Assembly (NCBI GenBank): GCA_013289685.1
Contig: JABCZL010000018.1
Coordinates: forward strand, 1-64,000
Direction of reading: 5' to 3'
DNA from: Acidobacteriota bacterium
GTDB taxonomy: Bacteria > Acidobacteriota > Terriglobia > Terriglobales > Acidobacteriaceae
DNA length: 64,000 bases
The notes beneath the pieces were generated by a model. The model did no database searches, had not been told where the DNA came from, and worked only from the letters and a program-made list of their open reading frames with translations. The position numbers and the translations under genes are program-made. Positions 1 to 64,000 of this stretch are shown here, in pieces. Each line of letters begins with the position of its first letter. The stretch's first letter is position 1.

Positions 1-343
1 TCTTGTTCACGACCAGCGCAGCCAGCGCCTCGCCCTCAACATCCTCCGCAATAATGAGCAGGGGACTGCCAGTCCCTGTGATTTGCTCCAGTAGTGGGAG
101 CAGGTCTTTTTTCGAGGTGATCTTATTTTCATGGATGAGAACGTAGACGTTCTCTAACGCAACTTCCATGCGCTCGGGATCGGTGATGAAGTAGGGCGAG
201 AGATATCCACGGTCGAATTGCATACCGCCGACGCGTGGTTGGTCAGTCGCGTTGGTCAGAATCGTGTTCCCGCCGCGAATGGCGCTGGCTTCCTCTGCAC
301 TGGCCAAAATGCGTTCGCTTACGGTAGCAAGTTTCGCAGTCAT
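1..343 (-). pseudogene. groEL: GroEL fragment lacking its N-terminal part
   Basis: The minus strand reads an open frame from an ATG at 343 to the window edge. From about residue 40 it matches the GroEL apical domain closely: [18 protein letters not shown], then [30 protein letters not shown] and [16 protein letters not shown]. In a normal 540-residue GroEL this block begins near residue 195. Here only about 40 unrelated residues ([20 protein letters not shown]...) precede it, so the equatorial ATP-binding and first intermediate domains are missing. No GroEL-like sequence continues upstream between 344 and 1011. I read it as a truncated groEL remnant or a rearranged second copy. The C-terminal part lies outside the window, so it could also be a short expressed derivative. 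It would not make a working chaperonin subunit. Confidence 0.75.
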
Positions 344-1011
344 TTTGTACCGAACCTCATCAGCGGTGCCCTACGGCACTCTCTTCCATGGATTCCTGAA
401 TTACCGGGTGCCCTTTCGCTGCGCTCGGGCATTTATGTCCGCCGTAATTTCAGACACCGGGGAGCGGGGGCCTCTTGGCACGTTCCTTGTCAGGAGGGTC
501 ACCGCGCTTTGCCGGTGGCTCGAGACTCTTACTGGCACGGCCGCTTGCATTCAAGGCCTGCGAATTCCTATCTGAGGATGTGGTCACTTGCGATTTTGGG
601 GAACGGGATAAAGCTAGGCTGGTCTGTAATGCTCACAAGAGAACGATTTCCAAGAAAAACTCCTAAGTGCGCTCCGCCAACTCGGTTGATTTTGGGAGTC
701 GATTGAATGCCAGCATTACAAGCGGCGCGGTGTAAGTGGAGTCTTCGAACAATCCCGGAAAAGTGAGCAATCTTGAGCAGCCAGACTTTTGTGGGAACAG
801 TACTCTGCAGGCTGCTCTAAATGGGGTCGCCTCCTGCGAAGGCGGGCGGCCCTTTCAGGGCAGGCATGGGTTAGTGTTGGCCAGGTTTGGAAACGTTCGA
901 CCCTCACGCCCGCCCTTTTCGATGTCTCAGGATGTTGGTCTCGATCAACTCGTCGTTTGGTCCCATGTTCGAATCTCACGTCCGCTCTGGCCAAAGAAAA
1001 AAAGGAGAAAT
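344..1011. other. Intergenic stretch without a convincing gene
   Basis: Open frames here are short, overlap one another on both strands and show no recognisable family. Two blocks near 893-925 and 968-1000 resemble tRNA 3' halves (GTTCGACCCTCACGCCCGCC and GTTCGAATCTCACGTCCGCT), but no T-stem forms. A purine-rich AAAGGAG ribosome binding site for the next gene lies just before 1012. Confidence 0.5.
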
Positions 1012-1431
1012 ATGAAGAAGCTGATGTTTACTACGCTGTCGTTCGTTTTCCTGACAAGCTTGGTCTGTTTGGCTCAAGAGCCCGCGAACCAAAACAAACC
1101 TAAAGAACCCGCCGCCCAGGAAAAACCGGCGGCGAAGCCCCTGCCCACGAAGACCTTGACGGGCTGTTTGCAAAAAGGAACGGAAGCCGCCGTCTTTTCT
1201 ATCACGGTAGAAGACGGAAAGGCCTGGGATCTGAGCAGCACCACGGTGAAGCTTGACGAGCACGTGGGTCATCAGGTCACGGTGACCGGGTCGGTTCACC
1301 ACGAATCGAAAGCCGAGGAAAAAGCGGAAGAAAAGAAAGAAGGCCAAGTGGAGAAGGCGGCAGGCAAGGAAGAATATGGCGACTTGCGTGTAACCGATCT
1401 CAAGATGGTCAGCGAGACGTGCAGCAAATAA
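1012..1431 (+). CDS. Small secreted protein, DUF5818-like
   Basis: The product is 139 residues. It opens with a signal peptide (MKKLMFTTLSFVFLTSLVCLAQ, cleavage expected after about residue 21). A Lys/Pro/Ala-rich linker follows to about residue 45, then a compact domain: TGCLQKGTEAAVFSITVEDG, WDLSSTTVKLDEHVGHQV, VTVTGSV. This pattern (a GCL motif, then a strand ending in HVGxxVTVTG) resembles the small secreted DUF5818-type domains common in Acidobacteriota. A Glu/Lys-rich charged stretch separates it from the last strand. The ATG at 1012 is chosen because AAAGGAG sits 6 bases upstream and the signal peptide starts there; longer in-frame extension lacks both. A strong terminator follows, so it is probably a single-gene transcript. 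The function is unknown; a periplasmic OB-fold-like role is only a guess. Confidence 0.75.
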   Translation: MKKLMFTTLSFVFLTSLVCLAQEPANQNKPKEPAAQEKPAAKPLPTKTLTGCLQKGTEAAVFSITVEDGKAWDLSSTTVKLDEHVGHQVTVTGSVHHESKAEEKAEEKKEGQVEKAAGKEEYGDLRVTDLKMVSETCSK

Positions 1432-1455
1432 CCGATGGGATCAGCCTTTCCCCAG

Positions 1456-1484
1456 GGCCAGCACACCAGTGCTGGCCTTTCGTT
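1456..1484 (+). terminator. Rho-independent terminator
   Basis: A perfect 9-bp stem GGCCAGCAC / GTGCTGGCC with a 4-base loop (ACCA) is followed by TTTCGTTT. It lies 25 bases after the stop of the small secreted protein gene. Confidence 0.85.
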
Positions 1485-1765
1485 TGGGAGAAGGACCCGC
1501 CCACAAGGAGAAATTAGAGAGCGGTGGCGCACAGAACTTTATTTTCAGCACCTGAGCAATTTTGAACAGTCGGCAAATATAGCACTGCGGTAATTTTGCT
1601 TCCTGAAGATGTGAAGGAACGGTGCGGCCGCAATGGTCGTTTGTTCCTCTGGTGGTGCAGCCGGGCACTCAGCGACGTCAATCCCCCATCCGCCCGCCCG
1701 CGCCACCTCTTCTGTTTTAGCTTAGCGGTTCGGGCTCTGCGTTATGCACGCTGCGGGCTTTGCGC

Positions 1766-2623
1766 TCAGTAGAGTTTAAATTCCACTTCAATACTAATTT
1801 GCACGCTTACTGGCTTTCCGTCTTTCAAGGCAGGATCGAAGCGCCACTGCTGCACTGCCTCCATAGCCTTCGCATCCAACCCGAACCCAAGTCCGTGGAC
1901 GATTCGAATGTCGCGCGGACGTCCAACTGCGTCAACAATCAACCACAGCGTACATGTGCCCTGCGTTTTCGTCCGGCGAGCCTCGTCTGTGTACTCAGGA
2001 TCGGGCGTCAAGACTGGTTGCGGCGCCGATATTCCGCCACCTACTCTAAACACGCCCCCACCAATGCCACCACCGCTCCCGGCGCCAACACCTGCGCCGT
2101 GTCCGACTCCTGCACCGCCGCCGGAGCCGGATCCAATGCCGCCGCCAGAACCGGATCCATTGGAAGGCGGAGCGGACGGCATCGGTGGAACGGAAGGAAT
2201 GCCAAGGTTGGGCATGTGATTCTCCGCCAGGTGTACCTGTGGCGGAACAATGACGGTAGGCTCGGCTGTCAACTTTGGCTTCGGGTTGCGAAGCACGATC
2301 TGAGGCGGCGTGATCTGCACCATCGCGAATTTCGGGAGTCTTCCCTTCGGTGCCGGCAAGGGATCATGATCTCCCCCGCCACCACCGCCTCCGACCACCT
2401 TATTAGAGGTTCTCAGTATGTATGAGTCGGGAGACGGTGCAACCAGGACTACGACTTCTCTCTGTCTGGCTTGCTGCACAACCTGATGTCCAACAGAGGC
2501 GCCCGCAAGCACAAAGGCCAGCAATACAACGTGCACGATCCCTGATCCCACCAATCCATTGGCACGGGAGTTGTTGTAGTGACCCCAGACTTCTCCCGCC
2601 GCGAAAGACGCTTGTGCTCGCAA
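1766..2623 (-). CDS. TonB-family energy transducer with glycine-rich linker
   Basis: About 285 residues. An N-terminal membrane anchor (GLVGSGIVHVVLLAFVLAGA) is followed by a long linker and a C-terminal TonB domain of about 85 residues (PEYTDEARRTKTQGTCTLWL, then VQQWRFDPALKDGKPV and a final EVEF strand). TonB proteins carry proton-motive energy from ExbB/ExbD to outer-membrane receptors. The linker is unusual: it contains a run of seven glycines and many Gly-Ser-Gly repeats next to a short Pro-rich part, where the family normally has a mostly Pro-rich rod. Two TTG codons compete as start. The one at 2623 lies 6 bases after AGAGGAG, whereas the one at 2629 touches that site, so 2623 is preferred. 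No ExbB/ExbD is nearby. The Oar-like receptor at 15.8-19.1 kb is the only possible partner in the window. Confidence 0.88.
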   Translation of the reverse strand: MRAQASFAAGEVWGHYNNSRANGLVGSGIVHVVLLAFVLAGASVGHQVVQQARQREVVVLVAPSPDSYILRTSNKVVGGGGGGGDHDPLPAPKGRLPKFAMVQITPPQIVLRNPKPKLTAEPTVIVPPQVHLAENHMPNLGIPSVPPMPSAPPSNGSGSGGGIGSGSGGGAGVGHGAGVGAGSGGGIGGGVFRVGGGISAPQPVLTPDPEYTDEARRTKTQGTCTLWLIVDAVGRPRDIRIVHGLGFGLDAKAMEAVQQWRFDPALKDGKPVSVQISIEVEFKLY

Positions 2624-2629
2624 CTGCAA

Positions 2630-3031
2630 CTCCTCTACCTATCAGATACACCGGATGCTCCGTCGAATACGCGCCGAGAAACAAGAATGACAGACGGGCC
2701 GGTACAAATCTGAGCAAGATCGCTCACAAGATGGAGATGCAGCATTACAGTGCCCGCCAAAATGAAGGTGCGTGAGGCGGTGGGCATATCTGACTCGCAA
2801 GTTTACTTCTTGGGCTATCTGATCACGATACAAAATCGCGCGGTGAGCAATTCTGACCAGACCGTTTAGATTGCGACGAAGATAATCAAACGCGAGGCCA
2901 ATCTCCCGGTGAGCCCTCCGCGTTTTCCTCCCAAGCTGTTTCGTCCCCGATCCGCTATCACAAGCGTGAGGACTCTCGTTACTCGAATCTGTCTCCACCC
3001 GAGTTCGCCAAGGTTCGGTGAAAGGACCCGT
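2630..3031. other. Divergent intergenic region between tonB and the lipoprotein gene
   Basis: This 400-base gap separates divergently read genes and must carry both promoters. I found no convincing -35/-10 pair, repeat or open frame with family similarity. Confidence 0.4.
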
Positions 3032-4375
3032 ATGTCAATCCGTCAGTTCGCCACAGGCTTAGTCGCCTTTCCGGTCGTGGCTTTTCTCATTGCCTGTAGT
3101 GGTGTTCACACCCCACCGGCTTCGATAGGCCCTTCTCCCACAGTATTGATGGTGGTGCCCCAGAGCGACGGAGTGGGCACCAATCGTGAGATTGCTGTGG
3201 TCTTCAACCAATCCATGGATCCGGCAAGCATCAACGCGAGTACTTTTTTGATCGCAGGTGCTACCGGCACAGTCACCTACGACGCCACTAACAAAATTGC
3301 TGGATTCACGCCCTCGCCTGACTTCGCTGTCGATACTAAGTACAGCGCGAACATTACCGTTGGGGCCAAGGACTTGAGCGGAACTCCACTGGCCGCGCCC
3401 TACACTTTCTCCTTTACCACCCGCGCAACCAGCGACACTTCTGCTCCGTACGTGATTGCCGTCAATCTGGTCGCAGGTGCCACTTGCGTGCCACAGAACC
3501 AGAAAATCTTGGCCACCTTTGACGAGCAGATGGATTCGCTCACCATCAATCCCAGCACATTTTTCATTGTAGGTGTGACCTCCACCGTGACCTATGACGT
3601 GGTCACTCAGATAGCCACGCTCACGCCTGCGGCTAGCCTGGCAGCAAACACCACGTACACGATTATGATCACTGCCGGAGCCAAGGACATGGGCGGAGTG
3701 CCGGTTGCACCGCTGCAACAGACCTTTACTACCGGTCCGTGCCAGAGCGGTGGAACTCAGCCGGTAGCACTCTGTCCTAACATAGGAGCTTTCTCGGTCC
3801 TGGCTGGATCAACCGTCACCAACACCGGATCCACCGTAGTGTCCGGCGATGTTGGAGTCAGTCCGGGTACGGCGGTCACTGGATTTCCGCCGGGGTCTGC
3901 GGGCGGGACGATCCATATTGCGGACGGTGCGGCATCTCTCGCCCAGGCCACCTTGACGGCTGGGTATGTCGACGCTGCCGGACGATCTGGCGGCACTGCG
4001 GTGGCCGGAGATTTGGTCGGGCAGACTCTCACCTCGGGAGTCTACACATCCACTTCGTCGCTGGCAGAGTCTGGAGACCTCACTCTCGACGCTCAGGGCA
4101 ATCCGAACGCGGTGTTCATCTTCCAGATCGCATCCACGCTGACTACGGGAAGCGGCAGCCATATCGTTCTGGCCAACGGGGCCAAGGCTTGCAACGTCTT
4201 CTGGCAGGTCGGCAGCTCGGCGACGCTGGGGACGAACTCTGTCTTCAAGGGAAACATACTGGCGCTGACTTCGATCACCATTACCACCGGCGCCAATCTG
4301 GAAGGCAGGGCGCTGGCAAGAAATGGCGCAGTCACGCTGGACACGGACGTCATTACCGGCTGCGCCTGTCAGTGA
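3032..4375 (+). CDS. Lipoprotein with two Ig-like domains and an ice-binding-like (DUF3494) domain
   Basis: 447 residues. The start MSIRQFATGLVAFPVVAF is followed by a lipobox (LIACSG), predicting lipidation at the Cys near residue 22. Two repeated Ig-like (Big_5) domains follow, each opening with a VVPQSDGVGTNREIAVVF-like strand and holding the motif FNQSMDPASIN or FDEQMDSLTIN, then the TFxIxGxTxTVTYD strand. The last 200 residues match DUF3494 along its length: GAFSVLAGSTVTNTGSTVVS, GDVGVSPGTAVTGFPPG, GDLTLDAQGNPNAVFIFQI, CNVFWQVGSSATLGTNSVF, GRALARNGAVTLDTDVI. Characterised DUF3494 proteins fold as a beta-helix and bind ice, although many homologues are probably adhesins or have no tested activity. 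The lipid anchor plus Ig stalk suggests display on the cell envelope. The start was placed at the ATG that begins the signal peptide; a longer reading frame upstream is less likely. Confidence 0.88.
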   Translation: MSIRQFATGLVAFPVVAFLIACSGVHTPPASIGPSPTVLMVVPQSDGVGTNREIAVVFNQSMDPASINASTFLIAGATGTVTYDATNKIAGFTPSPDFAVDTKYSANITVGAKDLSGTPLAAPYTFSFTTRATSDTSAPYVIAVNLVAGATCVPQNQKILATFDEQMDSLTINPSTFFIVGVTSTVTYDVVTQIATLTPAASLAANTTYTIMITAGAKDMGGVPVAPLQQTFTTGPCQSGGTQPVALCPNIGAFSVLAGSTVTNTGSTVVSGDVGVSPGTAVTGFPPGSAGGTIHIADGAASLAQATLTAGYVDAAGRSGGTAVAGDLVGQTLTSGVYTSTSSLAESGDLTLDAQGNPNAVFIFQIASTLTTGSGSHIVLANGAKACNVFWQVGSSATLGTNSVFKGNILALTSITITTGANLEGRALARNGAVTLDTDVITGCACQ

Positions 4376-4440
4376 GGCACTGCCGAACATTAAATTGGAA
4401 TGGGCCTGTGCGTTGCTCGCACCGGTCCATTTGTCTTTAA

Positions 4441-4703
4441 TTGGCTTCCCTCCAGTCGATCGATGTTGTAATCGTCGACTATTTCATGCCCGAGATAACG
4501 GGCAAGAGGTTGCCATCGAAATGAGGCGGCTTATACCGCAAGCACCAATCATCATGCTATCCGCAGCAAGGGACATTCCCGAACAGGTCTTGAAGTCGGT
4601 GGATGCTTTTGTAGCCAAAGATCGACTGGCCAGCCCGCTGTTGTCCACGATTGCACAATTGCACGGCTGCGGATCGATCCCACCGCATCCTTATCATGCG
4701 TGA
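4441..4703 (+). pseudogene. Frameshifted response-regulator receiver remnant
   Basis: Two adjacent frames together spell a receiver-domain core. The first reads VDVVIVDYFMPEITG, with the phosphoacceptor Asp and the following Pro, up to about 4502. After a one-base shift the second continues EVAIEMRRLIPQAPIIMLSA, then DAFVAKDRLASPLLSTIAQL, with the conserved Ser/Ala and Lys positions. The N-terminal strand with the acidic pair is missing. There is no good start and the frame is broken, so this is a decayed fragment. Confidence 0.7.
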
Positions 4704-5346
4704 CGGCCTGGGAGGCGGGGAGGTCATTGATGCGAGCGAACATTACGTGATACCGAATTATTGGCAAAAGCGCATTCATGGGTATTCTGGATACCGATCT
4801 CGCGATGAAATACGTCTCCAGCCCCAGCGACTGCTACTGTGACGGACCGAGGCATCACGGCAGCTTTTCGACGGAAGTACGCGACGGAGACCCATGTCCC
4901 TATAAGGACCGGCACAAGATCGTATGTGCAAGATGAGGTGGGTGTGAAATGTTTGGAACTCTCCTGGATAAACTGCAGTCGATATTCTCCAAGAGTCTTG
5001 CTATCGGCAGTATCAGAGCTGCGCGCGCCAGGCTTGTTGGGCAGTCATTCCACATGATGCCACGAATTGCGCGCGTTCGAAGATTGGGGGTGATACCAGT
5101 GATACCTTTCCCGTGGGTCAATGGAGGTCATTGGAGGTCGTGGGAGGCAACGCACCCGAAGTTGAAAAAGTGCTTGAAACCAGCATAAACACCAGCTATT
5201 ATCGCTTATGTCTAGTCGTCACCACGACTTGCGCTAAGTGGTGGAAATCGAGTCCCACTCTCTCCGCCATTCCTTTAGCCTGCATAGGGTTACGGGCGCA
5301 AAATAGTCGAGTAGTTATTTACGTTTGCGAAGCTTGCGCGCTGGAA
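4704..5346. other. Intergenic stretch, probably decayed DNA
   Basis: Only short open frames are present. One at 4949-5188 begins MFGTLLDKLQSIFSKSLAIG after a weak GAGGTG site and could be the front of a small membrane protein, but its second half is basic and low in coding character. I see no repeat or strong hairpin. Together with the receiver remnant it looks like a degraded region. Confidence 0.4.
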
Positions 5347-7683
5347 CTACTGCAGCTTCGCATATTCTGCTTTCGCTTGCTTCAGGATGGGGATGCTGGG
5401 GTCGGCGGTTTTCCAGAGGGTCAGGAAATCCTGGTAGGCGGCTTGGGCTTTGGACTTGTCTCCTGACAACGCCAGGGCTCTGGCGAGTTGCAGATGCGCT
5501 AGCGCGCCGATGGGATCGCTGCCTACAACGCCCGGATGGTCAAGAATTTTCTGGAACTCGGTAACGGCTTCACCGCCTCTGCCTTGCGCTAGATATGTTT
5601 CGCCCCGCACGTAGATCGGATAAAGCGCCCCATATAGGGCATGGACGGCGCTGCTTGGAGCGCCCAGTTCATAAGGAACAGCCGCGTGTAGCGCTTCGAT
5701 CGCACTCGCCGAGCTGCCATTATCGAGCGCCAAGCGAGCGCGAAGCACCGGCAGATAGCTGAACCGAACTGCAGTGTCCTCGGGAAAACGCTTTTCCATA
5801 TCGTCAGCGAGTTCTTGAGCGTGCCGAACATCTCCGGAAAGGGCTAGCGCAAGACCAGCACCGTACTCCGTTTCGCGGTCCCGGGAAAGAGTGAGCGCCG
5901 AGGTCGCGCTCTTCCTGGCTTCGGGAGTCATTCCGAACAGCGCTTCGCGTAGCGCTGCTCCAGCCTCCCACAGGCCAGCCCGCTCCCCCTGGCCCGCCTG
6001 CTCAGCATGATCCACCGCACGCTGCGACGCGATCCTCGCCTGCTGCAGGCGGCCCGAATACGCAAGCGTGAGCGCTTCGTGAGCGGAAATCCAGTTTTCG
6101 CCTCCAGACCTTTGGCGACCTCGGGCCGCAGCTCGCGCCATTGCTTCCGGGTCGCTCTTGAGGAAGGCGATATCGTAATCGAGCATGATGAACTCATCGA
6201 CCTCCAGCCCGCGTCGTGCGGCTTGTGCCAGAGTTTTCTCGGCTTCTTCCAGGCGGCCGAGATAAGCTTGGTTGACTGCAAGGCCGTAGTACCCAAAGGC
6301 AAAATCTGGGTCGAGCTCGATCGCTTTCTTAGCTTCAGCGGCAGCCGTTTCAAACCTTCCCGCAGCCTTGTTGCAATGGCCGCCCAGAAAAGAGTGAGGC
6401 AAGGCTTCGCGCGGATAGGTCCGTGCCCACGCTTCGAACGTCTGTCGCGCCTGTTCCATGTTACCGGTAACTAGAGTCTCGTAACCGGCGGTGATGAAGA
6501 ATTTCTCCCGATCACTCGTCTCAGAGCGCAACTGCCATGCCCGGCTGGTGCTTTCTGCGGAGAGATCAGATTCATCCAGATCGGCGTAAATGCGCCCCAG
6601 AGCGGCATGAGCCATTGCGAACCTGGGATCGACTTCGGTTGCGCGCTTGAAAAGAGGCAAGGAAGCTATAGCCCCGCTGACGAAGTGAACCCTCCAGGCC
6701 GCGCTGTACGCTTCCAAGGCCTCGAGCGACGGTGTCGTCGCCTCGGCGAGTGGCGTATCGTGCTGTCGAATCGTGGATAGAGACTCCCCAACCCGAGTTC
6801 TGAATCTCGTGGCAATCTGGCTGAGCGCATTCAGCACGTCTTCTTTTCTTGCCGCCTGCGCCTGCTCCTCATCAAGGAGGTCTCCGCTGCGACAGCTCTT
6901 CGCCTGCAGCCCTATCACATATTGACTCCCCAGCTTTGCAATCGAACCCTCCAGCACGGCAGCGCTTCCAGTGCGTTCACAGATCTGCCCGGCCACGTCG
7001 ACCGTCAGGGTTGCATCTGGGGATCGACCCATCAACCGCAGCGTGTGCCGGATTCGTTGATCGGAAATGAGACTCAGAAACGGCGACTGCTCCAGTTGCA
7101 CCGCCATGCCTTGGCGTAGCGTTCCGTCAAACACCGGGTCGCCGGTGGAATTGGCAAAGTCGGCCAACACAACGGTGTCTTTTTCCGTGAGAAGGGTTCG
7201 GTGCCGGAAATGCCACCATGTCGCAGTCGCCACGGCAAGCACAACAATTGCAGCTACCGCGATCCGCCGCCAAGGTCTCGCCTCGGCAAGCTGTATCTCT
7301 ACCTTCTCGTGCTTAGCCGCAAGAATACTTAATTGTTGTTCCGGCAAAAAGCGCACATTCTCAGCAAAACGGTATCCCTGGCCGGGAACGGTAATGATGT
7401 AGCGCTGCCCCGGAGGACTCTCGCCCAAGGCCTTTCGCAGCATAAAGACGTTGCGACTGAGGTTGGCCTCCTCGACGAACGTGTCGGGCCAAACTGCCTT
7501 CATCAGGTCATCTTTGGTGACCAATTCCTGATTGTGGCGGATCAGAACGAGAAGGATTTGAAACGTCTTCGGCTGCAGCGGGATGAATTCCCCTTCACGT
7601 TGCAGGACTTGCTTTTCCGGGTCCACGCGAAAGGGGCCAAACTCGTATAGTTCCTTAACCTTCGGGCTTTCATTCGCCGACAT
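5347..7683 (-). CDS. Winged-helix DNA-binding / TM / periplasmic TPR protein
   Basis: 778 residues from the ATG at 7683, which is preceded by GGGAG; an upstream extension to 7827 lacks a site and adds no domain. Residues 12-110 form an OmpR/CadC-type winged helix (LYEFGPFRVDPEKQVL, LVTKDDLMKAVWPD, ANLSRNVFMLRKALGE, YIITVPGQGYRF). One TM segment lies at about 140-157. Outside comes a block starting LTEKDTVVLADFANSTGDPV with QSPFLSLISD, and then a long array of TPR-like helices to the C-terminus (final DPSIPILKQAKAEYAKLQ). The layout matches CadC-like one-component regulators, which sense outside and bind DNA inside. The periplasmic block is clearly homologous to that of the two Ser/Thr kinases at 27.6-33.8 kb. 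The target genes are unknown; it is read alone. Confidence 0.88.
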   Translation of the reverse strand: MSANESPKVKELYEFGPFRVDPEKQVLQREGEFIPLQPKTFQILLVLIRHNQELVTKDDLMKAVWPDTFVEEANLSRNVFMLRKALGESPPGQRYIITVPGQGYRFAENVRFLPEQQLSILAAKHEKVEIQLAEARPWRRIAVAAIVVLAVATATWWHFRHRTLLTEKDTVVLADFANSTGDPVFDGTLRQGMAVQLEQSPFLSLISDQRIRHTLRLMGRSPDATLTVDVAGQICERTGSAAVLEGSIAKLGSQYVIGLQAKSCRSGDLLDEEQAQAARKEDVLNALSQIATRFRTRVGESLSTIRQHDTPLAEATTPSLEALEAYSAAWRVHFVSGAIASLPLFKRATEVDPRFAMAHAALGRIYADLDESDLSAESTSRAWQLRSETSDREKFFITAGYETLVTGNMEQARQTFEAWARTYPREALPHSFLGGHCNKAAGRFETAAAEAKKAIELDPDFAFGYYGLAVNQAYLGRLEEAEKTLAQAARRGLEVDEFIMLDYDIAFLKSDPEAMARAAARGRQRSGGENWISAHEALTLAYSGRLQQARIASQRAVDHAEQAGQGERAGLWEAGAALREALFGMTPEARKSATSALTLSRDRETEYGAGLALALSGDVRHAQELADDMEKRFPEDTAVRFSYLPVLRARLALDNGSSASAIEALHAAVPYELGAPSSAVHALYGALYPIYVRGETYLAQGRGGEAVTEFQKILDHPGVVGSDPIGALAHLQLARALALSGDKSKAQAAYQDFLTLWKTADPSIPILKQAKAEYAKLQ

Positions 7684-7909
7684 CGGTGGCTCCCAGCGAA
7701 ACCGCGAAGCGGATTTTAGCATGATTCTCAATTGCGATGGAGAACCGATGCCAATCGTGCGACTCGCTGAATATGCTTTGTTTTCAATGAGTTCCTCGCT
7801 TCCCGAGAAATAATCAGAAAAGCTCAAACGCTTTGCAAGGACTTCTCACCCGCCTTTCGTGCAAGCTGCGTTCGTTTCAGCACACGGGTCCGGATCGGAG
7901 ATGGAATTC

Positions 7910-8197
7910 ATGGCAAAACCTACAAAGATTACCGTCGAAACTGACTCCTTGATGATCGTGCGAGGCCGGAACTCGACACGCGCCTGGTGTCCCCTGTGCG
8001 GCGCCGAAGGCGAAATGGTCGCAATCCAGAGCGTCGGCGTCATCACGAACCTGGATCGTCGCGCGGTCGAGGAATGGCTCAAATCGGGCGCGCTGCATCG
8101 GTCCCAGAGTGCCGACGGCTCCGAGCAGATTTGCCTAAACTCCATCCTGGCCAGCGTGCTGAATACAAAAATCGATCAACCGCCGCAGGCGGGATAA
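7910..8197 (+). CDS. Small zinc-ribbon-like conserved hypothetical
   Basis: 95 residues from the ATG at 7910, which sits 9 bases after GGAG; an in-frame ATG at 7901 directly abuts that site. The sequence opens MAKPTKITVETDSLMIVRGR and then has TRAWCPLCGAEGEM. There is a single CPxCG knuckle, plus a second half (LDRRAVEEWLKSGALHRSQS and then EQICLNSIL) that looks like a small helical DNA-pointing domain. A full four-ligand zinc site is not obvious. The HAF-repeat gene begins 10 bases after the stop, so the two probably share a transcript. I recognise the overall type as a frequent small acidobacterial protein but know no function. Confidence 0.65.
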   Translation: MAKPTKITVETDSLMIVRGRNSTRAWCPLCGAEGEMVAIQSVGVITNLDRRAVEEWLKSGALHRSQSADGSEQICLNSILASVLNTKIDQPPQAG

Positions 8198-8207
8198 AGG
8201 AGATGTT

Positions 8208-9566
8208 ATGAAATCCAGACTGCTGTTTTTCCTATCAGGGGTCGGGCTGCTGGTCCTTCCACCGCTTTCTCCAAGGTTAACTGCCCAAGCCCAAAACCCA
8301 ACGCTCCCCCGTTACACCGTAAGGGACCTCGGGACTCTGGGCGGAATGTATAGCTATGCCTACGGCATTAACAATGCCGGTGTGATCGCGGGCGCAGCTG
8401 CGACCCCAACCCAGAGCGGCGGCATCGCCCAAACCGCTTTCCTTTGGGACGACGATCTCCACATGATCAACCTCGGCACCTTGGGCGGTTCCGGGTGCCC
8501 CGACTGCAGCAGCGAAGCTGGAGGGCCCAACGCGAAGGGGGTGTCGCCGATCCTCTCCGAGACTGGAGAAATAGATCCGAACGGTGAGGACTTCTGCGCC
8601 TTCGGAACTCATCGTCAATGCCTTGCGGCCATTTGGAAAAGGGGGACAATGACAGCGCTTTCGAATCTCAAGGGTGGCAATAACGGCCAGGCCTACTGGA
8701 CCAACAATCAAGGCCAAACCGTCGGACTTGCAGAGAACGGCACTGCGGATTCCACTTGCTCAACCGGAACCCCTTTTCAAGCCCTTCGGTTTGAGGCAGT
8801 AGTCTGGGAGCCCAATGGAAAGATCCGCGAACTCCGCCCCCTGCAGGGTGACACAGTCGGATACGCGTTCGGAATCAACGAGAATGGCCAAGCCGTTGGA
8901 GTAACGGGCTTGTGCTCGAACACGCAAGCGCCGCCTATTGTTCCGGGCACGCGCGCCCCCCATGCTGTTCTGTGGGAAAAAGACGGCACGCCCGTTTACC
9001 TGGGGAGCCTTAGTGGGAACGTTTTCACGATTCCGGCCGACATCAATGATTCCGGTGTTGTGGCAGGGGCGTCGCTTTACACGGACGGCACCATTCATCC
9101 CTTCCTGTGGACCAGGGAGAAAGGAATACAAGACCTTGGCACGTTCCCGGGTGCGTTCTTGACCGGTATCCCCTGTTGTCACACCCTGAACAACAAAGGC
9201 GACGCCGTGGGACTCACAGTAGACGGGACCACTTTCAACATGCGCGCCGTTCTGTTTCATGACAACCAGTTGTTCGACCTCAACACTCTCATCCCATCGA
9301 ACTCAGGCTGGTATCTGCAATTCGGCGGGTCTATTAACGATGCTGGAGAAATTGTGGGCTGGGGCACGATCAATGGCAAGACCCACGCGTTCCTGGCGAC
9401 TCCGTGTTATACAGATCAGACCGACTCGCAGTGCCACGATATTTCTGTTGCTGACGACAAGAGTAACGACACCGCACTCCTGCCAACGACAGCGAATGTC
9501 CCTGACCTACGTGAGGTGCGATCGCGTTTCGGTCGACTCGGAGCGTTACTCGAAGGATCGAGATAA
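8208..9566 (+). CDS. Secreted HAF-repeat protein
   Basis: 452 residues with a signal peptide (MKSRLLFFLSGVGLLVLPPL, then ending near LTAQAQ). The mature part carries repeated 'HAF' units in which a YTVRDLGTLGG-like strand is followed by AYGINNAGVIAG. Examples are INLGTLGGSG, AFGINENGQAVGVTG, VYLGSLSGN with DINDSGVVAGAS, and FGGSINDAGEIVGWG with HAFLATPC. Such repeats occur in extracellular bacterial proteins and are thought to fold into a beta-propeller; no enzymatic role is established. The ATG has AAAGGAG 6 bases upstream. The last 45 residues (SVADDKSNDTALLPTTANVP...) are outside the repeats. Confidence 0.85.
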   Translation: MKSRLLFFLSGVGLLVLPPLSPRLTAQAQNPTLPRYTVRDLGTLGGMYSYAYGINNAGVIAGAAATPTQSGGIAQTAFLWDDDLHMINLGTLGGSGCPDCSSEAGGPNAKGVSPILSETGEIDPNGEDFCAFGTHRQCLAAIWKRGTMTALSNLKGGNNGQAYWTNNQGQTVGLAENGTADSTCSTGTPFQALRFEAVVWEPNGKIRELRPLQGDTVGYAFGINENGQAVGVTGLCSNTQAPPIVPGTRAPHAVLWEKDGTPVYLGSLSGNVFTIPADINDSGVVAGASLYTDGTIHPFLWTREKGIQDLGTFPGAFLTGIPCCHTLNNKGDAVGLTVDGTTFNMRAVLFHDNQLFDLNTLIPSNSGWYLQFGGSINDAGEIVGWGTINGKTHAFLATPCYTDQTDSQCHDISVADDKSNDTALLPTTANVPDLREVRSRFGRLGALLEGSR

Positions 9567-9626
9567 CGTCTGGCGGACATCAGTCACGATTCGTGTCCAC
9601 CGGAGAGGCTAAGAAACTGAACCGCC

Positions 9627-9655
9627 GAAGAGCAGGGAGATTCTCCCTGCTCTTC
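9627..9655 (+). terminator. Terminator-like hairpin after the HAF-repeat gene
   Basis: A perfect 12-bp stem GAAGAGCAGGGA / TCCCTGCTCTTC with a 5-base loop lies 60 bases after the stop. The following ACCATTTA is only a weak U-tract. Confidence 0.65.
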
Positions 9656-10081
9656 ACCATTTACGACCTCTGTAACCTCTGTGGGAACTGGCTATGCGCA
9701 GCGACGGAAAACACTTGACGGAAGGTCCACAACCCTTCCTTTATCGATTAGGTAAGAGTTGCTCGTGACTCGGGAGCAACTCGGTAGGGTTGAGCTGGTA
9801 CGAAGCTCAATGAGTGCATTGGCGATTTTGAGTCAACCCATTTTTTGTCAACCCATTTTTAGTCAACCCCGGAATCGTTCTGTTGGCCAGATTCCAGAGT
9901 CACGACCAGGGAACTTTGCCTCGATCTGCCGGCATCGATCCGCCGTTTGTGCGTTTTGCCAAATTGATTCGGGGTAGCTGGTTTGCTAAGGTCATTGTCA
10001 TGTCCGAGCGTGTCATGTCCCAGAGTTCCCCCCGCACGCCTTTACAGGAAGAAGACTTGGCCCATTCTAAGGAGGAAAACA
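9656..10081. other. Intergenic region upstream of the secreted hypothetical
   Basis: No gene is recognised. It contains the 15-bp tandem repeat listed separately and, near the right end, a near-ideal ribosome binding site (AAGGAGG) for the gene at 10082. Confidence 0.45.
9831..9870. repeat. 15-bp short tandem repeat, 2.7 copies
   Basis: Units AGTCAACCCATTTTT, TGTCAACCCATTTTT and AGTCAACCCC follow directly. It lies 210 bases before the next start codon. Confidence 0.8.
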
Positions 10082-10801
10082 ATGCATAAGAAAATTAGCG
10101 CAATCGCAATCAAAAGTTTTGCGCTGCTTCTCGTGCCTGGGACGGCATATCAGGCGGTGGCGCAGGCCGGCACAACGCCGTCTACCACCACACAGTATGC
10201 GAAGATGGCTCCGGTCGACGAGTACCTCATGGCCGACCGAGCCGCGGAAATCGCCCTCGCGCGCAGTGCGGCACCGGACTCCATTGCACACGATGCAGAG
10301 GTGCAGGTCCTTGGACGTCATGGTTTCGAAACAGCGGTCAAAGGCACGAACGGCTTCGTGTGTATCGTGGGACGCTCGTGGACATCCGCTGCGGATGCTG
10401 ACTTTTGGAATCCGAAAGTGCGCGTTCCCATGTGTGTTAACGCGGCAGCCGCGCGTTCCTATCTCCTGCGCTTCACCAAAGAGACCGAGTGGGGACTCGC
10501 GGGACGTACGCCATCTCAGATGACCGAGTCCATCACCGCTGCCCTCGCCAAAAAAGAACTGCCGCCGATGGAATCCGGGGCGATGTGCTACATGCTGTCG
10601 AAGCAAGGCTACGGCGGCGACAGCACCCCCCACTGGCCTCCCCACCTCATGTTTTTCTATTCGGACACCGACCCCGCAATCTGGGGAGCAAATCTGCCGG
10701 GCTCCCCCGTCATTGGTATGAGCGACCCCGTGGAGCACCTGACGCAGTTCGTGATTCCCGTGCAACGGTGGTCGGACGGAACGGAAATCGCTAAGCCGTA
10801 A
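10082..10801 (+). CDS. Conserved secreted hypothetical protein
   Basis: 239 residues. The ATG is preceded by AAGGAGG at 5-base spacing, the best ribosome binding site in this part of the window. A signal peptide (MHKKISAIAIKSFALLLVPG, cleavage near AVAQA) leads to a domain with Asp/Trp/Pro-rich motifs: AAPDSIAHDAEVQVLGR, GTNGFVCIVGRSWTSA, DFWNPKVRVPMCVN, MLSKQGYGGD, HWPPHLMFFYSD, VIGMSDPVEHLTQFVIPV. Four Cys are spread through the mature part. I have seen proteins of this pattern as conserved hypotheticals in soil bacteria, but no function is known to me. It stands alone, with its own upstream region and no gene within 290 bases downstream. Confidence 0.75.
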   Translation: MHKKISAIAIKSFALLLVPGTAYQAVAQAGTTPSTTTQYAKMAPVDEYLMADRAAEIALARSAAPDSIAHDAEVQVLGRHGFETAVKGTNGFVCIVGRSWTSAADADFWNPKVRVPMCVNAAAARSYLLRFTKETEWGLAGRTPSQMTESITAALAKKELPPMESGAMCYMLSKQGYGGDSTPHWPPHLMFFYSDTDPAIWGANLPGSPVIGMSDPVEHLTQFVIPVQRWSDGTEIAKP

Positions 10802-11095
10802 ATCAAACAAGATTAGAGGAGCCCGTCGTCTATAGTAATACTGAGTCAGAATAAAATAGTGTGGCGAACATAAGACGAATGTGACGGGTGGCGCGGGCGA
10901 TCAGAGGAGGTAGGGCACCAGGGCGGAGGTCTGTCGGGCATAGGTAGCATGAAGGGAAACCGGGGACCGACGGAACGTTCCCCAGTTTTTTCCGTGCGGA
11001 TCTGTTGTCGGAGATTAGGACACTCTGCGGGCTTACACGGGCAGCGAGCGGCGCTGACGTATCAGGCCGGGCTTGCCAGAGTGTGCTCGATCCCT

Positions 11096-11380
11096 CTACT
11101 TCTCGCCCATCCGCTTCTTCCCTTCCATCATGACTCTTCTCAATATCCGGTTGATTCGCGTCTGATAGCCCGGACCCTTGGACTTGAACCACTCCACCAC
11201 TTCAACATCCACGCGCAACGAGATTCTCCGCTTTCGCGGCCGGTTCCAGCGCGCCTCCGCGCCCGTCTCCCGATCCAACAGCAATAACAAGTCGTCTTCA
11301 ACCGATGCGTAGAGGTCGCCAATTTTCTCCGGCCGCGGGCGTAACTTTTTCCGCTTTGCTTTCTTAGGCTTGACTGTCAT
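11096..11380 (-). CDS. Orphan BrnA-like antitoxin
   Basis: 94 residues from the ATG at 11380 (a GTG at 11395 is possible). The basic N-terminus (MTVKPKKAKRKKLRPRP) is followed near the C-terminus by the BrnA/DUF4415 signature KRRISLRVDVEVVEWFKSKG and then GYQTRINRILRRVM, a ribbon-helix-helix-type DNA-binding segment. BrnA normally pairs with the ribonuclease toxin BrnT encoded just upstream in the same operon. Here the upstream side (11396-11556) holds no BrnT and no open frame of that size, and none lies downstream. It is therefore either a solitary antitoxin, a former pair that lost its toxin, or a stand-alone repressor. Two copies of a 12-bp palindrome-bearing repeat cover its start. Confidence 0.75.
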   Translation of the reverse strand: MTVKPKKAKRKKLRPRPEKIGDLYASVEDDLLLLLDRETGAEARWNRPRKRRISLRVDVEVVEWFKSKGPGYQTRINRILRRVMMEGKKRMGEK

Positions 11381-11413
11381 GACGTCATCGTACACCCAGA
11401 GCTGTCATGACGT
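11374..11413 (-). promoter_or_regulatory. Paired GTCATGAC palindromes at the brnA-like start
   Basis: The 12-mer CTGTCATGACGT occurs at 11374-11385 and again at 11402-11413, 28 bases apart. Each holds the 8-bp palindrome GTCATGAC, and the first also forms the 10-bp palindrome ATGACGTCAT at 11379-11388. The first copy covers the ATG of the antitoxin gene. BrnA and other ribbon-helix-helix antitoxins repress their own promoters by binding such sites, so this is a likely operator, but that is inference. Confidence 0.6.
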
Positions 11414-11556
11414 TGTGTTCCTGCGGGAACATGGCTTTGTTCGCCGAGTTACCTTAGCGGGCTAGCCGCGGGAGTCCTCGGGACTGGCCCAAGGGGACTG
11501 AAATAAAAAGTACACCACCACCGCCGTCGATTTTCGGTGTGCGCGACGACTATAGC

Positions 11557-12072
11557 TTAGGGCTTTGCGGGCAGAGGCTGCCAGAGCTCAATCTTGTTCC
11601 CATCCGAGTCATAGATCCAGGCAAAGCGACCGAAGGATTCATCCATTCGTTTTGGGTCGATCTTGACTCCCTCTTGCTTTAAGCGGTCGAGCAAAGCATC
11701 CATATCGTCGACGATGTAGTCGATCATGAACGGTGCGGGGCTGGGATCGAAATACTTAGTGGTGACGGGAAAAACAGTCCAAACGGTAACGTGTTCCTTT
11801 TGCGGGTCGTCGTGTTCGCGCCACGGAAGCATCGCGCCTTGGCCTTTGTCAGCCAGTCCAAGATGCGTCGAATACCATTCGCGCATCTGATCACGATTAG
11901 CGGATTTGAAAAAGACACCGCCGATTCCGAGGATGCGCCCGCGCTGCTCCATTTTGACAGGCGGCTTCGATTTTTCAGGTTGCGGAGATTGCACATCCCG
12001 TCCTCCCATTGAGCGAGCCGAGATGAGCAACAGCGAGCCGAGCGCGATTGTGCTCCACGGTATTCCTTGCAT
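11557..12072 (-). CDS. VOC-superfamily (glyoxalase-like) protein with signal sequence
   Basis: 171 residues from the ATG at 12072; an ATG at 12087 adds five residues. The N-terminus (MQGIPWSTIALGSLLLISAR) looks like a signal peptide or anchor. The VOC fold covers about residues 45-170: ILGIGGVFFKSANRDQMREW, YSTHLGLADKG, VTVWTVFPVTTKYFDPS, FMIDYIVDDMDALLDRLKQE, GVKIDPKRMDESFGRF, IYDSDGNKIELWQPL. The final Glu of the KIELW strand is a metal-ligand position in this fold. The substrate cannot be told. A TATAAT box at 12079-12084 sits 6 bases before ATG 12072 and there is no ribosome binding site, which would fit a leaderless transcript. A secreted VOC protein is somewhat unusual, as most are cytoplasmic. 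Confidence 0.8.
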   Translation of the reverse strand: MQGIPWSTIALGSLLLISARSMGGRDVQSPQPEKSKPPVKMEQRGRILGIGGVFFKSANRDQMREWYSTHLGLADKGQGAMLPWREHDDPQKEHVTVWTVFPVTTKYFDPSPAPFMIDYIVDDMDALLDRLKQEGVKIDPKRMDESFGRFAWIYDSDGNKIELWQPLPAKP

Positions 12073-12330
12073 CGGCGGATTATACATAGGTTCCGATTCG
12101 AAGGGAGAAATCGGTTCGCTCTTTGCTCAAAGTTCGCCGCGATTCACCTTTTCTAGATTGCGCAGGAAGTGTCGAACTGGCTTGAGGCTAAGAAAGTGGA
12201 ATAGCTGTCGATTTTCGGTCTCCCGAACGACTATCTGATAACAGATATCTGACAACAAACGATGAGCTATGGCTCTCGGTCACAGCAAACAAGGAATCAC
12301 AAGAAACTAAGGAGGCATGAATGATTTGCA

Positions 12331-12540
12331 GTGACAGACGGTCCCTGCGCGGAAACGAAGGAGCAATTGGGTGGAATTCAGGTGCTGGAAGCGCGCGATC
12401 TGAATCACGCCATTCAGCTCATTTCCCAATGTCCGGGAGTGAGGTTGAAGTGTGGAACAATCGAGATACGTCCAGCGGCGGATATAAGCGAAATCATAAA
12501 GGAGAGCGAGCGGCGACGGCGAAAGGATACCTCGCGATAA
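12331..12540 (+). pseudogene. YCII/DGPF-domain remnant
   Basis: The frame reads [20 protein letters not shown] and then [23 protein letters not shown]. This is the C-terminal half of a YCII-related (DGPF) protein, where VxDGPFAETKExLGG and the GxxEVRP ending are characteristic. The N-terminal half, including its first strand, is missing. An AAGGAGG site and ATG at 12318 lie just upstream but in a frame that stops after five codons. It looks like a truncated gene. Confidence 0.6.
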
Positions 12541-12574
12541 GGGCGGCCGCCGACTTCCAGATGCCTGGCGTTTA

Positions 12575-12614
12575 AAAATACCTATTTTAAAAATAGGTAT
12601 TTTGGGTGTAGAAT
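12575..12614 (+). promoter_or_regulatory. Palindromic operator and -10 box of the padR-permease operon
   Basis: Perfect 10-bp arms AAAATACCTA (12575-12584) and TAGGTATTTT (12594-12603) are separated by 9 bases. A -10-like TAGAAT at 12609-12614 follows at once, so the right arm lies between the expected -35 and -10 positions. The start codon of padR is only 8 bases after the -10 box. PadR proteins commonly bind AT-rich dyads at their own promoter, so autoregulation of the two-gene operon is the simplest reading. Confidence 0.75.
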
Positions 12615-12622
12615 CCGTCCCT

Positions 12623-12967
12623 ATGGCAAACAACTCCGACCATCGCGATCTTTTTCCCGGCGCGCTGGAACTGATGATTCTCCAGTCCCTGCGATTGAAA
12701 CCTATGCATGGCTATGCGCTGGTGAAGCACATCAAGCAGGTTTCCGACGACCTGCTTCAGGTGGAAGAAGGCTCTCTTTATCCCGCGCTCCAGCGGATGC
12801 TGAAGGAAGGCTGGCTCGAAGCGGAAACCGGAACCTCCGCTAAGGGTCGCCCTACGCGCATATACCGGCTTACCGACGCGGGCATCCGCCACCTCGAAAA
12901 AGAAGTCATCAGTGTCGAAAAGATGTTCGCCGGCATCACGCGCGTGCTCGCTGTTGCCAAAGTGTAG
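12623..12967 (+). CDS. PadR-family transcriptional regulator
   Basis: 114 residues. The winged-helix PadR domain covers most of the length: DLFPGALELMILQSLRLKPM, HGYALVKHI, QVEEGSLYPALQRMLKEGWL and GRPTRIYRLTDAGIRHL. PadR proteins are small dimeric repressors, often placed directly before the transporter they control. The ATG at 12623 has no ribosome binding site; with the -10 box 8 bases upstream, the transcript may be leaderless. The stop codon overlaps the AGGAGG site of the permease gene 10 bases on, so translation of the two is probably coupled. The palindrome at 12575-12603 is the likely binding site. Confidence 0.92.
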   Translation: MANNSDHRDLFPGALELMILQSLRLKPMHGYALVKHIKQVSDDLLQVEEGSLYPALQRMLKEGWLEAETGTSAKGRPTRIYRLTDAGIRHLEKEVISVEKMFAGITRVLAVAKV

Positions 12968-12977
12968 GAGGCCTACG

Positions 12978-15671
12978 ATGCAATGGTTCGCTCAGTTTTT
13001 CTCCCGGCGTCGCCGCTATGAAGACATCTCCATCTCGATCCAAGAGCATATCGAGGAGCGAACTGAGGAATTAATGGTCGACGGCATCGCCCGCAAGCAA
13101 GCCGAGCAGACGGCGCGGCGCGAATTTGGCAACGTGACTCTTCTCGAGGAGCGCAGCCGTGAAGTATGGACGTGGCCGGTATTCGATTCCATTCTGGCCG
13201 ACCTGAAATTTGCCTTCCGCCGTCTGCGAAAATCGCCGGGCTTTGCCGCGACCGTTCTGCTCACGCTAGCCATCGGCATCGGCGCCAACACTACGGTGTT
13301 CAGCGTAGTCAACGGCGTCCTTTTAAAGCCCCTGCCTTACCCCGATTCAGAGCGCCTTGTCTCCTTGTGGCTGAACGCTCCCGGCGCCGGAGGCCTGGCT
13401 AATTTTTCCAACGGCCTTCAGCTTTCGGCGTCGATGTATTTCACCTTCCGCGAACATAACCGAACCTTCCAGTCGATGGGTATCTGGACGCCAAGCAACG
13501 CAAGTGTAACGGGCGTAGCTGAACCGGAACAGGTACGAACCGAGATGATCAGCGACGGCGTGCTGCAGACGCTCGACGTTCCCCCCGCGGTGGGCCGCTG
13601 GCTTGCTCAAGCCGATCAGGATCCACATGGCGGGAAGACCGCCATGTTGAGCTATGGCTATTGGCAGCGGCGTTTTGGTGGAGATCGCAATGTGATTGGA
13701 CGCGTCATTCAAGTGGACGCACAGAGCCGGGAGATTGTAGGCGTCATGCCGCGCGGTTTCCGGCTGGTGGATCGCGAGTTCGATCTCCTGGTGCCGCTGG
13801 CGCTGGATCGCACCAATCAAAAGCTGGCCGGCTTTGGCTACTCCGGAATCGCCCGTCTCAAACCCGGTATTCAACTTGCCCAGGCCGACGCCGACATAGC
13901 CCGCCTGATTCCTGTGTGGATGGATTCCTTTTCGAACGGCCCCGGCACGAATCCACATTATTACGAGATATGGCGAATTACCCCCGGCTTCCGTTCTTTG
14001 AAGCAGCTGGTCATCGGCAACATAAGTAGTGTGCTGTGGGTGGTCATGGCGACGGTCGGGCTTGTCATGCTGATTGTGTGCACCAACGTCGCCAATCTCC
14101 TGCTGGTTCGCGCGGAGTCGCGCCATCAGGAGCTTTCCATTCGAGCCGCGTTGGGCGCCAGCCGCATGCGCATCGTACGCGAACTGCTGATCGAGAGTGT
14201 CTCGCTCGGGATCTTCGGTGGCGTGATTGCCGTTGGGTTGGCCTTTGCGGGCCTACGTCTTCTCCTGGCTATCGGCCCAGCCGATCTGCCGCGCCTGAGT
14301 GAGATCTCTCTCGATGCGCGCACGCTCGGTTTCACTCTCGCTCTCTCGGTTCTTTCGGGATTGTTGTTCGGATCCATATCGGCGTTAAGATACGCCCGGA
14401 CACAAGCCTCCGCGACCATGGGAAGCGCAACCCGGACGGCCAGCGCAGGCCGTGCGCGGCAGCGTTCTCGCAGTGTGCTGGTCATGGCGCAGGTATCGAT
14501 GGCGCTCATTCTCCTGGTAAGCGCTGTACTTATGATTCGCACGTTCGCAGCGCTACGCAACGTCGAGCCCGGCTTTGCCGATCCCCAACACGTGCAGACC
14601 ATGCACATTTGGATTCCCGATCTGCTGATCTCCGATCCGCAAACGGTCACCCACGTTCAGAACAACATCGCCGACCAGCTTGCCGCCATTCCGGGAGTCA
14701 CTTCAGTTGGGTTCGCGGGCGCCGTGCCCATGGAGAACACCGATCCCAACTGGGACGAGATTCGCGTAGAAGGGAAGATTTACGAAGGCGGGGAGCCTCC
14801 CCTCAGGCTCTTCAACTTTGTTTCGCCAGCGTATTTCAATGCTATGGGTACTCGTCTGGTTGCAGGTCGAGACTTTACATGGACTGATCTCTACGACCTG
14901 CGGCCCAGGGTGATCGTGTCGGAAAATTTTGCGCGCGAGTCGTGGGGTTCGGCCTCGGCCGCCGTTGGCAAGCGTCTCCGCCAATTCTCGAACTCGCCCT
15001 GGCAAGAGGCCATTGGTGTCGTCGAAGACGTGCGCGTGCATGGCGTCGACGAAAAAGCTCCCGCGATCGTCTATTGGCCGGCGATGCTCAACAATCCGTA
15101 CACGCCCAAGCCGACCATTGATGCCCCACGCTTCGTCACGTTCGCGATTCGCAGCGACCGTGCCGGAACCGAAGGCTTCCTCAAGCAGGTGCAACAAGCG
15201 GTCTGGTCAGTGAACGCGAGCCTGCCGCTGGCGTCGGTCAACACCATGCAGGAGATCTACAGCCAGTCGCTCGCACGCACGTCATTCACGCTCGTCATGC
15301 TGGCGATTGCCGGCGCAATGGCGCTTGCCCTAAGTCTGATCGGCATCTACGGAGTCATCTCGTATGCCGTCTCCCAGCGCACTCGCGAAATAGGAATCCG
15401 ACTTGCGCTGGGGGCGCAGAAAGGTGCGCTGCGCTGGATGTTCGTTCGCTCCGCCCTCGCGTTGACTGGAGTTGGCGTCGTCATTGGCCTCGGAGCGGCA
15501 GCCGCACTCATGCGACTCATGAAAACACTGCTCTTCGGCATTAGCCCGCTCGATCCCCTGACGTTCCTCGCTGTGCCGCTCATCCTGGCCACCGCGGCTG
15601 CGCTGGCAAGCTATCTGCCGGCTCGCCGAGCCGCTGGAGTCGATCCAGTTGAAGCGCTGAGAGCGGAGTAA
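12978..15671 (+). CDS. ADOP-type duplicated MacB/FtsX permease
   Basis: 897 residues from the ATG at 12978 with AGGAGG 6 bases upstream. The protein has a cytoplasmic N-terminal segment (SISIQEHIEERTEELMVDGI, QAEQTARREFGN) typical of acidobacterial permeases. A first TM (GFAATVLLTLAIGIGANTTV) leads to a MacB-type periplasmic domain and an FtsX permease block (NVANLLLVRAESRHQELSIR and AALGASRMRIVRELL). The whole unit is then repeated: a second TM near RSRSVLVMAQVSMALILLVS, a second periplasmic domain, and a C-terminal FtsX block with RTREIGIRLALGAQKGALRW and PARRAAGVDPVEALRAE. This is the acidobacterial duplicated orphan permease layout: two fused half-permeases, usually without a dedicated ATPase. 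The substrate is unknown. It forms an operon with padR. Confidence 0.92.
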   Translation: MQWFAQFFSRRRRYEDISISIQEHIEERTEELMVDGIARKQAEQTARREFGNVTLLEERSREVWTWPVFDSILADLKFAFRRLRKSPGFAATVLLTLAIGIGANTTVFSVVNGVLLKPLPYPDSERLVSLWLNAPGAGGLANFSNGLQLSASMYFTFREHNRTFQSMGIWTPSNASVTGVAEPEQVRTEMISDGVLQTLDVPPAVGRWLAQADQDPHGGKTAMLSYGYWQRRFGGDRNVIGRVIQVDAQSREIVGVMPRGFRLVDREFDLLVPLALDRTNQKLAGFGYSGIARLKPGIQLAQADADIARLIPVWMDSFSNGPGTNPHYYEIWRITPGFRSLKQLVIGNISSVLWVVMATVGLVMLIVCTNVANLLLVRAESRHQELSIRAALGASRMRIVRELLIESVSLGIFGGVIAVGLAFAGLRLLLAIGPADLPRLSEISLDARTLGFTLALSVLSGLLFGSISALRYARTQASATMGSATRTASAGRARQRSRSVLVMAQVSMALILLVSAVLMIRTFAALRNVEPGFADPQHVQTMHIWIPDLLISDPQTVTHVQNNIADQLAAIPGVTSVGFAGAVPMENTDPNWDEIRVEGKIYEGGEPPLRLFNFVSPAYFNAMGTRLVAGRDFTWTDLYDLRPRVIVSENFARESWGSASAAVGKRLRQFSNSPWQEAIGVVEDVRVHGVDEKAPAIVYWPAMLNNPYTPKPTIDAPRFVTFAIRSDRAGTEGFLKQVQQAVWSVNASLPLASVNTMQEIYSQSLARTSFTLVMLAIAGAMALALSLIGIYGVISYAVSQRTREIGIRLALGAQKGALRWMFVRSALALTGVGVVIGLGAAAALMRLMKTLLFGISPLDPLTFLAVPLILATAAALASYLPARRAAGVDPVEALRAE

Positions 15672-15774
15672 CTGACCGCTGCGGGGTGAGTTACAAATTC
15701 ACCGTCGATTGGACCACTTTCGATGGTTCTTTTCGCATGCTCGAAAAAAAGTCTTCGCGGAGATTCACTCGCCC

Positions 15775-18700
15775 CTAGAACGTGAATCGTGCGGCGAACT
15801 GCAACACGCGTGGAAGACCGCTTGGGCTAATTTCCTGGAGGGCTCCGAAATTGCCCAGCCCTGAGTTGGGCACCAGGTAGCACGTCTGATTCGGCGTTGC
15901 GCCATCACCACAGTTGGCGCCGATGGGGTTGTATTGCAACTGGTTGATCCCGTTGCCGTTCTGCACGTAATAGTTGGCGTGGTTGAACAGATTGAACGCT
16001 TGCACCTGAAATTGCAGTTCCTTGCCTTCCTTGATCGAGAAACTGCGGGCCAGTCCTGCGTCGACCCTCTTCAGCCACGGGCCGTAGAAAGAATTCAGGG
16101 CGACTCCCGGAGTGGGCCCACCGCCATTGATTCCCGCCGCGGTGTTCGCGGTGCCTTCGTTGAAGGCGCTGTCGTTCAGGTTTCCATTGGCGCCGTCACA
16201 ATTCGCGAATGACAGGGTCGAACTGGTGCACGCGGGACTCAGCAGACCGGCGTAGGGACGTCCGGAAGAGAACTCCATAACACTGCTCAGCCTCCAGCCC
16301 GTGAGCAGGGCGCGCCCGGTATCGGAACTGGTCAGTCTTTCCAGCCGGGGCCGGTAGACTCCTCCAAAGCTAATTCGATGTCGCTGGTCGAGCAGCGAAG
16401 CGGCATGGGTGTTGCTGAAGTCGAACTGATTGTTGAAGTCCATCCCATCCAGCATGATGCTTTTGGCGAAGGTGTAAGAAAATTGCAGAGAGAGCCCTTG
16501 TGACAACACACGCTGCAGCTGGAGGAAAAAAGAATTGTAGTGGTTTTGCCCGGGGCTGATCAGTTCGTTGATCTCGTTGAAGTTCGAGCTGATGCGGCCT
16601 TCGGTGAGCAGCCCGTTGTCCATGTTCGGCAGGCTGACGGTCGGCCCACTGCAGGGGGCCGTGGTTGCGTTCGGGGGACAGACGATGTAAGTCGTCGTGC
16701 CTCGCAACGGATTCAGGTTTAGGTCGTAGGCGCTGCCGGAAAGCAGATGCACTCCGTGATTCCACATGGTGCCAATGGTTAGAGTGGTGTCCTCGAAAAT
16801 CTCGCGCTCAATCTGCAAGCTCGCCTGCAAAACATAGGGCACCCTGAACCCCGGAGAAACCAGGGAAATGTCGGGAGAAGCTGCGAACAGGGGGGAGTCA
16901 GCCGGGAGGATATTGGGAAACGTCGGCACCTGTTGGTTCGGCGGACCTGCGCCGTAAATGACATTTGCCGAAGACTGCTGTGACGGTAGTCCGTTCGACA
17001 CTACGGTGTTGCGATAATTCAGGCCGTTCATGTTGGTATAGAACTGCCCGAATCCGCCCCGCACTACCGTCTTCGACTCAGGTTGCCAGGCAAATCCGAA
17101 GCGCGGCGCCAGCCGGCGAAACTGGTTCGGATACTGCCCGGTGAGCGGGAAGGCCGGATTTTTCGCGGGCTGCGGGTAAACCTGGAAGTCTTCACGCAAG
17201 CCCATTTCCAGCGTCAGCTTCGGCAAGGCCCGGAACGAGTCCTGCACGTAGAATCCATAGTAGGGCACGGAGAAAGAAAAAGTCGGACTCCCCGAGGATT
17301 GACTGAAGAGGTTGTATTCCCCCAGCGCAAAAGCCTCCAGATTCGAAAATTCATAACTGCCGAGGAACGATCCGAACTGGACGGCGGCATTCGGGTCGGC
17401 GCCACCATCATTGTTGTCGGCGTCCCAGGCGCGGCTCATATCGAAACCGAATTGCAGGGTGTGCTTGCCGATCACATAATCGATCCGGTCGGCCACGGAG
17501 TACTGCCTTTCAAAAACCCTTCCCACGGAGAAAGGAGCATTGCCCAGGATGAAGGCGGAGGGACTATCCAGAATCAAGGTAGGGGTATTTGGAGCTGAAC
17601 CGGTTGGGGTCGAGATCTGGTTGTCTTGCGAGGTGCCGGCGTGGAATTCGTTCAGCAGGCTGGAGGAGAACGTGTGCGTCCATCCCAGGCTGGCTTGGAA
17701 GGCATGCACGTAGGCGTTGGCCAGAGTCTGCGTCCCATAGTTACCTACAGTAGGGTCGGTGATGACGCCGCCGGGCGAGTTGAACCGGTTCACATTAAGA
17801 CTGAGGAACAGGCCATCGCGGGAACTTGGCTGATAGTCCAGACGGGGAGTGAACACCAAATCGTTGCGCTTTCTGGCTTTGGTGCCGAGATTCGAGTTTA
17901 GCGCGTTCAAAGTGTTGGACACTTGCTGCAGGTAAACCGGATTGGTGGGATCAGGCCCGCTGTCACTTCCCGGTACGGGCAAGGGCCCGTTTGCCGGAGG
18001 CAGCACCGTACCGGCTGGAATACCAAAATTAGCGCTCAAGAAAGTAGCTAAGGTCGCTGGCGTTGTTGCCAACGCGGGGTTGATGACAGGAATCGGATTG
18101 TTCCGCAGTTGCTGCTCATAATCCACAAAGAACCATAAATGGTTGGGCCGGATCGGCCCGCCCAGTCCGGTGCCGAATTGCTGCAAAGCATCTTCCGGTT
18201 TCGGTAGGCCGTTTGCCTTATCGATTGCGTCGTTGGCTCCCGTCGCGGAGTTCCGGTTGTAATAGAACGCGCTGCCATGGAACGCGTTGCTTCCCGAACG
18301 GGTCACGGCGTTAACGAAGCCCGCTCCACCTCCATAGATGGCCGAGTATGGGCTGACCGAGACCTGGAACTCCTCGATCGCGTCCTCGCCATATAGATAA
18401 GGGATGCGGTAACGGCCTATGATGTCGGCGAAGAAGTTGCTGGTGGCGTTGGTTCCGTCCACAGTGAACGCATTGGAGCCATTTCCATTGGCGTATCCCG
18501 AGTCCTCGCCGCCCTGCTGTCCGGCAACACTGACCAGACCGGTATCGCCGTCATAGCTGGTATTCGGCGTCAGCGTTGCGAAGCCGGTATAACGGCGTCC
18601 GTTAAGCGGCAATTCCTCAATTATCGATCGCTCAAGCACCGTGGTTGCGGAAGATTCCGTCGGCCGCAGCAGTGGCGTCGTCCCGATTACTTTGATTGTG

Positions 18701-19086
18701 TCTGCGCTGGGTCCCACCTGAAGCTTGATGTCCTCAGAAGTGGTGTTCCCCACCTGCACCCGCACCAGGGCCTCGACCTCGCGAAACCCCTTGGGATTGG
18801 CGCGAACAGAATAGGAACCTGGCATGACCGCTGGAAACCAGTAAAGTCCGGCATGGTTGGTCTCGGCAGACTGTTGCACACCGGTCGCGAGGTTACGCAC
18901 AACAACCGATACTCCCGGCACCACGGCCCCGCTCTGGTCTGTGACTCGCCCGCTGAGCGCGCCCGTCAAAACCACATTCTGAGCAGCCAGCAATACGCAG
19001 CTCGCCAATACCCCCAAGAGGCTGCACACAGCCAGACGATGGGCCTGCGTCATTTTCCAGCTGAATCGCGTGACGGGTCCCCTCAA
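15775..19086 (-). CDS. Oar-like TonB-dependent outer-membrane receptor
   Basis: About 1103 residues. A signal peptide (MTQAHRLAVCSLLGVLASCV as its core) is followed by an N-terminal carboxypeptidase-regulatory-like domain (LTGALSGRVTDQSGAVVPGV, SGVVRN-type strand, YSVRANPKGF) of about 90 residues. Then comes a plug region (LPLNGRRYTGFATLTPN, AFTVDGTNATSNF, DAIEEFQVSVSPYSAIYGGG, NAVTRSGSNAFHGSAFYY). The C-terminal 750 residues are beta-barrel with alternating aromatic strands, ending in a terminal Phe (LQFAARFTF). This is the standard acidobacterial Oar-like receptor; the ligand is unknown, often a glycan or peptide. The start is taken as TTG 19086, which has GGAGG 7 bases upstream; ATG 19053 inside is an alternative. 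The secreted phosphoesterase lies upstream in the same direction, but a terminator-like hairpin separates them. Confidence 0.92.
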   Translation of the reverse strand: MRGPVTRFSWKMTQAHRLAVCSLLGVLASCVLLAAQNVVLTGALSGRVTDQSGAVVPGVSVVVRNLATGVQQSAETNHAGLYWFPAVMPGSYSVRANPKGFREVEALVRVQVGNTTSEDIKLQVGPSADTIKVIGTTPLLRPTESSATTVLERSIIEELPLNGRRYTGFATLTPNTSYDGDTGLVSVAGQQGGEDSGYANGNGSNAFTVDGTNATSNFFADIIGRYRIPYLYGEDAIEEFQVSVSPYSAIYGGGAGFVNAVTRSGSNAFHGSAFYYNRNSATGANDAIDKANGLPKPEDALQQFGTGLGGPIRPNHLWFFVDYEQQLRNNPIPVINPALATTPATLATFLSANFGIPAGTVLPPANGPLPVPGSDSGPDPTNPVYLQQVSNTLNALNSNLGTKARKRNDLVFTPRLDYQPSSRDGLFLSLNVNRFNSPGGVITDPTVGNYGTQTLANAYVHAFQASLGWTHTFSSSLLNEFHAGTSQDNQISTPTGSAPNTPTLILDSPSAFILGNAPFSVGRVFERQYSVADRIDYVIGKHTLQFGFDMSRAWDADNNDGGADPNAAVQFGSFLGSYEFSNLEAFALGEYNLFSQSSGSPTFSFSVPYYGFYVQDSFRALPKLTLEMGLREDFQVYPQPAKNPAFPLTGQYPNQFRRLAPRFGFAWQPESKTVVRGGFGQFYTNMNGLNYRNTVVSNGLPSQQSSANVIYGAGPPNQQVPTFPNILPADSPLFAASPDISLVSPGFRVPYVLQASLQIEREIFEDTTLTIGTMWNHGVHLLSGSAYDLNLNPLRGTTTYIVCPPNATTAPCSGPTVSLPNMDNGLLTEGRISSNFNEINELISPGQNHYNSFFLQLQRVLSQGLSLQFSYTFAKSIMLDGMDFNNQFDFSNTHAASLLDQRHRISFGGVYRPRLERLTSSDTGRALLTGWRLSSVMEFSSGRPYAGLLSPACTSSTLSFANCDGANGNLNDSAFNEGTANTAAGINGGGPTPGVALNSFYGPWLKRVDAGLARSFSIKEGKELQFQVQAFNLFNHANYYVQNGNGINQLQYNPIGANCGDGATPNQTCYLVPNSGLGNFGALQEISPSGLPRVLQFAARFTF

Positions 19087-19204
19087 CGTGGTTCCTCCAA
19101 CGATTTCCAATGCCGAACTCCGTGCCTTCGTAAGCTACGCCGGCTGTACGCAAGTTGTGCTTCAGTACCGCGTCACTTGCCAGTTTAGGTGAGGATCCTG
19201 GAAT

Positions 19205-19249
19205 CCCATAACCGTTTAACCCATCAGTGTTTAACCCATAACCGTTTGA
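19205..19249. repeat. 15-bp tandem repeat, three copies, upstream of the Oar-like receptor
   Basis: Units CCCATAACCGTTTAA, CCCATCAGTGTTTAA and CCCATAACCGTTTGA lie 120 bases upstream of the receptor start on its promoter side. Nothing else is recognised in 19087-19353. Confidence 0.85.
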
Positions 19250-19353
19250 GATGACTCGGGCCAGCTTGGGGAAGCCAGCCCGACCAAAACTCGATTATCA
19301 GCTGGGACTGACCTGCATCCCGTGGGTTGAAGGAGTTCGCCTTCTGCGAAGAA

Positions 19354-19380
19354 CCCTCTCCCCAGTGATCGGGGAGAGGG
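19354..19380 (-). terminator. Strong hairpin after the phosphoesterase gene
   Basis: A perfect 10-bp stem CCCTCTCCCC / GGGGAGAGGG with a 7-base loop lies 21 bases beyond the stop codon on the minus strand. The following TTCTTCG is a weak U-tract. Confidence 0.7.
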
Positions 19381-19401
19381 CTGTTGCAGTCGGAACGTGT
19401 T

Positions 19402-22287
19402 TTAGTCGTCCGAGTCTTCGCCGGCGGGTGCCGGGTTGTTGAAGTCGCTCGGGGGGCGAACCGTCTTCTCACCGGGATAGGGCCGTACAAACCCGGTGGA
19501 GAGGTACCAGTTCAGATGGTTAACGGTGTCCGGGTCCTCGGAGTCAGGCCTGGTCAGTTTGCCGGCGAAGATCTGCGCCTTCTTCTGGAGCCAAGCCTCC
19601 CTCAGAGCCTTGACCCTGGGGCTGCTCGCTGGGTTGGCTGCGCCCGCTGTAACTCCGTCGTTCAGCGGGACCTGGTTCGGCACGTGCGTCCACGGCGCGA
19701 AGTTACTCGCGGGCGGCGCACCCTGGACGAAAGCCGTCTTCATCGGCGACGCCACCAGGTCGAACTGGTTCATGGTCGGCAGACCGAGGATTTGCTCGAT
19801 CGTCCGAGTCATGTTGACCTGCGTGTAGTAAGTGTGGTCGGTGGATCCGTGCTGCACGGCGTATGGGCTGACGATATAGCCAGGGCTGCGATGACCGTCG
19901 ACGTGGTCGACGCCGTTCTGCGCATCGTCTTCCTCAAGAAAGATCGCCGATGTGGACCACACGTTGCTGTGGCTGATGTAGTCGATAATGCGCCCCACCG
20001 CCAGGTCGTTATCGGCCTGTTCGGCGTCCGGGGTCGGCGGGCCGCCAGTGTGATCATCCATGATCCACAGGATGCTCAACGCAGGCACCGTGCCAGCCGC
20101 GACGTCTTTCTTGAAGTCCTGCAACCAAAGATCGACGCGGAACTGGTCGGGGATGCCCAGATCGAACTGCGGGAAGTTCTTGATGAGGTGTAGATACACG
20201 GCCGGGACAGAGGACTCTGCCTGGACCGTGTTCTGGAAGTATAGGGTCTTCTCGCCCGCGACTCCAGGTGCGGCGCAACCAGGCCCTCCCTCGAAGCACT
20301 GCGAGTCGGCGTAAAAGTCGCTCCAGCTGGGCTCGCTGGTCGCCCCGTTCGGCTGTAGGAAGGTATCGTTCTCGACGTATTCGCCGTAGATCTTCACCGG
20401 CAGACCGGCGGCCGCCGCTTCCGAGAACAGGAAGCCCTTGCTCGTATAGGCGAGTGCATCGCCGGCGTTCCCGCCGGGATAGCTGCGGTTCCAATCGGGC
20501 GACTGGATATCGTCGGCGTAGGGCGCCATGCCCTCGGTGATCCACTGGTGACCGTCAGCCGACTGGCGGCTCGGGTCGTAGAAATTGTCGAAGAGAGGGA
20601 AGCGCTTCACCAGCGCATGCGCGTTCGGCGTGTCCTTGCCGCCGAACACTGCCAACGAGCGGTCGCCGTCGCCGGCGGCCACGTCGCCCAGGATCTGATC
20701 ATAGGTGCGGTTTTCACGGATGATCAGGAACACGTGCTTGATCAGCGACGGGTCGCCGATCTTGGCGGGGATTGCAACCGGCTTGGTATGCGGGCTGCCA
20801 CCGGCGGCAGAGTTGATATTCTGCGCCAGATCCCAGTGGTTGTTCTGGAAAACCTGCGCCGTCATTGTCGTCAGGGTCCCGCTAGACGGCACCGGGACGA
20901 TGCTGACGGTGCCGTTGTCCTGGTGGGTGTTGTAGTCGCAGACGCCGTGGTCGCACTCGAACGAATAACGCGTCCCGATGCCCTTGTCGTTGGCAACGAT
21001 GAGCGTGTTATTGGCCTCGTCGAGCACGACCGAGCTGGGCGCATAGGCTACCGGAATCATGCCCATGACGGGATTCGTCGCGCCGTTGCTGAGGCTGACC
21101 ACCCCGACCGCGTTGGCATTGTAAAGCGCGACGTAGGCAACGCCTGTCTTGCCATCGACGGCGATCGAGTTCGGCGCGGCGCCATAGGCCGGTTGGCCTG
21201 CGCCGGGCACTCCGATCGGCAGCCCAAGAGGGATGGTCCGCGCCACCGTGTTGGTAGCCGTGTCGATAATTGAGATGGAGTCGCTGTAGGTATTGGCGAC
21301 CAACAGGGACCGTCCGTAGAGCGCCATCCCAGTCGGGTGCAGACCGGTCGAGATGGTAGCGGTGACCTTCATCGTGGTCAGATCAACCACAGAAACGGTA
21401 CCGGTGATGGCGGAGCCAACCACCGGGTCCGCGACAATTTCCGTGCCGGCGGAGTAGATCTGGAAGTCTTCCGCCGTCGCGGCCCGGCCCCCCTCATTGC
21501 TGACATAGGCTGTCGTGCCGTCGCTGCTCAGCACGATGCTGTGCGGCGCGTTGCCGACGCGGATCTCGTGAACCTGCTTCTTCGTGGTCAGGTTGAGCTT
21601 GGTGAGCGTATCGTTCTGGTTCAGCAGAGCGTAAGCGCTCTTGCCATCCTTGGAGAGCGCGACACCGCCGGGATAGGAAGTGCCCGTGCTATAGAAGGTG
21701 CCGCAGGGTCTGCCATAATCCCCGATGGGGCTGTTCGGAAAGCAGCTGATGAAGGCATTGTTCGGCGGCACGCTGATCTGGGCGTTGTCTTCCAGCAGGC
21801 CTTCTGCAGTGACGTTGGCGATGGTGACATTGCTGCTGTCCTGGCTGAACACCAGGTACTTGCCGTCCGCCGAATAGGCTATGCCGCTATAGCTGCCGCT
21901 CGAATCCAGTCCGAGCGCGAGGTAGTCCTGCAGCACAACGCCGGTGTTGGTGTCGAACACCTCGACGGCTTCCGACGCGCCCATGGTGAGCACGGCGGCG
22001 GTGTGAGTTTTGAGATTGGGGTTCAGCGCGATGGCTTTCGCGCGGACCCGGATGCCGAGGTCGACTTGCGTGCCAGCTGGGGTGAGGACCTGGCCATCGC
22101 TGACGACCCAGGAGCCGTTCGGCTGCGGGCCGGTCACGTAGGTCGGGTACGGCTTGGACTGCGCAGCGGCGAGCCCCGGAAGGCTCAGCCCCGCCGCCAG
22201 CAGGCCGGCCAGCGGACGCAGGCGGTTGATCCGCGACTTATTTCGAGACCTATTTCGAAACGCATTTCGCGACGTTTTTCGAGACAT
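19402..22287 (-). CDS. Secreted YncE-type propeller / phosphoesterase protein
   Basis: 961 residues. The N-terminus is extremely basic (MSRKTSRNAFRNRSRNKSRI), followed by a hydrophobic signal core (LAGLLAAGLSLPGLAAAQ). Residues about 45-480 form a YncE/NHL-like beta-propeller with repeated units such as LSKDGKSAYALLNQNDTLTK, VGNAPHSIVLSSDGTTAYVS and TGTVSVVDLTTMKVTATIST. Residues about 510-930 match the phosphoesterase family that includes phospholipase C and AcpA-type acid phosphatases: HVFLIIRENRTYDQILGD, ITEGMAPYADDIQSPDW, ILWIMDDHTGG, IFLEEDDAQNGVDHVDGHRS, PGYIVSPYA. It probably hydrolyses phosphate esters outside the cell, with the propeller as binding platform. GGAGGAG lies 8 bases before the ATG. 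The tetrapeptide-like SRNx repeat at the N-terminus comes from a 12-bp DNA repeat. Confidence 0.88.
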   Translation of the reverse strand: MSRKTSRNAFRNRSRNKSRINRLRPLAGLLAAGLSLPGLAAAQSKPYPTYVTGPQPNGSWVVSDGQVLTPAGTQVDLGIRVRAKAIALNPNLKTHTAAVLTMGASEAVEVFDTNTGVVLQDYLALGLDSSGSYSGIAYSADGKYLVFSQDSSNVTIANVTAEGLLEDNAQISVPPNNAFISCFPNSPIGDYGRPCGTFYSTGTSYPGGVALSKDGKSAYALLNQNDTLTKLNLTTKKQVHEIRVGNAPHSIVLSSDGTTAYVSNEGGRAATAEDFQIYSAGTEIVADPVVGSAITGTVSVVDLTTMKVTATISTGLHPTGMALYGRSLLVANTYSDSISIIDTATNTVARTIPLGLPIGVPGAGQPAYGAAPNSIAVDGKTGVAYVALYNANAVGVVSLSNGATNPVMGMIPVAYAPSSVVLDEANNTLIVANDKGIGTRYSFECDHGVCDYNTHQDNGTVSIVPVPSSGTLTTMTAQVFQNNHWDLAQNINSAAGGSPHTKPVAIPAKIGDPSLIKHVFLIIRENRTYDQILGDVAAGDGDRSLAVFGGKDTPNAHALVKRFPLFDNFYDPSRQSADGHQWITEGMAPYADDIQSPDWNRSYPGGNAGDALAYTSKGFLFSEAAAAGLPVKIYGEYVENDTFLQPNGATSEPSWSDFYADSQCFEGGPGCAAPGVAGEKTLYFQNTVQAESSVPAVYLHLIKNFPQFDLGIPDQFRVDLWLQDFKKDVAAGTVPALSILWIMDDHTGGPPTPDAEQADNDLAVGRIIDYISHSNVWSTSAIFLEEDDAQNGVDHVDGHRSPGYIVSPYAVQHGSTDHTYYTQVNMTRTIEQILGLPTMNQFDLVASPMKTAFVQGAPPASNFAPWTHVPNQVPLNDGVTAGAANPASSPRVKALREAWLQKKAQIFAGKLTRPDSEDPDTVNHLNWYLSTGFVRPYPGEKTVRPPSDFNNPAPAGEDSDD

Positions 22288-22291
22288 TTCC
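22232..22291 (-). repeat. 12-bp tandem repeat covering the start of the phosphoesterase gene
   Basis: Five imperfect units on the plus strand: CGCGACTTATTT, CGAGACCTATTT, CGAAACGCATTT, CGCGACGTTTTT, CGAGACATTTCC. On the coding strand they encode the [S/F]RNx steps of the basic N-terminus, and the start codon is inside the last unit. Confidence 0.85.
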
Positions 22292-22892
22292 GTTCTCCTC
22301 CTTGGATTTCTTTAGCGCGCAACCGGATGGGCCGTGCGACGTTGGGGTTGGAAAGACATGGTGGGGAAATGAGCCGCAATAATAGTTTCCAATCATTACG
22401 GGCTTATTACGGGTTTATGAAGATCGGGTGAAACTTCCGTTTAAGGGGGGTGAATTTTTTCTCGCGGATTGTGACGCGCGCAGGCCCGCCTCAGGCAGTG
22501 TCTTTTTCGTGGACGGGTTAGCAACACTTTGATCCCCAGGGACGGGTTCTAAGTGTAACGGTCTGCTTACAACGGTTGACTTCCGTTGTGCCCGTGACCT
22601 CAGTGGAGACGGATAGAAGATACACACAAGGGTGGCGCCCTGATCCAGCGAAACTCAGAGCGAACTCTGCGGGCATGCCCTTGCGGTTCGTCTCCCGCTG
22701 CCTTTCGAAGGTAGTGTTATCTACTTCTCAAATCAACCCAAAGCAATTGTCGGACCAAGACTAGTCGCGCTGTGCGAAACAGGCGGTCGCACGGACTGTA
22801 AGTTGTGACAGTTGTCTCGCTCAGGCGGAAGTGCGAGCGTGAGGGAACGCCGACCCATCCTAAATTTCTACAAATGAACTAGGAGCCTCCAT
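22292..22892. other. Divergent 600-base intergenic region
   Basis: It separates the phosphoesterase and sulfatase genes, which are read away from each other. Short open frames show no family resemblance. An AGGAG site precedes the sulfatase ATG at 22893. No clear promoter or repeat was found. Confidence 0.4.
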
Positions 22893-25250
22893 ATGAGTGA
22901 CCGAGACATTCAGAACCAACCGGATCGCACTATCTTGCCACCGCCCGAGAGCCCGTTCAAGGGCAAGATTGAAACCGCCATGAAGAACTCAACGCAGGAC
23001 TGGCCGCAGCCGCTTAAGGCCCCGGAAGGTGCTCCCAATGTTCTTATGATCCTTGGTGACGACATCGGCTTCGGCACGCCTAGCGCATTCGGCGGACCGG
23101 TGAATACGCCGGTTTTCGATCGGATCGCGAAGGAGGGATTGCGCTATACCGATTTTCATACGACCGCCGTTTGCGCCGCGTCGCGGGCTGCTTTTCTCAC
23201 GGGGCGCAATGCCCACTCCGTGGGCTTTGGCTTCATCCCGGAGGGTGCTGCCGGATTCCCGGGATATAACTGCATGATTCCGCCCAGCGCAGCAAGCGTG
23301 CTCGAAATACTGCGCATGAACGGTTACGGCACCGCCTGGATCGGCAAGGCCGACAACACCCCCGACAACGAAGTCACCCCCGCTGGCCCGTTTGATCGGT
23401 GGCCGACCAGAGGAGTCGAGCATTTTTATGGCTTTTTCGGAGCGGGAACGACCCAATACTACACTCCGCTCTGGCGCAACCACACTCCGGTAAGGCCGCC
23501 TAGAACGCCGGAAGAAGGCTATATCTTCGACGACGATATGGCCAACGAGGCGATCGGCTGGATTAAGCGGCAAAAATCAACCCATCCCGACAAGCCGTGG
23601 ATCATGTATTACGCCCCGACTTCGGCCAAGCCGCCGGTCGCCTCGCCAAAGGAGTTCAGCGACAGATACCGCGGCAAGTTCGATGACGGGTATGACAAGC
23701 TTCGCGAGCGCATCGTGGCGCGGCAGCTGGAAATGGGGATTGTGCCCCCCGGCACGAAGCCTGCGCCGGGACCCGACCCCTTACCAGCTTGGGACAACCT
23801 CGGCGCCAGCGACAAGAAGGTTGGCAGCCGCATGATGGAAGTCTTCTGCGGCGCGGTCGAGCACATTGATTTCCAGATCGGGCGCGTCATCGAAGCGATT
23901 AATCAATTGGGTGACTTGGACAACACGCTAATCATCTACGCCATTGGCGACAACGGCCCAACTCCCGAAGGCGGTATGCACGGCGAGATGAACAAGCTGA
24001 CTTGGATCAACGGCGTCCCGGAGTCGATTGACGAGGTCGCGAAACGTCTGGACGAATTCGGCGGCCCGAGCTCCTTCGGCGGCATTCCTGCAGCCTGGGC
24101 CTACGCCACAAGTGGTCCATACAACTATGGCAAAATGGTGACCTCGGGGGGCGGTTGCAGCACCGCAGTTGCGGTTTCCTGGCCGGCGCGCATCAAGGAC
24201 AAGGGCGCTATGCGCCGGCAGTTCACCCATCTCATTGACATCGTCCCGACCATCCTGGAAGCCGCCGGTGTGCCCGCGCCGAAGGTTGTCAATGGTGTCG
24301 CCCAGAAACCGATGGAAGGCGTAAGCGTGACCTACACGTTCGACGAAGCACAGGCGATGGACCGTCACACGACTCAGCACTTCGAGCTTACCGGCTCGCG
24401 TGCCATCTACCGCGACCGCTGGTGGGCTGGCACACGCCACGGCCTGGACGGCCTAAGCGTGATCCAAGCCAAGCCGATCGTACCTTTCGACGAGGACATC
24501 TGGGAGCTCTCCGATCGGAGGAGCGATTTCAGCCTTGCCACCGATCTGGCTGCCAAGCATCCGGAAAAGCTCAAGGAACTGCAGGCGCTCTTCGATGAGG
24601 AGGCACGCAAATACAACGTCTATCCGATGGCTAACAATGGTATTGAACTGCATCAGACTGGCACGCGGCCAAAGCTTATCGCCGGCAATAAGGCGAGCTA
24701 TGGCCCGGGCACCATCCGGCTACCGGAGGAAGGAGTCATCGACGTCAAGAACCGGTCGTTCTCCATCATCGCCGAGGTCGAAAACGTGGACGGCAAGGCC
24801 GAAGGCATGATCGTGACCAACGGCGGGATGACCGGCGGCTACGCGCTCCTGGTTCAGAATGGCAAGCCGACCTTCATCTACAACTGGCTCGCGTATGAGC
24901 GTTACACGATCGCGTCTCCCGATCCACTGCCGAAAGGCAAGAGCACGATTCAGCTGGACTTCGCCTACGATGGTGGTGGGTTAGGCAAGGGCGGCATGGC
25001 CACACTGTTCGTCAACGACAGAAAAATAGCCGAAGGCCGCGTCGCGCACACAGTGCCGTATCTCTTCTCGTATGGCGACACCTTCGATGTGGGCGAGGAC
25101 TGGTGCACGCCGGTGTCGCCAACCTACAAACTGCCGTTCAAGTTCACGGGAAACATCAAGTCGGTGACGATCGAAGCCAAGGAAGGGAATCTGAGTGCGG
25201 AGGACGTGAACCACCTCCACGAAATGCACCTGGCTGGCGTACACGATTAG
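22893..25250 (+). CDS. Arylsulfatase-family protein with altered active site
   Basis: 785 residues with the full arylsulfatase layout: first metal motif LMILGDDIGFGTPSAFGG (Asp56-Asp57), then the segment around Cys94, the second metal motif AIGDNGPTPEGGMHGEMNKL, and the C-terminal beta domain (GYALLVQNGKPTFIYNWLAY). Several catalytic positions differ from the norm. The formylglycine motif CxPxR reads C-A-A-S-R, so Pro is replaced by Ala96. The GKWH motif reads G-K-A-D, so the catalytic His is Asp154. The later His-bearing HAPHH segment reads TSAKPPVAS. Sulfatases remove sulfate esters using formylglycine and these His/Lys residues. The changes suggest a weak, altered or absent sulfatase activity. 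There is no signal peptide. The gene is read alone and convergent with a sulfotransferase gene. Confidence 0.88.
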   Translation: MSDRDIQNQPDRTILPPPESPFKGKIETAMKNSTQDWPQPLKAPEGAPNVLMILGDDIGFGTPSAFGGPVNTPVFDRIAKEGLRYTDFHTTAVCAASRAAFLTGRNAHSVGFGFIPEGAAGFPGYNCMIPPSAASVLEILRMNGYGTAWIGKADNTPDNEVTPAGPFDRWPTRGVEHFYGFFGAGTTQYYTPLWRNHTPVRPPRTPEEGYIFDDDMANEAIGWIKRQKSTHPDKPWIMYYAPTSAKPPVASPKEFSDRYRGKFDDGYDKLRERIVARQLEMGIVPPGTKPAPGPDPLPAWDNLGASDKKVGSRMMEVFCGAVEHIDFQIGRVIEAINQLGDLDNTLIIYAIGDNGPTPEGGMHGEMNKLTWINGVPESIDEVAKRLDEFGGPSSFGGIPAAWAYATSGPYNYGKMVTSGGGCSTAVAVSWPARIKDKGAMRRQFTHLIDIVPTILEAAGVPAPKVVNGVAQKPMEGVSVTYTFDEAQAMDRHTTQHFELTGSRAIYRDRWWAGTRHGLDGLSVIQAKPIVPFDEDIWELSDRRSDFSLATDLAAKHPEKLKELQALFDEEARKYNVYPMANNGIELHQTGTRPKLIAGNKASYGPGTIRLPEEGVIDVKNRSFSIIAEVENVDGKAEGMIVTNGGMTGGYALLVQNGKPTFIYNWLAYERYTIASPDPLPKGKSTIQLDFAYDGGGLGKGGMATLFVNDRKIAEGRVAHTVPYLFSYGDTFDVGEDWCTPVSPTYKLPFKFTGNIKSVTIEAKEGNLSAEDVNHLHEMHLAGVHD

Positions 25251-25266
25251 CCAGCAGTGAACGCCC

Positions 25267-25293
25267 GTGGGTCGCCATGACACGGCGACCCAC
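25267..25293 (+). terminator. Terminator-like hairpin after the sulfatase-family gene
   Basis: A perfect 10-bp stem GTGGGTCGCC / GGCGACCCAC with a 7-base loop lies 16 bases after the stop. There is no U-tract, so it may pause or protect RNA rather than terminate alone. Confidence 0.5.
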
Positions 25294-25522
25294 TCGGACG
25301 GGCCGCCACACATCGGCCTGCCATCGGTGTTGCTCACGAGCCAGAGAAAAACGGAGATGGCCCGTGGATTCGGGGGGTCGCTTCAAGGGACAATGCTCAA
25401 AACGAACGCTGACGCGGCGGTAACTGGCGAACCATCCCCATTACACTCATCTTCCCCGTGCCGTGTTTTCAGCCAGTCACGTGCGCGCGTTACCCGCGTT
25501 CAGTCGCTACCCGTCAGATTTT

Positions 25523-27208
25523 CTAAACATCGACGAGAGCGCGCAGGGGCCCCAGCCATGGTTCGTAGCGTCGCCAGCGCGCGACCGAGGTGCGATAGAT
25601 CGGCTGCCGGGTCTGCCACTTGCTGGGCGTCCTCACCGCCCGCGGATTGGATTCGGGGCGCAGGCAAGCGTCGTGCCACGCCAGGCCGCAGGCTGCGATA
25701 ATCCGGCGGATGACTGGTTCGGGCGCGCGGGTCAGCTCCTCGTAATCGACCTCGAGGAAGCGATCCGCCGGCAGGACGCTCCGCCAATGGTCGGTGAGCC
25801 GCCGGTAGCTGTGGAAATATGTGACCAGTTCGTCGCCTCCGGTCGGAAACGCCAGACCCGGATGGAAATGAGTTTGATGGATCGACAGCGCCGTGTCGAC
25901 TGCAGCGCGGCGGCAATGGATGATGATGGCGCGCGGGAATGCCAGGTGGATCAGCCCGGCCCACAGGAAGTTGAATGGCATCTTGTCGGTCACTCGCGCC
26001 GCCGCGGGTGCTATTCCGTGCAGCACGCCGAGATAGTCTGCCGCCGCTTTGGCGAGGAACGGTTTCTGGTTCCCCTCCGCGGCGTTCCCGGCTGAATACG
26101 AGCGGTGCCACGCCGCCCCGCGCTCGTTCCAGAAATTCAACTCGTCGCCGGCCCCGACCTCGGGATGCATGGAGACGATCTGCTCGACGAGAGTTGTGCC
26201 GGACCGCGGCATGCCAAGGATCAGAACCGGCGTCGCATCGCAGCTGCCGAGCTCGGGCGCCCGCGCAATCAGTTCGGGTGTACAGCGGGCAATGAGGCGG
26301 TCAGTCTCGATGGAGAACGCGGCCGAGTCGAACGACGCAGAGCCGCGCCTGACAGCGTCTGCCGAGTCGAAATGCTGCATGGCCAGGGCGTAGTCGCCAA
26401 GATCGTCCGCCGCCTTACCGATGGCGAGGTGAATCCGCAGGAGTTGTGCCATTTCCAGCCCCGGCGTGGCTAGGGCGGCTTCCATCCGTTGCAACAGACC
26501 GTCGTCATCGTCATCTCTCGTAACGGGGCGACACCGGACCAGATCGTAGTAGCATCCCGCCAGCAGCGGCGCAATCGCGATCGCCCGTTGGAAGCACTCG
26601 CGGGCCTCGTCGAAACGGCCGAACTCAGAGAGCAGATTACCCAGCAGATCATGCGCCATGGCGTTCCCCGGATCGAGCGCCAGGGTCTGACGCAGCACCT
26701 GTTCGGCTTCCTGATTGCGATCCTCGGCCAGCAGCGCCCGTGCTTTGCCCAGGCGGCCGAAGCTGGACTTGCCTCCGGTCGCCGCCGCGCGGCGGAAACA
26801 GCCGATCGCCTCGTCGCGATGCCCCAGTTCGTAGACCAGGGCGCCGGCGCGGAACCACGCCTCTGTCAGGGATGGGCGCAGCTCAGTGGCGCGGTCGTAC
26901 GCAACGATTGCCCCGCCGATGTTGCCCTGCTTCTCCAAGGCGATTCCCAGGCGAAAATGTGCATCGGCGTAGCGCGGGTTGCTGGCCACGGCCCACTGCA
27001 ATGCCGCGATGGCGTCCGGTATGCGGCCAACCTCGAGGTAGGCGAGGCCGAGATCGTGCCGGATGGTGGGATTGAACGGCTCCAGCAGCGCTGCATCGCG
27101 CAACGGCGCGATCGCATCGGCTGGTCGCCCGGCTCTGAGCAGCTTACCGGCCAACGCAAGCAGAGGCGCCACCTGCTGCGGTGCGACTGGGTTTGGAGAC
27201 TGGGACAT
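25523..27208 (-). CDS. TPR-sulfotransferase fusion
   Basis: 561 residues. The first half (about 10-260) consists of TPR units: NPTIRHDLGLAYLEVGRIPD, DAHFRLGIALEKQGNIGGAI, DPGNAMAHDLLGNLLSEFGR. The second half is a PAPS-dependent sulfotransferase domain: VLILGMPRSGTTLVEQIVSM (5'-phosphosulfate loop), GDELNFWNERG, VTDKMPFNFLWAGLIHLAFP, IIHCRRAAVDTALSIHQTHF and FLEVDYEELTRAPEPVIRRI. This matches the TPR-sulfotransferase family of bacteria. The acceptor is unknown and could be a protein, glycan or small molecule presented through the TPR. The start codon lies inside a 16-bp tandem repeat array. It converges with the sulfatase-family gene at 22.9-25.3 kb, so sulfate transfer and sulfatase-fold genes are neighbours. 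Confidence 0.9.
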   Translation of the reverse strand: MSQSPNPVAPQQVAPLLALAGKLLRAGRPADAIAPLRDAALLEPFNPTIRHDLGLAYLEVGRIPDAIAALQWAVASNPRYADAHFRLGIALEKQGNIGGAIVAYDRATELRPSLTEAWFRAGALVYELGHRDEAIGCFRRAAATGGKSSFGRLGKARALLAEDRNQEAEQVLRQTLALDPGNAMAHDLLGNLLSEFGRFDEARECFQRAIAIAPLLAGCYYDLVRCRPVTRDDDDDGLLQRMEAALATPGLEMAQLLRIHLAIGKAADDLGDYALAMQHFDSADAVRRGSASFDSAAFSIETDRLIARCTPELIARAPELGSCDATPVLILGMPRSGTTLVEQIVSMHPEVGAGDELNFWNERGAAWHRSYSAGNAAEGNQKPFLAKAAADYLGVLHGIAPAAARVTDKMPFNFLWAGLIHLAFPRAIIIHCRRAAVDTALSIHQTHFHPGLAFPTGGDELVTYFHSYRRLTDHWRSVLPADRFLEVDYEELTRAPEPVIRRIIAACGLAWHDACLRPESNPRAVRTPSKWQTRQPIYRTSVARWRRYEPWLGPLRALVDV

Positions 27209-27270
27209 GGTGCAAACCTAACATGATGCAAACCTGGCATGCTGCAAACCTGGCATGCTGCGAACCTGGC
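27207..27270 (-). repeat. 16-bp tandem repeat, four copies, at the sulfotransferase start codon
   Basis: Plus-strand units are ATGGTGCAAACCTAAC, ATGATGCAAACCTGGC, ATGCTGCAAACCTGGC and ATGCTGCGAACCTGGC. The array begins at the start codon of the sulfotransferase and occupies the place of its ribosome binding site. The period is not a multiple of three. Confidence 0.9.
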
Positions 27271-27494
27271 GTGGAAGATCTAGCGTGGCCATCGGAATCG
27301 CCAGCGCAATTGTGACCCGACCATGATCCGACAACCGGGAGAATTTTGCCATAGGCCATTCTGCGCGCGATCGAATGGGCGGCCGGCGGCGGCCCTTCAG
27401 TCTGATATCCAAACGTCACCTGGGCGCAATCCGCCGGAGGCTTGATGTAGAATCCGCCCTGGCCGTCGCTCTGCGGCATGACAAGGAGGAGTGC

Positions 27495-27617
27495 ATGAGT
27501 GCTCGAAACGGCAGAGCCTTTTTGATCGCGCTGACCATAGGGTGGCGGTGTTTGCCCGTCAATTTCCGGGACCTGCGTTACTTGAACACGCGATTTGCCG
27601 GCGATTCAGAAGTATGA
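27495..27617 (+). CDS. Possible 40-residue leader peptide before the kinase gene
   Basis: A short frame starts at an ATG with an ideal AAGGAGG site 5 bases upstream (27483-27489) and ends 19 bases before the kinase ATG at 27637. The peptide begins [20 protein letters not shown] and has no family I recognise. It could be an expressed leader, or the front of a decayed gene with a signal-peptide-like start. The region 27271-27494 holds no other gene. Confidence 0.3.
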
Positions 27618-27636
27618 TCTATTCGATTTCCCCTCC

Positions 27637-30630
27637 ATGATCGAACAGACCATCTCGCATTACCGCATTGTCGAAAGACTCGGTGGTGGCGGTATGGGTG
27701 TGGTTTACAAGGCGGAAGACCTCAAACTGCGCCGTTTTGTAGCGATCAAATTCCTGCCCGAGGATGTCGCCAAAGATGCCCAAGCTCTTGCCCGTTTTAA
27801 GCGTGAAGCACAAGCGACTTCGGCCCTCAACCATCCGAACATCTGCACCATCTACGAGATCGATGAGCAAAACGGGCAAGCATTCATCGTCATGGAGTAC
27901 CTGGACGGCGTAACGCTCAAGCATCGCATCGACAACCTTCCGAGGGACACGGGCTTGCTCCTCTCATTCGCGATCGAAATTGCCGACGCTCTCGACGCGG
28001 CGCATGCTCAGGGGATCATTCATCGCGATATCAAGCCCGCGAACATCTTCGTGACCAAACGTGGTCATGCCAAGATTCTCGATTTCGGAGTGGCAAAGAT
28101 CATGCCCTCAGCGGTCTTTTGGAGCCAAATTGCGCTGGCTGAAACAATCGACGAACAGCACTTGACCAGCCCCGGAGCAACACTCGGAACAGTCGCCTAT
28201 ATGTCGCCGGAACAAGTGAAAGGGAAGGAACTGGACGAACGCACCGATCTGTTTTCGTTCGGCGCGGTGTTGTACGAGATGGCAACAGGAGCATTGCCGT
28301 TTCAAGGGGCAACTTCGGCTCTCATTTTCAAAGCAATTCTCGATTCCGATCCGCCACCTGCGAGGCTCTTTAATAGCGACATTCCGCAAAAGCTGGAAGA
28401 CGTTATTAATAAGGCCTTGGAGAAAGACCGCGACCTGCGTTATCAAAGCGCTAAGGAGATGCGGGCTGAGTTGCAGCGTCTGAAGCGCGACACAGAGTTC
28501 AGACGCGTGGCGCCGGGAAGTTCCGGCGGTTTGCCCTCCGCGGCGGGCAGTGGGCCGCAAGAGGCAATCGGGCAGACGAGGCCACCTTCGGGTTCCGCAC
28601 CGGCTGCGGTGATTTCGGGCTCAACCGCCGCGCGATCAGGTGAGGTCTCTGTACCTCAAAGAAGAAAAATCGGGCAGCTCGTGCTTTGGTCAGCCGTAGT
28701 GATCGCTCTCGTTGCGGGCGGCTTCTACTATTGGTCCCATCGCGGCCAGCAACTTACCGACAAAGACGCCGTTGTTCTCGCCGATTTCACCAACAATACC
28801 AGCGACCCGGTATTCGACGACACGCTGAAGACCGCGCTAAGTGTGTCTCTCAGCCAGTCGCCGTTCTTGAATGTGCTCTCCGACGGCAAAGTTGCCAACA
28901 CCTTGAGCCTGATGACGCGGCCGCGCGACGCCAGGCTCACACCCGAAGTGGTTCGTGAGATCTGCCAGCGCACGGCCAGTAAGGCCTACATTGTGGGAGC
29001 CATTGTCGGCGTGGGAAGCGAATATGAGCTGCATCTTAAGGCGGTGAATTGCCATACCAACCTCACGCTCGCGCAGGCGCAGGTCACGGCATCCGGTAAA
29101 GCGAAAGTGCTGGAGGCGCTCGGCGAAGCTGCCTCCAGGCTACGGGGTAAGCTGGGGGAATCGCTGTCCACCGTACAGAAGTTTGATGTTCCGCTCGAAC
29201 AAGCCACCACATCTTCGCTCGAAGCACTCAGGGAGTACAGCCTTGGGCAGAAGGCTGCTCAGGACAACGGTGCCGCCCAATCACTTCCCTTTGATCAACG
29301 CGCCATCGAACTGGATCCGAACTTTGCGATGGCCTATGGCGCCATTGGAATTCACTATTTCAACCTTGGCGAACCGGCACGAGCCAGCGAGTATCTCACC
29401 AAGGCGTTTCAGTTGCGGGAACACGCCAGCGAGCGCGAGAGGCTCTCGATCACCGCCCACTACTATTCGTCGGTGAGCGGTGAACTGGACAAGTCAGCTG
29501 AAACCTATCGGGAAAGGATTGCAACCTATCCACGGGACATCGCGGCCTACAACAATCTTGGGATCGTATACGCCGAACAGGGTCTGTTTGAAAAAGCGGT
29601 TGAGGTGACAAGAGAAGGTATCCGCATTGCACCGGAGCAAGTCACTCTCGACGAGAACCTTACTGACTACCTTCTTGCGCTGCACAGATTTGCCGATGCG
29701 CGGCAACTCATCCGCGAAATGCAGCCCCGCAAACCAGACAACTACATCTTTCCCGCGGCTTTGTATGCGCTTGCGTTTTTCTCCTCGGACTCGGCCGCGA
29801 TGGCCGAACAAGAGAAATGGTTTGCGCAAAAACCCGAATACGAGAACTTCGGATTGGCCCTGGCCTCCGACTCGGAGGCTTACGCTGGTCATCTGGGCAG
29901 GGCGCGGGAACTGACAAAGCGCGCGGTGGACTCCGCCATTCGGGCAGACAGCAAAGAAGCGGGCGCGATATGGCAGGGGATTGCGGCACAGCGTGAGGCC
30001 GCCTTCGGCATCGCCACTGAGGCACGGAAGACCGCAGCAGAGGCTCTCAAGCTTGCTCCCGCGAGCCAGGGCGCGCAAGCTGAAGCGGCCCTGGCATTCG
30101 CTTTGGCGGGCGATGGGGCGCAGTCGGAGACTTTGGCGCGCGACTTAGCACAACGATTTCCACTGGACACGCAGATCCAGTCGCTGTGGCTGCCAGCAAT
30201 TCAGGCGCAATTGGCGCTGAATCACAACGACCCCGCTTCGGCCCTGAAAGCGTTGCAAATACTGTCCACGCCGCTCGAGTTTGGACTAGTCGCATTTTCC
30301 GCTAACGCCTCCGGATCCTGCCTCTATCCGACCTACATTCGCGGCAAGGCGTACCTCGCTGCCGGACAAGGCACGGCCGCTGCCGCCGAATTCCAGAAGG
30401 TTCTTGATCACAAGGGTATTGTCTGGAATTGCTGGACCGGTGCCCTGTCTCAGCTTGGTGTGGCGCGGGCAAATGCGCTCGCGGCGAAAGCTTTACACGG
30501 CGCCGACTCCGATGCGGCCCGCCTGCGCGCGCTTGCGGCCTATAACGACTTCTTCATCCTGTGGAAAGATGCCGACCCCAACATCCCGATCCAGCAACAA
30601 GCCAAAGCCGAGTACTCGAAGCTACAGTGA
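27637..30630 (+). CDS. Membrane Ser/Thr protein kinase with periplasmic TPR tail (copy 1)
   Basis: 997 residues from the ATG at 27637, where the kinase domain begins at once; an extension to 27595 adds 14 residues without a domain. The Hanks-type kinase spans about 9-285: Gly loop [14 protein letters not shown], Lys38 in [10 protein letters not shown], catalytic [11 protein letters not shown] with Asp131, DFG at 149-151, and YMSPEQ. All key residues are present, so it should be active. A Gly/Ser/Pro-rich linker leads to one TM at about 347-366. Outside follow the block [33 protein letters not shown], and then TPR-like helices to the end. The upstream bases are pyrimidine-rich with no ribosome binding site. 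It is followed after 169 bases by a paralogue of the same length and closely matching sequence. Confidence 0.92.
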
Positions 30631-30761
30631 ACAGCCCAACGATTTCTGCTGGCGGCCGGACACTCAGTACCCGACTCTCAGTATCAATAGACGATGACGG
30701 CGCACCGTGAAATTGGGTTGCTGCGTACATCTCAACGAGTACTGCATCTCCTCTAGTCTCA

Positions 30762-30790
30762 TTGACTTGCCCACTCTATCCACGTAAGAT
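30762..30790 (+). promoter_or_regulatory. Sigma-70-type promoter of the second kinase gene
   Basis: TTGACT at 30762-30767 and TAAGAT at 30785-30790 are spaced by exactly 17 bases. The expected RNA start falls at about 30797-30800, on the GTG start codon itself, so the message would be leaderless or nearly so. Confidence 0.7.
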
Positions 30791-30799
30791 TCGCGCACC

Positions 30800-33793
30800 G
30801 TGCTTGGCCAGATCATCGCCCACTATCGCATTCTGGAGAAACTCGGCGGTGGCGGCATGGGTGTTGTCTACAAGGCTGAGGATGTTCGTCTGCACCGTTT
30901 CGTCGCTCTGAAATTCCTGCCCGAAGATGTCTCCCGTGACCCGCAGGCGGCCGCCCGTTTTCAACGTGAAGCGCAAGCGGCGTCGGCTCTAAACCATCCC
31001 AACATCTGCACCATCTACGACATCGGCGAGCAGGACACCCATGCGTTTATCGCGATGGAATTCCTGGAGGGAATGACCCTGAAGCACCGCATCGCCGGGC
31101 GCCCGTTGGAGATGAATTTCATCTTGTCGCTGGCTATCGAAATCGCCGACGCGCTTGATGCGGCTCACTCGGAAGGCATCGTTCACCGCGACATAAAGCC
31201 GGCAAACATCTTTGTAACCAAGCGCGGGCACGCCAAAATTCTGGATTTCGGACTGGCGAAGGTGGTGCCGACTCTCGCTGGCGCGCCCGGAGAGCGAGCG
31301 TTGGCTACTGCGGGTATCGACGAACATCTGACTAGTCCGGGCTCGACACTGGGAACCGTTGCCTACATGTCGCCCGAACAAGCCAGGGGCAGGGAACTGG
31401 ACACGCGCACAGACCTGTTCTCCTTCGGATCGGTGCTGTATGAAATGGCGACTGGAGTGTTGCCCTTTCACGGGGACACCTCGGCGTTGATCTTTAAGGC
31501 CATCCTCGACAGCGATCCGCCCCCAGCCATCCGGTTCAATCGCGAGATTCCGCCCAGTTTTGAAGACATCATCAGCCGCGCCCTGGAAAAGGACCCGGAT
31601 CTGCGCTTTCAAAGCGCGAAGGAAATGCGGGCCGAGCTGCAGCGGCTAAAGCGGGACAGCGAGACCGGGCGCGCGGCGGCCGGCAGTTCGGGGAAGATCG
31701 CGGTGGCGCGGGAAAGCGGGCAGCAGGCGGCGGCTACACCACCAGCGCGGGAATCCGGTTCCGGCCCCAGTTTGACTGGTTCGACCGCATTGCACGCACC
31801 GGCAGGAGCTGAGATTCAGGTAGCCGGAAAAAGAAATCTCTGGAAAGTACTGGTGCCTTCGCTGGTGGTCGCGGCGCTGGTTGCCGGAGTGCTCTATTAT
31901 CGCCTTCACCAAGTTTCGAGGCTCACCGAGAAAGACACGATAGTGGTTGCTGATTTTAGCAACAGCACAGGCGATCCGGTGTTTGATGACACACTGAAAA
32001 CAGCTTTGACGGTGGCGCTAAACGAATCGCCATTCCTGAACGTGCTTCCTGAAAACAAAATCACGTCCACCCTGAAGCAGATGACTCGTCCGCCGGATAC
32101 GAAACTCACAGCCGAGGTGGCGCGCGAAGTGTGCGAGCGATCGGCGAGCAATGCCTACATTGCCGGCTCGATTGCAAACTTGGGCAGCCAGTATGTTTTG
32201 GAGCTGAAAGTCGTAAGCTGCCAAACCGGCGATACTTTGGCGCAGAAGCAAGTCACAGCGGAGGGAAAAGAGAAAGTATTGAATTCCGTCGGCACGGCAG
32301 CCGCCAATCTGCGCGGCGAGATGGGCGAGTCGCTCGCCTCTGTGAAGAAGTTCGATGTTCCCCTGCAGGAGGCCACAACCTCGTCACTCGAAGCTCTTAA
32401 GGCTTATAGCCTCGGCATAAGAACCCGCAATGAGAGGGGACCTGAAGCATCTTTGCTTGATTACCAGCGCGCCATTCAACTGGATCCTAATTTTGCCATG
32501 GGGTATCGCGCCATCGCTGGCTCCTACTCTGCTTTAGGCCAGATTGCGCGCGCAAGTGAGTACATCACCAAAGCTTTTGAATTGCGGGAGCATGCCAGTG
32601 AGCGCGAGAAGCTCCTCATCACGGCCGAGTTTTATTCGAACGCAACCGGTGAACTAGATAAGGCAGCACATACTTGCGAGGCACTGATCGAGAGCTACCC
32701 TCGTGACGCCGACGCTTACAACCGGTTGGGGACGATTTACAGTCTGCAGGGCCACTATGACGAAGCTATCGAGATGGCGCGCCAATGCCAGCGCATCGCG
32801 CCAGACCGCCTCGCTTCTTTTGGAAATCTCGCCGCCTATCTGATTGCTTTGAACCGGTTTTCCGAAGCGCGACAAACGATTCAGGAGGCGCACACAAGAA
32901 AGCTGGAGAGTTATATCGTGCACACCGACCTGTATCTAATGTCCTTTCTGGCAACGGATTCATCGGGTATGCAGGAAGAGCAACAGTGGTTTGCGTCAAG
33001 GCCGGACGTGGCAGACAACGGATCTTCTCTTGCGTCCGATACGGAAGCCTATACCGGCCATCTCGCGAAGGCGCGTGGGCTGACCCGCCAGTCGGTCAAT
33101 GAAGCTGTGCAAGCCGACAGCAAAGAAGATGCTGCGATCTGGTGGGAGAATGCCGCGTTGCGCGAAGCTGGTTTTGGCAATTTTTCACAAGCAGGCGAGG
33201 ACGCGGCGGCAGGACTTAAAGTCGCCCCTGCCAGCCAGGGTGTTACGGTCGAGGCGGCGCTGGCGTATGCGATGACTGGCGACAACGTCAAAGCCCAGTC
33301 GTTGGCACAGGATCTGAACAAGAGATATCCGCTCCACACCCAGACGCAAAACCTATGGCTGCCGGCGATTCAGGCTCAATTGTCGCTGAACCGCAAACAG
33401 GCCGATGCGGCCATCAATCAACTCCACTCGGCGTTGCCGCCCATGGAATACGCCTCCATCCCTTTTGTGAATAACGTTTCCTGCCTGTACCACACCTACA
33501 TTCGCGGTGAGGCGTATCTGGCTGCCGGGCAGGGAACGGCTGCGGCGGTGGAATTTCAGAAGATTCTCGACCATAGCGGCATCGCGTGGAACTGCTGGAC
33601 GGGAGCGCTGGCGCATCTCGGGGTGGCGCGCGCGAATGCGTTGCAAGCGAGAGCTTCGCAGGGTGCGGACGCCGATGCAGCCCGTGTCCGCGCCCTCGCC
33701 GCTTACAAGTATTTCCTGACGCTCTGGAAGGATGCCGACCCCGACATTCCGGTCTACAGGCAAGCCAAAGCCGAGTACACCAAGCTGCAATAA
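30800..33793 (+). CDS. Membrane Ser/Thr protein kinase with periplasmic TPR tail (copy 2)
   Basis: 997 residues, starting from a GTG at 30800 ([20 protein letters not shown]). The kinase keeps Lys38 ([10 protein letters not shown]), [14 protein letters not shown] in [10 protein letters not shown] and [21 protein letters not shown] linker rich in Ala, Gly and Ser is followed by one TM ([18 protein letters not shown]). The outside part begins [20 protein letters not shown] with [15 protein letters not shown], then helical repeats ending [13 protein letters not shown]. It is a tandem duplicate of the preceding kinase gene, and both linkers vary more than the catalytic and periplasmic parts. There is its own promoter in the 169-base gap, so the copies can be controlled separately. 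The substrates are unknown. No ribosome binding site precedes the GTG. Confidence 0.92.
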
Positions 33794-34326
33794 CTGAAGA
33801 TCTGGCTTCGGATGCACGCCGCGGTTTCGCGTGAATGACGGCCAGCAACCCACTAGTCCTCATGTTAATGCACATCCCTACCGCGCCTTTGGGTTTACAA
33901 AACAAGCCAGTTCGTAGATCGTCGGGCAAACCGGAAGCTATCCAGAAACGGCCTTCTGGGAAATTACTCCCACGGTTTGCCGATTGCGCCTGCCCCTGTT
34001 TCCAACGCTCCTGGTTCGAGAGCGCTAGGAGCTACCGGTTGTTAGCAGGCTTGAGGCGGGCCGGCTCTTCGAGGATATCCAGGAGCGCAGTCGCGCAATA
34101 CGCTCGGCACGAGTGGAACTCGTGCCCTTCCCGGGCTTTACCCTTCCCGACCTTCGAGGATGCGGTGCACTGTGCGGCACAGCTGAAGCCGTGCCCTGAT
34201 ACAAACCCATCCGGTTTCCACTTTCTCCTATGTTTCCATTTACTTAAGTGCCATGACAGAATCGTCATCCCATATGCGTCATGACGATATGTTCCTTCAG
34301 AAACACTTGGCACACAGGGGAGCGTC
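33794..34326. repeat. Intergenic region with two GGCAC...GTGCC hairpins
   Basis: No gene is recognised. The first hairpin (34106-34126) has a perfect 9-bp stem GGCACGAGT / ACTCGTGCC around GGA. The second (34176-34195) pairs GGCAC with GTGCC and an inner GC with GC around TGAA. Both share the GGCAC/GTGCC ends, like copies of a short dispersed palindrome of the kind common in acidobacterial intergenic DNA. They lie 130-220 bases from the end of the ABC-F gene and could also act as its terminator. Confidence 0.5.
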
Positions 34327-35964
34327 CTACGAATAGATCCCGGGCGCCTCATGTCCAAGCTTCTGCACGTACTCAACGTACGACCCAGGATAAACAGTAG
34401 GATGGCGGTCGGTGCCGCTCTCACCGCCCAGTTCCAGCACACGTGAGCCGAGACCGCGAAGGAACATGCGGTCATGCGATACGAAGATCATGGTGCCTTC
34501 AAAATCCTTCAGAGCGTCCACCAGCATCTCCTTGGTCGCAAGATCCAGATGATTCGTAGGTTCGTCGAGCACCAGGAAGTTCGGCGGATTGAAGAGCATG
34601 CGCGCGATTGCCAGCCGCGATTTTTCTCCGCCAGAGAGTGCGCGGATCTTCTTATCCACGTCGTCGCCGGAGAACTGGAATGCTCCCGCCAGGTTCCGCA
34701 ACGCCCCAATACTGTCCTGGGGAAAATCCTGTTGCAACTGTTCGGCGACGGTGAGATCGGAATTGAGCGTGTCTAAAGATTGTTGCGCGAAGTAGCCCAT
34801 CTGCAGGCTGGCGCCGAGCCGCACGCTTCCGGCGTCAGGAGCGCTGGCTCCAGCAATCATTTTAAGAAGCGTAGTCTTACCCGCGCCGTTTCTGCCCATG
34901 ACGGCCCAGCGTTCTCCGCGGCGGATGGTGAGATTGAACCCTTCATAAATCACACGCGCGCCGTAACTCTTGTGCAGATTCTCAAGGACGGCCACCTGTT
35001 CGCCGGATCGTGGGGGAACGCGAAAGTCGAATTTCACGACCTGCCGTTTTTTTGGTAGTTCGATTTTCTCGATCTTGTCCAAGGCCTTAATGCGGCTCTG
35101 CACCTGGGCCGCTTTGGCCGCGTGTGTCCTGAAACGATCGATGAAGCGCTGCTCTTTGGCCAGCATGGACTGCTGCCGGGCAAACGCCGCCTGCTGATTG
35201 TTCTCTCGCACCGCCCTTTCGCGCTCGTAGAAGTCGTAGTCACCCGAGTAGGTGATGATTTCGCCGCCGTCAATCTCTGCAATCTTTGAGACCAGACGGT
35301 TCATGAACTCGCGGTCGTGTGAAGTCATGAGCAGCGCGCCGGGAAACGACTTGAGAAACTGCTCCAGCCAGATGATGGATTCGATGTCGAGGTGATTCGT
35401 CGGTTCGTCCATCAGCAATACATCCGGCATTCCGAGCAGGACGCGTGCCAGTGCAACCCGCATTTTCCATCCGCCGGAGAGAGCGCCTACGTCGCCGTCA
35501 ATCTGATCGTCTTTAAATCCCAGACCGTGCAGCACTTCACGGGCTTGCGATTCGAGCGCGTAACCGCCTAAATGTTCGTACTCCTCCTGAACGTGACCGA
35601 AGCGTTCAAGGATGCGGTCCATGTCATCCGCCTTTTCAGGGTCGGACATTTCCCGCTGCAAGGCTTCGAGTTCGTGGTGCAGATCGCCGACGCGTCCGCT
35701 GCCTGCGATTGCTTCATCCAGAACCGAACGGCCCTGCATTTCCTCGACGTCCTGGCGAAAGTAGCCGATCGTCAACTTCCTGGGGACTGAGACCGCGCCC
35801 TCGTCGGGAGTCTCCTCGCCAACCACCATCCGGAAGAGCGTCGTCTTGCCCGCTCCATTGGGACCGACCAGCCCAACTTTTTCGCCGGGATTCAACTGAA
35901 ACGAAGCATCCACGAAGAGCAACTGCTTGCCATACTGCTTATTGATGTTTGAGAAAGAGATCAT
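34327..35964 (-). CDS. ABC-F family ATPase
   Basis: 545 residues with two ABC ATPase domains and no membrane segment. Domain 1 has Walker A GLVGPNGAGKTTL, signature LSGGWKMRVALARVL and Walker B VLLMDEPTNHLDIES with the switch His in MTSHDREFMNRL. The interdomain linker is charged and helical (YERERAVRENNQQAAFARQQ, KEQRFIDRFR), as in the ribosome-binding P-site tRNA interaction motif. Domain 2 has WAVMGRNGAGKTTLLKMIAG, LSGGEKSRLAIARM and FLVLDEPTNHLDLATKEMLV. ABC-F proteins of this type work on the ribosome as translation factors or in antibiotic protection. Size and linker place it nearer the housekeeping YbiT/Uup-like groups than a resistance gene, but the exact subgroup is not certain. The ATG 35964 begins at the first ABC strand. 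It is a single gene. Confidence 0.92.
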   Translation of the reverse strand: MISFSNINKQYGKQLLFVDASFQLNPGEKVGLVGPNGAGKTTLFRMVVGEETPDEGAVSVPRKLTIGYFRQDVEEMQGRSVLDEAIAGSGRVGDLHHELEALQREMSDPEKADDMDRILERFGHVQEEYEHLGGYALESQAREVLHGLGFKDDQIDGDVGALSGGWKMRVALARVLLGMPDVLLMDEPTNHLDIESIIWLEQFLKSFPGALLMTSHDREFMNRLVSKIAEIDGGEIITYSGDYDFYERERAVRENNQQAAFARQQSMLAKEQRFIDRFRTHAAKAAQVQSRIKALDKIEKIELPKKRQVVKFDFRVPPRSGEQVAVLENLHKSYGARVIYEGFNLTIRRGERWAVMGRNGAGKTTLLKMIAGASAPDAGSVRLGASLQMGYFAQQSLDTLNSDLTVAEQLQQDFPQDSIGALRNLAGAFQFSGDDVDKKIRALSGGEKSRLAIARMLFNPPNFLVLDEPTNHLDLATKEMLVDALKDFEGTMIFVSHDRMFLRGLGSRVLELGGESGTDRHPTVYPGSYVEYVQKLGHEAPGIYS

Positions 35965-36096
35965 TTTGAAGAGTCACTTGCGGCACCGTGCCTCTTCAAT
36001 AGTGTAGCCGCAGTGTAGCTCTGCCAGAAAATTGCCGGCTAAGACTTGGCGCATTGGGGATCAGTGAACAGAAATCCGGGATCGCAAAATCCACAC

Positions 36097-36136
36097 TTGA
36101 CATTGGCAGATAATCCACTACCATATGGTTGTGGAT
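36097..36136 (+). promoter_or_regulatory. TTGACA box and palindrome across the arsR start codon
   Basis: TTGACA lies at 36097-36102, with a weak -10 (TACCAT, 36119-36124) 16 bases on. A near-perfect 24-bp palindrome with half-sites ATCCACTACCAT (36113-36124) and ATGGTTGTGGAT (36125-36136) has one mismatched pair and its centre is the first base of the ATG. ArsR-type repressors bind such dyads on their own promoter. The right half with the following AA reads TGTGGATAA, which is also a DnaA-box match, probably by chance. Confidence 0.65.
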
Positions 36137-36529
36137 AAATTAGGTACAACGTTTGCGGCTTTGTCTGATCCAACCCGGCGGGCAATGATCGAACGACTCT
36201 CCCATGGGCCTGCCTCGGTACATGGATTGACGGAACCGTTTGCACTCTCGCAGCAGATGATTTCAAAACATATCGCCTACCTGGTGCGGGCGCGGATTGT
36301 GATCAAGACTAAGCGTGGACGAGAGAGTGTGTGCACGCTGAGGCCAGAGGCGATTAAAAAAGTCCGCGACTGGGCGTTTAGCTATCGCCGATTCTGGGAA
36401 GAGAGCTTCGACAAACTGGATGCGGTTGTAAATCAAATGAAGAAAGATCAAATAAAGAAAGAGGAGGCCAGAGATGACAAAAAACACAGTGAACGAAATC
36501 GAGCGGATGGTCGTTACAAGAATTTTTGA
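36125..36529 (+). CDS. ArsR-family winged-helix repressor
   Basis: 134 residues from the ATG at 36125; a GTG at 36131 in the same frame would fit the predicted RNA start better. The winged helix covers about 5-95: LGTTFAALSDPTRRAMIERL, LTEPFALSQQMISKHIAYLV, RARIVIKTKRGRESVCTLRP, and AFSYRRFWEESFDKLDAVV. No cysteine metal site is present, which fits the ArsR subgroup paired with SRPBCC proteins rather than metal sensors. The last 56 bases overlap the next gene in another frame. The message therefore encodes both and translation is probably coupled. It is likely to repress itself and its partner through the palindrome on the start codon. Confidence 0.88.
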   Translation: MVVDKLGTTFAALSDPTRRAMIERLSHGPASVHGLTEPFALSQQMISKHIAYLVRARIVIKTKRGRESVCTLRPEAIKKVRDWAFSYRRFWEESFDKLDAVVNQMKKDQIKKEEARDDKKHSERNRADGRYKNF

Positions 36530-36983
36530 TGCCCCACGCGAGTTGGTCTGGAAGGCGTGGACAGACCCGAAGTACGTGATGCAGTGGTGGGGGCCGAAGG
36601 GTTTTACTTCGCCGGTTTGCAAGATGGATTTTCGCGTGGGAGGAAAATATCTCATCTGCACGAGAACGCCGGATGGACAGGAGTTCTGGCATGGCGGTGA
36701 ATACCATGAGATTGTTCCGCACGAGAAGATCATTTCCTCCATGTACTTTTCGGACTCGGAGGGAAACAAGGTTGAGCCTGCACAATTGGGAATCGAACAT
36801 GAGGCTATAGAAGGTGCGAACGACGTGATTCTGTTTGAGGATCTTGGAAACGGCCAGACGAAACTCACCTTCATTGGAAATGAACCCATGGAGAGCGCAA
36901 CAAATAGCGGTCAACTGGAGGGCATGAACCAGGTACTCGATAAAGTTGCTGAGGTTGTTACGAAGCTAGCGCAGGCGAAATAA
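36474..36983 (+). CDS. SRPBCC (AHSA1-like) domain protein
   Basis: 169 residues. GGAGG lies 6 bases before the ATG, inside the arsR reading frame. The sequence follows the AHSA1/START-like fold: VVTRIFDAPRELVWKAWTDP, MQWWGPKGFTSPVCKMDFRV, GGKYLICTRTPDG, YHEIVPHEKIISSMYFSD, LGNGQTKLTFIGNEPM, GQLEGMNQVLDKVAEVV. ArsR/SRPBCC pairs are very common in soil bacteria, and the partner probably binds a hydrophobic ligand, although no ligand is known for most. The pair forms an overlapping two-gene operon. Confidence 0.9.
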   Translation: MTKNTVNEIERMVVTRIFDAPRELVWKAWTDPKYVMQWWGPKGFTSPVCKMDFRVGGKYLICTRTPDGQEFWHGGEYHEIVPHEKIISSMYFSDSEGNKVEPAQLGIEHEAIEGANDVILFEDLGNGQTKLTFIGNEPMESATNSGQLEGMNQVLDKVAEVVTKLAQAK

Positions 36984-37122
36984 GAAGTTGGAGTTTTGAT
37001 GATTGTCGTGCGCGAGATCGGAACGCAACGCAACGCGGGTCCGTTCCGAAAACCTAAGGGTGGGCGGGGCGGGCAGCCCGGCTTTCAAACTGCAGAAGCC
37101 ACCACACCAGCGGGTGCCCTGT

Positions 37123-37143
37123 CCTTCGCGTACGTCGCGAAGG
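37123..37143. terminator. Hairpin between convergent SRPBCC and VCBS genes
   Basis: A perfect 8-bp stem CCTTCGCG / CGCGAAGG with a 5-base loop lies 140 bases after the SRPBCC stop and 49 bases beyond the end of the VCBS gene. There is no U-tract. It may serve as a weak shared terminator. Confidence 0.4.
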
Positions 37144-37191
37144 GCGGGTACGTCCACAGCGGGTGGGGTAGAACGGCCTCTTAGGGGCGAT

Positions 37192-40100
37192 TTACTTGCC
37201 CGTTCCCGTGAGATTCGACGTTTGCGGGTTATTGCTGGCGCTGTCCTGGACGATCAACTGACCCGTCTGCGTTCCGGTCACCGTCGGACTGAAGGTCACG
37301 CTAATCGTGCAGTTCGCTTTGGCGATTAAGCTCGCCTCGCACGTCGTCGCCGAAACCGCAAAATGGCCTGTCGTCGAGATTGCGATTCCAGTCAGATCTA
37401 CGGGTTGGTTGTTCGTCAAAGTAAAGGTTTTCGCCGCACTGGTAGTGCCGACATTCTGCTGCGCATAGACAGCGCTGGCCGGCGCCAATGTCGCAGGTTT
37501 GACGCCCGTCCCCGCCAGGGGTACCGTCTGCGGACTATTAACGGCGTTATCGGTAAAGGTGAGCGTCCCGGTTAGCTTACCCAAAGCCATCGGCGTGAAG
37601 GTAATGCTCACCTTGCAGCTCTTCTTCCCAGCGAGCGTGGCCCCACAGGTGTTCGCGGAGATCGCGAAGTCACCGCTGGGCGTGATGCTGCTGATCTCGA
37701 GCGTGCCCGTGCCTGTGTTTTTCAGCGTCACCGTTCTTGCGGGGCTGGTCGTGCCGACCACCTCATTGCCAAAACTCAGGGAGATCGGGGAGATCCCGGG
37801 CGGCGGCAGACCACCGGTGAGCGGTATCGTGCCGGAAGTAAGTGAACCGTAGTTGCTATCGCCCGCATAGGTCGCATCCACGTAATGCGTTCCAGCGGCG
37901 GGCGGCGCGATGCCGTTCACTGTGGCCGTCGCGGTTTCGGTCGGCACCGTCAGCAGGATCGAGGCTGTAGTGACGTTCTTGGTCAACATGGCCAGGTCGG
38001 GCAGGCCATCACCGTTGAAGTCGGCCGCGACGATGGCAAACGGTCCGAGAAAACTCTGGCTTACGGCAGGAGTAGCGGCTGTCACCGTGAACGTGCCATC
38101 TCCTGCACCGATGAGAAGAACTATCCGATCATTGTATTCATCGATTCCCGCAATATCGATCTTGCCGTCGTGGTTGAAGTCTCCCGCCTTAAGACTATAA
38201 AGTTCACTCGGAACCGGAATCGGGCTGGCCGAAGTTTCTGTGAAAGTTCCATCTCCGTTGCCGAGGGCGATCTCAACGCCATTCAGGTCAGAGAAAGCTA
38301 AATCGAGAACGCCATCGCCATTGAAGTCGGCGACTAGTACCGAAGTGGGGAAGTAGTCGAGGGTGAACGTTGTTACCTTAGAGAATGTAAATGTCCCATC
38401 GCCTTTACCAAGAAAAATGGTTGGACTGCCGCCGAATTCGAAGTAATTCGGAGTCACAAAATCGGGAATGCCATCCCCGTTGAAATCTCCGGTTGCAATC
38501 AAAGCAAAATCCGCGGTCAGATCAAGGTTCGGACCCGCCGCCGCGAACGTCCCGTCCCCGTTTCCAAGGAGAATCGTCACGCCTCCCGATGAGACGTAGT
38601 CGCCGACAACCGCGAGATCCAACTTGCCATCCCCATTGAAGTCAGCGGCAGCCAAGGTTCCTAGAATGACATCGCCTCCCGTTATAGGTTGGCTATAAAC
38701 CGGACGTGTTTTCGGTGTTTCGAATGTTCCATCGCCCTTGCCCAGTAGGACTGTGATGTAGCTGATAGAGTTCCCGTTGTAACTCAGCACAGCTAGGTCA
38801 CCCTTGCCGTCGCCGTTGAAATCGCCGCCAATCATCGTTGGGTAAGATTGGACACCCGCCGGTTGAACTGTAGGACCTGTTGTAAATGTGCCGTCGCCTT
38901 TACCGAACAAAATCGTAATGGAGAACGGACCACCGATTGCGTTGTTGCTCCAGAGTATCGCCAAATCCGGAATGCCATCTCCGTTGAAATCTTCGGTTAC
39001 CTCAGACAGCGCATTGCCGCCCATGGCGGGCGTCTGCGATATAAGCCAGCCATTCCCGTGGGCGCCTGCTCCCAACGCAGCGGTCGCAAGCACGTTATTG
39101 CCGAAGCTTGTATCGACGAACGAAACGCTTCCGGTGGGCGCGGCTGGGCCGCCGTATCCAATGATGGTGGCCGTGAGGCTGTAGTTTCCCGGCGTTCCAT
39201 TCAATGTGATGGCGGCCGTATCGCTGTAGACGGGGCTGGGTGCAGGACCTACATTCAGCGATGCAATGTTCGATGCACTCGCCAGGCCAAAGCCGTCCTC
39301 GACGAACTGCGCCTGGTACTTGTGCGCGCCTGGCCCGGGTATTAACTTGAAGGTCGCGGTTCCGGAGTTGTTCAGCGCGGACGAAGCAATAATATGTATA
39401 TCGGTGCAATGTGGCGCGGAGGCATCGCAGAAGTTGACCTGCCCGGCAGTTACCGGGGTAGTGCCGACTGTCACGTGCGCGGTAAGGAGCACCACGGTTC
39501 CCGGAGCGACGCTCGTGACCGGCGACCCTCCCGACGTCAGACTCAATGTGGTAGACGTAGCGGGCAGAAGACCCCACAATGGGATCGAACTGGAAACGCT
39601 GGATTTGTATTTGCCCTCAGGGGGAAAACTTGCCTGAGCCAGATGTCGGCCTACGCCATTGACTTGAACACCGGCGCTTGCGCTCGCCGTCTCCGTTGGC
39701 TCGGTCAGGTACAGCCCTTGGCTACTGCTGTAATAGCCGCCAGCTACGATGTCCGGGTATCCATCCGCATTGAGGTCACCCACGCCAACTTCGAGATAGT
39801 AAGGAACATTGAGGCCCGAAACCACTGGAAAACTCTCGCTGAGTGAGCCGCTGCCATTGTTCAAAAAAACCGTCGCACTGCCGGTCGAATCAGCCAGAAC
39901 CACGTCCGCTTTGCCATCCTGGTTGAAATCCGCCACCTGGATCCAGGTAACGATGGTTGATGTCGAGCCCGGACTGGAAAATGGCGAATTGAATGTCCCA
40001 TCCCCATTTCCCGTGAGTACGCTCACCGATTCATTGGTACTGGTATAGTCGCCCGCCGGCACAGCGATATCAAGCTTGCCATCACCGTTGAAGTCAGCGA

Positions 40101-41382
40101 CGGCGATGGGTGAGGGTGAACCGCTGCTTGCTGAATTCACGGATCCCGACGCCGCAAATGTGCCATCCCCGTTTCCCAGAAGAATGGCAATCGTACCGTT
40201 GGTCTGCGTGACGGCCAAATCCATCTTGCCGTCTCCGTTGAAATCGCCGGTGGCGAAGTTCAATGGACTTCCGGAAATAGGCGGGTTGGTCGTTTCTGCC
40301 GTAAAAGTCCCATCCCCATTGCCGAGGAGAATGTCCACGGTCTGAATGTCAGCGTTGGTGATAACGGCCAGGTCGGCAATTCCATCTCCATTGAAATCTG
40401 CGACCACGATCTGCTCGACACCGACATTGGAGCCTGGTACCGAGGCCATAACCGGCTTTGCAAACGTGCCATCCCCTTTACCCAGCAGGATCGCTATCTC
40501 GTTCGAACCATACAAAGGTACGGCCAAATCCGGAATTCCGTCCCCATTGAAGTCAGCGCTGACAATTGGATAGCTTGTAGGTCCTTGAATGGAAGGGGTG
40601 GCCGCTTTGGTATAGGTTCCATCCGACTTGCCCAGGTAGATCGACACCTGATTGGAACCCAACACCAGGTCGGGAATGCCGTCTCCGTTAAGGTCCACCA
40701 CCAACACGAAATAGGTGCCCTGTGTGTTCGGCAGTGATTTTGGGTTTGGCCAGCCGACGCCGGCAACAGCGGTGCCCAAGGATCCGACGGCCAGGACCGA
40801 ATTCCCGTTGCTGGCATCAAGAAAGGAGACAGTCCCAGTGGGCGCAACTGTTCCTCCCGCTTCCGTCACGGTTCCAGTCAGCGTGTAATTCCCCCAAGCC
40901 CCCGTTTCCGCAATCGAGGTGGCTGTCGCAAATGGCCCTACAGTTCCGGTCACTGTCAGCGGCGAGGCGCTCGATGCACTGCCGGCATACGCATTGGTGC
41001 CGACAAACACAGCCTTATACTTGTGGCTGCCGATCCCCGGGCGAAACTTGTAAGTAGCCGTGCCAGAACTCGTCAGTTGCGCGGTGGCGAGAATGTGAAT
41101 GTCCGTGCAATATGCTGCCTTTGCATCGCAGAAATTCACCTCTCCCTGTTTCACTCCCGTGGTTCCTGCCTCGACAGTAGCGGTCAGGGTGACAAGGCTG
41201 CCTGCCTTCACAGAAGTCACCACAACGCCGTTTGAAGTTACTGCAAGCGAGGTTGTTGTGGTCGTACGGGCGAATGCCGAGGAACTTATTGCCGCTGTGC
41301 ACACCATCAGCGCGACCTTCAGTAACAGTAACGGATGTCGAGCTGCTGTACTCACTGATGCCAATCGGAGTGGAGAGAACAT
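37192..41382 (-). CDS. Secreted double seven-bladed VCBS/FG-GAP propeller protein
   Basis: 1396 residues from the ATG at 41382, which has GGGAGG 8 bases upstream. A longer frame to 41496 lacks a site. A signal peptide (LLLLKVALMVCTAAISSSAF, then ARTTT) is followed by Ig-like strands and a first set of seven VCBS units, each holding a Ca-binding loop: DLNGDGIPDLV, DFNGDGIPDLA, DFNGDGIADLA, DFNGDGKMDLA, DFNGDGKLDIA, DFNQDGKADVV, DLNADGYPDIV. The same Ig-plus-propeller unit is then repeated with another seven loops. The C-terminus has two ASH/HYDIN-like strands sets (ISLSFGNEVVGTTSPARTVT and a copy). The count of 7+7 fits two complete seven-bladed propellers. A role in adhesion or polysaccharide binding is likely, not shown. 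Confidence 0.88.
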   Translation of the reverse strand: MFSPLRLASVSTAARHPLLLLKVALMVCTAAISSSAFARTTTTTSLAVTSNGVVVTSVKAGSLVTLTATVEAGTTGVKQGEVNFCDAKAAYCTDIHILATAQLTSSGTATYKFRPGIGSHKYKAVFVGTNAYAGSASSASPLTVTGTVGPFATATSIAETGAWGNYTLTGTVTEAGGTVAPTGTVSFLDASNGNSVLAVGSLGTAVAGVGWPNPKSLPNTQGTYFVLVVDLNGDGIPDLVLGSNQVSIYLGKSDGTYTKAATPSIQGPTSYPIVSADFNGDGIPDLAVPLYGSNEIAILLGKGDGTFAKPVMASVPGSNVGVEQIVVADFNGDGIADLAVITNADIQTVDILLGNGDGTFTAETTNPPISGSPLNFATGDFNGDGKMDLAVTQTNGTIAILLGNGDGTFAASGSVNSASSGSPSPIAVADFNGDGKLDIAVPAGDYTSTNESVSVLTGNGDGTFNSPFSSPGSTSTIVTWIQVADFNQDGKADVVLADSTGSATVFLNNGSGSLSESFPVVSGLNVPYYLEVGVGDLNADGYPDIVAGGYYSSSQGLYLTEPTETASASAGVQVNGVGRHLAQASFPPEGKYKSSVSSSIPLWGLLPATSTTLSLTSGGSPVTSVAPGTVVLLTAHVTVGTTPVTAGQVNFCDASAPHCTDIHIIASSALNNSGTATFKLIPGPGAHKYQAQFVEDGFGLASASNIASLNVGPAPSPVYSDTAAITLNGTPGNYSLTATIIGYGGPAAPTGSVSFVDTSFGNNVLATAALGAGAHGNGWLISQTPAMGGNALSEVTEDFNGDGIPDLAILWSNNAIGGPFSITILFGKGDGTFTTGPTVQPAGVQSYPTMIGGDFNGDGKGDLAVLSYNGNSISYITVLLGKGDGTFETPKTRPVYSQPITGGDVILGTLAAADFNGDGKLDLAVVGDYVSSGGVTILLGNGDGTFAAAGPNLDLTADFALIATGDFNGDGIPDFVTPNYFEFGGSPTIFLGKGDGTFTFSKVTTFTLDYFPTSVLVADFNGDGVLDLAFSDLNGVEIALGNGDGTFTETSASPIPVPSELYSLKAGDFNHDGKIDIAGIDEYNDRIVLLIGAGDGTFTVTAATPAVSQSFLGPFAIVAADFNGDGLPDLAMLTKNVTTASILLTVPTETATATVNGIAPPAAGTHYVDATYAGDSNYGSLTSGTIPLTGGLPPPGISPISLSFGNEVVGTTSPARTVTLKNTGTGTLEISSITPSGDFAISANTCGATLAGKKSCKVSITFTPMALGKLTGTLTFTDNAVNSPQTVPLAGTGVKPATLAPASAVYAQQNVGTTSAAKTFTLTNNQPVDLTGIAISTTGHFAVSATTCEASLIAKANCTISVTFSPTVTGTQTGQLIVQDSASNNPQTSNLTGTGK

Positions 41383-42433
41383 GTTGCTCGCCTCCCATAA
41401 CTTCGCGACTTGTTCTCGCACCAGAAGCAGGGAAGAAATGAGACGAAAACGGGGCTCTGGACCTGACTGCCGATTTGGAAAATAAATTTGCGTCATCGAG
41501 TTAAAAGAACCACACTTTCTCGCTATCTCAAGAACGTCGAGGATTCTACTCCTATTTCATCAGCTAGTAACGTGTGAAAAGACTTGCAGCTGCAGCGCGA
41601 TTGCAATTTCGACGTGGTGAGGTCACTATCTCTAAGAACGCCTCCCCTAAGGCAGGCAACATCTACTCCGGACCCGCCTTGCGGGAGAGCTTCGATCCAG
41701 TTTTGCACCGGACCTGACTTATCGGATCGCCAAGAACCTCAGGAAAACTGGGACTCCGGATGGACAGTCAGTCGTCTTTCCGAGCGCAAAATCGGCGCTA
41801 CCAATGACAGCAAGTTCAGTTCTTCTGATTAAAGTTGCCCAACACTCATTACCTTTGAGATAGGCTAGGTTCATTCGTGTTGAAGTAAGCCTTTCGTCAT
41901 ATCCCCGTGTCTTTTATTACCAGTTGTTGAACAAAGATGCTCCGCGGAGAAATTTGTCAACCATCCATCCACAATCAGGGAGCAACATCTCATCTTGCAC
42001 TAAGGGTTCCGCTTCTCCCAGAAATCCCTGCGCGCCGATGCGATAACTGCGGGTCGGACGTTGGAGCAGGGAATCGCAACGCCTGAAAAAGACAGTCGCC
42101 TGCCTGACAAATCCTGCTCGACGAGAGGCGGGGGATTGGCTGGAATTATCTCCAGGACGGCAGAGAGACCCACGTTCTTCTCTGTGATTATTACTGGAAC
42201 ATCGACTGGGTGAAGGTCACTTCGCGAGAATTTCACGACCTTTAAGCCGCACGAACAGCACGACCAGGCTGTGCATTTAATGGCGCACGAACTTCGCGTT
42301 CCTGATTCGAGAACTCCAGTCCCGAACATTCGCGGCGCAATTCCTGTCTGAATCCTCCTTGTGAGTATTTCATCCAAAGAGTGCGTCCGGGCCGTCTGTC
42401 CGTGGCGTCTACCAGAAGCGAGGAGTCCAATGG
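41383..42433. other. One-kilobase divergent intergenic region
   Basis: It lies between the VCBS gene and the diadenylate cyclase gene, which are read away from each other. Open frames are short and overlap on both strands. The longest (42000-42377, minus) has no family resemblance and rare Cys-rich segments. No strong repeat or hairpin was found. The last bases hold a GAGGAG site for 42434. Confidence 0.4.
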
Positions 42434-43021
42434 ATGTTTGAGAGTATTCTTTGCCAAGTAACGGAATATGATCCTGACGTCCTTGAGTCCCTGATTGAGC
42501 TCGCAGTCGAAATTGCTCGCGAGGGTCGGGAGGGAAGGCGGGTTGGCACGCTATTCACCCTCGGCGATGAGAGTGCTGTGCTCGCGAGATCCAGACCGTT
42601 GATTTTGGACCCGCTGTCGGGGCATCCTGAGTCTTCTCTGCATCTCACCAATCCCAATTTACGCGGAACCATCAAGGAATTGGCGCAACTGGATGGCGGG
42701 TTCGTTGTAAGTCGCGAAGGAATTGTCCTCTCCGCGTGCCGCTATCTCGATGCCGTGGCCGAACAAGTGGATGTGCCGTTGGGACTCGGCAGCCGTCACA
42801 TTGCCGCCGCCAACATGAGCGCAGTTACCAAAGCGGTGGGAATTGTCGTCTCTGAGAGTTCGGTGGTGCGGCTTTTCTGCCACGGTCGGTTGGTCGGCGA
42901 AATCATTCCCGAGGTTTGGATGATGGATCACGCCCACCTGCGTGGCACCGTGAAGAGGGAACACGTCGGGGAACTGACGATTCTGACACCAAATCTGCGG
43001 CCGGCCTCGATCGCGAAGTGA
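42434..43021 (+). CDS. DisA_N-type diadenylate cyclase homologue
   Basis: 195 residues. The sequence follows the stand-alone DAC group (DacZ-like): IELAVEIAREGREGRRVGTL, FTLGDESAVLARSRPLILDP, LRGTIKELAQLDGGFVVSRE, LSACRYLDA, PLGLGSRHIAAANMSAVTKA and VGIVVSESSVVRLFCHGRLV. DAC enzymes join two ATP into cyclic di-AMP, a messenger for turgor and cell-wall control. Two core motifs deviate: the usual DGA reads D-G-G (87-89), and the RHR/RHA motif reads R-H-I (121-123). The catalytic Asp and the Arg-His pair are kept, so it may still be active. There is no TM or DNA-binding domain. GAGGAG lies 9 bases before the ATG. It is the only c-di-AMP-related gene in the window. Confidence 0.82.
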   Translation: MFESILCQVTEYDPDVLESLIELAVEIAREGREGRRVGTLFTLGDESAVLARSRPLILDPLSGHPESSLHLTNPNLRGTIKELAQLDGGFVVSREGIVLSACRYLDAVAEQVDVPLGLGSRHIAAANMSAVTKAVGIVVSESSVVRLFCHGRLVGEIIPEVWMMDHAHLRGTVKREHVGELTILTPNLRPASIAK

Positions 43022-43046
43022 AGGACAAACCACTGATCTACGAAAC

Positions 43047-43136
43047 GGTGAGGCTCATGCCGAGGTGTACATCAGCCGCTGGTTTGACTCGGTGTGCGCG
43101 CCACCGCTTGTGGCCGTCACTGGTGGGAATGCGTAA
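43047..43136 (+). pseudogene. C-terminal fragment of a small Cys/His protein gene
   Basis: The frame reads GEAHAEVYISRWFDSVCAPP and then LVAVTGGNA before a stop. The first 18 residues match the C-terminal part of the small protein at 52497-52745 (GEAHAEVYISRWFDSICSPP). The N-terminal zinc-knuckle half is missing, and the bases upstream (43022-43046) follow directly on the cyclase stop. It is a truncated paralogue. Confidence 0.75.
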
Positions 43137-43183
43137 TCGCCCGCAACGAACCCCGGGGCCTGTGGGGCTATGGCAGCGCGGGA

Positions 43184-44833
43184 TTATGGTTTCAGAAGCG
43201 ACTTCCCGTAACCAACAGGAATGGCGAAGTTCGAGCCGCCGAACTCACGCACCATGGCAAAATTAATTCCTATAACTTTGCCCTGGTCATTGAAAAGCGG
43301 GCCACCCGAGCCGCCCGAGGTGGTTTGAGCGTCATAGACGATCTTGTCAGGCAGTACGTCGCCAATGTGCCCCTGAGTGGTGATGGGCCTGATCAGGTGG
43401 CGACGGGCCAGTTCCTCCATCACCTGCTTCGAGTCACCTTTGGATGCGGTGGCGATCGATTGGAGGGTCTCTGCTCCCGTTCTAGCGAGAATTGCATCGA
43501 GAGCTGTCGGATATCCAAGCAGCACGACGGGACCGCCGCTGACCGCCGAACCGCGGCCATCGGCAAGGGCTATCTGTTTGATTCCGAGTTGTGAAATATC
43601 TGCTCTTAGGACAGCGACGTCAGCAGCGGACGAAATCTTCTCAGTGTTGATGGCAATGCCATGCGGGACGCCCGGGAAATACGCTGTCATCTCCACGGTT
43701 ACTGGCTCAATCCCTTGATCGAGCATTTCCTTTAAATCATCGTTCTCCCACCACGGTTCGGCCACGTGATGATTCGTTAGGATTTGTCCAGTAGTGGAGG
43801 CGAGAAATCCCGTGCCAAAAGCATCCAAGTGTACTTCCGGCCCGCTGCCAGTGAGGCTCAAGAGCGGGTTGTCATGTTCGTCAGTCTTCGGGGCGCCAGT
43901 GCTGGTCATCTCAGCGTAGTGCAATCTCAATCCGGTGGTGTGCTCCCGGAAGGCAAGCACAATGTGGATCAGGCAGACGCTGGGCTCGTAAGACTGGATG
44001 ATCGTCTGCGCCACCTTGCCCTCGGTCTCGAGCTTTTGCAGACGGGTTTCTACTGCCGTTAACTGATTTTGCAAAGCAGATGTGTTCTCGTCTTTGCTGG
44101 CTGCAATCTGCGACCGCAGGTCTTCGCTCCTTTTCTGAAGTTGCACTTTTTGAGGATCGCCAGCCAGGGATGGACTGTGTTCGCTCGCCGCAAGACCCCG
44201 GCGCGAACTCTCCGTCAATCGTTGTTCAGTTAGCATGCCGGTTTGCAATCGTGTGATCGCTGCGTAGACCCGGGTATTCTGTTGTTGGTTGTGGCGGTAC
44301 ACGAGGAAGGAGACCACTGCAGCGGCCACAAGCACGGCAATTGCTGTCAGCCCGCCTACCCGGAGCGTCCGTCGTTCCTCGTTGACCGCGGTCACCACCT
44401 GCTGGGTAGCGTTTCGATTCTCTTCAGCAAGGCGCAAGCGCTCGCGAAATCCGTCCGCAACGGATTTATCCCGCAGTTGGGAACGCAACCGCGATAAGAA
44501 TTCGTGTGAGTCGAAGGGTAGTGACAATACATCGTCGGCACCAAGATCAAGCCCCCGCGTACGCTCGGCGGATCCTCCCGGCGAGAGCATCACAACACGA
44601 ATATGGTGAGTCTGCTCGGAACCCTTGATTTCGGAGAGAAGGTCACAGCAATCGAGTTGGGGCGGATTCGCACCCAGGATCACTACGTCGGGATCGAAGG
44701 CGACCACCGCTTTCATACCTTGCTGGTAGTCGATCGAGACTACATATCCCGCATCGCGCAGGATGGCGACGATTTGCTCCCTGAGAGCATCATCGGATTC
44801 CACCACAAGCAATTTCCCAGCTTTGGAGTTCAT
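43184..44833 (-). CDS. Pseudo-receiver / TM / trypsin-like protease fusion
   Basis: 549 residues from the ATG at 44833. Residues 5-120 are a response-regulator receiver fold (KLLVVESDDALREQIVAILR, ILRDAGYVVS, RTRGLDLGADDVLSLPF). The phosphoacceptor Asp is replaced: the strand reads VVILGANPPQ, with Gly54 where Asp belongs. The conserved Lys is Ser104. It cannot be phosphorylated in the usual way. A short coiled coil leads to a TM at about 159-179, then a further coiled coil (about 225-275). Residues 330-549 are a trypsin-like protease with His356 (LTNHHVAEP), Asp405 (AADVAVLRAD) and Ser509 (TTSGGSGGPLF), so the triad is complete. The protease is outside, the pseudo-receiver inside. No PDZ domain follows. 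The gene is read alone, convergent with the cyclase gene. Confidence 0.88.
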   Translation of the reverse strand: MNSKAGKLLVVESDDALREQIVAILRDAGYVVSIDYQQGMKAVVAFDPDVVILGANPPQLDCCDLLSEIKGSEQTHHIRVVMLSPGGSAERTRGLDLGADDVLSLPFDSHEFLSRLRSQLRDKSVADGFRERLRLAEENRNATQQVVTAVNEERRTLRVGGLTAIAVLVAAAVVSFLVYRHNQQQNTRVYAAITRLQTGMLTEQRLTESSRRGLAASEHSPSLAGDPQKVQLQKRSEDLRSQIAASKDENTSALQNQLTAVETRLQKLETEGKVAQTIIQSYEPSVCLIHIVLAFREHTTGLRLHYAEMTSTGAPKTDEHDNPLLSLTGSGPEVHLDAFGTGFLASTTGQILTNHHVAEPWWENDDLKEMLDQGIEPVTVEMTAYFPGVPHGIAINTEKISSAADVAVLRADISQLGIKQIALADGRGSAVSGGPVVLLGYPTALDAILARTGAETLQSIATASKGDSKQVMEELARRHLIRPITTQGHIGDVLPDKIVYDAQTTSGGSGGPLFNDQGKVIGINFAMVREFGGSNFAIPVGYGKSLLKP

Positions 44834-45056
44834 AGCATCCTGTCTCTTAGGATGGCGCCAGACCGTCGGAGGATTCAGTTCGCCCAAATATTAAATACTC
44901 TTGCCGATGACGAAGCAATGGTGAATGCCGCACACCAACTCCAGAAAGGGGGTGAGCGCAAGTTGGGTGAACTCAGATCGCATGTGAAATCCCAGCCGTT
45001 GGGTGCGCGTGGCCGGGTTACGTCTCAATAACAAAGTAACCGTTCGCGCGAGAGAA

Positions 45057-45539
45057 CTAGAGGCCCAGGTCACTCAATCCTGGATGGCCTTCGGGACGTC
45101 GCCCGAGTGCCCAGTGGTATTTGCGATCTGATTCCGAGATGGGAAGGTCGTTGATGGACGCAAACCGTGACGCCATCAGGCCGTCGCTATTGAACTCCCA
45201 GTTCTCATTGCCATAAGACCGATACCAGTGACCGGAGTCGTCGTGCCACTCGTAGGCGAAGCGTACCGCGATGCGATTCTCTGTAAATGCCCAAAGTTCC
45301 TTGATGAGCCGGTAATCCAATTCCTTCGCCCACTTGCGAGAAAGAAATGCGATGATTTCGTTTCTCCCATTGATGAACTCCGAACGGTTTCTCCATCGCG
45401 AGTCGATCGTATAGGCCAGAGCTACTTTCCCTGGATCGCGAGTGTTCCAACCATCTTCGGCGAGGCGCACCTTTTGAATCGCACTTTCGCGGGTGAATGG
45501 AGGCAAGGGAGGGCGGGTCTCCGTCGTAGCGGTTGTCAT
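45057..45539 (-). CDS. DUF1348 (SnoaL/NTF2-like) protein
   Basis: 160 residues with AAGGAG 6 bases before the ATG. The NTF2-like fold of DUF1348 is clear: [100 protein letters not shown] and DLPI. The family is small, cytoplasmic and of unknown function; some members act in stress survival. The length is as usual. No operon partner is seen. The gap to the protease start (44834-45056) holds no gene. Confidence 0.88.
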
Positions 45540-46514
45540 GGTTGATCTCCTTAGGGCATTCCGACGCTATAGGTTTAACGGGACATCCCTCTGGTCAGCC
45601 GAATGTGAACGAAAAGGCCTCCAGACCAGAAATCGAGAAACTCGATCTCGACTTCTCGATCAATGATGGGCATCGGTTGACGGATCAGCTGATACATCCG
45701 TGGCTCGGCAACCGTGCCGTTGCCTTGTTCGTCTATGTCGACCCCGTGAGCGGCGGTCGGCGGCTGTCCATCGATGAGCATCGATGAGCACGCGAAATCG
45801 CACCGACGTTCCCGGTGCTGCGGGCCCCATACATCGGGTCAGGCTACTATCTCGCCGACTTGGTGACAATGGCAGCCAGACTCCGCCCTCGCACGGGCGC
45901 CGCAAGCCTGACACTCGGCCAGGGCCGCGCTAGGGATTATGGTACGGTTTTGCCCCAGCTACCGAGAATTTTCAAGGACTTAGCGGTAGTCCGCCTCGTA
46001 GTTCTCTAAAGCGGTGTATGGCTGTTCTTTCACAGCGGTAACAAACATGACCGACGGATCTGCAACTCCGGCAGATTTTTTGTATCGGTGACGGCCGCTC
46101 GGATCATCTGTACGAATTCAGGGTCGATCTCAAAGGATATGCGGTCGAGGATGTTATTTACCGTGAAACGTTCCGCGAGCGCGATGAACGGCATCTGCGA
46201 ATATTGATTCGCACCGTCACGAGAACGTCGGCCATTGCCACTCAAAGACACCGCGCTGGTGCGTCAAAATATCGAGGGAACCAGCGAGCGGGTGATCGAT
46301 CTCGGCGGGTCTGTCACCTGAAGAAGATCAAGTGTGATATACCGTTGTAGATTTTTATACGACCTCTAGGGTGAAAATGCATCCATATGCTCAATTGGTT
46401 GCGGCAGCGGTTGCCTTACACGCTGTTTTTGAAATCGACCCGGGTATCCTCGAACCGTAGAGCCGGCACATGCGGTTGGCAGTACCGGGCGCTAGCAGAA
46501 TTGGGGGAGACACC
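45540..46514. other. Intergenic region before the RND operon
   Basis: A GTG frame at 45605-45787 encodes 60 residues (DLDFSINDGHRLTDQLIHPW and then ALFVYVDPVSGG) that resemble a small conserved hypothetical, but it is unsupported by a ribosome binding site. A short antiparallel pair of frames at 46030-46330 also looks partly coding in both directions. I cannot name either, and they may be remnants. The RND promoter must lie in 46330-46500, but no clear -35/-10 was found. Confidence 0.35.
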
Positions 46515-47756
46515 ATGACCCAGGTCCAGAAACGCTATCTGTTGATCGGCGGAGTTCTTGGCTTGATCGTTGTCGCTCTGATCATTGGAGCCGTTCGGCC
46601 GACCAAGCAAGCCATGGGTGCGCCGCCCAGCACCCCGGATGTCGAGGTGACGCAGGTTCAGAAAGAAGATATTCCCATCTATCGGGAGTGGATTGGTACT
46701 CTCGACGGACTCGTCAACGCTGACGTTAGGGCGCAGGTTACTGGCTACCTGCTAAAGCAAGGCTATCAGGAGGGCGCGTCGGTTAAGCAGGGCCAGCTCC
46801 TTTTCCAGATCGATCCGCGGCCTTTTCAGGCGGTGCTCGATCAGGCTCAAGGCCAGCTTGCTCAGGCGAAGGCCGCGCTGGCCAACGCCGCAGCGGTTCA
46901 GCGCCGGACCGAACTAGACGTCCAGCGCTACAAGCCGTTGGCGGAGCAACAGGCAGCGAGCCAGCAAGATCTCGACAACGCGGTTCAAAACAATCTCGCC
47001 GCGCTCGCTACCGTAGAAACCGCCAAGGCTCAGATCAAGACCTACGAAGCCGCGGTTGAAACCGCGAAAATCAATCTCGACTTTACCCGCCTCGTTTCGC
47101 CCATCGACGGCGTGGCCGGCCAGGCGCAACTGCAAGTTGGCGCGCTGGTCAGCCCCAATAGCGGGGTGGTCACTTCCGTTTCTACAGTGGATCCGATCAA
47201 GGTCTATTTCACCGTGAGCGAGCCTCAATATCTTTCATGGCGGAGACGTTTTCCGACCGAGGAGAGCCGCTTGCAGGCCGACAAGGAACTGCGGCTGCAA
47301 CTGATCTTAGCGGACGGATCAACCTATCCCCACGAAGGAAAGTTCTATTTTGCCGACCGCCAGGTGAACGAGACCACCGGAGCGATTCGACTCGCCGGAC
47401 TCTTTCCTAATCCAAACAATATTTTGAGGCCCGGCGGCTATGCCAAAATCCGCGCCGTAACCCAAACCCAGCCGGGGGCGTTGCTGGTTCCGCAACGGGC
47501 AGTGTCGGAACTGCAGGGCGGCTACCAGGTGGCTGTCGTTGGCGCCGACAACAAAGTTGACGTTCGAACTGTCACCGTGGGCGACCGGGTTGATAACCGA
47601 TGGATCATCGCGAACGGGCTCAACCCCGGAGACAGAGTCGTGGTTGAAGGAGTTCAGAGGATGCGCACCGGTGTGCACGTGAATCCCAAGCCATTCACGC
47701 AGAACCAAGGTTCGACAAGCCAAGGTTCGCCAAGCCAAGGATCGACGAATCGATAG
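46515..47756 (+). CDS. RND efflux periplasmic adaptor (AcrA/MexA-like)
   Basis: 413 residues from the ATG at 46515, which has GGGGGAG upstream; an extension to 46470 is unlikely. An N-terminal TM anchor (YLLIGGVLGLIVVALIIGAV) is followed by the membrane-fusion layout: beta-barrel and lipoyl halves (NADVRAQVTGYLLKQGYQEG, FQIDPRPFQAVLDQAQGQLA), a coiled-coil hairpin (LAQAKAALANAAAVQRRTEL to AAVETAKINLDFTRLVSPID) and the membrane-proximal domain (GALLVPQRAVSELQGGYQVA, LNPGDRVVVEGVQRMRTG). It bridges the pump to the outer-membrane factor. The C-terminus ends in three QGS-type repeats encoded by a 15-bp DNA repeat. The pump gene starts 12 bases on. The likely substrates are hydrophobic toxins; no local regulator is seen. 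Confidence 0.93.
   Translation: MTQVQKRYLLIGGVLGLIVVALIIGAVRPTKQAMGAPPSTPDVEVTQVQKEDIPIYREWIGTLDGLVNADVRAQVTGYLLKQGYQEGASVKQGQLLFQIDPRPFQAVLDQAQGQLAQAKAALANAAAVQRRTELDVQRYKPLAEQQAASQQDLDNAVQNNLAALATVETAKAQIKTYEAAVETAKINLDFTRLVSPIDGVAGQAQLQVGALVSPNSGVVTSVSTVDPIKVYFTVSEPQYLSWRRRFPTEESRLQADKELRLQLILADGSTYPHEGKFYFADRQVNETTGAIRLAGLFPNPNNILRPGGYAKIRAVTQTQPGALLVPQRAVSELQGGYQVAVVGADNKVDVRTVTVGDRVDNRWIIANGLNPGDRVVVEGVQRMRTGVHVNPKPFTQNQGSTSQGSPSQGSTNR
47705..47749 (+). repeat. 15-bp tandem repeat encoding the QGSxx tail of the RND adaptor
   Basis: Units CCAAGGTTCGACAAG, CCAAGGTTCGCCAAG and CCAAGGATCGACGAA are in frame (15 is a multiple of three) and encode the last QGSTS-QGSPS-QGSTN residues of the adaptor. 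Confidence 0.85.
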
Positions 47757-47768
47757 GACGGATGACCC

Positions 47769-50700
47769 ATGTCGAAATTCTTCATCAATCGTCCCATCGT
47801 CGCCATGGTGATTTCCATCGTCATGGTGTTGGTTGGCGCGCTCACCGTGCTGAGCTTGCCCGTCGCACAGTTTCCCAACATCACTCCCCCCGAGATTCAA
47901 GTCCTTGCCACGTACGTGGGAGCCGACGCGCAGACGCTGGAGCAAGCCGTGGCTACTCCTATCGAGCAGCAGATGAACGGAGTCGACAACGAGAACTACA
48001 TGTACTCGCTGAACGCCACCGGCAACTCAACCACCAGCCTGATTGTTGACTTTGACGTAAAGACCGACCCGAATACCGATTTCATTCTCACGCAATCGCG
48101 GGAGACCCAGGCCGCTTCTCAGCTTCCATCGGACGTTACCAATTACGGCGTCACGGTGCGAAAATCGGTCACCGCTCCTTTGATGTGGGTTGCGCTTTAT
48201 TCTCCGCAGGGAACGTATGACGCACGGTTTCTCGCGAACTACGCCTACATCAATCTCACCGACCCGATTCTTCGCTCACCAGGCATTGGCAACGTTCAAG
48301 TGTTCGGCGCTGGTCAATACGCGATGCGCCTTTGGGTAAAGCCGGACACCTTGGCGAAACTTGGCATCACCGTTCCGGAGATCGTCACCGCCATTCAGTC
48401 ACAAAACACCGTGAACCCGGCCGGCAAAGCCGGAGGTGAACCCGCTCCGAAGGGCCAAGAGTTTACGTATTCGGTGCTGGCTCAGGGACGCCTGGTGTCG
48501 CCGGAAGAATTCGGAAACATCGTGGTTCGCGAAACGCCCGACGGTGCGACGGTGCGCGTGCGCGATGTCGCTCGCATCGAACTGGGTGCGCAAGACTACA
48601 GTGTTGCCGGACGTTTCAACGGCAAGCCAGGCGCGATTATTGCTGCCTACCAATTGCCCGGATCGAACGCAGTCGACGCAGCTGACGGTGTCAAGAAGCT
48701 GATGGCGCAGATGAAAGAGCGCTTCCCTGAGGACATGGATTTCGCCGTTTCTCAGGACACAACGCTTGCCGTGACGCAAGGCATCAAGGAAATCATCTGG
48801 ACTCTCCTGATTGCGCTCGTCCTTGTCATCATCGTTGTTTTTCTTTTCCTCCAGAGCTGGCGCTCAACGCTGATTCCACTGCTGGCTGTGCCGGTTTCGC
48901 TGGTGGGAACGTTCGTGCTCTTCCCGCTGTTCGGTTTTTCCATCAATACTCTATCTCTCTTCGGGCTGGTGCTGGCAATCGGCCTGGTCGTCGATGACGC
49001 TATCGTTGTCGTCGAGGGCGTGGAACGGCATATCGAAGAGGGCATGACTCCAAAGAATGCAGCGCTTAAAGCGATGGAGGAACTGTCCGGTCCGGTGGTG
49101 GGAATAGCCCTGGTTCTCTCCGCCGTATTCGTGCCCACTGCCTTCATTCCCGGGATTACTGGCAGGCTGTATCAGCAATTCGCAGTCACGATCGCCATCT
49201 CGGTGATTTTGTCAGCGTTCAACGCGCTCACGCTGAGCCCTGCCCTGGCCGCATTGCTTCTTCGACCCCGCGAAGAGAGCCATGGCCTGCTGCGGAGATT
49301 CTTCGATTGGTTTAACCGGGTTTTTGAACGAGCCACTGAGGGCTATGTCGGTTGGAGCGGTGTCCTGCTCAAGAAGACGGCAGTGGTGGTTGTGCTGCTG
49401 CTGGTCTTTTGCCTCGCGGCGGGATTCTTCGCCAATCGGGTGCCGTCGAGCTTTCTTCCCGATGAAGATCAGGGCTATGTCTATGTGAATCTGCAATTGC
49501 CCAATGACGCATCGTTGGAGCGAACCTCGCAGGCAGCGACACAGATCGAGAACATTCTGGCTAGCACTCCGGGTGTGAAGTACACGACCAGCGTCATCGG
49601 CTTCAGCTTGCTCAGTTTTGTTCGCACCAGTTACAACGCGTTCTTTGTCGTCACTCTGAAGCCGTGGGACGAGCGCACCTCCCGAGCCGAGCAGTTTCAA
49701 TCGATCAAGGCGCATTTGAATCAGCAGCTTTCCAAATTGCCGGCTGGAATCGCATTCAGTTTTTCGCCGCCGGCCATCCCGGGCGTTGGCACCGCAGGCG
49801 GATTCACCTTCATCCTCGAAGACCGCTCGGGCGGCAGCATCCAATTCCTGTCGCAAAACTTGAGCACGTTTCTCGACGCGGCGCGAAAGCGGCCGGAAAT
49901 CGCCAGCCTGAGTACGACGTTTCTGCCCAGCGTTCCGCAGAAGTTCGTCGACGTCAATCGTGACAAAGTGTTGAAGCAGGGCGTCAATCTTTCCGACGTC
50001 TACCGCACCATCCAGGCATTCATGGGCGGATATTTCATCAATTACTTCAACCGCTTTGGCCGCCAGTGGCAGGTCTACATCGAAGCCGAGAGCGAGGATC
50101 GTGCCAGTGCGGAGAACGTTGGGCGATTCTATGTCCGCAACAACAAGGGCGAGAACGTTCCGCTGTCTACGCTCGCCACGGTGAGATCGCAGCTCGGCCC
50201 CGAATTCACACAGCGCTTTAATGAGTACCGTTGCGCACAAATCAACGGGAGCGCGGCGCCGGGCTACAGCGCTGATCAGGCGACCGCCGCCCTCGAGGAA
50301 GTTTTCAAACAAACCATGCCGCGAGAAATGGGATTCGACTACTCCGGGATCTCGTATCTGGAACAGAAAGCGCGCCAGGGAGTGCCACCCGCGGCCATCT
50401 TTGGCCTGTCGCTGTTGTTCGTGTTCCTGATTCTGGCGGCGCTTTATGAAAGCTGGTCGCTGCCTTTCAGCGTACTGCTCAGCACGCCGGTGGCGGTCTT
50501 TGGAGCGTTTGCAGTGCTGTGGCTGCGCCGAACTTTGCTCAGCGTTTTCCTGCCGCCCTACTTGGTGCAGATTGAAAGCGACATCTTTTCGCAGATCGGC
50601 TTAATCATGCTGATCGGCCTGGCGGCGAAGAACGCGATTTTGATCGTCGAGTTTGCCAAGGAACAGTATGAACACGGAAAACCGCTGGCCGACGCCGCGC

Positions 50701-50972
50701 TCGAAGGCGCGAGGCTGCGGCTGCGACCGATCCTGATGACATCGTTCGCGTTTATCCTCGGCTGCGTTCCACTCTGGACAGCAAGCGGGGCAGGTTCGGT
50801 AGCCCGGCGGATCATGGGGACGGCCGTGATCGGCGGGATGCTCGCTGCCAGCGCGATCGGGATCTTTTTCATACCGGGTATCTTTTATATGGTCGAGAAA
50901 TGGTCGGGCGCTGGCAAGGAACCTGCATCCGGCATTTTGCCCGCTGCGCCTTCACCCGCGCCCGGAGACTGA
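47769..50972 (+). CDS. RND multidrug efflux pump inner-membrane protein (AcrB/HAE1-like)
   Basis: 1067 residues, the usual length for the HAE1 family. It opens [20 protein letters not shown], followed by a large periplasmic loop, the TM4 proton-relay motif [20 protein letters not shown] with the Asp pair, and a second half with [22 protein letters not shown]10 keeps [20 protein letters not shown] with the relay Lys. The C-terminal TM12 region is present. All proton-translocation residues are intact, so it is a proton-driven drug or toxin exporter working as a trimer. The adaptor lies 12 bases upstream and the outer-membrane factor 47 bases downstream, so the tripartite system is complete in one operon. 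Confidence 0.95.
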
Positions 50973-51019
50973 AGCAGGTCAATTGAACGACTTGGAAATC
51001 AAACGGAGTTTGCGCAATT

Positions 51020-52417
51020 ATGAAGATCGCGAAATTGCTTAGCGCGGCGCTGCTCTCGGGCATGCTGGCGGGTTGCATGGTCGGGCCAAAGTATCATCGC
51101 CCAGCCGTTCAGACTCCGAATTCTTTTCGAGATCTGGCAGACAACCCTCAGGTTCAGGCGCAGACTGCCTCATACGCTGATCTGCCGTGGTGGCAGGTAT
51201 TTCAGGATCCGAAGCTGCAGGAGCTGGTTCGCACCGCATTAAAGCAGAACTACGATTTGCAACTCGCGACGGAACGCATCAACGCTGCCCGTTCGCAGCT
51301 TGCGATTACTCGTTCGAGCTTGTTCCCCCAAGTATCGGGCAATGCCGATTTCAGCGGCGGGAAAGAACATGTCATCCAGTCCCATTACAACTTCCTGACC
51401 TTGACGGCCGACGCCGCGTTCCAGTTGGATTTCTTCGGCCGTTTGCGCCGTGCCAACGAAGCGGCCCGTGCCCAACTGCTGGCCACCGAAGATGCGCGCC
51501 AGGTTGTCGCATTAACCCTCGTCAGCGATCTTGCGAGCGACTATTTCACGCTGCTGCAACTCGATCTGCAACTCGCGATCACTCGTGATACGGTCAAGAC
51601 CCAGACCGATTCGGTCAAACTTACCCAGCTGCGGCTCGACCACGGCGTTGCCACCAAGTTGGATGTGCTTCAAGCCCAACAGGTGCTGGATACCGCCAAT
51701 GCGGCGATCCCGGACCTGGAGCGACAAATTGCTCAGGAAGAAGATGCCATCAGCATCCTGCTCGGCAATTACCCACAAGACATCGCACGCGGGATTCCGC
51801 TCGTCGAGCAAACCCTCCCGCCTGAAGTTCCGCCCGGCCTTCCATCTTCGATCATCGAGCGCCGGCCCGATATTCGAGAGGCGGAACAGATCTTGGTTGC
51901 TGCGAACGCCGACATCGGAGTCGCCAAAGCGCAGTTCTTTCCGCAAATCTCGCTGACCGGCTCGGGAGGCGGTTCTTTCGGTCGCAGCAGCACCTTCTCA
52001 AGCCTCATGACAACGCAGCTTGGCATCTGGTCCTATGGCGCGCAGGTGAGCCAGCCAATCTTTACCGGAGGCGCGCTGAAAGGGAATTTGCATCTGGCAG
52101 AGTCTCAACACCAACAGGCTTTGATCACTTACAAGGAAGCGATCCAGCACTCTTTTGGAGAAGTCTCAGACGCGCTCATCGGCTACGAGAAGCTTCATCA
52201 GGTCCGGACACGCCAGCAGGATTCGGTGGCCGATCTCCAGGAAACTGTCCGCATTTCCACGCTTCGCTACAAGGGCGGCACGACGACATACCTCGAAGTA
52301 CTCGACGGACAGCGCTCGCTTTACGGCGCCGAACTGACGCTCGCAGCGGCACGGGGAGATGAATATCGCAGCTTGGTCCAGCTGTATAAAGCGCTTGGTG
52401 GAGGCTGGCAACAGTAA
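51020..52417 (+). CDS. RND outer-membrane factor (OprM/NodT-like lipoprotein)
   Basis: 465 residues. A lipobox (LAGCMVGPKYHRP) follows a short signal (MKIAKLLSAALLSGMLAGC), so it is lipid-anchored. Two OEP-type halves follow: DPKLQELVRTALKQNYDLQL, RLRRANEAARAQLLATEDAR, LTLVSDLASDYFTLLQLDLQ, and the second half IIERRPDIREAEQILVAANA, DIGVAKAQFFPQISLTGSGG, YKEAIQHSFGEVSDALIGYE, TTYLEVLDGQRSLYGAELTL. The length and layout match trimeric outer-membrane channels of the NodT group. It ends the efflux operon. Confidence 0.93.
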   Translation: MKIAKLLSAALLSGMLAGCMVGPKYHRPAVQTPNSFRDLADNPQVQAQTASYADLPWWQVFQDPKLQELVRTALKQNYDLQLATERINAARSQLAITRSSLFPQVSGNADFSGGKEHVIQSHYNFLTLTADAAFQLDFFGRLRRANEAARAQLLATEDARQVVALTLVSDLASDYFTLLQLDLQLAITRDTVKTQTDSVKLTQLRLDHGVATKLDVLQAQQVLDTANAAIPDLERQIAQEEDAISILLGNYPQDIARGIPLVEQTLPPEVPPGLPSSIIERRPDIREAEQILVAANADIGVAKAQFFPQISLTGSGGGSFGRSSTFSSLMTTQLGIWSYGAQVSQPIFTGGALKGNLHLAESQHQQALITYKEAIQHSFGEVSDALIGYEKLHQVRTRQQDSVADLQETVRISTLRYKGGTTTYLEVLDGQRSLYGAELTLAAARGDEYRSLVQLYKALGGGWQQ

Positions 52418-52496
52418 AATCTTCGGCCAGTCCAGGAGATAGTCTATCGAGCGCGGGTGTTTGACTGCCGCGAAGCGGCAGCGGGGACAATGAATA

Positions 52497-52745
52497 ATGA
52501 CGACGATGCGCGAATACCGATGTGAAATCTGCGGAATTGTGGACACTCGTCCCATCCACTGGTTCGTTATACAGTGCGGGGACTCGCAGCTCACGGTTCA
52601 TCGCTGGAATTCAGAGGCCGCGAACGCAGTTGGCGCCCGGCATTACTGCGGCGAAGCCCACGCCGAGGTATACATCAGCCGGTGGTTCGATTCGATCTGC
52701 TCGCCGCCCAAACCCAATTTCAACCTGCCCTCGCCAGCCAAATGA
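52497..52745 (+). CDS. Small Cys/His conserved hypothetical
   Basis: 82 residues. Possible zinc ligands are spread as CEICG near the start (MREYRCEICGIVDTRPIHWF), Cys28, and HYCGEAHAEVYISRWFDSIC near the end. ATG codons lie at 52497 and 52506, and no clear ribosome binding site precedes either. A truncated copy of the last third lies at 43047-43136. The function is unknown; similar short proteins are found in acidobacterial genomes. The gene stands between the efflux operon and the glycosylation genes and belongs clearly to neither. Confidence 0.7.
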   Translation: MTTMREYRCEICGIVDTRPIHWFVIQCGDSQLTVHRWNSEAANAVGARHYCGEAHAEVYISRWFDSICSPPKPNFNLPSPAK

Positions 52746-52870
52746 AACGCCGATTGTAAAGCGTACAAGGGAGCCCACGTATCAGGCGATGGCGCCCATT
52801 GACCCGACTGGCTGCCTGCCATCTCAGGTAAACTGTTCGTAGCTGTCTTCGTCTCAGCCAGTCTTTGCCA

Positions 52871-53677
52871 ATGATCAACGGTAAACGTATCGCAGTTGTC
52901 ATGCCCGCCTACAACGCGGAGAAGACTCTCCAGGCCACGGTAGGAGAGTTGCCCGAGCTCGCCGACATTCGCATTCTGGTCGACGATCATAGCCGCGACC
53001 GTACCGTCGATCTCGCGCGCGAGCTCGGCCTGTTGGTCTTCCAACATGACCGCAACTACGGCTACGGACGCAACCAGCAAACCTGCTATCGCGAAGCTCT
53101 GACCGCCGGCGCGGACGTAGTCATCATGCTGCATCCCGACTATCAGTACACGCCACTGCTGATCACGGCGATGGCCAGCATGGTGGCCTACGATGTGTAC
53201 GACGTGGTGCTGGGCTCGCGCATCATCGGAGGCCGCGCCCTGCTCGGCGGCATGCCGGTTTACAAATACATTGCCAACCGCCTGCTCACCGCTTTCGAAA
53301 ATCTGTTTCTGGGCGTGAAACTTTCCGAGTACCACACCGGATACCGTGCCTTCGGCCGCAAGGTGCTCACCCAGCTGCCGCTGCTGGAGAACTCCGACGA
53401 CTTCGTCTTCGACAATCAGATGCTGGCGCAATGCGTGCACTTCGGTTTCCGCATCGGAGAAGTCTCCTGCCCCACGAAGTATTTCGAAGAGGCCTCCTCC
53501 ATCAATTTTCGACGCAGCGTGAGGTACGGTTTCGGGGTGCTGGCTACGACCTTGCAATTTGCGTTGCAGAGGATCGGCCTGGCTCATCTGCCGCGCTTCA
53601 GCGACAAAGGGCGCAGACTGGAAGCGGGTGGCGAAACCTACTACGCAGCTCGCTCCGAGACAGCGCGTCCGGCCTAA
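52871..53677 (+). CDS. Family 2 glycosyltransferase
   Basis: 268 residues from the ATG at 52871. The GT-A nucleotide-sugar fold is clear: [119 protein letters not shown] and [20 protein letters not shown]. The DxD-like position is HPDY. It lacks the C-terminal TM domains of GtrB/ArnC types and resembles dolichol-phosphate-mannose-like soluble transferases. No ribosome binding site is seen. A membrane protein gene starts 57 bases on and a second GT2 gene is convergent, so it belongs to a small envelope-glycosylation group. Confidence 0.9.
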
Positions 53678-53734
53678 TTCCCCGTGGCCCACGACCAGCA
53701 TCCTGTGCGCACACAATTCTTCACCGGAGAACAC

Positions 53735-55195
53735 ATGCTCACCAACATGAAGAACATGGCGCGGCTGCTTGGGTTGACCGCGCTTGCCATGCTGGTGCAG
53801 GGCTACCACCCCGGCCTGGAGGACGACGCGTATTACCTGGCGGCAATCAAAAACAATCTGAACCCAGCCTTGTTTCCCCACGACGCAGATTTTTTCCGCG
53901 TTCTGTTTCAGGCCACCGCCTTTGACAAGCTGATCGCACTCTCCATTCGCTGGACTCACATCCCGCTGGCCTGGGGACTTTTCTTCTGGCAGTGTGCCGC
54001 GATTTTTCTGATGCTCTGGGGATGTTTGCGAATCGCCCAGCGATGTTTCGACCAGGAATATGAGCAGTGGGCCGCGGTCGCCATGGTGGCCGCCTTGCTC
54101 ACGCTTCCGGTTGCGGGCACAGGCCTCAGTCTGAGCGACCAGCACCTGCATCCGCGCGCGTTGGCCACGGCTCTGATTTTGGCCGCGATCGTCGCCGTGA
54201 TCGACGGCAAGAGGGTGCTGGCCGGCGTGCTGCTGCTGGCGGCTTTTCCGCTTCACCTCAACATGACGCCGTTCGGCGTTTCCTACTGCGTGTTCTTGGC
54301 CTGGAATCCGAAAAAAATAGAGCAACAGCATACCGCCGTGCTCGCCACGCTGCTCCTCCCGTTGGGCTGGATGTTCGAGCCTGCGACGGATGCATGGCGG
54401 CAGGCGGAGGCCACTCGAGATTTTTATTTCCTGGCGCGCTGGCATTGGTATGAATGGTTGGGTGTAGTCGGCCCGCTGGCGCTGCTGTGGTGGTTTCGTG
54501 CGCTCGCGCTCGGCCGGAGATCCACGGTCATGGCATGGATGGCCGAGCGCATGGTGTACTTTGGCGTCTTCCAGCTGGCGGTCGCGCTGATTCTGATGCT
54601 GCCCCCTCCGCTGGAACGTTTTCGCTCGCTCGAGCCGATGCGCTTCCTGCATCTGGTGTATCTCCTGTTCGTGTTGTTGTCGGGAGGATTGCTGGCGCGC
54701 TACCTGCTCAAGCGGCACGTGCTGCGCTGGTTGCTGCTGTTTGTGCCGCTCAGCGCCGGAATGTTTTATGCGCAGCGCCAGCTCTACCCTGGGACCGTCC
54801 ATCTGGAACTACCGGGCCGGCCTTCAGGCAACGACTGGGTGGAGGCGTTCCGCTGGATCAGCCAGAACACGCCCGTGAACAGCGAGTTCGCGCTCGATCC
54901 GCAATACATGGAAATGCAAGGAGAGGACTATCACGGATTTCGCGCTCTGGCCGAGCGCAGCGTGTTGGCCGACGCGCTGAAGGACCCGTGCATCGTCGTG
55001 CGCGTGCCGAGCCTGGGTCCGCGCTGGCTTCGCGAAATGGGTGCGCAACGCGGGTGGCGCGACTTTCAGAAGCCGGATTTCCAGCGTCTCAAGTCGCAGT
55101 TCGGAGTGGACTGGGTGGTGCTGACGAATCCGCCGGTAGCAGGGATGACTTGTCCTTACAGCAATCGACGCGTCTCAGTCTGCCGGGTGGAGTGA
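53735..55195 (+). CDS. Multi-pass membrane protein, DUF6798-like
   Basis: 486 residues from the ATG at 53735, with GGAG 5 bases upstream. About ten TM segments cover residues 5-350 (NMARLLGLTALAMLVQGYHP, WGLFFWQCAAIFLMLWGCLR, AALLTLPVAGTGLSLS, VIDGKRVLAGVLLLAAFPLH, FLHLVYLLFVLLSGGLLARY, WLLLFVPLSAGMFYAQ). The first loop has the short acidic GLEDDAYYLAAIKNNLNP, the position where GT-C glycosyltransferases carry their catalytic acid. The soluble C-terminus (DWVEAFRWISQNTPVNSEFA, DPQYMEMQGEDYHGFRALAE, FQRLKSQFGVDWVVLTNPPV) fits the DUF6798 type, often found with polysaccharide genes. It probably transfers sugar from a lipid carrier or binds it. Its 3' end overlaps the convergent GtrB-like gene by 21 bases. 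Confidence 0.8.
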   Translation: MLTNMKNMARLLGLTALAMLVQGYHPGLEDDAYYLAAIKNNLNPALFPHDADFFRVLFQATAFDKLIALSIRWTHIPLAWGLFFWQCAAIFLMLWGCLRIAQRCFDQEYEQWAAVAMVAALLTLPVAGTGLSLSDQHLHPRALATALILAAIVAVIDGKRVLAGVLLLAAFPLHLNMTPFGVSYCVFLAWNPKKIEQQHTAVLATLLLPLGWMFEPATDAWRQAEATRDFYFLARWHWYEWLGVVGPLALLWWFRALALGRRSTVMAWMAERMVYFGVFQLAVALILMLPPPLERFRSLEPMRFLHLVYLLFVLLSGGLLARYLLKRHVLRWLLLFVPLSAGMFYAQRQLYPGTVHLELPGRPSGNDWVEAFRWISQNTPVNSEFALDPQYMEMQGEDYHGFRALAERSVLADALKDPCIVVRVPSLGPRWLREMGAQRGWRDFQKPDFQRLKSQFGVDWVVLTNPPVAGMTCPYSNRRVSVCRVE

Positions 55196-56206
55196 AGCGC
55201 GAACCTTGGGTTCCAGTTCGGCGAGCAACGATTCCGCCCTGGGTGTAAGAGGCTCGTCAAAGCCCAGAGTTTCCCGCACAAAATAAAGCGGGCGGCGTTT
55301 GTTCTCACTGTAGGTTCGTCCAAGATATTCCCCGAGGATTCCCAGGCACAATAACTGCGCGCCCCCGAGAAGCAGCACGACCAGCACGACCCATCCCCAG
55401 GGCGCCATCCATTGGCCGTTGATTAGCCCAAAGCCGGCCGCAGTCACGGCTCCCAGCAAGGCCAGCGCGGAGGAGGCGACACCGATCGCAGTCGCAAGCC
55501 GCAGCGGCGCGATCGAGAACGACAGAATGCCGTCAACCGCAAAGCGCGCCATCCGCCACAGCGTGTACTTCGAATCCCCGGCGTGACGGGGGGCGCGATC
55601 ATAGGCCACCGATTCTTGCCGGAATCCCACCCAACTCACCATGCCGCGCATGAAACGATCGCACTCGGGCATCGACAGCAGGGCGTCCACTACCTTGCGA
55701 TCCAGAAGCCGGAAATCCCCCGAGTCCAGCGGGATCGCGACGTCCGAGAGGCGATTGATGAATCGGTAGAACAATTTCGCGGTCAGAGTTTTGAAAGCCG
55801 TTTCGCCTTCGCGATTTTGACGGGTGCCGTACACCACATCGCAGCCTTGCTTCCAAAGATCCACCATTTCGCAGATGACCTCGGGAGGGTCCTGGAGATC
55901 GGCGTCGATCAGAACGACGGCTGCGCCTCGCGCGTACTCCAACCCCGCGCTGATCGCCACCTGATGGCCGAAATTTCTGGAGAGCCGAACCACGCGGATG
56001 CGCGGATCGGACCCATGAAGCTCGGTCAGGAGGCGGGCAGTGTTATCCCGGCTCCCGTCATCGACGTAAATGATCTCGAATGGCCGGCCAATGACTTCCA
56101 GGCTGACGATCAGACGCCGTGTAGTTTCTGGCAGCACCGCATCTTCATTGAAGCAAGGAACAACAACCGAGATCTCGGGCTTCGGCCCGAACGATCCAAA
56201 GCGCAT
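55175..56206 (-). CDS. GtrB/ArnC-like undecaprenyl-phosphate glycosyltransferase
   Basis: 343 residues. GT2 domain: EISVVVPCFNEDAVLPETTR, EIIYVDDGSRDNTARLLTEL, RVVRLSRNFGHQVAISAGLE, AAVVLIDADLQDPPEVICEM with the DxD motif, DVVYGTRQNREGETAFKTLT, IPLDSGDFRLLDRKVVDALL. Two TM segments follow (LRLATAIGVASSALALLGAV, WGWVVLVVLLLGGAQLLCLG), then the typical EYLGRTYSENKRRPLYFVRE. The family loads sugars onto undecaprenyl phosphate on the cytoplasmic face for use by a GT-C enzyme outside. That partner could be the GT39 protein at 56370, which is divergently read from a shared 160-base region. Confidence 0.93.
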   Translation of the reverse strand: MRFGSFGPKPEISVVVPCFNEDAVLPETTRRLIVSLEVIGRPFEIIYVDDGSRDNTARLLTELHGSDPRIRVVRLSRNFGHQVAISAGLEYARGAAVVLIDADLQDPPEVICEMVDLWKQGCDVVYGTRQNREGETAFKTLTAKLFYRFINRLSDVAIPLDSGDFRLLDRKVVDALLSMPECDRFMRGMVSWVGFRQESVAYDRAPRHAGDSKYTLWRMARFAVDGILSFSIAPLRLATAIGVASSALALLGAVTAAGFGLINGQWMAPWGWVVLVVLLLGGAQLLCLGILGEYLGRTYSENKRRPLYFVRETLGFDEPLTPRAESLLAELEPKVRASLHPAD

Positions 56207-56319
56207 TCAGAAACTCCCGACGGCGAGAGAATTTACAGGTGATCCTTATGATACGCTAACGGGTCCCGAATCCCTAGACAAAACAACCCTTACTTCAACC
56301 TGCAACTGGTGTCTTTCTC

Positions 56320-56352
56320 GGTAACGAGGTCGATAACGAGGTCGGTAACGGG
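56320..56352. repeat. 12-bp tandem repeat 17 bases before the GT39 gene
   Basis: Units GGTAACGAGGTC, GATAACGAGGTC and GGTAACGGG. The array occupies the site where a ribosome binding site or promoter for the glycosyltransferase at 56370 would lie. Confidence 0.85.
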
Positions 56353-56369
56353 CGGGGCGACCATCCAAA

Positions 56370-57626
56370 ATGACCGAAACGCAGGACACAAAAGGTGGAC
56401 TGGCCGCCTATTGGCCAATGGTGATTGCCGGGCTGGTGGTGCGCCTGGCGGTTATTCCATTCCTGTATCACGACTGGCTCGATCCTTTTGTGGTGGAACA
56501 CTGGGCCTTCGGTCGCGTCGCCCGCTCGCTGGTGGCGGGGCACGGCTTCGGAAACGTGTTTGCGGATACCGGGCCGACCGCTGTTCTCTCTCCTGTCTAT
56601 GCATATCTGCTGGCAGGAATTTTCCGGCTGTTTGGATCGAACACGCCCGCGTCGGTCGTGACCGCGCTGGCGATCAACAGCCTGTTCTCGGCGCTCACGT
56701 GCGTTCCAGTTTTTCTGCTGTCACGCCGCTGTTTTGGCGATCGGGTCGCGAAGTGGGCGGGATGGCTCTGGGCGTTTTCGCCCTATGGAGTTTATTACGG
56801 CGCCGACTGGGCGTGGTCCACATGTCTGCTCACGCTGCTGCTCTGCTGGCTTTTTCTCATGGCGCTGGAACTCGAGAATTCCGGGCGCATTCTGAGCTGG
56901 ATTAGTTTTGGCCTGCTCTGCGGCGTGTCCGCCCTCACCGAACCGGTTGCGCTTTCCGTACTGCCGTTCCTGGGTGCATGGACCTGCTACCGGCGCTACC
57001 GGCAGGGTCTCCGTTGGGCGATGCCCGGCGTGGCTTCGTCGCTGGCGTTCGTCGCGGTCCTTTCGCCTTGGATCGTTCGCAACTACGAGATTTTCCGTCA
57101 GTTCATTCCTGTGCGCAGCGGCCTCGGGCTCGAGCTGTATATCGGCAACAACGGTTATTCAGCGCGCTGGGTGAACAGCGCCCTGCATCCCAATCACAAT
57201 GACGCCGAACTGGAGGAATACGAGAAGTCCGGCGAAGTCGCCTACATGGCGCACAAGCGGCAGCAGGCGCTCGAGTACATCCGCGCGCATCCCGGCTGGT
57301 ATGTCCGCATGACGCTGCGACGCGTGCTGTATATATGGACCGGGTATTGGAGTCTGGATCGTGCTTACCTGAAGGATGAGCCGCTGGATCCCCCCAACAT
57401 CCTGGTCGCTACCACGTTTTCGGTTCTAGGGCTGCTGGGCCTGCGTCGCGTGCGGCGGCTGGACTGGTCTCTGGCCGTCCGCTTTGCTATTGTGCTGGCC
57501 TGCTTCCCGCTGGTCTATTACTTGACGCATCCGGAGACCTACTACTTTCGTCCCGTCGATCCGCTCCTTGTGATCCTCACGGCCGTCGCCGTGGCCGGGC
57601 GGAAGTTGCGAAAGGTTGCAGAGTAG
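56370..57626 (+). CDS. GT39/ArnT-like membrane glycosyltransferase
   Basis: 418 residues with about ten TM segments. The first loop carries the GT-C-like acid-bearing segment (YHDWLDPFVVEHWAFGRVAR, GHGFGNVFADTGPTAVLSPV, YAYLLAGIFRLFG), as in the dolichyl-phosphate-mannose mannosyltransferase (PMT/ArnT) superfamily. Later segments include WAGWLWAFSPYGVYYGADWA, IGNNGYSARWVNSALHPNHN, YIRAHPGWYVRMTLRRVLYI and YYLTHPETYYFRPVDPLLVI. The enzymes use lipid-linked sugars to glycosylate lipid A, proteins or glycans on the outer side. A REP-like palindrome begins at the stop codon. With the GtrB-like gene alongside it forms a probable donor-plus-transferase pair. Confidence 0.88.
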   Translation: MTETQDTKGGLAAYWPMVIAGLVVRLAVIPFLYHDWLDPFVVEHWAFGRVARSLVAGHGFGNVFADTGPTAVLSPVYAYLLAGIFRLFGSNTPASVVTALAINSLFSALTCVPVFLLSRRCFGDRVAKWAGWLWAFSPYGVYYGADWAWSTCLLTLLLCWLFLMALELENSGRILSWISFGLLCGVSALTEPVALSVLPFLGAWTCYRRYRQGLRWAMPGVASSLAFVAVLSPWIVRNYEIFRQFIPVRSGLGLELYIGNNGYSARWVNSALHPNHNDAELEEYEKSGEVAYMAHKRQQALEYIRAHPGWYVRMTLRRVLYIWTGYWSLDRAYLKDEPLDPPNILVATTFSVLGLLGLRRVRRLDWSLAVRFAIVLACFPLVYYLTHPETYYFRPVDPLLVILTAVAVAGRKLRKVAE

Positions 57627-57710
57627 CGCCGGCATCCTGCCGGCTGTCGCTGGGGCGTCTCGCCCGCGGAGCCGTACCGCCGGACAGCCGCCGGGCCGGC
57701 GGCGCTACAA
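57623..57710. repeat. REP-like inverted repeat at the GT39 stop codon
   Basis: The unit begins GTAGCGCCGGCATCCTGCCG and ends GGCCGGCGGCGCTACA, so outer arms GTAGCGCCGGC and GCCGGCGGCGCTAC pair imperfectly across 88 bases. An inner GCCGGC...GCCGGC pair gives a compact fold. The stop codon TAG is the first part of the repeat. Such elements are dispersed in acidobacterial genomes. Confidence 0.65.
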
Positions 57711-57740
57711 TTGCAGCCTCGCGCGCGTGGGGTTTAACAT
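57711..57740 (+). promoter_or_regulatory. Candidate promoter of the MacB-like permease
   Basis: TTGCAG (57711-57716) and TAACAT (57735-57740) are 18 bases apart. The ATG at 57751 lies 10 bases after the -10 box and has no ribosome binding site, so the message may be leaderless. Confidence 0.45.
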
Positions 57741-57750
57741 CTAACTGGCG

Positions 57751-59001
57751 ATGGCGAACGCAACCGCTTTATCTCTCGACACTCAGCGCCGCTTCACGAT
57801 TGGATTCAACGAAGTCCTGAGCTTCGCCTACGATTCCTTCTGCAGCAACAAATTGCAATTCATACTCACGTCTCTGGCCATGGCCGTGGCCACGGCCTCG
57901 GTGATCCTGGTGGCGACAATCGGCCTGACGGGAAAGCAATACATCCTGCGCCAGCTGCAATCCATTGGCACCAACATGATTTATGCCGACTACCAGGGCG
58001 GAGCGCAGCGCATCGATTCCACGCCCGATCCCATCATGGCCGAAGATGTGCAGGCGGTGCGCGAGCAGGTCTCGAGCGTCGTGGCAGCTTCGCCCACGGT
58101 GAACTTGGGAGATCGCATCGACGTGGGCGGCGGCAAGCAGAGCGATATCCTTGTCATCGGCGTGGACCCTGAGTATCTCCGGGTGCGTAACCTGAAGGTT
58201 CTGGCTGGCCGCTTTTTCGATAACGAAGATTCCTCCGGCCGCAATAAGGTCGCCGTCATCACCGAAAAGCTGGCGCAGAAACTCTACGGGTCGACTCCGG
58301 TGGCGGTTGGCCACATCATCAAGCTGAGCGGTGGACTTCCATTCACGATTGTGGGCGTGTTCAAGGAGAGTGTAGACACCTTCGGGCAGTCCGAGATTCA
58401 GGAAGACACCATGCTGATCCCGTACACGGTCAGCCGTTTCTTCAAGCCCACAGCCATGGTGAATGAAATTTACATTTCGGTGGCCACGGCGCAGGACGTG
58501 GTCCCGGCGACCGCTGCCATCAAGCGCGTGCTGCAATCGCGGCATCGTCCTGAGTCGGTTTACAGTGTGCAGAACCTGAACCAGCTTCTCACCGTGGCGG
58601 GAAAAATTGCCGATGCGCTGACGCTGATCCTGATGCTGGTCGCATTCGTCACGTTACTGGTGAGCGGCATCGGCATCATGAACATCATGCTGGCAACGGT
58701 GACCTCGCGCATCCGCGAGATTGGGATTCGCAAAGCCATCGGCGCCACCAACCGCGCCATCCGCTTCCAGTTTCTGGCGGAAGCCATTCTGATCTCGCTG
58801 GCCGGAGGCGTCGTCGGTATCGTGGTCGGACTTGCCATTCCGTGGTCGGTGCGCTTCTTCACCGACTACCGCGTGCCGGTCTCTGGCCTGTCGGCCATCA
58901 TCGCCATCGTGGTGTCGTCGATCGTCGGGATCATTTTCGGCACCGTCCCGGCCACCCGCGCGTCGCAGCTCGACCCGGTCGAAAGTTTGCGCCACGAGTG
59001 A
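57751..59001 (+). CDS. Orphan MacB-like ABC permease
   Basis: 416 residues. Layout: an N-terminal TM (FILTSLAMAVATASVILVAT), a MacB periplasmic core domain of about 200 residues (GTNMIYADYQGGAQRIDSTP, SSVVAASPTVNLGDRIDVGG, LKVLAGRFFDNEDSSGRNKV, ITEKLAQKLYGSTPVAVGH), and a C-terminal FtsX permease with three TM segments (LTLILMLVAFVTLLVSGIGI, SRIREIGIRKAIGATNRAIR and ending TVPATRASQLDPVESLRHE). It is the single-permease half that normally works with a MacB-type ATPase and an AcrA-like adaptor. No ATPase is nearby. It could use an ATPase encoded elsewhere or serve as a mechanotransmission partner. A strong terminator follows. Confidence 0.92.
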   Translation: MANATALSLDTQRRFTIGFNEVLSFAYDSFCSNKLQFILTSLAMAVATASVILVATIGLTGKQYILRQLQSIGTNMIYADYQGGAQRIDSTPDPIMAEDVQAVREQVSSVVAASPTVNLGDRIDVGGGKQSDILVIGVDPEYLRVRNLKVLAGRFFDNEDSSGRNKVAVITEKLAQKLYGSTPVAVGHIIKLSGGLPFTIVGVFKESVDTFGQSEIQEDTMLIPYTVSRFFKPTAMVNEIYISVATAQDVVPATAAIKRVLQSRHRPESVYSVQNLNQLLTVAGKIADALTLILMLVAFVTLLVSGIGIMNIMLATVTSRIREIGIRKAIGATNRAIRFQFLAEAILISLAGGVVGIVVGLAIPWSVRFFTDYRVPVSGLSAIIAIVVSSIVGIIFGTVPATRASQLDPVESLRHE

Positions 59002-59051
59002 CCCGGGGCCTCGCAACGGTTTACTCGGGAGGAAGTATCGAGTCAGATTTC

Positions 59052-59088
59052 ACCCTGGAGGGCGGCCCTCTGTTCCGCCCTCCAGGGT
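59052..59088. terminator. Strong bidirectional terminator
   Basis: A perfect 14-bp stem ACCCTGGAGGGCGG / CCGCCCTCCAGGGT with a 9-base loop lies between the convergent permease and GloVer-Kelch genes, 50 bases from one stop and 16 from the other. U-tracts are weak on both sides. Confidence 0.75.
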
Positions 59089-59104
59089 GTTCCGTCGAAC
59101 AAAC

Positions 59105-61351
59105 CTAGGGTTGGTAGATCTGCACGCTATTGATGGTGGCTCCCGTGAAACTCGATTGACCGCCGATGCAATACAGCAGACTGTTGCCCACGACGGACCC
59201 TTGCCACACCGCCGCCGTCGGCATCGCAGCCTGAGTCGTCCACTTCTTCGAGGAGGCGCTGTAGGACGAGTTTGTGGCCGTGGCGGCGCCGCCGAAGATC
59301 AACCCTCCCGCTACATACAGTTGCGAAGACAACACGCCGTAACAACTCGCATTTCGCGGGGTGGGGTCTGCCGTCAGCGAACTCCAGGTGTTCGTCGAGA
59401 CGACATAGCCCTCGTTGTCGCCCGTGTCCCCCGAGGCGGTGAAGCCGTCCGCTGCCACAATCGTAGTTCCCATCAGCCCTGCCGCCGGCTCCGACTTTCC
59501 CGTCAGCAATGGTGCTTCAACGGTCCAGGTGTTGGTCGACGGAACAAATTTCTCGACTGTATTCAGCCTCGCGGTCGATCCGTTCCCGCCGATTACGTAA
59601 ATCGCGGTGCCGTCCACCACCGCCGCCGTGCTTCCACGAGCCGTAGGCATCGCCGTTTTCGTGGTCCACGTGTTGGTCGCTGGGCTATAGGCCTGAACCA
59701 GATTGCTTGGAGTCGCGCTGGCGCCTTCGTAACCGCCGATCACGTACAAGACGCCACTCAACACAGCACTGGCCGGTGCAAATACCGGTGTCGGGATCGA
59801 CGCCCCAGTCGTCCACTTGTTAGTCGCAGGGCTATAAACTTGATTATTAGTGACCGGCGCCCCGCCGTAGGTCGTAATGCCACTGACCAGATAGATCTTG
59901 CCACTGATCAATCCCGTGGCAGCACCAGCCACCGCAACCGGCATCGCAGCCCCGTTGCTCCACGAGTTGTGCACGATAAAGGTCTTGGTGCTGGTAAGCG
60001 TGGTCGTCCCGGTGGTGACGGTCACATAGCCGTCGATCGCTCCCGCAGGCACCGTAGCGGTGATGTAAGTGGTTCCCGCGAGCGTGACCGTGGTAGCCGG
60101 CACGCCACCGAACTTCACGACCGACGAACTGTCGAATCCCTGCCCCATAATTCCGATCTGTGTGCCGGCCTTGCCGGAGGTGGGGAACACGGTGATGAAC
60201 GGTTTCAAGCCCACGTTTAAGCTGAAGAAAACGCCGTTGCCGTGGGCCCCGCCGTTGGTCGTCACTCCATAAAGCAAGCCGTCTGTGCTTTCCATAACGT
60301 ACTGCGCGGGGTTGCAGCCATGCGTGTTGTCAAAGTTGTAGAGGACACTGAATACGCCCGCTGGAGTGAGTTTGAAGATGGTCCCACAGCTGGCGCTCCC
60401 GCCCTGCACCGCGACGCCATAGAAATTGCCGTCCGTGGCCAGCGTAAGCACGCTAGGCTGCTTGCCGTCGCTTCCTCCATTCAAACTGTGCAGAAGCGTG
60501 AACGTCCCCGACGAGGTGATCTTGTAAACCACACCTGCGTTGCTGGCGCCGCCTTGCTCTGCCGCTCCGTAAAATGTCCCATTCGCCGCCTGAACCATTC
60601 CCGGCGCCCCAATATTCCCATCCGCGCCCGTAAAGTTGTGCAGGACCGTAAAGCTGCCGCTGGGCGTCATCTTAAACAGCGTTCCGAACCCGTTCGCCCC
60701 GCCAGCATTCATTCCACCGTAAAAGTTCCCATCGCTGCCTTGGCTGAGCTGTCCGCCCGAAGCCCCGTCCGTGTTGTTCAGCGTGTGCAATGTCTTGAAC
60801 ACTCCGGACGACGAGACCTTATAGATCGTGTCTGGGGCCGTATTCGTGGTGCCATAAAAATTCCCATCTGTACCCAGTACCAGCGCGTTGGCCGGATTGA
60901 TTCCATCTCCGGTATTGGTGAAATTGTGTAGCGCTGTCTGGATTCCCGCCGTCGTGACTTTGAACGTGATCCCTTGGTTCGAAGTGCCGCCGTTCCAGGT
61001 TTCGCCATAGAGATCGCCATCATTGCCGAGCGTCACGCCGCCAAGCGCGTTCGCCCCGTCCGTTCCGTCGAAGCTCAGCAGAACAGAGACGGTTCCGCTT
61101 GGCGTCATCTTCGCGACCGCACCGTTCCCCGTTCCTCCAGAGTTGGACTCGCCATAGAGGTTGCCGTCCCGTCCCTGGGCTAGCTTCGTCAGTTGGAAGT
61201 TGTACGGGTCTCCGGCGCTGGCGTTGAAGTCGTGCAAGTCGGTGTAGGTTTGAGCTTGGGCGGGAATAGCCGCCACGGCGAGCATCACTACGATCAGAGC
61301 GGCCACAAACGCTGCGAGCTCGCGAGAGGAATTCAGACAGGCAGGCATCAT
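59105..61351 (-). CDS. Secreted GloVer / IPT / Kelch propeller protein
   Basis: 748 residues, with GAGGAG 8 bases before the ATG. A signal peptide (AAFVAALIVVMLAVAAIPAQ) is followed by seven GloVer-type repeats, each with a [DN]GxxYG core: DGNLYGESNSGG, DGDLYGETWNGG, DGNFYGTTNT, DGNFYGGMNAGG, NGTFYGAAEQGG, DGNFYGVAVQGG and DGLLYGVTTNGG. Seven copies suggest a complete seven-bladed propeller. An IPT/TIG domain follows (FITVFPTSGKAGTQIGIMGQ, GFDSSSVVKFGGVPATTVTL). Six Kelch-like repeats close the protein (YVIGGNGSTARLNTVEKFVP and similar). It is a secreted or surface binding protein of unknown ligand; no catalytic motif was seen. Confidence 0.85.
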   Translation of the reverse strand: MMPACLNSSRELAAFVAALIVVMLAVAAIPAQAQTYTDLHDFNASAGDPYNFQLTKLAQGRDGNLYGESNSGGTGNGAVAKMTPSGTVSVLLSFDGTDGANALGGVTLGNDGDLYGETWNGGTSNQGITFKVTTAGIQTALHNFTNTGDGINPANALVLGTDGNFYGTTNTAPDTIYKVSSSGVFKTLHTLNNTDGASGGQLSQGSDGNFYGGMNAGGANGFGTLFKMTPSGSFTVLHNFTGADGNIGAPGMVQAANGTFYGAAEQGGASNAGVVYKITSSGTFTLLHSLNGGSDGKQPSVLTLATDGNFYGVAVQGGSASCGTIFKLTPAGVFSVLYNFDNTHGCNPAQYVMESTDGLLYGVTTNGGAHGNGVFFSLNVGLKPFITVFPTSGKAGTQIGIMGQGFDSSSVVKFGGVPATTVTLAGTTYITATVPAGAIDGYVTVTTGTTTLTSTKTFIVHNSWSNGAAMPVAVAGAATGLISGKIYLVSGITTYGGAPVTNNQVYSPATNKWTTGASIPTPVFAPASAVLSGVLYVIGGYEGASATPSNLVQAYSPATNTWTTKTAMPTARGSTAAVVDGTAIYVIGGNGSTARLNTVEKFVPSTNTWTVEAPLLTGKSEPAAGLMGTTIVAADGFTASGDTGDNEGYVVSTNTWSSLTADPTPRNASCYGVLSSQLYVAGGLIFGGAATATNSSYSASSKKWTTQAAMPTAAVWQGSVVGNSLLYCIGGQSSFTGATINSVQIYQP

Positions 61352-61738
61352 CGAGGATTCTCCTCAACAGTCATTGGTTTCAAGGTTCCAGGGGCCTGGC
61401 ATGATCGGCGGCGACCCCCTGGAATGGGCTGGCGGATCACGTTCGGCCTGCCAATATTGGGGTAAACCTTCCGCTATGGCAACAGGAGTTACCGGACACA
61501 ATCAGACATTTCACGACAAATGCGGGCATGGGGCGCAAACCGCGGGTGCCAATCGTCTTTGAAGTGAAGATCGCTGATCCCAGGGCCACTGAGGCCCTAA
61601 TCTGGCACGTTCCGGCGGTGAAGACCGCCCGAAAGTGGGCTAGCAGATTGGTTCCTGCTCGCCTATACTGGGGCGCGTCAGCCCTTCAGTTAGTAAGGTA
61701 TTTACCCGACACACCCGGCCCCTGCACGACCGCGAAAA
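61352..61738. other. Divergent intergenic region
   Basis: It separates the GloVer-Kelch and HTH-TPR genes. No gene, repeat or clear promoter was recognised. Confidence 0.4.
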
Positions 61739-63220
61739 ATGTCAGCGAGCAACCCATCTACTGGCAAGCGCCTGGATTCCTGGAAAGAGATCGCGGCTTT
61801 TTTTGGCCGCGACGAGCGCACGGTCAATCGTTGGGAGAAACTCGGCCTGCCGGTTCACCGTCTGCCGGGAACCAAAGGCCGGGTCTACGCCTATACCGCG
61901 GAACTCTCGGCCTGGCTGGCCGCGCCTAAGAATGGCGCCGCCTTAGGTGACGAGATGCCAGCAGGTTTGCCGGCCCCGTCCCCGGGACTGACGATCGTCG
62001 GCGGGCGAGGAAGCGTCGCTGCCTCCATACCTCTCGAACACCCGTCGGGCGAACAAGTCAGGGCGAATTCCGCGGGGCGCCGGCGGAAGACGATCCGGCT
62101 GGCAGTCGCCGCAATCCTGGGCGTGGGCGCTCTGGCTGTGGTCCTTCTTCCTCCCCGGGCAAACCGTAGTCCCAAGACGGGGGGCCATTCGGTTCCAGTG
62201 CAACCCTCACCTGGCGGCGCGGTCTTGGCCTCGACGACGACCCACGATCCCGAAGCCGAACAGCTTTACCTGAAGGGCAGGTATTACTGGAACAAGCGCA
62301 CACCCGACGATTTGAACAAGGCGTTGGACTATTTCATGCAGGCGGTCGTGCATGATCCCAACTACGCGCAGGCATACGTGGGGTTGGCGGATTGCTACAA
62401 CCTGATGCGGGAATACACGCTGCTGCCTTCGAGCGAGGCGTATCCCCGGGCCCTGGCGGCGGCGAAAAAAGCCGTAGAACTGGACGATCAGTCTTCCGAA
62501 GCCCACGCCTCGCTGGCTTTCGCGTCGTTCTTTGGGATGTGGGACCTGGCGACGGGGGAGCGGGAGTTTCGCCGGGCCATCGATCTCAATCCCAATAGCC
62601 CGGTACCGCATCACTGGTATGCCAACGCGCTGCTGGTTCTGCACCGGTATCCTGAGGCGCTGGTGGAGATTGACCGGGCGCAAGCGCTCGACCCATCTTC
62701 GAGCGCGATCCTGGCCGACAAAGGAAACGTCCTTGAAGTAGCCGGCAGGATGGACGAGGCGCGCAGCCTGCTGAAACAGATGGAGAAGAGGGAGCCGAGC
62801 TTTCGCTCTCCTCACCTTTACTTGAGCTACGTCTACTTAAGGACGCGGGATTACCCCAACTTCGTAGCTGAGTTGCGGAACGATGCTCAGTTAGTGCATG
62901 ACGATTCCGCGCTTGCCATCGCGACCGCTGCCGAAAAGGGCTTCGCCGCGGGCAAATCGAAAGGCATGTTCGAAGCCATGCTCAAGGTTCAGGAGAAACT
63001 CTATGCTCAGCAATCGGTTTCGCCCACTGCCGTTGCTTTGACCGAGGTGTTGCTGGGGAATAAGAGTGAGGCGCTGCGATACTTACAGGCCGCCTACGAT
63101 CAGCGCGACGGCGCGGTGCTCTTTGTCGATACCGACCCGGCATTCAAGAGCCTGGACAACGAACCCGCCTACCGCGACCTGCTCGCCCGGATGAACCTTC
63201 CACTACAGGCCGCACAGTAG
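61739..63220 (+). CDS. HTH / TM / periplasmic TPR protein
   Basis: 493 residues. Residues 10-60 are a MerR-like/excisionase-type HTH: LDSWKEIAAFFGRDERTVNR, WEKLGLPVHRLPGTKGRVYA, YTAELSAWLAA. After a linker a single TM lies at about 120-141 (TIRLAVAAILGVGALAVVLL). The rest (about 165-490) is TPR: EAEQLYLKGRYYWNKRTPDD, NYAQAYVGLADCYNLMREYT, SEAHASLAFASFFGMWDLAT, SPVPHHWYANALLVLHRYPE and DKGNVLEVAGRMDEARSLLK. It resembles CadC-like proteins in layout but has a different DNA-binding module and no ADF block. There is no ribosome binding site at 61739. It is likely a membrane-bound regulator, with unknown signal and targets. Confidence 0.88.
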   Translation: MSASNPSTGKRLDSWKEIAAFFGRDERTVNRWEKLGLPVHRLPGTKGRVYAYTAELSAWLAAPKNGAALGDEMPAGLPAPSPGLTIVGGRGSVAASIPLEHPSGEQVRANSAGRRRKTIRLAVAAILGVGALAVVLLPPRANRSPKTGGHSVPVQPSPGGAVLASTTTHDPEAEQLYLKGRYYWNKRTPDDLNKALDYFMQAVVHDPNYAQAYVGLADCYNLMREYTLLPSSEAYPRALAAAKKAVELDDQSSEAHASLAFASFFGMWDLATGEREFRRAIDLNPNSPVPHHWYANALLVLHRYPEALVEIDRAQALDPSSSAILADKGNVLEVAGRMDEARSLLKQMEKREPSFRSPHLYLSYVYLRTRDYPNFVAELRNDAQLVHDDSALAIATAAEKGFAAGKSKGMFEAMLKVQEKLYAQQSVSPTAVALTEVLLGNKSEALRYLQAAYDQRDGAVLFVDTDPAFKSLDNEPAYRDLLARMNLPLQAAQ

Positions 63221-63238
63221 CTGCCGCGGACGTCAATT

Positions 63239-64000
63239 TCACTTGCGCTTGGACATCAGCATCAGAGTGTAGTCGTCAAGGTCGATCAGGGCTTCATCGC
63301 TGACCGCCTTGAGCCGTTCGCGTCGTTTCTGCCGCAACGCTGCCTCGGTTGAATTCGCGGCTTGGGATCGCTCCTTCGATCCAATCTTGTTTTTGCTGCC
63401 CGCGAGCTGCTTGGCGTAAGTTTGGGATGCGGATGGCTTGCTGGCGTCGCCCGCAAATTCGGAGATGGCCTGGTCCGCGGCATCGGTCTGGGCATACCAG
63501 AGCAACATCAGCAGGCTCTGTTGCGCAGTTGGATCATGCTCGGTTTTCAGGCGATCCAGCGCAGGTTGCAGCCAGTAGTCCGGATCGGCGGGCAGCAGCA
63601 TATAAATGAGGACGTAGTTCTGCCCGAGCGTCAGGACATGTTGTGGAATAAATACTTTGAACTTGGGCTGCTCGAGGATGTGGAATGCGGCTGCCGTCGT
63701 GTTCTCGTTCAGGGTCGCCAGGCGGTGCACCTGCAGGAAGTAGTCTTTCTGCTGCACGTCGCGCAGGTCGGAGCGCGACATGGCAGCCAGCGCGGCCTTG
63801 CGATCCGCCGGAGTATCGGAGAGGCTCAGCAGCAACGCGCTCCCGTCGTAAAGAAAGAATGGCGGGTTGTTGAAATCGCCAAGCTCCTGGCGAAGCGCGG
63901 GGACATACAGCGACGGCTGTGCTTTTGCCTTCGTCCAGAACTGATCGAGGACGGCCGACTTGGCTGTGATTTCCGTACTGCTGAGCAGGTGAGGCTGGAA
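63239..64000 (-). CDS. Hypothetical protein, N-terminus outside the window
   Basis: The frame is open from the edge at 64000 to the stop at 63239, at least 253 residues. The visible part begins near FQPHLLSSTEITAKSAVLDQ and includes FNNPPFFLYDGSALLLSLSD, TPADRKAALAAMSRSDLRDV, QQKDYFLQVHRLATLNENTT, AAFHILEQPKFKVFIPQHVL and DYWLQPALDRLKTEHDP. It is helical and rich in charged and aromatic residues, and it ends in a basic tail. I do not recognise a family. Its 3' end meets that of the HTH-TPR gene with an 18-base gap. Confidence 0.65.
   Translation of the reverse strand, partial: FQPHLLSSTEITAKSAVLDQFWTKAKAQPSLYVPALRQELGDFNNPPFFLYDGSALLLSLSDTPADRKAALAAMSRSDLRDVQQKDYFLQVHRLATLNENTTAAAFHILEQPKFKVFIPQHVLTLGQNYVLIYMLLPADPDYWLQPALDRLKTEHDPTAQQSLLMLLWYAQTDAADQAISEFAGDASKPSASQTYAKQLAGSKNKIGSKERSQAANSTEAALRQKRRERLKAVSDEALIDLDDYTLMLMSKRK

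Follow-up and report, generated by a model that had tools for sequence, protein, structure and literature searches.

The gene at 22893-25250 of the window (the whole 64,000-nucleotide stretch of acidobacterial DNA that was analysed) encodes a 785-aa protein with the fold of the S1 sulfatases, in which two catalytic histidines are replaced. In our leading reading, for and against which we see the chances as about even, the gene was acquired horizontally and encodes an S1-type formylglycine hydrolase whose active site has been rewired, with efficient sulfatase turnover probably lost and other esters as likeliest substrates. The fold is of a known kind; the combination of Asp at the nucleophile-flanking His (His-A; His115 of Pseudomonas aeruginosa AtsA) with Lys at the general-acid His (AtsA His211) was found in this protein only.

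An intact gene for a sulfatase-fold protein

The open reading frame starts with ATG downstream of an AGGAG ribosome-binding site and is interrupted by neither a stop codon nor a frameshift. Its product scored 153.7 bits against the Pfam Sulfatase profile PF00884 (cut-off 25). A first structure model of the protein was poor (pLDDT 55.5). The second, usable model, which covers the catalytic domain and was built with 18 relatives, reached pLDDT 77.3 and pTM 0.86 and matched AtsA (1hdh) with a Z of 41.7 and an rmsd of 2.5 over 487 residues. Profile score and fold match together place the protein in the S1 sulfatase / alkaline phosphatase superfamily, as an earlier note made from the sequence had proposed. 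The C-terminal domain, for which Pfam gave no match, is similar to the additional domain found in long arylsulfatases. The protein has no export signal: five codons upstream of the ATG the frame is closed by a stop. The hairpin behind the gene is a possible transcript end, without a clear T run. The features are collected in Table 1.

Table 1. Features of the sulfatase-fold gene and its surroundings (positions in the window; residue numbers of the 785-aa protein).
Feature	Position	Strand	Basis or remark
Sulfatase-fold CDS	22893..25250	+	785 aa, S1 (formylglycine), long two-domain type, without export signal
D56-D57, metal ligands (AtsA D13/D14), kept	23058..23063	+	phmmer and MAFFT
C94-A-A-S-R98, formylglycine motif of CxAxR type (AtsA C51/R55), kept	23172..23186	+	Alignment; PMC5066984
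K152 (AtsA K113, Lys-A), kept	23346..23348	+	Alignment
D154 in place of the nucleophile-flanking His (AtsA H115, His-A)	23352..23354	+	Alignment
T243-S-A-K246-P-P-V-A-S251 in place of G-A-T-H-A-P-H-H-V	23619..23645	+	Alignment
K246 at AtsA H211 (general-acid His)	23628-23630	+	Alignment
D353-N354 of DNG, metal ligands (AtsA D317/N318), kept	23949..23954	+	Alignment
K414 (AtsA K375, general-acid partner), kept	24132..24134	+	Alignment
C-terminal all-beta domain, residues ~591-785 (last ~195)	24663..25247	+	Strands from structure model
Hairpin, 13-bp arms	25267..25293	+	Just 3' of stop codon
Inserted segment, this gene only	22517..25484 (approximate)		Congeners have ~50-100 bp here

Two catalytic histidines are replaced

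Active-site residues were assigned by phmmer alignment to the PDB entry of AtsA (1hdh), a MAFFT L-INS-i alignment of 62 sequences and a MAFFT alignment of 19 sequences. AtsA D13, D14, C51, R55, K113, H115, H211, D317, N318 and K375 correspond to D56, D57, C94, R98, K152, D154, K246, D353, N354 and K414. Eight of these ten residues are retained, including the complete S1 metal-ligand set (D, D, D, N), which bears out the DD and DNG motifs recognised in the earlier note. The other two are changed: where S1 sulfatases have His at AtsA positions 115 and 211, this protein has Asp154 (in G151-K152-A-D154, the counterpart of GK-x-H) and Lys246, and all three alignments agreed on both. The segments read as GKAD and TSAKPPVAS are thus true replacements.

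In 59 relatives, position 154 is occupied by His in 56, by Gly in two and by Ser in one (MAFFT); among 61 relatives, Asp is unique to the protein studied here, and its codon, GAC, is one base from CAC (His). At position 246 all 60 other relatives have His, and Lys occurs only here and in a sister protein from Mesorhizobium. Given these counts, chance is an unlikely cause of the two replacements. The earlier note had allowed that a better alignment might recover a His nearby; since the nearest His is more than 20 residues away from D154 and more than 14 from K246, an alignment shift restores neither catalytic His.

The same note had counted CAASR as a third lost feature, and here we disagree. 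C94-A-A-S-R98 conforms with the consensus for S1, (C/S)-x-(P/A)-x-R (PMC10154612, PMC12421950); Ala replaces Pro in the motif of 369 of 4058 sulfatases (PMC5066984), and the sister's CSASR gene adjoins a gene for a formylglycine-generating enzyme (FGE). CAASR is no defect, so the missing features are two rather than three. CxAxR and Lys246 are shared with the sister, and D154 stands alone. With two histidines replaced beside a kept metal site, altered or lost sulfatase activity remains a sensible inference; the note's proposals of a pseudo-sulfatase or another mechanism are both unproven. The genome encodes a genuine-looking FGE with the catalytic Cys pair (GGSFLCSHQYCSR; GGSFLC..QYCSR), and C94 could therefore be converted to formylglycine. 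Another sulfatase of the same genome (L002, C7) carries CTAGR, likewise of the CxAxR type.

A sister protein on a Mesorhizobium plasmid

A search of 72,556 plasmids returned one protein with 67.6% identity over 96% of the length, WP_202367890.1 from a plasmid of Mesorhizobium sp. L-2-11. All other proteins are below 52% identity to either of the two, which form a sister pair with 100% support in the tree. The Mesorhizobium protein reads CSASR, GKTH and NGHKPPVG at the three motifs and has CxASR, Lys246, V249, C319, T357 and C422 in common with the 785-aa protein. Unlike the latter, it has His at 154, a further His at 245 before Lys246, and a twin-arginine-like export signal. Its gene also has as neighbours genes for a MetA-type outer-membrane protein and for an FGE, the latter with the catalytic Cys pair; the 785-aa gene has no such neighbours. 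The sulfatase-FGE operon looks functional, and its region is rich in flanking integrases and transposases. Because His211 to Lys is shared with this sister, it is a trait of the clade and not random decay; His115 to Asp is absent from the sister and therefore specific to the 785-aa protein. Further clade-specific changes, namely A319C (Ala in 60 of 60 elsewhere), S357T, T422C and H249V, suggest a remodelled site rather than random loss.

No additional clade member was found in ~600 Acidobacteriota, 339 Planktothrix-phylum and 396 Mycobacterium-phylum genomes, the plasmid set or viral contigs; a scan of 84,980 species covered exact peptides of the 785-aa protein only. The two-protein clade may be larger, as Rhizobiales genomes lie outside the searched set.

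A single-gene insertion and relative-rate counts

The genes for a phosphoesterase-propeller protein (19405-22287, minus strand) and a TPR-sulfotransferase (25526-27208, minus strand) are conserved neighbours in the genus, and among the genomes compared the pair is split by a sulfatase only here. They are direct neighbours in six congeners, 195-480 bp apart, and are separated by 3.2 kb in the window. Flank homology stops near 22516 and restarts near 25484 (approximate ends, set by eye from the alignment), indicating a single-gene insertion of ~3 kb that replaced ~50 bp. We infer that the sulfatase gene was acquired horizontally by a soil-type acidobacterium. Within 22517-25484 we found no transposase and no convincing direct, inverted or terminal repeats. 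The ortholog is absent from 44 other congeners, in which the best match had 47% identity, apart from a canonical GKNH-type fragment at ~61%. One congener holds a ~160-residue canonical long-arylsulfatase fragment (L121:368-850, minus strand; CAPSR, GKNH), apparently a gene remnant.

Recent foreign DNA was considered on grounds of composition and rejected: GC (59.6%) and GC3 (73.9%) of the gene equal those of the in-genome paralogue, which points to a similar donor or to an arrival that lies some time back. A link to the TPR-sulfotransferase was also rejected, as congeners have that gene beside the phosphoesterase-propeller gene without a sulfatase. Elsewhere in the window, 27595-33793 holds a tandem of two adjacent, paralogous genes whose products are Ser/Thr kinase plus TPR proteins.

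The branch of the 785-aa protein is longer than that of its sister (0.38 vs 0.22). In a relative-rate test with one outgroup it had 71 unique changes against 48 (chi2 4.4); with the other outgroups chi2 was 9.1 in one case and not significant in five, so that the counts lean towards faster change in the 785-aa protein, with two of seven tests significant overall. Of the 651 nucleotide differences between the two genes, 332 fall at codon position 3. Two otherwise invariant residues are lost, G509 to R and Y540 to S (invariant in 60 and 59 relatives, respectively), which fits relaxed constraint.

A proposed formylglycine hydrolase with shifted specificity, or possible loss of function

In AtsA the role proposed for His115 is to break the formylglycine-sulfate intermediate, and the commonest natural replacement of His211, an active-site residue 99% conserved across S1, is Lys (10 of 4058; PMC5066984). 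A His201-Lys309 pair has been proposed as general acid in choline sulfatase (PMC5870055); in carbohydrate sulfatases the part of catalytic acid can fall to a conserved Lys or His (PMC10154612). In SpAS1, every expressible His-A replacement brought sulfatase activity down more than tenfold, and activity on phosphate mono- and diesters went up; Asp occupies His-A in most phosphonate monoester hydrolases (PMHs; PMC5488252). Taken together, these findings make it most likely that the protein is a formylglycine hydrolase whose sulfatase activity is reduced and whose phospho- or phosphonoesterase activity is possibly raised.

With C94, R98, D56, D57, D353, N354, K152 and K414 all retained, the site could still be matured and metal-loaded, and formylglycine would remain the nucleophile on S or P. 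Standing where the general-acid His211 is otherwise found, K246 may protonate the leaving group or, beside K414, stabilise it by charge. With D154 in place of His115, the base that splits the formylglycine-sulfate intermediate would be gone. Owing to these two replacements the protein probably no longer turns over sulfate esters efficiently; any activity that it has kept or gained would most likely be on phospho-, phosphonate or other esters in the cytoplasm. The changes may have come in two steps, His211 to Lys in the ancestor common to the Mesorhizobium protein and His115 to Asp in the acidobacterial lineage. More specifically, and only tentatively, we propose a two-step natural switch from sulfatase to other esters, in which the Lys-Lys pair K246/K414 would handle the leaving group while Asp flanks the nucleophile, giving a specificity undescribed for sulfatases or PMHs.

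The eight retained residues, the AtsA-like model, the FGE of the genome, the FGE operon of the sister, the clade changes, the intact reading frame and the third-position share of the nucleotide differences speak for a shifted hydrolase. Against it stand a double change known from one protein, the longer branch, rate counts that lean towards faster change and the loss of G509 and Y540. The choline sulfatase mutants also count against it: H104A lowered kcat/KM ~1800-fold (computed from the numbers in Table 2 of PMC5870055), and H201A lost nearly all activity (PMC5870055). So does the absence of other PMH marks (Lys-A to Tyr, metal Asn to His). The main and serious rival, to which we give a real though lesser chance, is a pseudo-sulfatase whose catalytic role was lost after the single-gene transfer and which is now drifting or binds sulfated or phosphorylated ligands. 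The loss of the general-acid His and of the base that splits the intermediate, the two changed invariant positions, and the branch length and rate counts would all fit this rival. The 785-aa protein also lacks an export signal, an adjacent FGE gene and an adjacent porin gene, unlike its sister, and a gene missing from 44 other congeners appears dispensable. However, the frame is intact with its ribosome-binding site, the nucleophile, the metal ligands and both active-site lysines are retained, Lys246 is already present in the sister inside an FGE operon, and a GC3 equal to that of the host indicates that the gene has probably been open for some time.

An ordinary sulfatase, with Lys246 as general acid, Asp154 tolerated and a native sulfate-ester substrate, seems improbable to us. 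CxAxR is a normal formylglycine motif and His115 is only 81% conserved across S1 (PMC5066984), Lys is able to act as catalytic acid, and the sister sits in a sulfatase-FGE-channel cluster; yet the SpAS1 losses, the His in nearly all relatives at 154 and the updated S1 consensus at His115, in which Asp is not among the residues above 1% (PMC5066984), all argue against it. We consider it very improbable that Asp154 stems from an error in sequencing or assembly that turned CAC into GAC, which would leave only the clade-wide His211 to Lys as real. The genome is a draft of 48 contigs, a single base makes the difference, and His stands at 154 in the sister, but the remainder of the gene is without signs of error, the genome has 98.9% completeness and 0.1% contamination, and the protein carries other changes of its own at invariant positions.

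If the 785-aa protein is active, it would form with the Mesorhizobium protein, which has the Lys swap only, a natural test of a change in sulfatase chemistry, a switch that has been studied by laboratory mutagenesis (PMC5488252). If it is inactive, it would clearly illustrate a pseudo-sulfatase to which annotation pipelines would give the name 'arylsulfatase', as they do to its Mesorhizobium relative. Either way, the formylglycine motif by itself is insufficient to call a sulfatase.

Comparison with known enzymes

The long arylsulfatases of Acidobacteriota, Actinomycetota, Cyanobacteriota and others have the domain layout in common with the 785-aa protein (43-49% identity). These enzymes, including the in-genome paralogue (G000:C7:44307-46619), retain CxPTR, GK-x-H and T-H-A-P-H-H, which the 785-aa protein does not. 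Long arylsulfatases also occur on IMG/VR contigs filed as viral (L079-L086, L095), one of which (L085) has CSTTR at the formylglycine site. A group of ~620-aa sulfatases in the same genus (L039/G043, L050/G006, L122:3749-5373/G034) reads GKYG, with Gly at His-A, and keeps CAPTR; the general-acid His is kept in L039 and L050. On sequence grounds this group is a second, independent loss of His-A.

PMHs (RlPMH, BcPMH; D-type) are alike in belonging to the alkaline phosphatase superfamily, in the formylglycine nucleophile and in having Asp (or Thr) at His-A, as D154 here. They differ in that Lys-A is Tyr and the metal Asn is His, where the 785-aa protein has Lys152 and Asn354, and in retaining the general-acid His, where it has Lys246. 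It scored 58.8 bits against the NCBIfam PehA model NF045661 (cut-off 900). With Lys-A still Lys and the fourth metal ligand still Asn, assignment as a PMH by sequence was rejected. The acesulfame sulfatase of Shinella (PMC11500405) was also set aside, being a different, choline-sulfatase-like enzyme.

AtsA (SulfAtlas S1_4) shares with the 785-aa protein the fold, 28% identity, the Cys and Arg, the four metal ligands and the lysines K113 and K375. The 785-aa protein differs from it in Asp for H115, Lys for H211, the extra C-terminal beta domain and CAASR rather than CxPxR.
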